A stretch of 64,000 nucleotides of DNA from Astropecten irregularis. Lineage: Eukaryota > Echinodermata > Asteroidea > Paxillosida > Astropectinidae. Below are positions 1 to 64,000 of the stretch, in pieces. The notes under the pieces were generated by a model. It had not been told where the DNA came from. It made no database searches and worked only from the letters and a program-made list of their open reading frames with translations. The stretch spans positions 21,452,001 to 21,516,000 of the forward strand of contig OZ020244.1 in the NCBI GenBank assembly GCA_963971285.1. Direction: 5' to 3'. Position 1 is the stretch's first letter. Each line of letters starts with the position of its first letter. Both the position numbers and the translations under genes were made by a program.

Positions 1-1563
1 AGCTTTTGTGCGCAGGATCACTGATCATGTGCCTGAAACAAACAGGCCCTGGCAGTTATAAGTGTCACAGATCCTAAAATGGAGATATTGTTGTTGCTGA
101 AATGAGAAGTGCCTTCCAATGGCACGGACCTCTTGGGATGCCATTTGCTTCTGCCTGTTGAATCCTGAGACAGTTCAGAAATACTGGAATGAAATCATCT
201 TTATTTCATTCTCTATGTTAACTACAACACCACATTCAAAAGCCTTAAGTGCCGTAGTTGGTGGTTTGTTTCAAAATTTGCCAGCTCTGAAAAACTTCCT
301 ACAATGACGAGGATGTTAAGTAGCTCCCACTTCAGGAAATGGAATGAAATAATTCAACAGCATGGTTTACCCATGGTGGAAGGAAATCCCTACTTCCTCC
401 AAGGTTTACCTAAGTTGAACAGCCTGATGACACTAGGAGAATTTCCAGGCAATAATTGTCTCAGGTTGCAACATACGCTGAAAGACACCTTGAGAAAACC
501 TTTTCTCGTCCCATTTCAGCTGGTTTTGGTGTTGGCAATTTTGTTCTGCCCAATGTGTGTTGCAAAGTTACGTAACGAGATGGCGGCTTTCAAATGTCCA
601 GCATATTTATACTTTGGGCCTTTCTCAAAGCTTGGCTCCGGCTCAGGCTCCTACTTTGTCTCTGTCATCCATGTGCTAAAAATATAAGTTGTTGAAGATT
701 TCACTGAAGATGAAGCTTTGTTTTCATTCTCAAATGAGAGAATCTACTTCCGAACCACAGCCAAAGGCCTCTATTTTGATACCCCTAATTTTAAAATGGA
801 TTCACGAAATGGAGTCAGAGCCTGAGCTGGAGCCAAGCTTTGAGAAAGGCCCCTTGTGACCGACAGTCCATACTAACTGTCGTTGTCTTATATCTGTTTG
901 TCCCTCAGATGACAAAGGTTGACAAGATGTCCACATCTTCAGGTGATTTCAGTCGAAGACTACTCCTAAAGAAAAAACACGGTGCTAAGCTGTTATATAT
1001 CTACATGACCTGTATGGTTTCTTGTCCCAGTCCAAAGTTTTTTTTAAACATGTGGCATTTTGTTTTTATGTTGCTGTGTTAATTTGTAAGTCTGGTTGAA
1101 TCCAGTTGACATGTTTCATCCCTCGCTACTCCAACCTGTACCCCAGCCTCCCCTTGACCAGGCCCAACCTGTATTCTCTGCCACTCAAAGCTTCAACAAT
1201 TTAACACAAGTTAAGCATTTTGAGGAATGTATTGTCAGTCATATTTTTCCAAATCAATGCATGAAAATGAAATCTTCTGGCATTATTAAAGAGAAAGACA
1301 AATGTCTTTGAAATTCATGGTGATAATTAAATTCATTTTAAATCAAGGCTGATCATTCTTGAAGAGATTTCAACTTGACCTACTTTTTGTTCAATGAAAA
1401 TCCTGGATTTTGAATCGTGAGGGTTAGAGAAATGCCAGATTGATGTAAGTTATACACGTAGTCATGACTCTCAGTCCACCCCTAGTCTTTCATGAAATGT
1501 GTGCCAAGTTATCGTTGCTTTTTTCACACACAACATGCAAGAATAATTGTATCGAGTATAGAC

Positions 1564-1917
1564 TTAAAGGTACGGTACAGAACTGGTAATAAACCAAATT
1601 CAGAAATGTTCACAGATTTATGTATAATAACTTACAGGGTATAGAGAGTTAAAATGTTTCTGCCTGAAAAAACCTGTATTTATCAAATGAATCAAATAGA
1701 CCGAAAATAGTTTTGATCTCCGAGATCCAAACCTCACAATTACGATTACCCTAGAATTTGCCTTAAGAATTGCAATGGTTTTTCGCAGTTTTCTACTGTT
1801 TCCAATGATCAATTGAGAAGAAAATTTCACAGATTTGTTTTTATTCCACGACAAAACAAGTTATGAACAGACTGAAGTTGTTCTGTAACTTTTACCAATC
1901 GTGTACTATAGCTTTAA
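1564..1917. mobile_element. TTAAAGGTA-ended MITE, copy 1
   Basis: Left end reads TTAAAGGTACGGTACAGAA and right end ACCAATCGTGTACTATAGC TTTAA, giving imperfect inverted ends. The interior carries the family hallmark, an AGAAATGTTCACAGATTTA block followed by AACTTACAGGGTAT. The same organisation recurs at 2421, 10672, 11703, 19946, 29835 and 58191. No coding capacity, so a non-autonomous DNA element is the simplest reading. Confidence 0.6.
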
Positions 1918-2050
1918 TAGGCTGGGGTCTGAATAGGGCATTGCATGCAACCTGTGTGCTCCATTGCAGACGGATGCACTGACCAAAGCTGGAGCTTGAT
2001 TCAGCTTCAGCCTGCTCCCAGTTAAGTGGAAGCACCCCCAATATCACTTT

Positions 2051-2170
2051 GGGCCTGTTTGTTTTATGCACGAGATCCGTGATCTGCAGATCCACGTTCC
2101 ATGTAGGATATGCTAAAATCGGATCCGGATCAACAAGACCATGGATCTCATGAGCATAACAAACAGTCCC
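2051..2170. mobile_element. small palindromic MITE (GGGCCTGTTTGTT ends)
   Basis: About 120 bp with inverted ends. The left end GGGCCTGTTTGTT and the right end, read inverted as GGGACTGTTTGTT, are each followed by a gcACGAGATCC or TCATGAGATCC block. A second copy is at 4791-4908, a half copy at 1-48 and a left end at 53759. Confidence 0.6.
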
Positions 2171-2420
2171 TTCACTATTTAAATTGCCTGCTCTGTCGCC
2201 CTCTTGTGTTGGATAAATGCCTAGTCCTTGCTCAGAGAAGTCACTGACCTTGTTCCACATACAGTAATTATACACTCTTTAATTAGGACATAGAACATAG
2301 TCACAGCCTTTCAGCCTCGTCTTGTGGTTAAGACTTTTGTCATGATACTTGGAAAAATGACCTGAATAATTTTGCATCATGTTGGTTGATAAAAATCTTT
2401 CAATTTTGTACTTTGTTAAC

Positions 2421-2776
2421 TTAAAGGTAGTATCATACTTTGGTAAGAAACCAAAAGAGAACTTAGAGAAGTGTTCACAGATTTACGTATAACTTACAGG
2501 GTATGAAGATGGTGGTGGTAGAAACATACCGTTAACATTTTATCACCCGAAATGGTGTATTTATCCAGAAATTACTAAAACAACAACCGAAAATCTTTTT
2601 GATCTTTTGAAAGATCAAAAATAAAAGAGAAACGACTTAAGAAAACTGTGGCTGTTTTTCACTGTTTTCTAAAAAATAATGTGCATAGATGACTGTTACT
2701 GTATCTTCCTTGATATTTTTGCCCATGAATCTGTATTTCTTTGATAAAAACCGAAGTATGATATTACCTTTAAGAC
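2421..2776. mobile_element. TTAAAGGTA-ended MITE, copy 2
   Basis: The ends are clean inverted repeats: CTTAAAGGTAGTATCATAC on the left and GTATGATATTACCTTTAAG on the right. The interior contains the shared TTCACAGATTTACGTATAAC block and a palindrome built on GATCTTTTGAAAGATC. Non-coding. Confidence 0.7.
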
Positions 2777-3431
2777 AATAAAAATCCACATTTGTATACA
2801 TTTCATTAATTCATTTATAGGATGCATGCACCACATTTTCTTTCCAGTAAGGTTTTAATAGCATGAAAGATGCACGTAGCGTGGATAAGATTAGTGAAAG
2901 TTCAGAGGATTAAGTGTGAATTTACAAACTTATTTTCTTTTTCTTCATATTTATCATTCCAAAACTGAGTTGTTTAATTGCAGCGTTGAACGTTGTGAAT
3001 GATTATTTCTTTGAAATATTGTTCAAAGCTGCCATTTTTTTCATTGCAATTTAATGCATATTTGGATGTACAAGTATGTCTGAATTATATGGCGCAAATC
3101 CAATGTGTACATTTTTTGTAAACATGCAATTTTTGTAAATTTGCCAATGATATTTTGGATTAAAGAAGGGATATTTAATAAAGAATAATTCTTGTTTATT
3201 TGTTTGTTATGTGGTTGGTTTTGTCAGAAGGAAAAGCAACAGTGGTGATTTTTTTTCATAATGAAATAAAACCAAAATATGTTTTAGGAGGGACTATTGA
3301 GAATAAGCAATAATAACCTACAAAATTAATCCCACTGGCGTTGTTTAAAGTGATATGAAGGGTAGGATTGGGGTCTTGTTAATCCAGTCTAGAGAATGAG
3401 CCATATTATTGGATTTGGATGGATTAAAGCA

Positions 3432-3896
3432 CCTTTCACATCTGGCCTACGTATAGTTGCGTATCGTTTATGCCGAAATTAGACTGCGTATTCAAGGTGA
3501 GCCTGCGTAGATGTGCGTAGTACGATGGCATATGGTTGCGTACAATGTGCAGATGCACCGCGTAACTATCAACTTAATATAAATGGCGTACAGGCGCGTA
3601 GGATTGTGTATAACAGACATAGGGTAGCATACTATAGTGCAGGCATGGCTAACAGTAGCGTAGACTTGCGTATAAATTGCGTACGTTCCGTGCCCTGTGC
3701 TCTGCAGCAAGAGTACTCGAAAAAATTTAACATGTTCAATTTTTTCCGTCCATCTCGTGTACTCCTTCTGCGTCCTTGGCGTAGTGTTACGTAAGCCAGC
3801 GTAGAATAGTATAGGAACAGCGTAGGAACAGTGTATGGCAGCGTACTACTCGCTATGCAACACTATGCAACTGTACGTAAGGCCCAGTGTGAAAGG
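3432..3896. mobile_element. GCGTA-rich inverted-repeat element
   Basis: About 465 bp. The left end CCTTTCACATCTGGCCTACG and the inverted right end CCTTTCACACTGGGCCTTAC match over roughly 30 bp and continue into TACGTAnAGTTGC. The interior is studded with GCGTA or its complement at short irregular intervals, in both orientations. No target-site duplication is obvious. Short open frames cross it but show no domain, so I treat it as a non-autonomous element. Confidence 0.6.
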
Positions 3897-4249
3897 GTCC
3901 GAGTCAGATTATGTCCTACTTCTACTACTGCCTGTTACTTGCACAAGCGTTCGTATGGGAAGGGGCAGATAGTTGAAAGAATTTCTCGAGATTCCACAGG
4001 TTTTGAACATACAAATCAATATCCCTGCAGCTCTATGAAGGACCTTCTCCTATTCCCAAGAGAGACATCCGCGAGGGGCATTAGCAAAGCTCAGGTTCTT
4101 ATTCCCAGTACAGACACAAGGACTGGTTTATACTACAAGCACATCTCTGCAAGTAATAAAACTGACGTCAGAATCAAACATTCTGCAACAAACATTGCAT
4201 CACAAGAAAGTTTATCACGTTTTAACTTGCAAAATAATACAAGTAATAA

Positions 4250-4440
4250 ACTGCTGCAAACTGCTCATCAGCCAAAATGACCTGAAATTTATCAAATGCT
4301 TAGGAGAGCCCGACGCATTTCGATCCTAGCAGGATCTTTCTCAAAAGCTTTAGCCTTTGAGAAAGATTCTGCTAGGATCGAAGGCCTTTAGCCTTTGAGA
4401 AAGATTGTGCTAAGATTGAAACGCGTCAGGCCCTCCTAAC
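4250..4440. repeat. dispersed repeat with hammerhead-like hairpins
   Basis: Shares a leader (AACTGCTGCAAACTGCTC, then CCTGAAAT..TCAAATGCTT) with copies at 29219, 60884 and 63276. The leader runs into hairpins built on GATCCTAGCAGGATC and ends GAAACGCGTCAGGCC. The GAAAC..GTC order after a short stem resembles the 3' half of a hammerhead ribozyme, but a canonical CTGATGA is missing here. Confidence 0.45.
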
Positions 4441-4790
4441 TCCAAGCAATTGCAAAATAATAGTTTGCTGCAAATTTATGACTTCAAATCCGCTTGCTAC
4501 GGTTTTCTTGAGGAACGAACAGGGCTTAACATACAGCATTTATTAACATTCGACACAGAATGTGAATGATTTCTGGAGAAACTGACATTTTATTCATTGA
4601 GAGGGAAATGTGGTTACATACAGAATTGAGGTCAGATTGTCATATTAGTTTATTCTGGCACTGAATCAAAGTTCCATGGAAGAAAGACACAAATCGCTGG
4701 ATGATGAGCCAAGAAGCGATGAGAAGAAGGCCTTAGGAAACTATAAATGAAATGTCAGGGTCTTTATTAAGATGTGGGAGGAAAACCCCA

Positions 4791-4908
4791 GGGCATGTTT
4801 GTTGTGCGCACGAGATCTGTGATCTTGCCGATCTGGATCCCATTTTAGCGTATCCTGCATATAGTCAATCTGCAGACCACGGATCTCGTGCGCCAAACAA
4901 ACAGGCCC
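4791..4908. mobile_element. small palindromic MITE, second copy
   Basis: 118 bp. The left end GGGCATGTTTGTTGTGCGC and the inverted right end GGGCCTGTTTGTTTGGCGC are followed by matching CACGAGATC blocks. Same family as 2051-2170. It lies near the expected 3' end of the HMGA-like transcript. Confidence 0.65.
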
Positions 4909-5265
4909 CAAAGAATTCATGTAAAACAACACATACACTGACAGAAACTGTTTTTCTTTACTTTTTTAGTTTCTTAAACTTTACAAATATTTGACTTTTT
5001 TATTATTGTCAACAGACAAAGTGTCCAGTTTTAATGAATCCAGCATCTGGCATGTTAAAAAACAAACAAGAGTTATTAATAGAACCCAAGATATTCAACT
5101 GCACAAATGGTTTGTAAATTTACTATTAAATACAAAATGGGAACAAGATGCAAGGACACATTTACAAAGTCAACTTTAGTAGTGTCGGGTGGGAAATGCT
5201 TTGACTACCAAAAAACTAAATTGTATTTTTTGGGAGGGCAGGCATTAAAATAGTTTCTATGGTTA

Positions 5266-8200
5266 CTATGTCTCGTCTGTAGATGCATCTTCATCTGCTT
5301 CCTCTTCGTCAGATGATGGCTCTTGTTTCTGTCAAGGGGACAAGTGGAAGGGGAGGGGTTTGGGAAGAATTCACAGTGAATTACTTTTTGAAAGAAAAGT
5401 TCAAATCGGTCTCAAATTTGAAAAACCGAAAAGAGATACAGTAAATCAGCCATTTTTAAAACCTTAAAAATTCTGATACTTGGGCCCTTTTCCAAACCTC
5501 GGCTCCGGCTCAGGCTCCGGCTCCATTTCGTGAATCCATTCTAAGATAACAGGTGTCAAAATAGAGGCTTTTGGCTATGCTCTGGAAGAACTTATACTCT
5601 ATTTTGAACAAGAAAAAAGAGATTCAGCTTCAATGAAAAGCTACAACCTATATTTTCAGCTTAATGACTGACAGCGCCGGAGCCGGAGCCTGAGCCGAGG
5701 TTTGGAAAAGGACCTTGGCTGACCAATAGACAGGTCTCAATACTTGTCGGAGATTGGTCATCTGTCAATGCTGCCATTCCTCACAAATTTACTGAGGGCA
5801 GACTCATCCCGGGTGATTTGAGTAAATAACAAAATCTCCCTTCAGTGCATCCAATTAACTGCAGGTCCTCTTGCTTTGGTAGTCCATAAAATGGCCCAAA
5901 TATGAGCACAAAACTGCTGTAAGATCTTTATTATAGTCTGACATATTGCATTTACTTGAAAATCCTCTACAACTAAGCTTAAAAGTCTGTATAATCTTCA
6001 TGAAATCCATCGTCCATCATGACCATCATGTTGAAGCCGTGTGTGGTCTATAACCAGAAGCATGTGTGTCTGGACTGTTGCTCTGGTGGTCCCAAGATCT
6101 ATTGGCTATGGAATGGTTTCTCTTTTGTGAAATCTAGCCAAATTTCAAACTCAGCATATAGTGAAATTAATACATCAGTGGGACAAGCCCATTTTATTAT
6201 TATTTTTTTTTTGGGGGGGCTACTTTCAAATGAACTAGAAACAACTTACCTTGGGTTTGCGGCCTCTGCGCTTGGCTGGTGCTGCAGCCTTCTGAAGATG
6301 ACCAAGATGGCATTATGCGACATAGATGGAAGGAAAGTGACAAAGAGCAAGGGATTACTATTAGGAAAGATCAAAGATGTCAGTACAGCAACATGTACAA
6401 GAATCTGAAAGGGGGTGAGACAGGAATTCTTTCAAAACTTGCATCTGATAGGTAGGGTTCCCCCTCTCTGTAGCATAGAGATTGGCCAATGATCAGTTTA
6501 AATTCTATACTGAATTGTGGGAAATACATTGGTGACACAAGGTAGAACAATAAGTCCATTTCATGTTTGAACACTTTGACTGCAAAAACAAAGTTGGAGC
6601 TAGACCAGCAAAACATTTACCAGGTTTTACCAGAAAACTTGACAAACTGAGGACATATATAAGCAGGCGCGGTTCTAGAGCCAACATTTTTGGGGGGCTA
6701 GAAGCGCCAATATTTTTTGGGGGGCTAGAAGACCCAATATTTTGGGTTCTTCTAACACTCGCTTCTGCTATGTCTTATTAGGGGTCGAAAAACATGCACA
6801 GTATAGCCCACACAACACGTTTTTATGTAATTGGCGCTTAATAACTGAAAAAATCCAGTATTTTCAAGAATTTTTTTTCACTTGCATTTTTTTGGGGGGG
6901 CTAGACAACATTTTTGGGGGCTACAGCCCCCCCCCCCCTGGGATTTTGAAAGTCATGGACCAAGGAGCTGCCTAATTTTTGTGAACCTTAATTTGATGGT
7001 GCCCTACTCTAGGTTAACCTAAGGACAAAACCAGAATGGTCCATACAAGCACCTAGGCTTATAGGTCCTGAAATTGCCAGGGACCTGTCGGCCAGGCCTT
7101 GATTTTTAAGGACAGTGAGAGTGATCACTCTCCTCCGCTCTCCTTAATGTTTTCCAAGGAGAGTGAAAAAAAAGAGCTCCTTAACAATTTATTAAGGAGA
7201 GCTGTCCTTTTTCAAAACATCACGTACATTTTTACAGTACCCTTTGCAGACAATACAACATTTTTCAACAGGACAACCAAAATATTGCTTGTTCTCTTTT
7301 TTCGACACTGGACACATGAGGAAACTTAGTTTAGCAAGAGCAAACTGCTCTCTTTATTCACTATAAATGAGTAAGCCCTCCCCTGATTTAACTAGAGTTG
7401 GATTTGCAGCTCAAACTTGATTTTTGTTAGTGAGAGCAAATCACTCTCCTAAATGTTGTACGTTGTCCACCACAGTGCCTACCTTTGGAGCTGCTTCTTT
7501 GCCTTTCTTGCTTGTCTTTGCTGGTTCAGTCTTAGGTGCGACATCTTCTTCTTTGTTAGCTGCCTGCTTGGCCTTTGGGGGTCTTCCTCGACCTCTGGCT
7601 TTCTTTGGAGCGTCAACTTCAGCCTACAGAAGTGTTGACAATAAAAAAATCCCACCATTAATCTATCAAAGCTAATACTAAAATAAAATAGGTTTGTGGT
7701 GACACCATATGTATGCCCTGAGAAATAATAAATGAAATGAAATGAAATGAAAATGAAATATGTAATCTCTTCTTTGAGAATGTGTGGCTCTCAGAAGAAA
7801 CTCTGGTGATCTCTCGATGTTCCAATCAGTGTGCTCTGTTCATTTTCATGAGGAGGGTAACTTCAGGAGGGTGGGTTCTGTTATTTTAGTTCTTCCACCA
7901 TGCATTAGCTTCAAGTCTTCATCAAAGCTAATACCTTTAAAAATAGTGGAAATTAGTGGAAACAGCAACTTGTTGCTTTTATATTTGTCCAGGGGCTCTG
8001 AGGCAATGACTGTGCCTCATCATTATTGGGCAATCACGTTCATTGCCTCGATCATTCTCAGCCTTTTAAGGCTGAACTAAAACTGCTCATCTTTGATGGC
8101 CTAGATGAACCAAATACACACAGGAAGAATTATGCATACAGTACAGTGGAAAGGCTTCTTTTTTAAATCATTGTGAGCCATTTTGCCTCCTGGACATGAA

Positions 8201-9882
8201 ACCAATCTACAGAAAAGGCCGAGTACACTGCTATTCAAACCTTTGAGTGAGGTTGTAATAAAGAAATGTTTTGAAAAAAAAAAAGACTCATTGAAATCTT
8301 GAAATCCTTTTCCACCCTGGATTCCCAGGTCAGTGGAATATAATCAGCACATTAAAGATACATGTACCGTTGTACATCACTGTTAATGATTACAGATTTT
8401 TTTGAGGGGTTGGCAAAATTATTCAAATTTGTCGTAAATTTCACCAACGTGGATCAATTGCTCGAGTTATCACTAGTGCTCTTTTTTTAGTACGCATGAA
8501 AAAACAATAAGTGATGGGTGGGATTCAAACCCATGACCAAATTCACTGCATGGCTTGGTAGTCTAGTGGTATGCAGTATATGACATCAGCACTAGAAGGT
8601 AGCCAGGTCGTGGGTTCAAATCCAACCTGAGGCAGAATGCAAAGCTATGAGACATTGGTGAGGGGTACTCTCCATGTATTAGTCATTTGTTGAATTTTGT
8701 TTTTAAAGAAAATTCATTTCAATTACCTAGTTTTACAAATTTCAAATGGCCTATGATTATTAACTAACTTGAGAAATTTGTCTTGGAACTGGGAGTACAA
8801 ATTTTTCCAAAAACAAGGAACTTGGATAATTTAAAAGATTAAACAGATTTGTAGTCGTCGTTTTACTAATTTCTGGATAAATATACCATTTCAGGGGGAA
8901 AAATTTTAACGGTATGTTTCCGCACCATCTTCATTACCCTGTAAGTTATACGTAAATCTGTGAACATTTCTGTTTTGGTTTATTACCAAAGTATGATACA
9001 TGTACTACCTTTAAATAGCTTTTAGCTACTGTTCCAAAATGAGATAATTTAGACTTTAAGCAAAATAGTCATTAAAACCCCAGATTGAAAAAAATATTAA
9101 AAGCATTTCAGTGTAAAAATACAATTACCTTTTTACTGATTTTTTTTTGCAAACCTCAAAGCAGCCAGTCAGTCATGTCGAGCCATTTTGTTCTAAACTA
9201 TTCATAAGGTTTAATCCCATAATTTTCCTCAAAGAAACTCCCTGCGTCTTTCCACCAATTTAACACGTTGCTAATTCAATATCAATATTCAAAAGGACAT
9301 CACAATCGACATATTTAGGCGTAAGTGAGTTACAGTAGAAGCTTTTTAAGTCTAAAAATAACCAAAATGAACTATATTTGTCCAAGTCACCCCGCCCTCT
9401 GTCTCTATCACCATCACCGGCGCACCCAGGATTTTGTCTTGGGGGGGCTCAAAGAACATTTTTCTCCCACAAAACGCCCAACAAACATTTTGTGACTCCC
9501 CCCTTCCTCCTCCTCTTCCTCTCCCTTTCCCCTTTTTTTTTCAGGGACCCTCTTGGGAATTGGGGGGGGGGGCTCAAGCCCCCCAGCCACCCCCCCCCCC
9601 CTGGTGCGCCACTGATCACCATTGCACGCCCACAATTTAGCCGACTGGCCCCTCCCCCATCCCACTTTGCAAATACGACCTAATTAATTCTGGTACATCC
9701 ACAAAATAATCATAATGACAGTTAATGGAGTGGCCAACATCCATCCAACGAAAATGTTGCCCTACCTGTTCCGCGGTGTCTGGCTTGGGATGCTTACGGG
9801 GCCGTCCCCGTCCTCTCTTCGGTGGGTCCTTGGCTGCTGCTGCTTCGGCCGATGGCCCGGAATCATTGCTGGTATCACCCAT
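5266..9882 (-). CDS. HMGA: HMGA-like AT-hook chromatin protein (4 exons)
   Basis: Coding exons, in order: 9766-9882, 7483-7623, 6250-6291, 5266-5328, all phase 0, giving 120 aa. AT-hook 1 is RGRGRPRK (residues about 23-30), AT-hook 2 is RGRGRPPK in exon 2, and a third hook-like RRGRKPK ends exon 3. Exon 4 encodes an acidic tail (DEEEADED) before the stop. Several minor-groove AT-hooks plus an acidic C-terminus is the HMGA architecture: nuclear architectural proteins that bind AT-rich DNA and shape enhancer and promoter chromatin. Length is close to vertebrate HMGA proteins (about 100 aa). The start is the ATG at 9882; in-frame sequence upstream has only a TTG. The exon 1 donor is CAG|GTAGGG. 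The promoter side abuts a perfect palindrome at 9978. Orthology versus a generic AT-hook protein is inferred from domain order. Confidence 0.85.
6660..6960. repeat. GGGGGGCTAGA-rich dispersed repeat
   Basis: Within HMGA intron 2. Begins near GGCGCGGTTCTAGAGCCAA and contains repeated TTTTTGGGGGGCTAGA units ending in a poly-C run at about 6928. An inverted relative occupies about 36195-36290 (runs of C, then CCAATATTGACTCTAGAACTG), so this is a dispersed element, not a local expansion. Non-coding. Confidence 0.5.
8480..8665. repeat. tRNA-derived SINE-like sequence
   Basis: In HMGA intron 1. It carries two B-box-like motifs facing opposite ways: GGATTCAAACCCATGACC near 8521 (minus-strand promoter) and GGGTTCAAATCC near 8613 (plus strand). 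The plus half has an A-box-like TAGTCTAGTGG. Relatives are at 42370 and 45290. No intact tRNA cloverleaf can be drawn, so a SINE relic is more likely than a tRNA gene. Confidence 0.5.
8835..9016. mobile_element. TTAAAGGTA-ended MITE, partial inverted copy
   Basis: Inverted relative of the copy at 2421. It reads CCTGTAAGTTATACGTAAAT, then CCAAAGTATGATAC and CTACCTTTAAA. Only one end is present, so it is truncated. In HMGA intron 1. Confidence 0.55.
9415..9615. mobile_element. short element with GGCGCACC ends and poly-G/C
   Basis: The left end GGCGCACCCAGGATT and right end CCTGGTGCGCCACTG are inverted. The interior has GGGGGGGCTC and long G and C runs. The CAGTGGCGCACCAGG terminus read from the right is typical of hAT-like MITEs. 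It lies in HMGA intron 1, and open frames across the homopolymers are spurious. Confidence 0.5.
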
Positions 9883-9977
9883 CTTGGCTGTTGACAAAGG
9901 ATATTGTACTCGACCTCCTCAAAATCAATCCCTCACCAAGATGTTCCCGAGTTGAACGAGGTATAACCGTCTGCGCA
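9883..9977 (-). promoter_or_regulatory. putative HMGA 5' UTR / proximal promoter
   Basis: The 95 bp between the HMGA-like ATG and the edge of the palindrome. I see no TATA box. This is the only unique sequence left to act as proximal promoter before the palindrome begins, so transcription probably starts in or beside the palindrome. Inference from position only. Confidence 0.3.
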
Positions 9978-10425
9978 ACAGCACAGGGTCAAACGATAAG
10001 GCCTAAAGGGAAAACTGCAGTAATACTAGCGATGATTTAAAGGCTCAGCCTGATCAAAAAAAGGAAACAAAAACAAGCGATGTGCAGGGCCTTGCAGAAA
10101 TGGCGGGCTAATGTGTAATGTGCACTGCAGATAGACAATGTAGTATGTACACTGTACGTACTCAGTATGCATGTACTACGTACTAGTACTCATATGCGTG
10201 TACACGCATATGAGTACTAGTACGTAGTACATGCATACTGAGTACGTACAGTGTACATACTACATTGTCTATCTGCAGTGCACATTACACATTAGCCCGC
10301 CATTTCTGCAAGGCCCTGCACATCGCTTGTTTTTGTTTCCTTTTTTTGATCAGGCTGAGCCTTTAAATCATCGCTAGTATTACTGCAGTTTTCCCTTTAG
10401 GCCTTATCGTTTGACCCTGTGCTGT
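9978..10425. repeat. perfect 448-bp spacerless palindrome
   Basis: Two 224-bp arms are exact reverse complements around a centre between 10201 and 10202 (GCGTGT|ACACGC). I compared the arms block by block and found no mismatch. The arm edges are ACAGCACAGGGTC at 9978 and GACCCTGTGCTGT at 10425; symmetry breaks immediately outside. The central part is itself rich in TAC/GTA alternation. It sits just upstream of the HMGA-like gene. Confidence 0.9.
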
Positions 10426-10671
10426 GTTTGATACGATGTCGTACGTACAACGCTCGCACGTGTGAACAATGACATTCGAAAGGGTCACTGACTACTGAGG
10501 TTCTTAGCATACCGGTCCAATCCAGATACATCAACGTGCTGGGTATGGTTGGCGTGCTGGACTTGTAGCTTTATTACCACGAGGAACTAAACTGGGCGCT
10601 TTGATTTGGCGCGATTTGTGGTATTAACGCAGAAAAGAAATACTGATGTATTGGCGTTTTCCACCGCGTAA

Positions 10672-11056
10672 TAAAGGTACAAGACAGGATTATTTCGGTA
10701 ACAAATCAAAACAGAAAAGTTCACAGATTTACCTAACTATAATTTAATATTAGGCTCACGTCAAAGATGGACATGAGAAACCCCTGCTATAATAATTCTG
10801 CCTGAAAGTGCTATATTTGTTTAGAAAAGTGTAAACCGTATATGTTTAATTAAAACCATTCCGTGTTTTAAAAGAGTCGTTTTCCCGCTATTTTCTCGGG
10901 ACTCGAATGTCCAACTGAGCTCAATGTTTCACAGGAATGTACATGCTGGATTATTGACCGGTATATAGCTCCATGATTACACAAAGTGTGGGTGCTTTTT
11001 AAAAAGTTTTATGTGACCATTAGGTCGATCTACCAATCATGTACTAAGCCTATTTA
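10672..11056. mobile_element. TTAAAGGTA-type MITE, diverged copy
   Basis: The left end is TAATAAAGGTAC, then an AGAAAAGTTCACAGATTTA block, and the right end is TACCAATCATGTACTAAGCC. It follows the same internal order as copies at 11703 and 29835, but is more diverged. Confidence 0.5.
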
Positions 11057-11702
11057 AGCGTGATTGCTTGCTAATCATGACAAATTAAACATGTTCTTGA
11101 GCGAACAGCAATATTATGAAAGCTTTGTATTTGAAGAACCCAAACTAAATTAGATTGGTCATGTAAGGAACTTTAGATCCAGAACAGCACTTTTGTAGCC
11201 GAGGTACACGAGTACATGACTGATCTTGATAAACAAAATGGTTAGTAAAATAATATTCCTGTTGAATATTTCCTTCTGAAACACTGGGTCATATTCAAGC
11301 ATTTTGAAAACCTCTTAAAACATATTATCAGCTGATTTCAATTTAGGCCAAAAGTAATCTAATTAAAACTCAATAGAAATGTGTACGCAAAGAAAAGTCA
11401 AGATACAAAAAATGAAGTGGAAAACAATATAACATTGCTCGTTTTCTTGGAGCCTTTATTCAATTTCAATATCTGATTGTTATTTTTATAAAAAATAATT
11501 TTAAGTACTCCTTATTATAAAGTTACCTTTAATAGACAAGATACACCAGAAAATAATACCAATTGTCATTAATTTTATGTCATGCATAGGATTGTTATGA
11601 ATTCATTATTAATAATATATTTCATTCTTTCCTCTCCTTTCACTCCTCTCCTAGCTCTCATTTCCTATCATCATCATTTCTCTTACCCACTCCTACCCGT
11701 GT

Positions 11703-12058
11703 TGAAAGTACAGAGTATGTGATTGGTAACACACCCAAACAGAAATGTTCACAGATTTATGTATACATGTAACTTTCACTGGGTATGAAGATGGTGCCGG
11801 GCTGCCTGAAATGCTGTATTTATCCAGAAATTAGTCAAACAACGACAGAAAACAGTTTTGATCTCGGGATAAGATCAAAACCATTCTTTATGTTTTATTA
11901 GAAAAATTGAGTCGGGTTTTCGCTATTTTCTCGTGACTCAGAAGTCCGATGAGCTCAAATTTTCACAGGTTCATTATTTCATGTACATATTTGATCAGAT
12001 AAAGTACGTGTGAGTGCTGTTCTGTGACATTTACCAATCTGTGTATTATACCTTTAAC
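11703..12058. mobile_element. TTAAAGGTA-type MITE copy
   Basis: Left end TGAAAGTACAGAGTATGTGA, internal AGAAATGTTCACAGATTTAT and GGGTATGAAGATGGTG blocks, right end TGTGTATTATACCTTTAAC. Very close in sequence to the copy at 29835-30178. Confidence 0.6.
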
Positions 12059-12194
12059 TGAATCTGCAGATAGGCCAAGACCAACATGCAATAGGCTAAA
12101 TACCGAACAATCATAAAAGTAACATTAAGGCCAAACTGTGTCTCAATTATTACCAATGCTTGGTAAGACAATAAGCCATCATTTGCGAGTTAAT

Positions 12195-12525
12195 CTGAGT
12201 AGTATCTGGTACACAGGCTTATTTCATTGCACATGAACATCCAAGTTTGAATTTCCCAGACTAAAGACTCTGTTGCTATATCACATGATTCGGGGCAAGC
12301 TTCTGCATAGTGATATCCATCTCTGGAATGGACTGGTTCCTTTGTGCCATTCTTATCCATTATGAACAGTGCATTTGTGCAAGACGTCTGCTTTGTAGGT
12401 AAGCAAAAGCTTGCCCAGTATCATGTGATGTAGTGACAGAATCTTTAGTCTGGGAAATTCAAACTGGGGAGTTTATGTGCAATGAAAGAAGCATGTGTAG
12501 GCCTAACAGATACTATTCAAAAAAT
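12195..12525. mobile_element. inverted-repeat element with long arms
   Basis: Arms of roughly 110 bp. The left arm includes TTTGAATTTCCCAGACTAAA then ATCACATGATTCGGGGCAAG. The right arm includes the inverse CTTGCCCAGTATCATGTGAT then TTTAGTCTGGGAAATTCAAA. Similarity extends outwards to AGTAGTATCTG / CAGATACTATT. It is a non-coding foldback MITE downstream of the first SSADH copy. Confidence 0.65.
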
Positions 12526-12885
12526 GGGATAAGTAGATTCCTAGATTCCCAAAACTATAAAGGAAATGACAAGTGATTTTGAAAACTATAAAGTTATAGG
12601 AAAGGAAAGCAACTTTTTATAGCTTTTACTGCTCCCAAACGATATTTTTGACTTTCAGCAAAATTTCCCGAGTCCTGAAAACCTTAGATTGAATAAATTT
12701 CTCCAATATTTCAGTGAAAAAATAAAATGTTCTTACTACCTGCTTGTTGCTATTGTTTTAGGAACCAATAACCTTGTCCACAATTACCGAAAATGGCTTA
12801 ATACTGGTATTTAAATGAAATGTCACGCCCAAAGCATTCTTTCTGGCTGCGAAGACTTGGCCATCGGATGAGCTTGCACATGGCT

Positions 12886-15800
12886 TTATATCCCACCAAA
12901 GCATGCATATTTCACGTGTAAGTACTCGTTGATGCCATACTTGGAGCCCTCGGTCCCAAGTCCTGACTGTTTGATACCGGTGAAGGCCCCGGCTTCGTTG
13001 GACAGAAGTCCCTCGTTAATCCCCACTATACCAGCTTCCAGCCTCTCGACCAAACGCCAAATCTGAGTCATGTCATTGGAGTAGATGTAGCTAGCTAGAC
13101 CATGCACGGTGGAATTAGCTATGGCCAGAGCATCAGCTTCAGTACTGAATCTACATGTGAAAGGAAATAAAAATTAAAACACAGTTACTGCTCCTCTTCA
13201 ACTTTTTTTTAGGGTATAGGAACACCTACTTGATCAACCTTCATGTGCTTAAAATACAAGCCACTAGCCAGAGCTGCATACATATTATGGTCCCTGTATG
13301 GGAAACTGAAATAGTAAATTTTGCCAGTTAACCAGAACATGGTAGTCAAAAATCAAAATAATCCAAGCTTGATTTGGGCCTATCAAAATTGTTGTGGATC
13401 AGAGTGAAATCATGCACTGTAATTTAAAAGAATGCCTGAATAGCTGGTTAGCCTTGAAAGCAAACTGTCTGGAAGGCGGCTTCCAAATAAATGGTTCAAC
13501 TACAGCTGGTGGATATCTGGACCTTCAATTCAGATAAATGCAATATCATCAGCAACAGCTTTTTTTTAAATCTAGCTTGTGAGCCTGTGTGCCCAACAGC
13601 TCTGTCAAACTGGCTCCCATACTGTTAAATTGACCGAGACTGGAAATTGGTCAGCAGAAAGGCTGTGATGATATGAAAGCTGCCTTTCACATCAGTGGCA
13701 TGATGAAAGGATATGAGACCTGGGACCGATTCCATAATTAAAGCACTAAGAATGATCATATGATTCAGCTTAATTGCTAAGCAAAGTGTGATGTCACCAT
13801 AAAAATCACTATGGTGATACTGACAACTCATCTTAAGATTAATCTTAGTGCTTTGTGAAATCCAGCCCAGTTAAATGGTGTGCCTGTGCTTGGAACAACA
13901 ATTGTGAGCACTCTACCTGATCATGGGAGCCAGGGGTCCAAATATCTCCCGCGAGGACACCAGTGCATCCAGCGGGACATCAGACAGCAAAGTGGGCTCG
14001 AAGAATGTCCTACCAAGCTGGTGTCTCTTCCCACCGGTGATAACCTTGGCTCCTCGCATCACTGCATCCTCAATGAGCATCTCAACCTAGTGATGAAGAA
14101 GAGATTGAGAGATATATAGACGAGAGTATTTATAAAATGGAACCAACTTAGTTAATCAGTATAGGTTATGGACTGACAGATATGCTAACAGACTTTCATG
14201 GCTTCTGACTGCCAAACGAACAAAGATAAATGACTATTAGGGACACCAGGTAAGACACTTAGGTAAGAGCACGGCCAGTACGGTATTCCGGAGGTCGCTG
14301 GTTCGAATCCTGCTCCAGTCAACTTTTCTTTGTTCGCTTTTTAAAGGCTTAATCAAAGAAACAGACAGACAGAATAGACCAACAGAACAAACTAATGGAG
14401 CGGACCAAAGGAATGAACCACAAAATGGACCACAGATTGGACTGAAGAAATTGACAAAGGAGAAATAGACCAATGAAGCCGACTGGAATGATATGACCAC
14501 AGGAAAAGACTGGCAAAGTGATGGACTGAAGAAGAAGACACAACTAATTATGAAAACTGACCAACCAATTGAATCATCAAATCAATCCCACTGCTTAAGT
14601 GACTAAAGAAACTGACTTATTGAACCAAATATAGACCACATTGTTCCCAGTCTGACCATCAACTTACTGACCAATTACAAATAATTGACCATCGGTCTGA
14701 CCAACTTATTGACTGACAAACAAAAATCATGAAATTATTTTCTGAGGTTACCATAACTCCCCAGAATAGATAAGTCTGTTTTATATTTTTGGCGGGGAAG
14801 ACTTACTTTCTGGACAGCTTGCTCGTTTATCAGAGGTCCCTGTGTCACACCTGGTTTCATCCCGTCTCCAACGACAAGCTTGCTGATCTGCTCTGCAAAC
14901 TTTCTGCAGAATTCATCATAGATCCCATCTTGCACAAGGAAGCGATTGGCACTGACGCAAGTCTGAAAGAGACACAGATTGGAAGTGAAAAAGCCAAGAA
15001 AGTTCTAGAATAGTCAAGTACATGCAGACATGTTTTGTATGAAAAACAAACAATAAAATGGTAAAGCTGTGCAAAGGGAAAATTCACCATACTGAAAATG
15101 TTACCTACCATAGTATTTCATTCAATTAAATATATAGGCCTATTTTATTAATTAAATTGGTCAAATTAACTCATCTGAAAGTGTTCGCAAAATCTAGCAC
15201 ATTTCCCTTTGATACTGTAACTTTGATAAATTATAAAAATAGAGTCATTCTTAGTTGTTGGCAGAGATGTTAAAGGACTCATAACAAGTCATCACAAACC
15301 CCCTCACCAATCAATTAACAAGGCTAGTCTTGAAACCATTCTTTTGGTATAATGAGTATTTGAATGGCTCCTTACATAGCTTAAGACCAGCCTTATGAAA
15401 CTGGAAGTGGTAATTATAGCCAGTTGTTTAACTATTCACATACCTGTCCCATGCCACGGAACTTGCAGGCCGCAGCCCCAGCCGCTGCTGTATCAACATC
15501 TGCCGAGTCAAAGACAATGAAAGGTGCATTACCTCCAAGCTCCATGGAGGCACGCTTGACTGTACTTGAGGCTTGTTGCAAGAGAAGCTATGGTGCAAGA
15601 CAAATTATCACAAATAGTTTTAGCTTTAATCTCCTCCAAATAGCTTCACTGTAATGTTAGTGAGGAATTGCCAAACTGTAGCTCATACTGACATACATGT
15701 ATCATACTGGACAAACACCTGTCTCCTGATGAGGACTGGAGCAGACTAGTCAAAACGTTGAGACCTAATTGCAAGAAGTACGAAGTGCGAAAGTACGAAC

Positions 15801-18800
15801 GATTATTAAATGGTGTTTCTGCAAACTGATCCACAAACACCAATCTGCATGTACAATACAACATAAGACGGGGACATATGATATTTCTCAGTCACCTTGC
15901 CAGTGGCCGTAGATCCAGTGAATGACACCTTGGACACAAGAGGGCTCTCACACAAGAGTCTGCCGACCTCTGCTCGATGTTTGATGGAACACGTCACCAC
16001 CTTCAGGACACCGGGTGGCACTCCAGCTTCTTCTGCTAACTGTTTTAGGTGACAAGCATGTGAACAGTTTTCAAATTCGAGGTTGGCTGAAGTATGACAT
16101 AAAAGCTTGTGAATTCTGCATGAGGTTGTGGTTTAGAAGTGAAATCATTGTTTATCATCAAATCAGCCTGAAATCAAGCAATACATCTTGAAAGCACTGA
16201 AAGTGTCTAAGGAATTATCAAGTTGCAAAGCCTGTGAGGATTATTGTCCACCATGCACAACTGCATCTGCTTATATTATTTGAATTGCAAATATCAGGTT
16301 ATTTTGCCTGGGGTCTATTGGATATTAAAATGTTTATACTGTCTACTCACCGGTAGCATAGCTAGTGCTGAGAGGGGCGTATCTTCTGCAGGTTTCACCA
16401 CTGCCGTGCATCCAGCTGCCAGGGCTGCTCCTAGCTTCCTCAGGATCATTGCACATGGGAAATTCCACTAAAAGATCAGAAAATACAGCGATTTGTTCAA
16501 AGTAGTTCATTCTTGAATTGAATTAAGGCAGCAATATTCAGAATAAGTATTTTATGAAAATATTGCAAGAGGGTGCTATTGCTGTTTCCATTCATTGCAT
16601 AATTTGAAAGTAGCAAGCCTAAATGATCATCAGGTAATTTTGTGTTGTGATAATGGCAAACTATATGACATGGGCTGGGTTTCACCAAACACTACGATTA
16701 ATCTTCAGATGACAATTGTCAGTATAGTGATTTGTATTATGACATCACACTTTGCTTAGCAATTAAAGATTAATTCAAACTTAAGATTAATATTAGTGCT
16801 ACGTACACGAAACCGGCTCCAGCATCACACAAATTATAGTCACTATAGGAGCTTTTGACATAAGAAAGTCCAACAGATTGGAACGGCAAACCATATCACC
16901 CAGGAAACAGACCACAGTTCAAATGAAATACACTCACCGGTGTGATCAAAGCTGCCACGCCCACTGGCTGCTTGAGGAGCATCATACGTTTGCCTTTCAC
17001 CATGGACGGTACGATGTCACCGTAGCAACGCTTGGCTTCCTCAGAGAACCACTCAAGGAAGGAAGCTCCGTAGTGGATCTCACCCCTGGCTTCGGCTAGA
17101 GGCTTGCCCTGATGAAATAAATCAAAAAGGAAATCCGTTTTACTTTCTTGAAGATTGAAGAGGCTATGGAGCTGGTCAACTACATTTCTTATAAGCCCTC
17201 TCCGAAAGTCCACCAGGAAAAATCGTTGATGGTTCTTGAATTTTGCTTGTTACAATTATCACCAGCCAAACTATTTACCATTTGAGAAGTTTACAACTAT
17301 TACCAGCCAAACTATTTACCATTTGAGAAGTTTACAACTATTACCAGCCAAACTATTTACCATTTGAGAAGTTTACAACTATTACCAGCCAAACTATTTA
17401 CCATTTGAGAAGTTTACAACTATTACCAGCCAAACTATTTACCATTTGAGAAGTTTACAACTATTACCAGCCAAACTATTTACCATTTGAGAAGTTTACA
17501 ACTATTACCAGCCAAACTATTTACCATTTGAGAAGTTTACAACTATTACCAGCCAAACTATTTACCATTTGAGAAGTTTACAACTATTATCAGCCAAACT
17601 ATATTTACCATTTGAGAAGTTTACAAAGTAATTACCAGCCAAACTATTTACCATTTGAGAAGTTTACAACTATTACCAGCCAAACTATTTACCATTTGAG
17701 AAGTTTACAACTATTACTAGCCAAGCTATTTACCATTTGAGAAGTTTACAACTATTATCAGCCAAACTATTTACCAATTGAGATGTTTACAACTATTATC
17801 AGCCAAACTATATTTACCATTTGAGAAGTGTACAACTATTACCAGCCAAACTATTTACCATTTGAGAAATTTACAACTATTACCAGCCAAACTATTTACC
17901 ATTTGAGAAGTTTACTACTATTATCAGCCAAACTATTTACCATTTGAGAAGTTTGCAATTATTACCATCGAAACTATTTACCATTTGAGAAGTTTACAAA
18001 GTAATTACCAGCCAAACTATTTACCATTTGAGAAGTTTAAAACTATTACCAGCCAAACTATTTACCATTTGAGAAGTTTACAACTATTATCAGCCAAACT
18101 ACTTACCATTTGAGAAGTTTACAACTATTACCAGCCAAACTATTTACCATTTGAGAAGTTTACTACTATTACCAGCCAAACTATTTACCATTTGAGAAGT
18201 TAACAACTATTACCACTTACCAGCCAAACTATTAAATACCATTTGAGAAGTTTACAAAGGAATTACCAGCCAAACTATTTACCAATTGAGAAGTTTACAA
18301 CTATTATCAGCCAAACTATTTACCATTTGAGAAGTTTGCAATTATTACCATCGAAACTATTTACCATTTGAGAAGTTTACAAAGTAATTACCAGCCAAAC
18401 TATTTACCATTTGAGAAGTTTACAACTATTACCAGCCAAACTATTTACCATTTGAGAAGTTTACAACTATTATCAGCCAAACTATTTACCATTTGAGAAG
18501 TTTGCAATTATTACCATCCAAACTATTTACCATTTGAGAAGTTTACAAAGGAATTACCAGCCAAACTATTTACCATTTGAGAAGTTTGCAAAGTAATTAC
18601 CAGCCAAACTATTTACCATTTCTGCTGTCAACAACTTGCCAAGTTCCTCCTGGTTCTCCATCATGAGTTCATAAAACCTCCTCAGGATGACACTCCTCTC
18701 CTTAGCTGTGGTCTCCCGCCAGCTCTGGAATGCATCGTAAGCAGCCTGGATGGCATCTTGGGTCTCGGAGACGCCGAGGTCCGGGACGTGGCCAATGACT

Positions 18801-19018
18801 GCTCCAGTTGCTGGATTGGTCACTGGAAAAGACGCCCCTGTGCTGGCATTGCCCTCTGTGATGGCATCTTGCAGGAGGCTGCGATGGTGTGAACTCGATT
18901 GATGGAGGCAACAAGATGTAACGGCAGGTGAAGGAGGCAGGGAGGCTTTCTTGAGTTTTGACAATTGAGTTCTCACCTGTAGAAGGGCTAGGGGCATGCG
19001 TCGCAGAGAAGACTGCAT
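12886..19018 (-). CDS. ALDH5A1: succinate-semialdehyde dehydrogenase, copy 1
   Basis: Coding exons: 18617-19018, 16938-17108, 16351-16467, 15896-16039, 15444-15587, 14807-14962, 13917-14086, 12886-13150, giving 522 aa (human enzyme 535). The family oxidises succinic semialdehyde to succinate with NAD in mitochondria, the last step of GABA breakdown. An R/K/S/L-rich N-terminus ([14 protein letters not shown]) fits a mitochondrial presequence. Catalytic Glu lies in [10 protein letters not shown] (exon 5) and catalytic Cys in GQTCVSAN across exons 5-6; the Arg of KFR, six residues before it, is kept. Oddities: the second Cys of the family's CVC redox pair is Ser; FGGxK near the end is FTGIK; and the N-terminal YINGAWV strand of copy 2 is replaced by ITEGNA. 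Intron 1 holds a 41-bp repeat array. Family assignment is certain; its exact substrate is not. Confidence 0.93.
13720..13870. mobile_element. palindromic MITE (CTGGGxxxxATTTC ends), intronic
   Basis: About 150 bp in SSADH copy 1 intron 7. The left end CTGGGACCGATTCCATAATT and the inverted right end CTGGGCTGGATTTCACAAAG are similar. The interior shares GCTAAGCAAAGTGTGATGTC, inverted, with the element at 16672. Non-coding. Confidence 0.55.
14198..14345 (+). repeat. tRNA-derived SINE (B box GGTTCGAATCC)
   Basis: In SSADH copy 1 intron 6. Begins ATGGCTTCTGACTGCCAAAC, with A-box-like TAAGAGCACGG near 14264 and a perfect B box GGTTCGAATCC at 14300-14310. The leader CCAAACGAACAAAGATAAAT.. is shared, inverted, with the copies at 39430-39670 and 28495-28670, showing a dispersed Pol III-derived family rather than a tRNA gene. 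Confidence 0.6.
14355..14720. repeat. degenerate GACCAA-rich low-complexity tract
   Basis: In SSADH copy 1 intron 6, directly after the SINE. Short GACCAA, GACTGA and GACCACA words recur at irregular spacings of roughly 10-20 bp on one strand. It looks like a decayed simple-sequence array; no fixed unit length can be set by eye. Confidence 0.4.
15720..15766 (+). ncRNA. hammerhead ribozyme-like relic
   Basis: In SSADH copy 1 intron 4. The order is GTCTC, CTGATGA (15726-15732), a stem GACT..AGTC, then AAAAC, GTT and GAGAC. GTCTC can pair with GAGAC as stem I. This matches the minimal type I hammerhead layout, with a very short stem III, described for Penelope-like retroelements. The core GAAA reads AAAA, so cleavage is probably lost. 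Candidate only. Confidence 0.4.
16672..16822. mobile_element. palindromic MITE (GGGTTTCACCAAAC ends)
   Basis: About 150 bp in SSADH copy 1 intron 2. The left end CTGGGTTTCACCAAACACTA and right end ACGAAACCGGCTCCAG are imperfectly inverted. It contains the TGACATCACACTTTGCTTAG block shared with 13720-13870. Confidence 0.5.
17255..18616 (-). repeat. 41-bp intronic minisatellite carrying a splice donor
   Basis: About 33 head-to-tail copies of a 41-bp unit fill most of SSADH copy 1 intron 1. In gene sense each unit contains CTCAAATGGTAAATAGTTTG. The true exon 1 donor is GCAGAAATG|GTAAATAGTTTG, so the array begins exactly at the exon border and every unit repeats the donor-like AAATG|GTAAATAG. 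Some units vary by 3-bp insertions, by TTAT for TTAC, or by ATCG for AGCC. Confidence 0.9.
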
Positions 19019-19060
19019 AGTAAGTCACCAATCGTCCTTTCTGTTACTGAATCTGCAAAA
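19019..19060 (-). promoter_or_regulatory. SSADH copy 1 5' UTR with candidate acceptor
   Basis: Upstream of the ATG at 19018 the minus strand reads CTTTTTGCAG|ATTCAG (near 19053), a good 3' splice site. That suggests the ATG exon is preceded by a non-coding first exon. A CpG-richer block at 19800-19930 is a possible promoter for it. Inference. Confidence 0.35.
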
Positions 19061-19945
19061 AGAAACGTCAGAAATTTAGTATAATACTCGTTCTGCAATC
19101 AGAAACAAAATGTTAGGTGCATTATATATTTCTCACTGCATGCTCCAAAAATAGGGAAAAGGAAAAGAAAGAATTAAGTGCCACGCCCAGGCCAGCTGCA
19201 GCCCAGCCGCAGCCCAGCCCAGCCCAGCCCATAGCCGCAGCCCAGCCCAGCCTAGTCCAAACATCCAATAAATTAACCCACAGCAGCACCAGTAAGTGGT
19301 ATAGGCAGAAACAAAAACTATAAATAATCTTCAGCAAAACTTTCCTCCATTGGAAATAGTCTCCCTCTCATATAAAACAAATCTGGGGAAAAGCATTTTC
19401 CCCTGACATTAATTAACAAGCAAATTACCTCAAATCGTTTTGGGATTTGTAAAAAAAAAAAAAACTACTGGAGACACTGGACTGGCTCAAAGTAACCAAT
19501 GAGTTCAGTGGTGTAATATAATTATGGTTAGACTCAGACAAGCCTAGAATACATGCAAGCCCCACTTCCTCAACGGATGATGTTGAAGCTAGTCCCTTGC
19601 TAAACCGATCGAGATCGACATGCGTGCCAATGATTGTACATTATAATGCATACTGCAGCGGAAAATTAGTTTATGTATTCGTCTATCCTACCTCGTTATA
19701 CTATTGTATAATACTCCGTTATATGTGCGTACTTTACACTTTATCCATCCAGGCCACAAATCACAATGCAGCGAAATGCTTCCTCTGTTTTTATATGGGC
19801 GATCGCGAACTTGTACTAAGAAGTGCGTAGTTCGCGGGTTAGTGCGCTTGCGTGAAACTTAGGCTCGACTGAACTTTGGCGCGTTTTAGAAAGTTTACTT
19901 GTCAAAGTTGCTGATTTACTTCCGGGGGTAATAAGGTCATTGTTG

Positions 19946-20290
19946 AAGGTATAGTAAAACTAGTAATAGTACAATCATACTTTGGTAGCATACTGAAACA
20001 GAAATCTTCACAGATTTACGTATAACTTACAGGGTATGAAGATGGTGATGGCAGAAACATATACCGTTAAAAATGTTCTGCCTGAAATTAATATCCAGAA
20101 AAAGAGTAAAACCAGTGACCACAATATTTTTTTATCTTTTATTTTTTAAAGATCAAAAATAAAAGAGACAAGACTTAAGAAAGTACTGTGGCCTTTTTCA
20201 CCGTTTTCTCAAAAGTGGGCACCGTAGGGGACTGACAATTTCACAGATGACTGTATCTTCCTTGTATGAAAGTATGATATTTGCGGTTTT
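19946..20290. mobile_element. TTAAAGGTA-type MITE copy
   Basis: Opens GAAGGTATAGTAAAAC, has GAAATCTTCACAGATTTACG and AACTTACAGGGTATGAAGAT blocks, then the GATCTTTTATTTTTTAAAGATC-type palindrome, and ends GTATGAAAGTATGATATTTG. Closest to the copy at 2421. Confidence 0.55.
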
Positions 20291-20847
20291 TGTTCCAAGT
20301 CGGTGGGGTTTGCCGTGAAATTTGAATCACTGTGTGGGGTAAGTGGAATTAATTTGCTATCAGATGCTTATTGTTACTAACGAGACCTTACTGAGAATTT
20401 GAAAATGTGCATTTTCGTGTATTTACAAGGACTGAGAAGGTTATCCTGTATGGAATCCTCCGGAGGCCCGATTAGATTTTTCTCTCCTCCAGCAATAAGT
20501 TCCTATGCGGAGGACTGGCTTGGAGGCGCACTTTAATTAACTAACTTTAATGTTGCTTGGAGAGTTCGTGATAATCAAAAAAGATCTATTGTATTTGTGA
20601 ATTATACTAATCGGCGGCCATCGCCGTTGCATCCGATTTTTGGGTTCCAGTATTTTAATAAATATTTCTTGCCATTGTTGATGTTTACATGTAAACATCC
20701 ATGATTAGTTTCTTTCATTCTTTGTTTATACTTTATTTTCGAGTCCGACTCCCTGCCCATCGAACATAATTATTTTCCTACTAACGAATAGGTCTATAGC
20801 TTGTTATTTATTTTGTCAAGGTAAACGATTATAGCTATCAGTATCAC

Positions 20848-21098
20848 CTGGGGCCAATTTTATGGAGCTGCTAAGCACAACAATTTGCTTAGCACAAAAA
20901 TGTCTTGCCCAATCAAACAAACCACCTTTAAAAATTTCATTTGATATTCATGGTCAGCAAACAACAGCCAAAGAACAATCACAAACGGTACACAAAACAT
21001 GGAAATTTGGTTGTTATAACGTACCCTGTTTTTATTAAGACAGAAATGTCACGCTTAGCACATTTTTGTGCTAGGCAGCGCCGTGAAATTGGCCCCAG
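20848..21098. mobile_element. TTAGCACAAAA palindromic MITE, copy A
   Basis: 251 bp. The ends CTGGGGCCAATTT and AAATTGGCCCCAG are exact inverses; the next arm blocks are GCTTAGCACAAAAATG and inverse. Copies B and C are at 56291-56538 and 59993-60240. Non-coding. Confidence 0.75.
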
Positions 21099-24000
21099 CC
21101 GTCCGGATCGGCCGTACGGATAGACGGATGAAAAAAAAAACCAACTTTACTCTTTAGTAAATAAAAGCAATATATTATTTTTCGCCACAAGAAATAAAAC
21201 AAGGAAAAATAAATGTGAACGTGTAGTCTACAATAATTTATATAACCATTTTCAGCTTGAGTGTCATATATTATTAATATTATAGCATCTTACCAGCAAT
21301 ATGCCTCACATGGACTTCTTCTCTCGCGCTTGAGTCCTCAGTGCCTTTACTGAAGCACTAGTAGTAGTACCGGTATACTGGTAGGCAAAATACTGTAGAC
21401 CAGCAAAGACCTATAAAACTGCAATGAAGTTGTGACCAGTATATTGACCACTCTATCGCAGATCTTGATTTAACCGCAAACTGAATTTCGAACTATACAC
21501 TTCACCTTCAGCCTGTTTGATTTACGCCTGATAACAACAGATTGTTATTACACTGCATAGTAGATTATTATCGGTCAAATTTACCTAATATATCTTTTTG
21601 ACATGTCCTAGCTTTCTGTTTGCTGTCCAGAAACAAGCTTGTTACATCCACACCAGTTTGTATGCACCCACTATACCTGTACTGTGCTCGCTCAGGCACG
21701 GTAACCACATTCTCTGGAATTTGTTGAGCTGCTGTGGCATAATAGACAATTGTCCAGTTATATGCAGTGTCATTGTATTCAAAATAGAGAAAAGAGTGAT
21801 AAATCCATGTCATGGTCAAAAGGTTAAATCATAATTTTATATGCTTCGATATTATCCATCTACTATACTAGTTTTACCCACATTATGAGTTTTGTATTTG
21901 GTAGGTCATTTTAATTTATGAATTTAACTTCTTTAGATTGAAAAAAAAGAAAGTTAGAAATACTGTATTGGTTGGTAATCAACTGAATATTTTTCAAAAC
22001 TGCTTCAAAACTGCTTCAAAACTGTTAAATAACAAATAACAGTAATAGAAATGATGGAAAAAATGCTAATTGTGGATAAACTGATACTGAGTTTGCTACA
22101 TCATGGAGGCCTTCCTCCATGGCTAGGATTTACCTGTACCTGTACCGTTAACTGTGGGCTACTTTGTATAATCATGGAGGAAGGAAGAGACACAGTACAC
22201 AAGCAATGCAGAAAGTAAGCCCAATATAACACTCAAGATTCAAGCAAATGTCGTTTTGGTAATCAACTGCATATTCTTAAAATTTAATTGATTTGGTTCA
22301 TTAACTCCAAATATAAACACAAGTTCAGCTATTATAGCTCTGGAGATTTCTTAACATTTAATTCTGCATATCCCAGTCATGATAATGTAAAACATTTTCA
22401 ATTACATGTATTGTATATTACAAAAACACATCTCTGGGTTGGCCATGGGTCTCGACCCGTGTATTAAAGTACTTGACCCGTGTTGTAACTCACCTTGGGT
22501 CAAGGCATGTTGAGTGTGGTGCTAAATTAAAGTTAAAGTGCATTTTGTATTGAGTCAAGTGCAGAGCACGATTGACCATTGTTGCAATTTCGAAGAGTTG
22601 ACATAAGATGGGCTATAGGAACGTGTATAGGAACTGAAGTTCGTAAAGACCTCAACTCTGCTACGTAGTAACTCCAAAGTGTTTTGGCTACAATCAGTGT
22701 GCCTCTACAGATACAATTATTTATTGTATCTGGAGAATTCTAATTACACGTTACTATTACCAAACTCACCTACAAATATAACATATCTTGCTTAGGGTTA
22801 TATTCTTTAAATAGCAGGAAGCTGCATGTAGCAGAAAGTGGGAATGGTTTTGAATTCAATAACAAAACAACAAATGCAAAGGTCTGGTTTTTCCATTGAT
22901 TCAGATTCGTTTGATTTTATTTTCTACATTCTTTGGCAAGATAATATAAAGTAAAACTTAGTAGCAGTGTGCATGCTTATTATTTGTAAAGGAAGACATC
23001 ATTGTTATGGTTTGGTCCAGTTCCACTGCTTCCGTGAGTAAATCATCTCCGATATGCTGTCATATAATTGAAAACTACCCTCTGCATTTAAAGCAAAGTG
23101 GCTGATTTTTGTTATGTCTAACAATATTAAACATATCAAGATCATGCTTGAATTATACACATTATTAAAGCCATTGTTTGTTGTTCGGCAAAAATTAGGT
23201 CCATGATTTATTAATTTTTACGCAACTGGAATGAATTAATGCTCTTTACAAAAAAGAAATAAAATGAAGAAGAAAAAATGAAGCAGCATAATCAGTATTA
23301 ATATAAACCACCTATATAAATCCAGCAGTAAAGTTTTGCTATGGATGGATATAACCCATGATTGTCTCATTAAGAATGCTGTACGTGTTTACTGGTACAA
23401 AATATAATACATCTAAAATTATTATTGAACAGTGGCGCAATTGGTGATTATCAAATTATACCTGAATTTAATTAATACTTGTGGGGAAGACTTGTCGTTC
23501 ATAAAGTGCAGTAAAAATTAGAATTACATTTACAGTACTACTATCTATTTCCCTTAATGAAACCAAGGGTTCCTCAAAAGTGCCTGAGGCACTGTAGCTC
23601 AAAAGCCTTCATGGAAAGATGATGAGAAAAGATACAGTTAAGAGATGACAGGAAATCCCCGAAGTAATATTCTGGGTAAAACCCATAGAATCAGGTAGGG
23701 ACCGAAAACCCTATCCACCAGTGGACTGAGCTGGACTCGAACCCGGCCTGACACAGTTTAAAGGCAAGGAAAGAACCATCACTAGTGACAAACTAATCCG
23801 ACTCCCGTAAGTGCAAGTTTTCCATTCATTACACTATTCAAAGCATGAAGAGGTGCCTTAAAAGCCAGTACAGCCACCCCAGCCATGATATAGAGTTGTA
23901 CTTTTAATAAAATAATATTTACAGCATCTTATGGATATACATGATTATCATTTGCAGTACTATCTACATACGCAAAATAAAATTCATCAGAATGCAAATC

Positions 24001-25198
24001 TTGTGAAATGTATTAGACTGATTTGCTGAGCAAGAATTTTAAGCCCAATCCGCCTCATTTACTTGTAAAAACAAAGGAAGAAACTCAGGGAAAATATCTT
24101 CCATCCAAAGACAAACAAACAAATAAACACAATGACAAAACAAACTGAATACAAAGAAACAAACACACAAACAAACAGTCAACTCAAGGTCTAGTCCAAA
24201 GCAAACCTAGGCTGCTGTGGTTAATGGCATATTCATTTGCATAAAAATAAAATAAAAGTGCCGAACTGTACAAATTGGATTGAATACTTTTGTTCATACA
24301 TCTTATATAGCAGGTCGTAACATAAGAAAAAAAGCTGTTACTTTTATAGGCAGAGAAACTTTAATAATGGTCAGGCCTAGCCATTGTAAATCCTGGCCAG
24401 GGCTAGGACTTCAGGCCTGACTCCTCCTCTTGTCAACCATGAACTTCACTGCAATAAAGCAGCTTCAAATCAATAAAACTGGGCTTCTGGATACTGTCCA
24501 TGATAGTTCATGGCCAAGGATTATAGAAGCCCAAGACCCCAGGCAAAACCCAGGCGGGTGTGGCTTTTCAGTGACTTGGCCCAACTAGTATGGAAGCTTC
24601 TCTCCCTAAAACAAAACATCAGTTCTTCCTCAAAGGTTTTCAAATATCAAGACATGTGTTAAGGGGTCCATGGCAGAAGTATCAATGAACAAATTGCTCT
24701 ACATACAAATGCCAGTGTCGATCAAACCATACTTTGTTTTCTTTCATGATCAAGGGATGAAGACAATTACCGGTAATACAAATAGACTTTGTGAAAGAGA
24801 GATCCTCCTTTCATCCAGACTCATAGTGCCACTCAATCACAATCACAAACTTGTACCATACTGTGATATTTTCTTTATACAGAATCGTAATTACAAATTT
24901 GTGCTGAATTCTCATTAACCATAATTTTATGCAAGCTTTCTAAAGTTGCATCAGAATGGTTTCTTTCCAATGAGAAGAGAAATTGAAGAGCTACACTCAG
25001 TCAATCATCCTCACTCCTTATACAAAATTCTGTCAAATGATTAAAGATTTATCCACCTACTTGCTCTGTTGTCAAGGTAGTCAGGGTCAACATCAACTTG
25101 AAGCAGAATGGTACAAGTTTGCATGTTGCTGCATGAATACTGTGTTCTTCCCCATGGGGCAAATATGACTACAGTTTTGGAGCTCCTGCTACCAGAAT

Positions 25199-31885
<6,687 letters not shown>

Positions 31886-32421
31886 GTTAATGGTCTGTCT
31901 GTGGGTCAACGTCTGCACTGGGATATATCAGGTAGGAGAGGATTACAAAGGTTAATAATTCACTCCATGTCATATAGTCGAGGCCTGTCAAACATAATCC
32001 AGTGAATGGATTAATTATTTCCTTCAATGAAATCAATTTGAGAAAAGAATGATTACCAGTGATTGACAATACAGAAAAAGTGTTCTGTAACTTCACCGGA
32101 TGCAAGTAATAATTAATGTTAAACTGGAGTTGCATACCAGTACCTGAAAAGCGAGCTTTGCACTTTGCAGGCAGCAGGGTGCTTTGACAAATTGACATAC
32201 GTACAATAACACACTTTGAAGTTGCAGCGGCAGCCACTTTATATTTTAAAATGCCCTCTGCTCTGTTGTGCGCATCAGTTTAGTCCAATAGCCTAGTTTG
32301 TACATGCTTTGTCATGAATTTTAATGTTGTATTTCACTAGACGAGAGTAGACTCATTTAATGATTGTTTCCTTTTCCTAATCACAAATCACCAGATCACA
32401 ATCATAACAATGGCATTCAAC

Positions 32422-33423
32422 GGTTTCAGGTCAACTCGGTCCGTAACCAACTCGGTCTGAGTCAACTCGGTCCGTGACCAACTCGGTCCGTAACCAACTC
32501 GGTCCATGACCAACTCGGTCTGTAACCAACTCGGTCCGAGGCCAACTCGGTCCGTAACCAACTCGGTCCGTGGCCAACTCGGTCCGTGACCAACTCGGTC
32601 CCTATGGGAAAATACACGCAAAAACGTCTGGTAATTTTGTTGCAGCAACACGAGTACGAAGTCTCGCAAATTGCGTGAATTAAACTATTCATTTAGGTCT
32701 ATTTATTTATTTATTCATTAATTTTCATTTATTATCTTAAAAACATTCAAAGAATGAAAAATACATTGGCAGGTGCTGCCCAGGGCCTGACAAAAAGTAA
32801 AAAAAACAAAAAAAAAAAACCCTGTCTTCAAAAGACGTGCCTTCCCAAACACCTGCCAATTATAATGTTATATGTATATAAACAGATTAATCACAACAAA
32901 GCTAAAAAATCAAAAACAAAACACAAAACAATCATCATTATTATTCATTAATTTATTTATTAATTCTAAACATAAAAAGCACATTTTCATAAGGCATTTG
33001 ACTTCGTGTATAATTTAATTAATATTTTAATTAAAATTGTATTGTGCCATTTTATCAAATAATTATGGTATCAACATAATAAGACATAATTTATTTGTTA
33101 AATGTTTCAGCCACAAGCAAAACATATTATGTTATGATGACATTAAAAACATTAATGCAAATAGCCTACATGTTGTACACTGCTGCTGCAAACTGCATGG
33201 ATTCTTGTTTGTGTACGTTTCCCATAGGGACCGAGTTGGTCACGGACCGAGTTGGTTACGGACCGAGTTGGTCACGGACCGAGTTGGCCTCGGACCGAGT
33301 TGGCCACGGACCGAGTTGGCCACGGACCGAGTTGGCCACGGACCGAGTTGGCCTCGGACCGAGTTGGTCACGGACCGAGTTGACTCGGACCGAGTTGGTT
33401 ACGGACCGAGTTGACTGGCACCC
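32422..33423. mobile_element. foldback transposon, copy A, with 8-bp TSD
   Basis: 1002 bp flanked by the exact 8-bp direct repeat CATTCAAC (32414-32421 and 33424-33431). The termini are GGTTTCAGGTCAACTCGG and, inverted, GGGTGCCAGTCAACTCGG. Each terminus runs into an array of a 16-bp unit (CCAACTCGGTCCGTAA type): about 11 units on the left, about 12 inverted on the right. The outermost unit variants keep the same order on both sides. The roughly 600-bp AT-rich centre has no domain-bearing frame. Non-autonomous, with an unidentified transposase source; an 8-bp duplication fits hAT or P-type transposases. Confidence 0.85.
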
Positions 33424-33739
33424 CATTCAACATTTTGAACAAAAATTGAAAAACCAACACTAGGCTAGCACATCGTCAAACCACGATCATAATCAAGAAA
33501 ATCATGTAGGCCTAACGTTAGGCCTATAAAAATAATAAAGTAATCCTTTCCTACCTCGGTGCTGGATGAAATACCCGCTGAGCTTAACTGAACAACCTGT
33601 ACTTTGACCAGTGACACAGCGCTCATGAGCGCTCAGTCACAACCCCAGGGTCGATCATGTCACGCTTGATTGCACTCTACAAACAACAGCTGTGAAAACA
33701 ATCAACCTCGGATCCTTAACATGTACTGTGTACATGTAA

Positions 33740-34244
33740 GGGGCCGTCCATAAAGTACGTACGCACGAAGGGGGGGAGGGGGGGTTGTTACCGATGCGTA
33801 CGCCATGCGTACAGGGGGGGAGGGGGGGTTAAGGCCAATGCGTACCGTACGCAAACGAAAAATTTGCATAGCATTATCGCGCGAAAAGAGAGGTAAAAAA
33901 CGTGAAAAAAGCACCGGGATTGTTTTCTTTTTTCCTTTTTTTTCTTATTCAACATGGTGAAAAATAGTAAAATCCATCTGTAAATGTATAAAAACCTGTT
34001 AAACTTTAGTCATTCATTTCAGAATTTGAAAGTGACGTCCCAATAACGGTACCGGCCCGGAATACGGTGACATTTTAATGATGCTAAAGCAAGGGACCAC
34101 GAGAAGTGAAAAACCTAATGTGGGATGCGTATGCGTACAGGGGGGGAGGGGGGGTTGGGACCACTGCGTACACCATGCGTACAGAGGGGGAGGGGGGGTC
34201 AAAAAAGTCGGCATTTCGTGCGTACGTACTTTATGGACGGCCCC
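33740..34244. mobile_element. PIF/Harbinger-type MITE with TAA target site
   Basis: 505 bp flanked by TAA on both sides (33737-33739, 34245-34247). The terminal inverted repeats are about 30 bp and match exactly over GGGGCCGTCCATAAAGTACG..TACGCACGAA. The interior has G-rich blocks and GATGCGTACGCCATGCG sub-repeats. A TAA/TTA duplication and GGGGC ends are characteristic of PIF/Harbinger. No transposase frame. Confidence 0.8.
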
Positions 34245-34567
34245 TAAGGGTACATCTATCTCTGGGAAAGAGAAATACTAAACATGAAAGACTGGTACCA
34301 TGAATCACACGCACTGTCAGATTCACGTGATGAAGTCAGGGTTTGACATTATTTGCAAATTCGGATTAAAGCCGCGTTAAATCATATGGAGTAAAAGGGG
34401 GTGGTGGTTAAAAGTGGGTTTTCAGCAAAACCACTTTTTGATCATCACCTTGTACTGCATCCATTTGGAATTTTTTTATTCGCGGCTGATTCAGGGGCGT
34501 TTTGCAGACGACATCTGTCCCAAAATTAAAAAAGTCGTCGGTCATCAGGCTTAGAAGAAAAGCAGGA

Positions 34568-37500
34568 ATGCAAGATACAACCAGGGATGCAGAAGAATGG
34601 GTCGAAGAGGTAACACTATAATGATGAGTAATCACAGACAGGGGAATGGAGAAAATGTTGAATTTTACTGTCTTAAAAAAGTTAAATTATGGAAGTTCTT
34701 GGAAGTCGAGTTCCATTCACACTGAACCAAAAACACACTGCAGGCACAGCACAGGGCCAAGGTCAGGATTCGGAGTGTTGGAGTAGGCCTATGTCATGTG
34801 GCACTCCGTCAGGGGCGGTTCTACGGGAGGGGCGGGTGGAAAATACTGGATCTTTTCAGTTATTACGTGCCAATGGGAGACTTTTGAGAACCGGTCTTCA
34901 AGTTCAAGTTCAAGTCAACACAGCGCACGCGCACGCACAAGTCAACAGCGCAGGCGCAAAACAACGCACGCATGCTCACAATTGCGTGCGCGTGTGCTGT
35001 TGACTTGAAGACTGGTTCTCAAAAGTCTCATTACTTGAAAAACTTTTTAGGCGATTGTGGGTTAACGGTATCCCAAAACACATTGATTTTTTTGGCTCTG
35101 AACTAACTTCTACTCCTCAAAAATGATACTTTTGACTTTCGGCAAATGTTCCTGGGTCCTTAAAAGCCTAGATTGAAGAAATTTTTTAAACATTTCAGGG
35201 TTAAAATTCAATTTTCTTACGCGCTTCTTGTAAACTTTAAAACAGACCGTCTGATCGCGTGAGGCCATTTTGTCTTGTCTGGTTAGTCTAGTGCCCAGAC
35301 CCAACAGACCAAGAGTCCTCTAAATGTCAGAGTGGAAACCAGACTATTCTCGTCTGCGGCCGTCCATGCGGCGGTGAAATGTTACAATCTTGGTTACCTT
35401 TTTTACCCCATAATTTCCCTCAAAAATCAAAGCCCTGCCCTCTTTCCAAAAATTTAAGCTTGGTAATATAGAGGAGGAGACCAACAAAGTACATGTGTAT
35501 ATGTAGGTAAGTTACTTTTCAAATAGTAGTTTCCTTTCCTTTATAGTTTAAGGACCCGTTAACCCACAATCCCCACTTTTTAGGCCTGGCATGGAGGAAT
35601 AAAACACACCTGTGGCCGATTTCACGAAACTTTACGCAGTTGCGTAAGTCCACTTACGCCACAAAATTTGTGGCGTAAGTGGACTTACGCAACTGCGTAA
35701 AGTTTCGTGAAATCGGCTGCTGGTGATAGACGCCCTCCTCGTTCATCATAACAAAGCAACATGAAACAAATCCACTGAATGTGTGATACAGGCCTGCGAG
35801 TCACTACCAATGACGTATAGGAGGTCAACCCTTGAAATCTTGATACCTGGACAACAGAAAAGTAATTAAAAAAAATGATGAACAACTAGTAGTACTTGTT
35901 CATCATTTTTTTGGTTACTTTTCTACTGGTACTACTAAAGTACTAGTACTAGGCCTACTTAAGTTATCCTCGATGTACTGGTTTTCGAGGGAAAAAGCAA
36001 AGTGTTGACATGTAGTTTGGCTTGCGGTGGAGCACGTACCGTACATAAAACAAATCAACTGATTGTGTGAAACAGGCCTGCGAGTCGCTACCACTTGATA
36101 GGAGGTCAATCCACGAAAACTTGATACCTCAACAACAGGTACACTGACGATATAGCAGAAGTGAGTGTAGTGTTCAAAGATAATGTCACATCTAGCACTC
36201 CCCCCCAAAAGAAATAATAACAAATATTGGCTCTTCTGCTGCCCCCCCCCCCCAGCCCTCCAATATTGACTCTAGAACTGCACCTGATGGCTTTGCTACT
36301 TGTCTATGCGGTTACATTTTAAACCATTACTTTAGGCCCTAATACCAGATCAGATGGACTTTGGAGGAAGGTCCTTCCTTAACAATCCTCCTTCCTTCGT
36401 CATTATTTGTATTCATACAGTCATCAATGCCTATTATTAAGTGATAGTATTATGTATTTTTCTTTCCCATTAGGAGCAGATGGTGGTTGTAGAACTGTCT
36501 GGCATCGTAGACCCTGATTATCTCTCCAAATGCCAAAGTACCAGCTTGAAAGTTCTTGTAAGTGAAACATCAGTTCTTATTACATGTATTTGATGGAATA
36601 AAACCAAATGAGCCGTGAAATGCAGCTCATTGCGAACGGTCTCTTTTGTGTTAAACTGTTAACAGTTAATAAGTTTAGTGTTCAGAACTTAGACGGCAGA
36701 CTGTAGAACTATTAACAGTAGTATTTGCATTTTCACAAAACATCTTTTTCACAACTTTTGATGATTGATGTTTTTCAGGGCATAGAGACAGAAAAACCAG
36801 TCATACAGCTCGGTAGCTATACCTTCAGTGGACAACACAAGAACATGCTGGGCACTGCCGTCATATTTGAGAAGGCTCAGGAGAATGGAGGTAAGTACAC
36901 TGACAGCCGGGGTTGTTCAAGTCTGTTCTTGACTCACAACTTAGTTGCCTTGACTCATCCCATTATCAGCAAATGACTTAAATTGAGTCCACGGTACCTG
37001 AGAATGACTTTAATTTGAGCTACTTTTTTATCTTTCTAAAAAGATCAAAAAGAATTTTTTTCACCTGTTTGACACTTTTCTGGATAAATACAGCGTTTGA
37101 ATATTATCAACGGTACGTTTCAACCATCACCATCTCTATACCCTGTAAGTTATAGGTAAAGCTGTGAAAATGTGTGTTTCGGTATGCTACCAAAGTATGA
37201 TACAACCTTTAAAGAAAGCTTAGCATGACAATTGTTAAGAATGACATACTCATACATTTAAGATTTTTTTTCTGAAGGCTGAAGTCATTATTAGAGTTAT
37301 TCCTTATAGCCGACATTGTTTGGGGCTAGTTCTCAGCATGTATTTTTGCTAAGCAGTTTTTTATATCCTTAGCAGCTCAAAGACATTAGGCCCAGTGAAC
37401 TCTATGACCTGGTACAGACTACATAATGGTTCAAACCTTAATATAATGTTTTGCCTGATTGACTTGTTTACAGCGCATGGCTCTGAGAATCTGAAATGGA

Positions 37501-38396
37501 ACTTCAAGTGTCACACGGACAAGAAGATTGAAATGCAGCGAGTTCATCTGAAACCAAAGCACAAAAACCCAGGTAAAAATTGACCAGCAGTGTCTGTGAT
37601 AGGACACACTCGGATTTGCCCAATTGAATTGATTCCAGTCACATAGTATTTTTTTTTTTTTACATTCATTCTGTCTCATGATTGGACGAGAGCATGTCAC
37701 ATGGTGTCATTTGTTACTGAAAAGGACAGCACTCTGTACAAGATGAAAGTATATACACATAGCTACCAGCTATTACATAGCAACCTTCAAGAAGATTCCT
37801 GATCGTCTGCTTTCCAGAGCTGCTTCGTTAAAGCGGTCAGCAAATGGCTTTATACTCAAAAGACAGCAGCCCAGTCCTCCATGGCATTGTGACTTGCGCT
37901 GTGGCTTGAGTTCTCGTTTGAATACCCCTTAGATAAATTTTAGAACATGGCAACAAACATTCAGAGAATTGTACCTGTAAAATATTAGGTAGATCTTTTG
38001 ATTTTTTGTGCCTTAAGTTTTGACACTGTAATCAGGCATGGAACTCAGACTTGACAAAAACTGAGGAAATTCCAATCTTCACAGGAGTTTCTGCAGTGTT
38101 TTTCTATTTTCAATGGCATAAGATAGAAGTGCAAAAAAAGAGAAAATCAGCTGATCCAAGGAAAAGATGCATGCCTGCATTACTTGCATTGTGATTTTGA
38201 TTTTGTTTCAGGTACCGGTGCTCTTTGTCATCCAAGATCAGCTGTCTTGCCAAGCAAAATAGTCTACATTAGAAATATGCACCAATTTTTGTTTCTTACA
38301 AAAAGGATATTTGATTTTTTTTAACTAGGAGGGGCAAAGCCACCATCTCAAGAAACAGAGGAGCAACCGGGAAAGGAGACTGAAGCACCACCTTGA
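34568..38396 (+). CDS. GTF3C6: TFIIIC subunit GTF3C6 (5 exons)
   Basis: Exons 34568-34609, 36474-36557, 36779-36890, 37474-37572, 38329-38396 join in frame to 134 aa. Exon 1 encodes MQDTTRDAEEWVEE and splices (GAG|GTAACA) to EQMVVVELSGIVDPDYLSKC, the N-terminal signature of GTF3C6. Conserved GIETEKPVIQLGSYTFSG and GTAVIFE follow, then the FKCHTDKKIEMQR strand. The family is the small TFIIIC subunit that pairs with GTF3C5 in a beta-barrel dimer; TFIIIC binds the internal promoters of tRNA genes for RNA polymerase III. The protein is shorter than human GTF3C6 (about 213 aa): after the core it ends in a short Pro/Glu tail. AATAAA near 38819 is the likely poly(A) signal. Intron 1 (1.86 kb) holds palindromic repeats. 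Confidence 0.88.
35615..35717. repeat. near-perfect 103-bp hairpin
   Basis: 51-bp arms, exact inverses around a single base at 35666: GCCGATTTCACGAAACTTTA..CCACAAA|a|TTTGTGG... In GTF3C6 intron 1. The terminal GCCGATTTCACGAAAC resembles the ends of the MITEs at 41075, 16672 and 20848, so it is probably a young MITE of that set. Confidence 0.8.
36195..36290. repeat. C-rich dispersed repeat, inverted
   Basis: In GTF3C6 intron 1. Contains CTAGCACTCCCCCCCAAAAG, a poly-C run and CAATATTGACTCTAGAACTG; inverse relative of 6660-6960. Confidence 0.4.
37008..37215. mobile_element. TTAAAGGTA-type MITE, partial inverted copy
   Basis: In GTF3C6 intron 3. Reads CTTTCTAAAAAGATCAAAAA, CACCATCTCTATACCCTGTA, then ACCAAAGTATGATACAACC TTTAA. 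Right half of the family only. Confidence 0.55.
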
Positions 38397-40645
38397 CGAA
38401 CAGCATGCTATTGGATAGGCAAACTTTCAAATTGTCTTCACTAGCCAATCAGGGACTGGCTATTAAGAGATGAGAATGTTCATCCAGCCAGTCAGAGGCT
38501 TGCTTCTATGCTATAAAGACAGACATCACGCTAGATGCCAGAGGATGGTAGGAATACGCTCATTGGGCCGACTGAACTGGTGTAGATTGGCTGAGCCAAT
38601 CAGCGATGCTGTTCAATACCAAAAGGACAGCAGAGACATCGTAGAAGACATTTTAATTGGTCAATCGCCTAAACCATTTTATACAAAAAACAGTGAGCTT
38701 TCAGATTACGTACATTTCCCCCATTTATTTCAAAAAGACTTCCTTTTCACAAAAAACCCCAATATTCGACATTGTATTCTTTACAATTTTGTATAAACCT
38801 ATACAAATGCAACAAAACAAAATAAAATGGGCTGTTAATGCTAAACATTTTAAAAATAATTCCAGGCAGTTGGATAGGAATAAAGTCTGTTGTTTTTGTT
38901 ATTTAATCATAAATTTAATACGAAAAACTGGATCCAATTCCAGATGATGATGGTATTCCATCTAAAGCTCCTAGAGTGTGGAAAAAATTCTTTTGTGGCA
39001 AACAATTGCCAAATAAAAAACATTTGACAATTCCCAGGCAGATACATGTACATGTATATGCAAACAGACCGTAAATTAACCCAACTTTTGAAGAGGAATT
39101 TTTGTTCAGACCAATAGGTATTTGAAGAATTGTGCATACTGTAAGCCCTGATTATTCTTGAATTGATTACTACCAAACAATGTAGTGGTCTGTTCCATGT
39201 AAGGTTTGTCATTTCAAGCTTGCGCTTACATGAGAATAATAAGAATATTACCTCTGCTGTCTTCAGAACAAAGATAACTAACACACCCATCAGCTGCCAT
39301 TCAAAAGAAATAAATACTATTATGAAATTTCTTTTTTATCCATGTGTGGCTGTTGTGATTTTGTTCTTATGTCACATAATGTTCTGTTATATTCTTTTAC
39401 AAAAAATAAACCAAACAAAATATGCCTGTGATGAGGCTGCTCTAGTGGGATTCGAACCTACCGGTACAGCCTCTGGGAGGTGGACGATCAACCGATGAAT
39501 TATAAGTACCGGTACTGAATAGTTGTGGGAACTGTCAAGTATAGCCAGTCAGGCCTATACTTCCGGAATACTGTACCGGCGCTCTACCAACTGAGCTACC
39601 CAGCCCTATGTTGGTGGTGTCCCTAATAGTCAATTATTTTTGTTCGTTTGGCAGTCGGAAGCCATGGAAGCCATGGTAATCATCCCATTTGAATTGGAAA
39701 CCCATTTTGTTGATTTTTGGTGCTAAGCCAATTGAAGGCTGATTCTAAGAGCTTTAAATGGAGACGACAAGTAATCTCTTCATACTTCATAGTGGAGAGT
39801 ACTGTACCCAACTGAATGACAGACAACACATCGTATTAAAGTTTCCAAAATGTTGCAGTGGCTGATTCTTCATGAGGATTCAAAAATAATGATAACTACA
39901 CAACAAAACCAATATGCCCTAAAGCTGAAAAACCTGCAATGCAAGTTTCACGATGATCAGTCAACTTCATAACTATTTTACGGTTGTAAATCCTTTACTG
40001 TTTCCCCCATCATGAGGCTCAGCACACAATTCAAAAGATGTCCACAAAAAAATCCTCCACAGCTGTGGTCCAGAGCTTCTTGCTGTTATGTCTTATGTAA
40101 CAATGCTACATGCTGCATGGAATGATTGGATAGTAGGCTTGTCCAACATATTCAAAGATAACTAATGCCTAGACTTATATGAGTTAAAAGCTTCCAGAAT
40201 TGTCTCAGACTTCAAAAGACAGGCTTAGATGGTACTGCAGGTGATCCATACCATCGGAAAGATCTTCGCCAGCTTGTTTCAATGGTAATGACATCTCAGC
40301 TTAGGTTTTGAATGACTTTTCCTCTACTGATTTGGCAGAGTCTGATCACATAGTGACCTTTATGGATTTCGGCAACGTTGAATCCGGCAGAGTGCAATGT
40401 GGTGTCCAACATACTGGGCCGAAAACCAGACCTCAAAATGAGGCATTAACTGTTCAAACCTGGAGCATCTCATCTCCAGAGGGGGTCTATAGTCAAGCCA
40501 GCATGGTATAATATTAACGAGGGGATGCACCAAGCCTTTTATACACACCAGATGATATGCAGAGCACCCTCTACTGCCGACAGGTGGAAATGTACAATTA
40601 AAACATAAAGTCTGAGTCCGAGTAAGTACATATGCATCATTCTGG
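38397..40645. other. convergent intergenic region and 3' UTRs
   Basis: Between the stops of GTF3C6 (+) and RBM17 (-). The first 430 bp are the GTF3C6 3' UTR (AATAAA near 38819). A tRNA-derived SINE lies at 39430-39670. Nothing else recognisable; the short frames have no support. Confidence 0.5.
39430..39670 (-). repeat. tRNA-derived SINE
   Basis: On the minus strand it carries GGGTAGCTCAGTTGGTAGAG (39605 downwards), a textbook A box. A B box GGTTCGAATCC (inverse near 39450) is separated from it by extra sequence. The leader AATTGACTATTAGGGACACC is shared with 14198 and 28495. A-box/B-box spacing and no acceptor fold argue against a functional tRNA. Confidence 0.6.
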
Positions 40646-43600
40646 TCATTCGAGGGCATTCAGTTCAAAGCGTTGAAACTTGTCGACGTCGTAAAAACTA
40701 GCTCTGACCTGCCTGCCGCCAAAGTATCGTCCGTTCAAATCCACCACAGCTGTGCATTGAGAAAACAAAATTAAGAGGGTAAAATTGATGGTCAAAGTTC
40801 GCCAACTTGATATTCGACTGTTCTGTGTAGTAACTTGGTTCAAGTCACTAGAATGCATCACAAGGATACAGTGGAACAAACTATAACAAACATGATGGGA
40901 TGCACAGAAATTGTTTGACATAGTGGTTGTTTGTTAAAGTGAACAATGTTCAGCATGCCTATACATTGTACATGAAAATTGGCAGCCAAATAGTAAAGAT
41001 TATTATAGTGGCGTTCCACTGTACTGCACAGTGTGATATTTGAATGTTTGAAGGTTTGCGGACTTAAGAGCTCAGGGGTCGATTTCACCAAACTCATCGT
41101 AACTTATAGTAGGACATATGATGCATTGCAGCCCTACGTAGAATAGGCCCCATACAATGGGTTATCCTTTGTTACTGAGTTACAATCAATCGTAGGGCTT
41201 TGTGAAATCGACCCCAGGTGCTGTGTCTTAATATGGAGCTATTCCACTTACCTTTGATAGCCGATTCCATTCTCTGAAATTCAACAAAGATCCTCACAGC
41301 GCTATCGTCGTCAGCATTGGGCTCCTTTAAACAGAAAACAGACAATTTAGTTCTCATCAAAAAGTAGCAGGGTATTGCTCACGAGCAATGCTAACCACAT
41401 GGGATTTTGGCTGAAGGGCTTTGCTTGCTTTAAAAAAGAAAACTTCTCTATTAAAGTATTGAGTGTGGAATTGGTCCAAAATCATAAATAAGAGATCTTG
41501 CGCTTGGGTACTGAAAAACAAAACATTAACAGGATTTACCTTTTATATTATACTTTGGATTTGTCAAAGAAATGCAGATTCATGGACAAAAATATGAAGA
41601 CAGATAGAGTAACAGTCATCTGTGAAAATTTCAGTCCCATACGGTGCCCACTTTTTGAAAAAACATTGAAAAACAGCCACAGTATTTCTTAAATCTTTTC
41701 TCTTTTATTTTTGATCTTTTAAAAGACGTCACTTCCAACAGATTGAGGGTTTTGGGTGTCAAATATACATGAAATGCATCAACTACACATTGGATAAATA
41801 CACCATTTGAGGCAGAAACATTTTAATGGTATGTTTTTACCGACACCATCTTCATACCCTGTAAGTTATACGTAAATCAGTGAACATTTCTGTTTTGGTT
41901 TCTTACCTTCTGGATACTACCTTTAAGACTAAAGGAAATTTGGTTTGGTTTTGATAACAACATGTCAGGAATATTTATAGGGAAAAACTGTTTTGAAATG
42001 GATTCGGAGGTCCCATTTGGACTGGTACACCACTGCTTTGAGACCAAGGAGGGAGGTATCTCTAAGGAAATTTCACTAAATTTCCACTAAACTCTAGAGG
42101 TCTATTCATTATTGTTTGGAGTTGTTTACTCCAGTCATGCTCCAGTTCTAATGAGCTATCATACGGCTAGTGTCTCACCTCGTAGATGACAACACGGACT
42201 ACCTCTCCATACTTGGCGCATTCCTCGGCCGTCTCTGGCTGAAGATCATCATCCACCTCCCCAGGACCAACCATATTCTGGACGAGAATAAAAACGTTTT
42301 TATTGATTTATTCGTTGAGGCGATAGAATTGTGCAAACAATTTATTGCCCTTCAACGACGTGGATAAGCACTTCACTAAGTGCCTTTTGAGTGCACATGA
42401 AACAATCACGTGCTGGCTCAGGTAGGATTCAGACCCACGACCTCCTGCTTACTAGTTCAGATGACATACTGCTTGGCCACCTTGCAGAATAAACACATTG
42501 CCAACAATATCACTTCAAGGGTCTGTATCAAATGCAGTAGCCAGTTTATGTGATGCAGTGTTCTGCATTCAGACTCCAAATACTGTCAGTATGCTTGGTT
42601 CCGATTGTTACAGTAATATGTCCCTCCCCAAATGTTGATTGCTGGTTTTATTTACACTTCTATGCAATCAAGTCATTCAAAGAAGCTTGTTCATGATTTG
42701 TGATGGCTGAAAAAGTTCAACGTCACATTCAGTGGCCTGTATTAACTTACCATTAGCAGTACGACCTTGGTTGGGTTCTTGATGACTGACTTGATGTCTG
42801 GTTTGGGTGGAGGGACGGCTGTGGTGGAAGGCCCAGGCAGACCAGGCCCCAGTAGACCAGGCCCCGGCAGACCAGGCCCCGACAGACCAGGCCCGGGAGG
42901 GGGTGGCATCATAGGCGGTGAATCTACATTTGGACAAATTATTATTATTATATTATTATTATGAATGGTTTATTAAAACTGTACTCTTCGCCGCTAAAAG
43001 CAGAATTACGAATACAATTTACAATTTAAAAACACATTAATAAAACACAAAGTACATTTAAAACGAGAGATAATAAAACGGCTAAAGGCTAAGGATAATA
43101 AGATGTGCCACAAAAAGGTCACGTAATTGAAATTAAGAAAGAGTGATACATATAAATTATATCACTAAGAAAAACTGGTAAAATATAAGCAGAAATCGTA
43201 AATGATTGGCAAGTTGTAATACGTGTACATGTCATAAGCTAGAAGAGGTTCATAGGGAAGGGAATGAAGGGAGAGGGAGGTGGTGAGGGATAGAGAGGGA
43301 CACACTGTTAAGCAATATAATCAAAGCTACAAGAGGGCTGTTCTGGTACCTCTTAGTGCGACAAAAAGGCACTGTTATGGTTGTACAATTTCTTAACTGA
43401 CGTCCATGTGATTGGTGACGAGTCTGAGGAATCCAAGTACTGAAATATTTAGAGGTGAGTAGAGACTTTGCAAACTTAACACACAACTGATTTCGCCTGT
43501 CACTGAGAGTGGATAAGCCACAAAAAGCAAGTGCATCATCATATCCATTATATCCAGTGCCAAGTATAATTTTACAAACCCTCTTCTGGAATTTTTCTAA

Positions 43601-46600
43601 AGCTTTAACATGTTTCAAAGTGAGACCAAAATTCCATACTGGTGTGGCATATTCTAATAATGGCCTTATGAAACCAAGATATATAGAGACCAAATCATTT
43701 ACAGGTAAACAAAACCGTTTCAATGTTTTTAAGATGTACAGTTTTTTGTTAGCCCGAGATATCATATTCTGGACATGGGCATCCCATTTAAGGTCCGCCT
43801 GAACTATAACACCAAGGATGCGGTGGGATGTGTTTTCCTTTAAAACATTGTCCGATATGTGAAGTTGTTGCAGTCTATGTGGTTCTCTCATGAAGCTGAC
43901 ATTCATCACGCTACATTTGACAGGATTGAGTTTCATGTGGTTGGCTGATGACCAATGATGAATGTGATCAAGATCCTCTTGCATATGACTTTGTTGGTTT
44001 TTGGTTAGGCATTCAACCAACGTAAGATCGTCAACGTACTGCCAATGGCTGGACAATAAACCGTTAGGAACATCATTCACAAGTGCCATGAAAATGACTG
44101 GACCGAGTCTGGTGCCTTGTGGGACACCAGCATTCACTGAAAGCCAGTTGGAAGTAGAGCTATGGTAGCGGACACACTGTTGCCTTTCCTGGAGGAAGCT
44201 GCAGATCCATGGGATAATGGAAGCTCGTACACCGAGGTTTAGCAATTTGTCAATTGCCACATTGTGGTCGACATTGTCAAATGCCTTACTATAATCGGTA
44301 AGGACAATTCTTGAGGTTGAATTGCTCACATCTGAATGTTTATATAACATATTCATTAGGTCAACAAGGCAGTGTGTTGTGGAAATTGCTTTCCTGTTTC
44401 CAAACTGTTGCGAGTTGATGCACGGCTCTATATCAGACAGTACCCACTTGGACACAAACTGTTCTGCAAGCTTTGCAAAATTATCGGTTAGCGAGATGGG
44501 TCGCAGTTTCTGTAGAGTGGGTGGATTACATTTGGGGATCGGCACTACCACTGCCCTCTTCCACTGACGGGGCATAATCCCTTCATTGTATGACGTGTTC
44601 AGGATATCTGCCAGCGGTGTGCTCAGTTCAAGTGCAAAGTTCTTGATGATTCGCGGTGGGATGCCATCTGGTCCACCACTCTTATTGGTTTTTATTTTGC
44701 TCAATTCTTTGTAGACATCCCACGGTTGGACAATTGGGCAAGGGTGAGGTGTTGGGAGAAAAGCAGGCAGGTCAGAAGTCGCCAAACTCGGAAGATCACT
44801 GGCGACAGCAATAAAATGCTCGTTGATGACTTGCGCCTTTTGTTGATCGGTGTAATGATGATTGGATGACGTTGGGATATCAATGCAGGGTTGGGTTTTG
44901 ACACTTCTTGTCATTATTTTGATGTGTTTATGCCATGACGATGGATTTGCATATTTCAGTCGTTGTATCCTTCCACGGTAGTACTGTTTCTTGGCAATTT
45001 TGATTTCTCTCCTGATTTTATTGCGTAGATATTTCCACAAAGTGTCTCTGCCCATATGAAATGCACGTTGACGTTTCAAGATAAGGGACTTGATAGCTGG
45101 AGACATCCATGGCTTGTCAACTATATGAAGTTTAATGGTCTTGCAAGGGAAGAAGATATCGATGGCAGACTGTAGTGTGTTATAGAAATTGTCACATTTC
45201 GTTGACGCATGAGAACCAAAAAGCCGACGACCAAGAAATCAGTTTTCATGAAGCTTTCATAAAGCTATGCAAGTTACACTTGCCCTTCATCGACATAATT
45301 TTATGAGCACTGAGTGCTCAGTGCTTGTTGAGTGCACATGAAAAAATCATTCGCTGGGTCAGGTGGGATTTGAACCCATGACCTCCTGCTTACTAGTGCA
45401 GATGCCATACCGCTAGGCTATCGAGCTAACTGGGGTCAGCGGGGTGCATTGAATCCAATATACCGTAGTGGCAGGTACCGCAATTAATCACAACTTCTAT
45501 TCTAATGATTTTCATAAAGGTGTTTGCAAGCCAATTTTCCATTTACAGTGGAATATTTTTTATATTTTACATATCTCAAAAGACGTCACTTCAAACAGAT
45601 TGAGAGTTTTGGGTGTCAAATATACATGACATGCATGAACTACACAGTGATTCAACATATTGTAAACATTATGTGGAAGTGTTCAGAAAATTTGGAACCG
45701 TGAACATGCATATAGTGACAAAGAATACGCAGTTGTAATTTCCCTGACAAGTAAGATCTGTGAGTCCATCAAACACAAGCTGAGGCTGTGTCGCAAATCT
45801 CTGGCTGCGGCTACAAATTACACACGTACCTATGGCAGCCACTAGCCAGTGACTGCAGCCATTCAATAGACTTGTGCATCATTTGCGGTCGCAGCCAGAG
45901 ATTTGAGACACGGCCTGACACTCAAGGTAAAAAATAGACTGGCGCCAATGAAAAAGTCACCCCTTCCTATCAGTGATTTCTCAGCCACACCATAAGGAAC
46001 TAGACAAAGATGGCTGCCTTTAATTGCAAGTGATTCTGTAAGGGCCTGTCTCATCTAACCTGTTTTTCTCTCAATGATCTTGCCTCCTCGTTTGCTGGTC
46101 TTCTCTACCTGCAGCGCAGTGCTGATTCCTTGCTCCGATTTGCCCAGTCCTCTTCCCTCCTGGAAACCGTACTTGGCCATGATCTTGGCCGCGACCGAGT
46201 TGATACTGCGAAAGAGGAAAACAGAAGCATATGAACAATGAAGCTTTTTGGGAATCAAGTTCCAACATCTGGTACGTCAACAAAAATGTCAACAAGTTTC
46301 AGCAGACTATTAGAGTACCCTTGCTCGAATTCATGTCTGGGTTTTGACTTAAGTCCTGCAACACTGGAGGACAATGAATCCCTCTGCTTCATGAAAGAAC
46401 CTTTGTTGGCTTTGCATAGTTTAAGCAGGGTTCTATTCAGCATAAGAAAATTATTCAAGCAGTTCTATTCCACTGCTAAGGTGTAGGCAGAAAGCTCGGA
46501 CAAAACCTGTACTTAAGCGGTTAAGAGAAGGTACATGTTACTCACCCCATACCAACAGGAACCTGAAATCCTCCGCCCTTGGTGCCAGGCGGGGGTCCCA

Positions 46601-49556
46601 TGGGCCGGCTGAATTCATCTGAACCGTCTGACAGCGGAGGGGTCTGGGATCTCTCTGGGTCCTGGTCGTACGAGTCATCTTTCTTGCCCTTCATGATGTC
46701 GGCGTAAGGACGCTTGGGCTTAGGGGGGCCCATGGGAGGTGCAACTGGAAGGGTAGAAGGAGTGGTTACTGGTGAGATATCACAATTTGGCGATGGTAGA
46801 GACTCACTGTGGTCAGTTGGTTTATCGCGTCTTAAGTCATGGCAATGCCACCACCTTCTCAATTTGTCTGGTTGTTAGAGTGTTGCCAGATTGAGTTTTT
46901 CCACCCAGTGTCACCAATACAGTTGATTTAAAAACAAAGAGTTCTTCTAATTGCTCTTTCCCTCTTATTGTATCTCTCTTCTCTCAATTCTTCAATCCTA
47001 GAACCTATCTTCCTTCAGAAGAAATGCTGACTATTTTTTTTAGCTCCATATATCATCTCCTGAATTTAGCCTTTTGCCTTGATTGATCTAAACCTTTCTA
47101 AAGGTTAACTTTCCAAACAATTCAAAGAACTAGGAGGCACCAGGGTAATGACCAAGGGTGTTCAGTAAATTACCAGGGAAGCCAATGCAACAACCAGGGA
47201 CACAGAGGCAATTAGCAATTGAAGCAATGAACTTCTTTGAACTTCAAGGCCTGTAGACCCCCTCCTTAACTTAACCCTGCCATGGTCAGACTTACAAGAT
47301 TCACTGTCTTGCTCACTGGGCTTCTCATCGTATATCAGGGATGACGGAGGAGCAATGGCAGCACCACTTCCTCCTAAGCCTGGACAGTTTGGAGACAAAC
47401 AAAATAGAAGAAACCAAAAATAACTCACTATGACAGGAATGAGTAACTCACAAATACAAAAGTACTGAGTTTATTTGATAGTGTTATAGGAAAACTGGCC
47501 TCCCTCCCTGTGATCTGCAGAGAGTCCATTTTTCCTCTCTAGAGTATTACCGTACTTGGAGGAACATTTTCCATTGACCATATCAAACATATAATGTTTA
47601 GATTGCACTGTGTACAAGCCTCTTTGGACAGCATTCTGAAGAAGGCCACAGCACATAGACTAAGATTCCCTGTTTGAAGTTTTCTTCCTCTCAAGTGGCT
47701 CATTTTCTTTGTAATACCAAAAGCAACTTCGCAGAGTTGAGTGGACCCTGTAATTATTACAGTCCATTGTTTGTCTTGGAACAAACTAAAAACATGTCCT
47801 TAAGCTGCTCACCTTTTCTCCTGGACCTGTCTCGTTCCTCTTCCTCCTCGTCATCGGGACGGCGTGAGAATCCCCTGGGTGGGGATCCTCTAGGTGGGGA
47901 TCCCCTATCCCTGTCCCTGACCCTGTCACGGTCACGGTCTCGGTCTCGTTCTCGATCTCTGTCCCTCCGGCGGTCTCGGTCCCTGTCGCGATCCCTGTCT
48001 CTGGTCCTCTCACGGTCGCGATCTCGGTCCCGATCGCGATCCCTGTCGCGGTCACGGTCACGATCGCGGTCTCTGCTGCCCCTGGAAAGGTTATCAGACA
48101 TGGGAGAAGTCTACATTTAGAATCAAGCGAAGCATCAAGTAAAGGCTTCACAATCGAATCAGGGTCTGGAAGAAACCAGACCCTTATGAGAAACTTTAAA
48201 CTCTGTCTCTGAGAACGACCAGAGAGTCCAGGACTCTCCGAGCCTCTTTTGTTTGCCCCTCCGTCTCACCTGTGGGAATCGCTCGAGTCTCTTGTCCGCT
48301 CCGCTCTCATCATCTCCTGCATCACCTTGTCTCGCATCTTCCTGACCACCTTCTCGTACTCATTGGGGAAGGCTGGATCATACTCGTTCTCCACGTCCGC
48401 AGCCAGGGGCATTGCTTCGATGAAGGCTGGCTGTGAAGACTTGGAAGTACTCTGCATTGCAAATTCAAAATAGATGACGTTCACGGGACATTCTAATGGG
48501 TCAAGATGGTTGACTGTTTCATGTTTGAATGTTGACAACATTTGCCATGTTTGACTGTCTTGATGCCATTTCATGTTTGTCTCATGCTGCTGTTTCATGT
48601 CTGACTGTTTTTATTCATCTGTGTTTTTCGTACTTACCAGCTTGACTGGAGTAAATGACGGTCTAGGTGGTGATGGGGGTGGAGGAGTGACCACTGTATT
48701 GTCCTCAAGACCACCACCGCCACCTCCCTTCTTCAGGTCAATCACCGGGGCTAGGGTGGCGGCCCTGATCTTTCGCTGGGCCTCGGTTAGGGAAGCTTTC
48801 TTCATGCGAAGGTGGGACTGCATCATTCTGATCCCGGCCGACCATCCCGCTGATGAGGCAAGAAGAACGAGAGAATGTTGTTAGAATTATTGCCCAGGCC
48901 CTTAATCTTTTAGATTTGAGAGACCAGGAGTTCTTAATTCCTCAGGACAAATCATACCACTTATAAAGGGGTCCCATAATAGTCAATACTTCCAACCTTA
49001 GTACTTGGTTGTCTTGCAAATGGTTGCAGGTTTGAATCAAACAGTTTGAAGAAGCCTTTTAGTGTAAGCCATAAACATCATACTGAATTCTGTATTATCA
49101 TTTAATTTAATAAATCATTTGGAAACAAACCAGAACTTTACAAAATATGAAGAGGAATCTGGTCAAATTTGTACTGTCCTGGCTGTGTGAGTTAACACTA
49201 ACACTGACAAATGCTGTTATTTTTTATTTGTTATTTACAGAAAATTTGTTACTTACAGAAAATTTTTCATTTACAAAAAAATTGTTATTTACAGAAAATT
49301 AGTTATTTACAAGCAAGTACAGTGAAAAACTGTGATATTGTGGATTGTGGACTGTTTGTTCAGCCAGCTAGGATTGAAACATGAGGTAAATTCTCACTTA
49401 TCAGAAAAATTTGCTAAGGAAGAATTTCATAATGCTTAGCAGCTCTACTGACTAAGGACCCTGGTACTATCACTTACAGACATCAGGCTTCTTAGTGTCA
49501 GGTGCTGTGTCCTTCTTAGGGGCTGTGTCCACCCCAAGACCATCATACAGCGACAT
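40646..49556 (-). CDS. RBM17: splicing factor RBM17 / SPF45 (11 exons)
   Basis: Exons 49478-49556, 48638-48849, 48270-48451, 47813-48081, 47296-47379, 46546-46744, 46060-46205, 42751-42923, 42179-42277, 41252-41324, 40646-40749 join to 539 aa. N-terminus [10 protein letters not shown] and the [11 protein letters not shown] and AIAPPSSL motifs match SPF45. A G-patch follows in exon 7 ([20 protein letters not shown], then TSKRGGKII). The C-terminal UHM-type RRM spans exons 8-11 and keeps NGRYFGGR, whose R-Y-F is the ligand-binding motif. SPF45 acts in 3' splice-site choice through UHM-ULM contacts with U2AF and SF1. It is longer than human (401 aa) because of an Arg-Asp dipeptide stretch in exon 4, a larger Pro/Gly-rich exon 6, and GPGL/GPST repeats in exon 8. 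Intron 7 (3.1 kb) contains a LINE. Confidence 0.93.
41075..41215. mobile_element. palindromic MITE (GGGGTCGATTTCAC ends)
   Basis: 141 bp in RBM17 intron 10. The ends GGGGTCGATTTCACCAAAC and GCTTTGTGAAATCGACCCC are near-exact inverses. Internal CATATGATGCATTGCAGCCC is shared with 54364-54485. Confidence 0.7.
41560..41930. mobile_element. TTAAAGGTA-type MITE, inverted copy
   Basis: In RBM17 intron 9. Inverted order: AGATTCATGGACAAAAATAT, CAGTCATCTGTGAAAATTTC, a GATCTTTTAAAAGA palindrome, then CATACCCTGTAAGTTATACG and CTACCTTTAA. An unrelated block (GACGTCACTTCCAACAGATT..) seems inserted; it recurs at about 45585. Confidence 0.5.
42370..42495 (-). repeat. tRNA-derived SINE relic
   Basis: In RBM17 intron 8. 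CACTAAGTGCCTTTTGAGTGCACATGAAA-type leader, then inverted B box GGATTCAGACCCACGACC and A-box remnant. Close relative at 45290-45432. Confidence 0.5.
42936..45240 (-). mobile_element. 5'-truncated non-LTR retrotransposon (LINE)
   Basis: In RBM17 intron 7, same orientation as the gene. An uninterrupted frame from at least 45106 to 43250 (618 aa; homology extends upstream to about 45240) encodes a reverse transcriptase: [23 protein letters not shown], the catalytic Asp in [20 protein letters not shown], the YVDD active-site motif, and a C-terminal [12 protein letters not shown]-like region ([11 protein letters not shown]). This order is that of CR1/Jockey/L2-like LINEs. No endonuclease domain remains, consistent with 5' truncation. 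The 3' end is an ATAATAATAAT microsatellite tail at about 42936-42965, typical of such elements. The open frame suggests a fairly young insertion. Confidence 0.85.
45290..45432 (-). repeat. tRNA-derived SINE
   Basis: In RBM17 intron 7, next to the LINE's truncated end. Leader TGAGCACTGAGTGCTCAGTG..GTTGAGTGCACATG, then inverse B box GGATTTGAACCCATGACC and inverse A box CCGCTAGGCTA. Same family as 42370-42495. Confidence 0.6.
49205..49320. repeat. short AT-rich tandem repeat
   Basis: In RBM17 intron 1. About five imperfect units of TTTGTTATTTACAGAAAAT, roughly 19 bp. Some units read TTACTTACAGAAA. Confidence 0.5.
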
Positions 49557-52500
49557 TGTGATGCTTGAATTAGGACGTCAACTTGAACTTCTGTGGCAAG
49601 GGTATGACAAAATGGACACTGCAAATACCGTGTAAGGGAAATAAAATTTGAGGCAATGCACCGTGGAGGATTGGAGGTTAGCATGGAACAAGACATCAAG
49701 CCTTAATTCAATAATATCATGGAGATTTTGGACAAGGGCAAATGAAACCGATAATTGTAAAGCTGAAGTCTACATCACCATGACAGATGGTTTAGTAGCA
49801 ATGATCATGGGCACCGGACAAGTTGACCAAGGGACAAGTCGACTCGAGACAAGTCGACTATATTATTTTACAATTCAGTTACATTTTTACGTTGGTATGT
49901 CACGCGCACCTAGCCTGCGCATCGCATTGGCAGAAATGGACTTAAGTTGTCTTTGCGGTCGAGCTGTCTCTGTCTCGAGTCAAGTAGTTCCGTGGTCGAC
50001 TTGTCTGATATTCACTGATCATAAACCTTGGTCCGTACGATCAGCGCAACTAACAAAAGTTATATTCATCGGACAAGGATTCAGTTGATTTATTGTAATA
50101 AGAACAAGTTCTGCAATTTGAATTGTACTCTAGTCATCCCGGCCAGTGGATTTCAGACATTTTGACTGTGTTGACAAATCAGGCCCGGGATGGACATGGA
50201 TTGTGCCTAGGCTATGGCATATATGCGTACGGAGACCGACCGTCAACCCCAAAAGTCAAAAAAGAGAGTTCGGCGCCCCATTTTTACTGGGTCTAGCGTA
50301 CGGCATGAAATTTTATGGTGCACAAAATTTAAGTCTGATATTGGAGACCTAACTCTGCCATTGAAAAGCAAAATTTGATAGGTAAAGAGACCAATTTATA
50401 TTTGTCTCTGAATCTTTTGGTGGCTTTGATTTAGATCAGGGGCAGGGGTGGTGTGTAGAAAATCATGATTGAAGGGCGACCTCAACGTTCCACAACTACA
50501 GTTTGTAATGAACGCTGCATTTCTACCTCCATGATGCAACGGTTTCAGGTCAACTCGGTCCGTAACCAACTCGGTCCGAGTCAACTCGGTCCGTGACCAA
50601 CTCGGTCCGTAACCAACTCGGTCCATGACCAACTCGGTCTGTAACCAACTCGGTCCGAGGCCAACTCGGTCCGTAACCAACTCGGTCCGTGGCCAACTCG
50701 GTCTGTGACCAACTCGGTCCCTATGGGAAAATGCACGCAAAAACGTCTGGTAATTTTGTTGCAACAAAACGAGTACGAAGTCTCGCAAATTGCGTGAATT
50801 AAACTATTTATTTAGGTCTATTTATTTATTTATTCATTTATTATCTTAAAAACATTAAAAGAATGAAAAATACATTGGCAGGTGCTGCCAAGGGCCTGAC
50901 AAAAAGTAAAAAAAAAAAAAGAAACCTGTCTTCAAAAGACGTGCCTTCCCAAACACCTGCCAATTATAAATCTTATGTTAAATTATGTTATATGTATATA
51001 CACAGATTAATCAAAACAAAGCTAAAAAATCAAAAACAAAAACACAAAACAATCATCATTATTATTCATTAATTGATTTATGAATTCTGAACATAAAAAG
51101 CACATTTTCATAAGGCATTTGACTTCGTGTATAATTTAATTAATATTTTAATTAAAATTGTATTGTGCCATTTTATCAAATAATTATGGTATCAACATAA
51201 TTTATTTCTTCACGGTTTCAGCCACAAGCAAAACATATTATGTTATGATGACATTAAAAACATTAATGCAAATAGCCTACATGTTGTACACTGCTGCAGC
51301 AAACTGCATGGATTCTTGTTTGTGTACGTTTTCCCATAGGGACCGAGTTGGTCACGGACCGAGTTGGTCACGGACCGAGTTGGCCTCGGACCGAGTTGGC
51401 CACGGACCGAGTTGGCCACGGACCGAGTTGGCCACGGACCGAGTTGGCCTCGGACCGAGTTGGTCACGGACCGAGTTGACTCGGACCGAGTTGGTTACGG
51501 ACCGAGTTGACTGGCACCCGATGCAACACGGCTAACGAGTGCGCGGATCTGCACCATAAAAACGGGTAATTTTTAGTCATTTTAAAGCATTAATAACACA
51601 TTTGCAGATGGTAACAGAAAGCAGAATGCAATAGTTAGCAAGTACTTACGATTGTGTGAATCTGAGATTTTCTTTTATCACATAATAATGTCACTTTTTA
51701 GGCGATGGTGTTACGATGAAAATTGGACGCGCTAGATTCCCACTGTGCATAATAGGTCTTGTAACCTTTTACATTGCTAGTTTTATGCGTGAAATGAACG
51801 GTGTGCTCCACGAGTGCAGGGATCTGACTATTTTGTCTTTATTTTTCAACATGTTCCAAAACTTCAAGTAAATTTGTCCTGCATGTTTGTGATACTGAAA
51901 AATCATTCTATGAAAAAGCTACACATCCAGTCCTTTCTCCTCTTAATCATTTTACTCATTCATTCTTCAGTTAATTGTTTAAATCTGTTTGATTTCTAGG
52001 CCTAGTTTGTTTATTTGAATTTTAATTAAAAAAAAAATCTTATTCAATGGACAATGATTTTCCAATGCAAAGATTGGAAAATGAAAGAAATTTGGGAGAA
52101 TTAAAGAAATTTGAAGAATAGAACTTAATTATTTGATTATTCAACTCAGAAACAATTTTATCATTCATTTTCAATCAGCAAAACAAATTATTGTTTTGTA
52201 GTTTGAGAATATGTGTACATTTCTAACAAAGCAATTACTGCATGAAGCTGGATTCAAACCACTAACGTGTGAAGACTGCACAAGTTGGTATTCTACTGAC
52301 TGAGGTTTTCAGCCCTCCCTGTATTGGTAGTGTAGTGTGAAACTGTCAAATTGTCAGTATGGTCAGGACCATCGCCATATTGGGGGGCTAAACTCCAACA
52401 AGTCATAATAGCACTCCGCACTAATAATGTCACAAAATCCCCGGATGTCAGACAAACATTGTCTCACACACGTAGTGTACATGCACACGCATACCCACCA

Positions 52501-52773
52501 CATGTTTGCATGGTTGCAATGTTTGTCTGAGATTGGGTGCTATTTTTAGCGGAAGTGCGGAGCGCTATTTATGGTATAGGCCTACTAGATGACCCGCAGC
52601 ATTTTTTCTTCGTTCACGTGATAGCCTTCAGTCACAGTAACATTTTTCTTCGTGTCCATACAGTATTAATGGAGGATTAATATCAGTTGTTCTCACCGAC
52701 ATCACAATGCATGTTTTGTCATGTGCATTGATACATTCTACCCAGGATCCTTTGCAGCCATCAAACTTTCATC
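49557..52773. other. divergent intergenic region with a foldback element
   Basis: RBM17 (-) and CCNQ (+) start on either side. Immediately upstream of RBM17 (49557-49640) is its likely 5' UTR and promoter. Around 49815-50010 GACAAGTCGACTCGAGAC-like words recur in both orientations, perhaps a small inverted element. The foldback transposon copy B fills 50541-51519. A tRNA-like B box (GGATTCAAACCACTAACG, minus sense) lies near 52250. The segment from 52560 to 52773, with a CACGTG E-box near 52615, is the probable CCNQ promoter. Confidence 0.5.
50541..51519. mobile_element. foldback transposon, copy B, with 8-bp TSD
   Basis: 979 bp, flanked by exact direct repeats GATGCAAC (50533-50540 and 51520-51527), different from those of copy A. 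Termini, 16-bp arrays and the AT-rich centre are closely similar to copy A at 32422-33423. The arrays differ by single units and point changes, and the centre has small indels (near 51200). Independent target sites with identical ends prove transposition of a defined unit. Confidence 0.87.
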
Positions 52774-54944
52774 ATGGCAACAGCTGCCATGGCAACAACC
52801 TCAGCAGGTCCCATGGTGACTCCTGAACCGGCAGTTGCCAGGGCTCATTTCAGGGTGGCCCAGTACATGATGGAGGCGGGTGTCAAGCTCCACTTGCAGT
52901 CGGCCACTGTGGCCTCGGCCTGTACCATCTACTATCGCTTCTTCTCAGTGTGCGATATGCGTGACTACGATGCTCATCTGGTCGGTACGGCTGCCATCTA
53001 TCTAGCAACCAAAGTTGAGGAGCAGCCTGTGAAATTGAGAGATATCATCAATGTGTGCTACAGGTCAGTTGACCAATTAAAAAGGAGTTTTCTCAATTGT
53101 TGACATTTTCTTTTCAACCTGTCCACTCTTAGAGCTGATTTCAAAATATGCCTGCTTATAAACATCTATCTCACTTGGTCCAATTTCAAAGCAAACTACA
53201 AATCTGCCTGTCCACCTCTAGTCCCAGTAAAGATTGTAAAGTTCACTTCTAGTAGAAGTTCAGCAACAGGTTTGCAACTTATTAAGACGGTTAACTGCAG
53301 TACATATTTCCAATTTGTTTTTGCTTTTAGGATTCTACACAAGGCTGAAGGACCCTTGGAAGTAGGGAAGAAGTACTGGGACCTGAGAGAGAGTGTGGTC
53401 AACTGTGAACTTCTCCTCATTCGCATGCTCAAGTTCAACCCCAAGGTAAAGAAGATGTTTCTGAATACCGGTACTGGTAGTGGAGACACAGTGGTATATT
53501 AGGGTTGGTTGATGCACCTTGTCATGATGGCACCTCTGGGCAGAGAGGTGGTGTTGAAGGACCTTGAGGTATTGATTGAGTCTTCCTGTTGATGACTAGA
53601 GAGCATAGCTGGGTGGGATGTCCACAAGATTATATCTTTGTAAAGACTCTCAGCCAAACTTATAAGTTTAGATTCAGCATTAACAGTGTTGTCAGAGCCA
53701 AAGCAATACCTGTGTTGTCATAGTTTGTATTGATGCATACATTTGTTGATCAAACTTAGGGGCCTGTTTGTTTAACGCACAAGATCACAAATTCTGATGA
53801 TATAGACAAATACCGGTATGACCAGACCTTCATGGACGCTGCCATACAGGGCACCATTACATAGATCCCTCATGGTTCCACTAGTGCGGAAAATGGCATG
53901 CAACACAGGCAAATGATTTTCTTTTCAGTATCATGTACAAAAAGGTATGGTATATATCAAGCCTAAAATGGCCCCTGTGTGTATTCAGCAGAAGATTGAC
54001 TGGTGTTGGCTGCAAAGTAATGGCGGGCCTTTTAGGGGCCTCGCCGGGTTTGACCTACAAGCTCATGAATAAAAACTAATTCCCAACAGGTAACCCTCCC
54101 TCATAAGTACATGGTGCACTACCTGAAGTCACTGCGTGACTGGCTGGACCAGGATATCTGGAAGCATACGCCGATCTGTCAGACGGCCTGGGCCATACTC
54201 AGGGACAGCTACCACGGTGCCATCTGCATCCGCACTAAGCCACAGCACCTAGCCGTAGCCGTCATATACTTTGCCCTGCAGTGTTATGGCGTTACCATGC
54301 CCCATCGGGACGAAGAGGCAAAAAAGAAATGGTGGCAGGTAAATACTGCAGTGTAATAGTACCGGGGATCGCTTTCATCAAACACTATCAATTGTAGGAC
54401 GTATGATGCATTGCAGCCCTATGTAGGATACGATGGGTTATACTCGTGGTACGATCGATCATAGGGCTTTGTGAAATCTACCCCTGTACAGATAAACTAG
54501 TAAAGGTTTGTTTTTTTTTCAAAAGTAGCCTCAATATGTGGTTATATAATCATATTTATTTTACTGTGGCTTACATTTGCCATTGAACTCTCATGGAAGC
54601 ACAACTGAAAAGAGTTTTTGGTTTTAACTTCAAATGCTGATTGGTTTCTGGCAGTCTTTCTTGGACTCTTGGACTCTGTGCTAGTAGTCAGACTTGCTCT
54701 TTGGGAGTCTGGCCTAGCTTGTCAAAAATAAGCAACTTACTCTATGAATTGAAATCATAATGTGATTTTTGATATGCAAGATGCACACAGTTTATGAGGT
54801 CTAGTCGGGAAAAACAGTGGGATGTTGAATTCTTACTCTTTGTTTATAAACCAACAGGTTTTCAGCGAGGATCTCACAGAGGACAAAGTCCAGGACATTG
54901 TAACAGAACTGATTGACATGTATGATATGGAGACAAAAGTGTAG
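52774..54944 (+). CDS. CCNQ: cyclin Q (CDK10 partner), 4 exons
   Basis: Exons 52774-53063, 53331-53445, 54090-54338, 54858-54944 join to 246 aa (human 248). The cyclin core starts at [18 protein letters not shown] and runs through [31 protein letters not shown] (KVEE is the cyclin-box signature), [39 protein letters not shown] and the ending [14 protein letters not shown]. The order and length match cyclin Q (FAM58A/CCNQ), which activates CDK10 and is implicated in ETS2 turnover and ciliogenesis. Start ATG at 52774 is preceded by an in-frame-free leader; [12 protein letters not shown] is low-complexity. All introns are GT..AG. It is followed within 80 bp by an 85-bp tandem array that probably lies in its 3' UTR. 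Confidence 0.93.
54364..54485. mobile_element. palindromic MITE (GGGGATCGCTTTCATC ends)
   Basis: 122 bp in CCNQ intron 3, 25 bp after the donor. The ends GGGGATCGCTTTCATCAAAC and GGCTTTGTGAAATCTACCCC are inverted. Internal GTATGATGCATTGCAGCCCT is shared with 41075-41215. Confidence 0.65.
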
Positions 54945-55022
54945 TCCAGTCCTGGAAGGCTTGGTGCCCCTGATCATTGCCTGATCAGAGACACATCCTT
55001 CTACTGATGCCACTGGAGAGCA

Positions 55023-55525
55023 TTGTGCTGCCCCTGGTCAGTTGCCTCAGTGTTGCTGGTCACTGCCTCAGTGCCCCTAGCCACTGCCTTGCTGCCCCTC
55101 GCCAGTGTTTTGCTACCCCTGGACAGCTGCTTCAGTATTGCTGGTCGCTGTCTCGGTGACCATGGCCACTGCCTTGCTGCCCCTGGCCAGTGTTGTGCTG
55201 CCCCTGGACAGTTGCCTCAGTGTTGCTGGTCACTACCTCAGTGCCCCTGGCCACTGCTTTGCTGCCCCTCGCCAGTGTTTTGCTACCCCTGGACAGCTGC
55301 TTCAGTATTGCTGGTCGCTGCCTCGGTGACCATGGCCACTACCTTGCTGCCCCTGGCCAGTGTTTTGCTACCCCTGGACAGTTGCTTCAGTATTGCTGGT
55401 CGCTGCCTCGGTGACCATGGCCACTGCCTTCCTGCCACTGGCCAGTGTTTTGCTACCCCTGGACAGTTGCCTCAGTGTTGCTGGTCACTACCTCGGTGCC
55501 CCTGGTCACTGCCTTCACTTTGTTC
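55023..55525 (+). repeat. 85-bp tandem repeat downstream of CCNQ
   Basis: About six units of 85 bp, each carrying GCCCCTGGACAGTTGCCTCA, GTGTTGCTGGTCACTGCCTC and GGCCACTGCCTTGCTGCCCC blocks. The unit is not a multiple of three and has no stop on the plus strand in several frames, so overlapping open frames shifted by 85 bp arise by chance. Positioned in the presumed CCNQ 3' UTR; AATAAA near 55924 is the likely poly(A) signal. Confidence 0.8.
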
Positions 55526-55529
55526 AGTG

Positions 55530-55662
55530 TTCCAAAAAGTGGGCACCGTATGGGACTGGGATTTTCACAGATGACTGTTTGTTACTGTATCTTTCTTGAT
55601 ATTTTTGCCCACGGATCTGCATGTCTTTGACAAAAACCAAAGCATGATATAACCTTTATAGG
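55530..55662. mobile_element. TTAAAGGTA-type MITE, 3' fragment
   Basis: Starts AAAAAGTGGGCACCGTATGG, matching the interior of the copy at 19946, and ends AAGCATGATATAACCTTTA. Only the right third is present, abutting the 85-bp array. Confidence 0.5.
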
Positions 55663-56290
55663 ATCCAAGAAGATTGAGGCAGTGGGAATGGGTTCCCTTC
55701 CATTCAAACAAAAGTAAGAATTGTCCATTGATTAGAGAAGACGTAGGAGATAATGATGGATTATTATTGGTTCAAAGCGGAAGACTAAATGTTGCATTTT
55801 AACCAATAGTACACGGCAGCTGTATTAGAGCTTATACATGAATTTAAGATGAAAAAATGGAGATGAGAAGCATTTGAAATAATATTATATTATATTAATG
55901 TACAAAATGTAAAATATAGCAGCAATAAAACAAAAATTCCAAACACTTTGATGTTTATACTTTGGTACAATTATTTATATATTTTATTTCATGTCGTTGA
56001 CATAAACACAAATACAAACATTTTATTTTGTTTTGGTTGATATATTGCACAGTCCACAAGAATTCACAATTATTTGTTAATTTGGGAAACAAACTTCAGG
56101 ACTCTTGGAAAGATGACTATTACAAATATTTGTTTACTTAATAGAAATAGATTATGAGAAATTGTAACCAAAAAATGGTAGACGTGGCTTTGCAAGAAAC
56201 ATCCAAAATGCATGATGCTTTATAGATGAAATCCTGTAATCAAATTTACAGGGGAGTTTGTTGGGCAGGAATTTTGCAAATTCACCAAGG

Positions 56291-56538
56291 GCCTGGTGCC
56301 AATTTCACAGCCCTACTTAGCACAAAAATGTGTAAACCATGAAATTTGTTTCTTAATGAAAACAGGATTAACAACCAAATTTCCTTGTGTTGCGTATCAT
56401 TTGTGATTGTTCTTTGGCTGTTGTTCACTGACCATAAATATAAAATGGAATTTTTAATGGTGGTTTGTTTTATTGAGCAAGACATTTTGTGCTAAGCAAT
56501 TTATTTTGTGCTTAACAGCACCATGAAATTGGCCCCTG
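56291..56538. mobile_element. TTAGCACAAAA palindromic MITE, copy B
   Basis: 248 bp. The left end CCTGGTGCCAATTTCACAG and right end CATGAAATTGGCCCCTG are inverted, and CTTAGCACAAAAATG has its inverse CATTTTGTGCTAAGCAA. Same family as 20848-21098. Confidence 0.7.
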
Positions 56539-58190
56539 CACAGCACAGTGTACCATTTGACTTTCACATAATGTTGGCCTCTTCTGAGAGTAACTGAGCA
56601 AAGTAAGAAGGCTTTCTGTCTAAAAGGGAAACAAGTTATGGATATGGAGGACCCAAAGGAAACAAATTGCTTTGATTTGTTTACTATAGGGACTAGTAAT
56701 TGCAATTTGTCCTTTTTTTTCAAATATATGAGATACATCAAATTTGTTTTTCACTCATGTTCACACTGTGGTCTGTTAACCCCACCCTAGGTAAAAACAG
56801 TACACTATTTTCCACATTTTACCTGTGGGTATGAAATGTGATCCAGAAGATGTAATGAACAATTTGACATACATGTCTGTACGATAATGAACCAATATTG
56901 AGTTTGAACCCATGGTTGGGAATTGTAGCATGGAAATCAACTTTTTCCATTAACGTCCTCATATATTAGATGTACATGACCTGTATGAATACGAATAGTC
57001 GAATACAATTAATATAAATAATAAGTTATAGGCCTAATCAATGAAGTCTTTTTAACTTACAAACGTCCCGATGAATCTTAATGTCGATTTCAGAGGCATT
57101 TTTCTTCTTGGTACAGTCAATGTGTACAAATATGTTGACTTCCAATGTTATATACTCTTTATTATCATGAAAGAACTTACATATAAACAATTACCTAGTT
57201 ATTGCAGAAAGCCCATTGCACTACATGTATGTTTACATTTGTAAATCTTTTAGAAGTATTTGGCAAATCAACTACACGTCAAAGGACTTGTAAAAACAAA
57301 AATAATCTAACATGGTCCGATAAAATAAATTATGCTTCTTATAAAACATAGTACATACACATTACGCAACAAATTATAAGTACATAGCAGCAACACTGTA
57401 CATAATTAAACAGCCGATAAAATGATTATTCAGCAACATTTTGATAAATTGTCATGAATTACTAACCAAGCAATGAACCGATCCAGTAGGCCACGTCCCT
57501 TGACAAAATGAATCATGCATTATTTAAGGTCCGACAAAATGTTCTAAATTTTTTACTCTCTGCTACACACTTTTCTTTGAGTTTACTTTTGTTTCGTATG
57601 TAGAAGGCAATTTTTGAACAGATCCGAGACTTCCGAGTTTTATTCTTTACCATAGTCAAGTGGTGTTTATATTTTCAATAATCCTGACTCTTGATGCCCT
57701 GGCTGAGAGGAAATGTACATTTTTGGCCTTTTGCAAAAACCAAAGCCCAACAGATAGAGGTGCTTTCGGTGGTTGGGAGTGTGCAATGCTTCGCGTGAGG
57801 CGATAGTGACTCATTGTGCGCGTGTGCGTTGTTGCTTGGATGTTGCTATGGTGGGCGTGGCCTACTGGATTGGCATATTACCACACTGAGAACAGAAAGC
57901 AGGAATGTGAAATTCATGCAAATATTACAAACTGATTCATCAATCCTCTGACCAGAATCTCTTCCCAATGTTATGGACTGTTAAAGAGAAATCAAATTTT
58001 GGAGTGTGCATTTTCAATTTTTTTCAAAACTTATTTTTGGTGCAGTACTTTTTGTTCAAATTTATACTGACATTAATAAAATCATTCCTCTAAAAGAGTG
58101 GTTGTAAGTGGTTATATACATCAGGCTAGATCCAAGAGTACGTAGAAGTGGAAGAATTTTGGTTCTAACTTCTGACTGGACAGAATGGTT

Positions 58191-58514
58191 TAAAGGTACA
58201 GTACAGAATTGGTAACATACCCAAACAGAAATGGTAAAAAAATGTATAAATATTTCCGCCTGAAATGGTGTATTTATCCAGAAATTAGTCAAACAAAGAC
58301 TGACAACAGTTTTGATCTTGGGGTAAGATCAAAACCATTATTTGTGTTTTATAAGAAAAATTTAGTCAGTTTTTCGCAAATATTTCTTGCCTGACTCAGA
58401 TGTCCGATTTAGCTTAAATTTTCACAGGCTAAATATTTCATGTACATGCTGGATTAGACAAAGTGTGAGTGCTGTTCTATATGACCTTTACCAATCATGT
58501 ATTATACCTTTAAG
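58191..58514. mobile_element. TTAAAGGTA-type MITE copy
   Basis: The left end TTTAAAGGTACAGTACAGAA and right end CATGTATTATACCTTTAAG are inverted. The GATCTTGGGGTAAGATC palindrome lies in the middle. The TTCACAGATTTA block seen in other copies is deleted here. Confidence 0.65.
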
Positions 58515-58810
58515 CAAGACTAGAGGGACGTCCGGGAGTCTCTGAGACATTTCATGCTAAGCAAATTCTGTTGCGCTTAAGCAATTTTGAAACGTTGTCA
58601 TCTAGCTTTGGTAGCTAACAGTAACAGGGCTACCCTTATACAAGATGGTTCGTACATGTTTATAAATAAATAGATGAATACTAAATTAATGTTAATTTCT
58701 CTCAGTACATGTACATGTACAGTACTACCAAACTGCAGGATACACATCACCCCTTTGGCTGTTTTCGACATCCGCCCGCAGTTGACTTACTGGCTACGTT
58801 GCCTAGGACG

Positions 58811-61800
58811 TTAAACATCCACAGTATCGGGAGAAAATCTTAACTTTGGTATCTCTGCAATGGCTGTCGTTGTCTGCAGCGGCTGTAGAAATTAGAAAAT
58901 GAAAAAGACTAACGGATCAATGAAATGAAACATAATGTATGCTCTCAAATGACAAGAAGAATTGCTACATTTTTGTAAGTTTCAGTTAGGAATACCTTAA
59001 TGTCTTACAATGTGCACTTTCTATTTCCATACATGTATTTAACATCGTATCCCTTTTGGCAAATAAGGCTACTTAACCACAGGCCCAAACACAATGGACC
59101 CAAAATAAATGCTAAATATGTAATTAATAAATCAAGCTTCAGCGCACTTCACAAACAAAATGTGAATTTCATGCATATATCAGTTTCACTGGTTAATTAA
59201 TTAGAACTCTAATGAAACAATCTCAACTCCCTTGCCACCATACATATTTCAGCATGTTATATTATGCCTCAGTGGTCACACACTGGAGCACACACCGCCA
59301 TCTACACTATAAAATAACCCTATGTGCTCTACACTCATCACTTAGTGAAGAAGAATACATGTACGCACGTAGTAGATCAATACATCTGAAGCCATGTTGT
59401 TACCACATACCGGGATTAATTTTACTGTGTTGTGTGTGAATTATACACATGTAACTCTCTTGATAAACGTACAGTTTCTCAAATAACCTCAAGTTCTCTC
59501 TTGTTAAATTTTATTTTGTTAAAACTAAAAACTACCTGAGACATTGATAGTAAGTCCAGTGCAAACAGCCAGGAATTTTGTACCTTCAGTTTATACTTAT
59601 TCCAGAGTCCAGCTGTTTTATTGCCAGTTGGAAAGAGCAGCACAAGAAAACTGCACATAAATTCCCATCCCTTGTGATAGTACTGTTCTATACATGGGAC
59701 AAATTTATTGAATCAAACATGGCTAGTTTCCACATACAAGGAATACAAACCTCCATTGTTTCCAATTCAGTTACATTACCACCGTGATGGTCACATTTTC
59801 CTGAGTTGAATTTCTTTAAATTTCATAATTTGTATGTGAAGATTTGTGAATAGTTTGAGCCATTTTCCATTTTACAATCGTCTTAACAATATCGTTTCCC
59901 AAATGTCAAACACCCTGAATTTTGAATTCAACAACGTTCCGTCTAACTATGCTATTAGATGGATGTCTTCAAGAAAATGCCATAAAACACTCCTGGGACC
60001 AATTTCATAAAACTGTGAAGCACAAAAATTTGCTTAGCACAAAAATGTCTCGCCCAATAAAACAAACCACCATTGACATTTCCATTTGATATTCATAGTC
60101 AGCAAACAACAGCCAAAGATCAATCACAAGTGATACACAACACGTGGAAATTTGGTTGTTAACCATGTTTCTATTAAGACAGAAATGTCATCATGCTTAG
60201 CAAATGTCCGTGCTAAGCAGCAGTATGAAATTGGCCTCAGGTACTTTCACAGCATCAATCGTCTCCCGTTTTCTGACACTGCCTCACACCTTCCAACCCT
60301 AAAGAAATAGATTTTATAGCTCCATGACTCTACAACATCATGAGGCTATCTACTACAGTCTTGCTTGATAATTGGGGCCACTTTAAGGAGTCAAATGATG
60401 TTGACGTGTACACAGAGAGCCAAAGATCCCCCATCCTCCCAACACAATCATCTTCCAGCATGTTGCTAGCTGCCACCTACACCCTGTACATGTAATTGCG
60501 TCATTATCATATATTGCTCTCACGCTAGCAAGATTAAGATAGCACATGCACACAGTTTCTTGGTCAGTGTTGTTTTCTTTAGGGGGAAGATACTCCGAGA
60601 CAATTCATTCCAGTCGTGAAGTATTCAAAATGCATATAATTAAAACTAATCTATTAAAAAATATTGGAATTCCATTAAAATCAGTGGTTTTTCTTTAGGA
60701 AAACAATGAAAGACAGTGTGCATTTGAATGTGTTGCCTATTACCCTGATTACACATGTAGGTGTTTGATTTAGGCCTATAATTACAGCTCCCCCCCAAAA
60801 AAAAAAAAAGAAGAAGAAAGAAATTGAATAGGTTTTCAAATGCAGTTTTTTTCAGGATATCACAGCCTTTTAGAAATACTTGTAAACTGCTGCAAACTGC
60901 TCAGCCAAAATAATGACCTGATTTTTTTATAATGCTTGGATTAGGAGGGCCTGACGTATTTCGATATAGCAGGATAGCATGATCTTTATTGAAAGAAACA
61001 ATTCGTAGAAATGTTGATTCTAGTAGGGATTTTATGGGTAATAACCGCGGTCCAGACTGAAACTGAACAATGTTTACTTGTTATCCACAAGAATGGCAAT
61101 AAATACTAGCTTTTAGCATGCTTTTCGCCAGCTAGTGACAAACCCAGCCATTTAATCAACCCAAGATAGGACACATGCACACAGGCACAGCAATCTTGGT
61201 GTAATCATTGCGGATTCCTCCCCCCCCCCCTTCTCTAAGGTGATCATCTCCACTCCTTGGGGGAACAAAAACAAAATCTAATTTAGAATCAATCAGCTCA
61301 TCTGGAATAAACTGACCGGCAGACAGCCTGAGGTGCAAGTCTACAGGTACCCCACGCTATTACCTCTATGGTAGAATCCAATGACGCTGCTACATGTACA
61401 CTGTATGCAGCAACGGCGGTTTCATGATCATGTGCAGGAGTCACCTGGCCTGCCAGACGATTGCTTGTGGATTGGTTTTGTTTTTTTATCTTATCATTAT
61501 GTGCAGACAGTGGCTGATTGTGAATCTCTGGCTCAACAGCAGTCTATTTGTTGCCAATCAGGAGGAAACCCTTCTCTTGAATTCTCTGCATTGCTGCACA
61601 TCCACGACATGCATATTCATGGATTTTACAGACAATTCAAGGATGGCGTACAACACATAGGAATGGAATACAAAATCATTTCATAAGTAAATTACAATTT
61701 GTTTGGTCTTTCAAAAATGACAGAAAATATGCAAAGAGTTTTGCAGATTGCCTGTTTGAACTGGGGATTATTAACAAAACTAAACACTTTTTGTATAAAA

Positions 61801-63985
61801 ACCAACCATGCTGGCATGCCACCTTAAAAATTTCTTTTCAAGAAAATGACGAATTTTAAATTTTATTATCATTGATTTTTTGTTGTTTATTATTATTTTT
61901 TTATTATGAATTTGCGCCTGTTCCTATTGTTTAAAATGTCATTCACTATCATGACTGTAATCAAAATCAGCAGATACATTGGAGGTTTTCTGTGCCATAC
62001 ACTTTTTCTTGACGATGACAACATTTGTGAGGGAAATATTTCACAGGCAGATTGGTATTTCTATCAATTTCATAAGGATAATTAAGCTTTTTCCCAATGA
62101 AACTGAAGAATTTCTAAGGGTCATTACAAATTTCAAACTATCTATTAAATATCAATGTAATTTGTGTTCTGTCTGTTTAAATAATTGGGTAGATGTACAT
62201 GATACATGACCTACAGTACTGTGATTTTGCTCAGAGATTCATAGGTTGATACAAACCAAAATGAACCTTTCTCCTACCTATGTACATGTACATCAGCTGT
62301 ACGTGGATGCACGCAAGTTCATCGAAAATGACTCTTTTTTAAAGAATATCTTAGAACTGAACATGAAACACACTGACAATGCAATGTGAGCTGCCCTGAT
62401 GGAGTCACGCCCACGTACAAAGGTTCATGATCCATGTGACGCATGTTCTGCTCAAGAATCACCTGTCACATTAACTCATTTATAAACCAAAGTACCTCTC
62501 ATGACTGCAAATTGTAAGTGGAGTGAGCATATTAAGCAGTACTACAATGTGCATGTGGCAAGCCCTTTAGCATAAATTATTTTCAACGATTTGGCAAATG
62601 TATATAATGGTTGCAAAAAACAAAAACGACCAACTGAAATCGCAACATCAACACTGATCAAGAGTGCACAAATAATGAAGTATGTACAATTAGGGTATGT
62701 AAGGTTGCTCCAAAGTCTAAGACATTTGAAGCAATTTACCGGTTGTCTGGTCGAGGACTTTTTGTGATGATTTTGTTGTCCTGACGACTTTTATGTAGCC
62801 CAGGGCAACCATAATCCAGTAATAGGATAAATAATAGCAGTAGCCAAGTGCATGAGGCATGGAGACACCAGTACGATATGCATCATTAATGTGCACTGCT
62901 CAGTTGTACGCTCAAAGATGAACAGCCATTTTATACATAAAACATTTTTTGTTTAATGTTTAATTAATTTTTCCAGCTATTTCTGACAGAGAAATCCTGA
63001 CTTGTATAAATTTATGAAGAAATTGTCAACCAGGCTTGGCTGCACAAAAATTGTACTGAAATATTATGCATGAATTCAAGTTCTTATACACTGAATGTTT
63101 GTTTTTATTTTCCCGATTTCAAGAAAAAATTCTCTGAGGACTTTCAGGATTGTTTTTCCTTATTAAAAAAAGGAACTAATATTATAAAGCTAACCCTCTC
63201 AATTGTCCCTGGCTGCATGTAAACTCACAATGGCTAATCTATAGATGCAAGTACATGTAATAAACTGATCACTATAAACTGCTCATCAACAAAAATATTG
63301 ACCTGAAATATATCAAATGTTTGGAGTTAGGAGGGCCTGACGTTTTGATCCAAGCAGGATCATGACATCATGTACATCTGTACATACATGTACATGGTGA
63401 GTAAAGATACACATTATGGATGACAGGATTAGAACAAAGGGGGACATAATAGTGACCAGGGAGACAGGCAAAGCACGTAATTACAGTAATAAGGCTGGGA
63501 AACCACGTTCAACCACATACTTAACTTTACCACAATATTGATCTAATATATCCATCTATAACCCAACAGATACCAATTTACTACTGTTGTCTGACATGTC
63601 TGACTGACACGGCTACCCATAATTATATTCAATTTACTCCTGGGTGAGAGGAAAGCATACTGACAAAGGGTCAAGGTCAAGAATGCAATCACAAGGATTG
63701 ATGATCCTAAAGATGGGTTGGAACCTGCAATTTGTGCAATTCACCACTTGTTACACACTTTGGGGCTAACAACACCTAACCACTGACAACCATTTGCATT
63801 CAGGAGAGGGGATGCTGAGAATGATTTCCAGGGATGAACTGTACATGTATGTACCCACCTTTGTCGTGTTGAGCGGTGTATGGCTGCTGGCTCTGGGTTC
63901 TGTCAATAGTTCCGTCTCCCAATCCTCGCCCTCCTGAGGGTCAAAGTTGTACAATGGCAGGAGCTGATGGCGTAGCTTGTCCAAT
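58811..63985 (-). CDS. SMIM29: SMIM29-like membrane protein, 3' part of gene
   Basis: The supported exon is 63859-63985 (CAG|A..AAG|GTGGGT), encoding LDKLRHQLLPLYNFDPQEGE, then DWETELLTEPRASSHTPLNTTK. The RLRHxLLPxYxxDPxE block is the juxtamembrane segment of SMIM29 (C6orf1), a small single-pass protein of unknown function; the transmembrane part must lie in an upstream exon beyond the window. A candidate last exon is 58811-58882 (TTTCTACAG acceptor). Read in the required phase 0 it gives PLQTTTAIAEIPKLRFSPDT, then VDV and stop. Its sequence does not obviously match the vertebrate tail, so this exon is only a guess and the true 3' end could lie elsewhere. The 5-kb intron carries MITEs and dispersed repeats. 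The exon at 63859 is firm; symbol and extent are less so. Confidence 0.55.
59993..60240. mobile_element. TTAGCACAAAA palindromic MITE, copy C
   Basis: 248 bp in the putative SMIM29-like intron. The left end CTGGGACCAATTTCATAAAA and right end AGTATGAAATTGGCCTCAG are inverted, with TTTGCTTAGCACAAAAATG internally. Same family as 20848 and 56291. Confidence 0.7.
60884..60990. repeat. dispersed repeat with hammerhead-like end
   Basis: Leader AAACTGCTGCAAACTGCTCA then GACCTGAT..AATGCTTGG, ending AGGAGGGCCTGACGTATTTC. Minus sense ends GAAATACGTCAGGCC. Family of 4250-4440. Confidence 0.45.
63276..63365. repeat. dispersed repeat with hammerhead-like end
   Basis: Leader TATAAACTGCTCATCAACAA, then GTTTGGAGTTAGGAGGGCCT and GACGTTTTGATCCAAGCAGG. 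Minus sense contains GGATCAAAACGTCAGGCC, the closest of these copies to a hammerhead 3' core (AAACGTC then stem I). Confidence 0.45.
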
Positions 63986-64000
63986 CTGGAAGGAAACCAG

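Follow-up and report, generated by a model that had tools for sequence, protein, structure and literature searches.

Foldback elements are believed to have multiple origins, in more than one transposase superfamily, and the role of the arrays at their ends is known in part, through THAP binding in Galileo. Composite termini built of arrays occur in Drosophila FB and in the TU elements of sea urchins. The latter, reportedly the subject of work by Liebermann and Hoffman-Liebermann in 1983-85, are said to be foldback elements with short tandem units, 15 bp in length, in the outer part of their inverted repeats, and to have 8-bp duplications and a variable middle. Our literature search gave no paper devoted to TU elements; the 1983 work is cited in PMC4079207. 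In excerpts of PMC3169594, Tm1 of root-knot nematodes is presented as a Mutator/Phantom foldback element with duplications of 8-10 bp, mostly 9, and the 61 copies analysed are called senescent. In Galileo, the THAP domain of the transposase binds at more than one position within the long repetitive TIRs (PMC3688188, in excerpt).

The window, by which we mean the whole 64,000-nt stretch of Astropecten irregularis DNA that was analysed, holds two copies (A and B) of an element with composite array termini of this kind. They very probably belong to a young non-autonomous family of foldback-type DNA transposons (class II, cut-and-paste). A literature search with the 16-bp unit sequence of this family returned one paper on bayberry markers and one on a mycobacterial mutant, unrelated as far as their titles tell.

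Anatomy of copies A and B

Copy A (1002 bp, 32422-33423) begins GGTTTCAGGTCAACTCGG and ends CCGAGTTGACTGGCACCC. It lies between exact 8-bp repeats, and the first-pass annotation gave its coordinates with these duplications (32414-33431), as well as its letters, correctly. Copy B (979 bp) lies between two octamers of another sequence. The features of both copies, in window positions, are as follows.

32414-32421, no strand: left target-site duplication of copy A, CATTCAAC
32422-32429, plus strand: left terminal octamer of copy A, GGTTTCAG, asymmetric, without inverted counterpart at the other end
32432-32601, plus strand: left array of copy A, 10.7 units of a 16-bp repeat, CAACTCGGTCCGTAAC-like
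32602-32612, plus strand: inner arm junction of copy A, CTATGGGAAAA, common in inverse to the right arm
32613-33217, no strand: body of copy A, ~0.6 kb, not long enough to hold a transposase gene
33218-33227, minus strand: inner junction, right arm of copy A
33228-33413, minus strand: right array of copy A, 11.7 units of 16 bp
33416-33423, minus strand: right terminal octamer of copy A, TGGCACCC (GGGTGCCA when read inward)
33424-33431, no strand: right target-site duplication of copy A, CATTCAAC
50533-50540, no strand: left target-site duplication of copy B, GATGCAAC
50541-51519, plus strand: copy B, with arrays at 50551-50720 and 51340-51509
51520-51527, no strand: right target-site duplication of copy B, GATGCAAC

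The tandem arrays reported earlier for both ends of copy A recur in copy B, with 10.7 units on the left and 10.7 on the right. They had been described as standing in place of plain inverted repeats. The arrays are indeed present, but the arms of copy A are inverted repeats as well, 91% complementary over 172 nt, and thus the inverted repeats are built from arrays and not replaced by them. With arms of inverted short tandem units, the element belongs to the foldback type, a descriptive class. The arms are predicted to pair on a single strand, a prediction made without a shuffle control at that length.

Seen from the outside, each arm consists of an 8-base end, GT, units starting with CAACTCGGTC, and a closing CAACTCGGTCCCTATGGGAAA common to both arms. 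The outermost 8 bases differ between the sides and, both read inward, are not inverted copies of one another. The outer three units (16, 15, and 16 bp, with the tails TAAC, AGT in the 15-bp unit, and TGAC) follow one order on both sides, as had been noticed for the outermost variants, while the order of the inner units differs between the left and right arms.

In their alignment, A and B have 942 identities, with mismatches at 19 positions and gaps at 59. Their flanks, compared over 300 bases, are unrelated, with best local matches of just 13 bases. At up to one mismatch, CAACTCGGTCCG has 45 matches in the window, all 45 inside the two copies, compared to an average of 0.10 in shuffled sequences (n = 100). 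The body was rightly said to carry no transposase. In copy A it contains no frame of 120 aa. Two such frames run through the right array of that copy, and every frame of at least 120 aa that touches A or B extends through an array and lacks a Pfam match above the cut-off.

Other features are dispersed around the two copies. Frames on the minus strand at 31391-31927 and 18566-19024 share an N-terminal stretch of aldehyde dehydrogenase (Pfam Aldedh for each), which suggests a duplicated gene; the best PDB relatives of the former are succinate-semialdehyde dehydrogenases, and the latter overlaps at its end with a 41/166-bp tandem array (17250-18621). An open frame of 662 aa at 43250-45238 (minus strand), with a reverse transcriptase domain, probably comes from a retrotransposon. 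Past copy B, at a distance of 1.2 kb, there is a frame with a cyclin N-terminal domain (52732-53103, plus strand), followed by an 85-bp tandem array (55026-55515) that is open throughout within a 188-aa frame.

Copy number, target duplications and empty sites

The termini were searched throughout the genome (475.7 Mb, 168 contigs), as the first-pass annotation had proposed. With up to two mismatches allowed, the left end was found at 423 places and the right end at 302, against 6 (left) and 7 (right) for reversed-pattern controls, revealing a high copy number. Copy A used as a query gave 419 candidates; 40 of the 419 were scored, all 40 with at least 89% identity over the main match, and because copy B is absent from these 40, the scored set does not comprise every copy. 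The first 100 places of each end, all exact, are located on contigs C1, C8, C9, C10, and part of C11. They form 87 pairs, spaced at 922-1110 bp in 71 cases, further apart in 14, and closer in 2. Unpaired among these exact ends are 13 left and 13 right; 7 of the 26 were read, and one of the other 19 belongs to a copy found by the copy A search.

In total, 111 pieces were read (L001-L110 and copy B). Five of them (L021, L044, L045, L047, and L050) gave no pair of ends and 106 did, although in L048 the pair is spurious, its left end being a chance match 6.6 kb away. The sample was thus set at 105 copies. Overall similarity was the ground for choosing 29 of them, and the remaining 76 were taken for their exact ends or as copy B; that the ends are conserved in this sample is therefore not independent evidence.

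Tabulation of the flanking 8-mers, also proposed earlier, disclosed duplications in most copies. Among the 105, the duplication is exact and 8 bp long in 85, has one mismatch in 7 and two in 3, is exact and 9 bp long in 3 (L018, L024, and L079), and is missing in 7. The corresponding numbers for the 29 similarity-chosen copies are 24, 2, 0, 2, and 1. There are 84 distinct targets among the 85 exact 8-bp duplications, the repeated one being poly-G in L041 and L042, and these two copies also account for both matches in the swapped-flank control (2 of 10,920). A weak symmetric bias was observed in 83 targets, with R at position 1 accompanied by Y at 8 (p 0.0016), and T at 2 by A at 7 (p 0.0019). 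It extends to the inner positions 3/6 (p 0.023) and 4/5 (p 0.0057). Both A and B targets end with CAAC, but most others do not, and a preference for this motif was dismissed as chance.

Empty sites were searched by comparing the joined flanks of 106 copies with the sequence read. The junction is crossed in 25 alignment rows, some of which are self matches. In three of the six alignments displayed, the site is clean, with one copy of the target in an unbroken relative (L004 in L046, L071 in L004, and L090 in L047); in the other three (L007, L016, and L005) the junction is unclear. Duplications combined with empty sites are the mark of transposition of a foldback-type DNA transposon, and together with the unrelated flanks of A and B they bear out the initial view of the element as a foldback transposon dispersed by transposition.

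Copies of standard size (900-1070 bp) number 86. Their most frequent unit numbers are 11 on the left and 12 on the right (34 of 86), and the 15-bp unit at offset 26 is present in 77 of the 86 left arms and in 77 of the 86 right arms. Left ends with a 16-base second unit were found at 14 places, three of them in copies read (L010, L091, and L103). Median divergence from the majority consensus is 2.3% (range 0.7-5.2%), and between copies it is 4.2%; this low divergence indicates a recent spread of the family. No sign of gene conversion between the two arms of an element was detected in 77 of the 86 copies, after leaving out the 9 with more than six differences: shared mutations amount to 0, against 0.14 in shuffles.

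Inverted arrays that are as long and as well matched as these can fold into hairpins, and they can favour deletions and inversions. One such deletion, probably across the foldback, appears to be represented by L043 (G000:C8:30448521-30449573, positions 501-553), a copy of 53 bp in which the two ends are nearly adjacent, flanked by ATTGTAAT and CTTGTAAT.

Search for an autonomous partner

No transposase-bearing relative was found among the copies read, in the five of nine Merlin loci that were read, or by comparing MULE and Merlin loci with the listed exact ends. The body is conserved across all 86 standard-size copies, and variation comes from other repeats inside 13 longer copies (L031 to L042 and L046), two of which, L032 and L039, are without much of the body. 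These longer copies were rejected as autonomous candidates because of the repeats they carry, several of which have their own inverted ends. The repeat inside L037 is found also in L040, and another is common to L032, L041, and L042. At two places, G000:C15:517618-521536 and 1025706-1029620, other repeats are nested in one identical, partly palindromic pattern.

Copy L032, 3.4 kb in length, lies between matching 8-bp flanks, and each of its arms has 8 units. Its interior was considered as an autonomous body and discarded: among the 40 matches scored of 2085 candidates, those other than the self match stop near query positions 79 and 2704 or cover shorter parts. Since they break off or stay partial, the interior consists of separate repeats found elsewhere. 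From ~738 to 3365 it holds a repeat of ~2.3 kb (here with a 375-bp insert), with scattered GTAACGGAATTACG motifs in both orientations, which is possibly another element with repeated motifs.

Loci L044 and L045 were likewise put aside, as their left end with two units lies inside sequence common to both loci and was taken for a remnant. Gene-like sequence, also common to the two, is located beside it, and in L044 one frame matches a C2H2 finger with a score that falls just short of the Pfam cut-off.

Merlin domains are found at nine loci in the genome. In the five loci read, neither the 12-bp unit (up to two mismatches) nor a credible end is present, and the two 18-mer matches (up to four mismatches) in L113 and L114 were rejected as element ends because the surrounding sequence does not resemble the element. 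L112 (G000:C15:3717000-3721300, positions 939-2853) contains a Merlin element with an open frame of 315 aa; the element has GG ends and inverted repeats and is flanked by a 9-bp duplication, AAATGTATC. Its ends, GGGTTAGTGTAG, differ from those of the foldback family.

MULE loci number 33, 13 of them in open frames of at least 439 aa. On contigs with complete coverage of exact ends, the shortest distance to an end is 145,871 bp for the 13 MULE loci located there and 131,076 bp for the 5 Merlin loci; these distances hold for exact ends, and a mismatched end would escape. With no end near or in the tested loci, both superfamilies are weakened as the source of the enzyme.

Probable mode of movement and described elements of similar design

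Cut-and-paste movement in trans is the best reading, because it explains together the duplications, the empty sites, and the copies devoid of an enzyme. A transposase supplied by some other locus would recognise both ends and excise the element, and filling in of the staggered cut at its insertion would create the 8-bp (sometimes 9-bp) duplication. THAP binding in Galileo provides, by analogy, a model for the function of the arrays, which would most likely be repeated transposase binding sites spaced by about one and a half helical turns. Such putative sites would help a non-coding element to compete for the enzyme, while the last 8 bases on each side would be the cleavage ends. Whole units are gained and lost in the arrays, presumably via slippage or unequal exchange. 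Counting against this reading are the copies without matching flanks (7 of 105), the exact ends left unpaired, and the three displayed junctions that gave no clean empty site and, for movement in trans, the lack of an autonomous partner or transposase in the loci examined. A more daring and rather doubtful extension sees the arrays as multi-site loading platforms for a superfamily not yet tied to foldbacks (e.g. Merlin, hAT, or an undescribed one), with asymmetric cleavage ends, and with array length setting the transposition success of each copy.

As to the superfamily, Mutator (Phantom/Tm1-like) could tentatively be placed first, Merlin and hAT are each an unlikely choice, P is less likely still, and any other comes last. 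A Mutator/Phantom (MULE) transposase would move the family as it does Tm1, with which the composite design, the range of duplication lengths, and the lack of a clear target consensus are shared (PMC3169594, in excerpt), and MULE loci in long open frames are available in the genome. Tm1 duplications are, however, mostly 9 bp, whereas 85 of 105 are exact 8-bp and 3 of 105 exact 9-bp ones here, and all 13 MULE loci on the completely covered contigs are more than 145 kb away from the nearest exact end.

The first-pass annotation suggested a hAT or P-type transposase, and one or the other of these, taken jointly, is conceivable to a similarly tentative degree. Duplication length fits both, and the weak target bias recalls nTnnnnAn, the target preference of hAT. 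Against both, ends of hAT and P elements usually start with CA/TA; those of the family start with GG, and three of its duplications are 9 bp long. For P, there is the precedent of Galileo, a foldback-like element carrying a P-type transposase (PMC3573991 and PMC3688188, in excerpt). Neither can be deduced from 8 bp alone because the duplication lengths of Merlin and of the Mutator-type Tm1 overlap.

The chances of a Merlin (IS1016-like) transposase are slimmer. Both ends of the family have GG and its duplications are 8 or 9 bp long, features given for Merlin in the accessible text of PMC8101967, and the nine domain loci include L112 with its open frame. This is opposed by the differing ends of L112, by the missing unit in the loci read, and by the dissimilar sequence around the matches in L113 and L114.

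Segmental duplication, or a dispersed pair of minisatellites, is a most improbable substitute for a transposon: L041 and L042, near-identical 1391-bp copies on one contig with poly-G flanks in both, could be a duplicated pair, and the sequence common to L044 and L045 extends past their remnant, but for the family as a whole this origin is refuted by the duplications (84 distinct targets) and the three clean empty sites, along with the unrelated flanks of A and B.

Hundreds of closely similar young copies with varying unit numbers would make the relation between array length and mobility measurable. Going by description and not by sequence, the sea-urchin TU elements may be the closest of all to this family, with units reportedly of 15 bp against 16 bp here.

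The remark in the first-pass annotation that the termini are unlike standard ones goes too far: it is justified in comparison with plain TIRs, but composite array termini have already been described, in Tm1, Tetris, and Galileo. The following comparisons are based on partial texts of the papers cited. Merlin elements resemble the family in GG ends, 8- or 9-bp duplications, and, in some families, imperfect TIRs with internal tandem repeats, but are not called foldback in the available part of PMC8101967, and the Merlin loci read here are without the family's ends. Galileo of Drosophila (P superfamily) has similar foldback-like TIRs with tandem repeats, and differs in 7-bp duplications, long units, and known coding copies (PMC3573991, PMC3688188). 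Tetris of Drosophila virilis is likewise a foldback element with tandem repeats in its TIRs, no known coding copy, and duplications of 8-10 bp, while its units are ~220 bp long, its TIRs reach up to 1,735 bp, and three copies are structurally complete (PMC4079207).

Tm1 shares with the family composite TIRs comprised of asymmetric terminal motifs (7 bp in Tm1) outside the inverted part, variable numbers of short tandem units (mostly 14 bp in Tm1), and an inner motif; furthermore, its duplications span 8-10 bp, most copies have no transposase, and no clear target consensus is reported for it, which we count as a likeness (PMC3169594). It differs in unit length (14 bp against 16), unit sequence, terminal motifs, the prevailing 9-bp duplications against 8 bp, and in its 61 analysed copies, called senescent, compared to hundreds of young ones here, among which no transposase-bearing copy was seen (PMC3169594). 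We thus rate the family as one of the foldback kind, an already known type, to be set beside Tm1, Tetris, and Galileo according to their descriptions, and among the described systems compared its design is nearest to that of Tm1.
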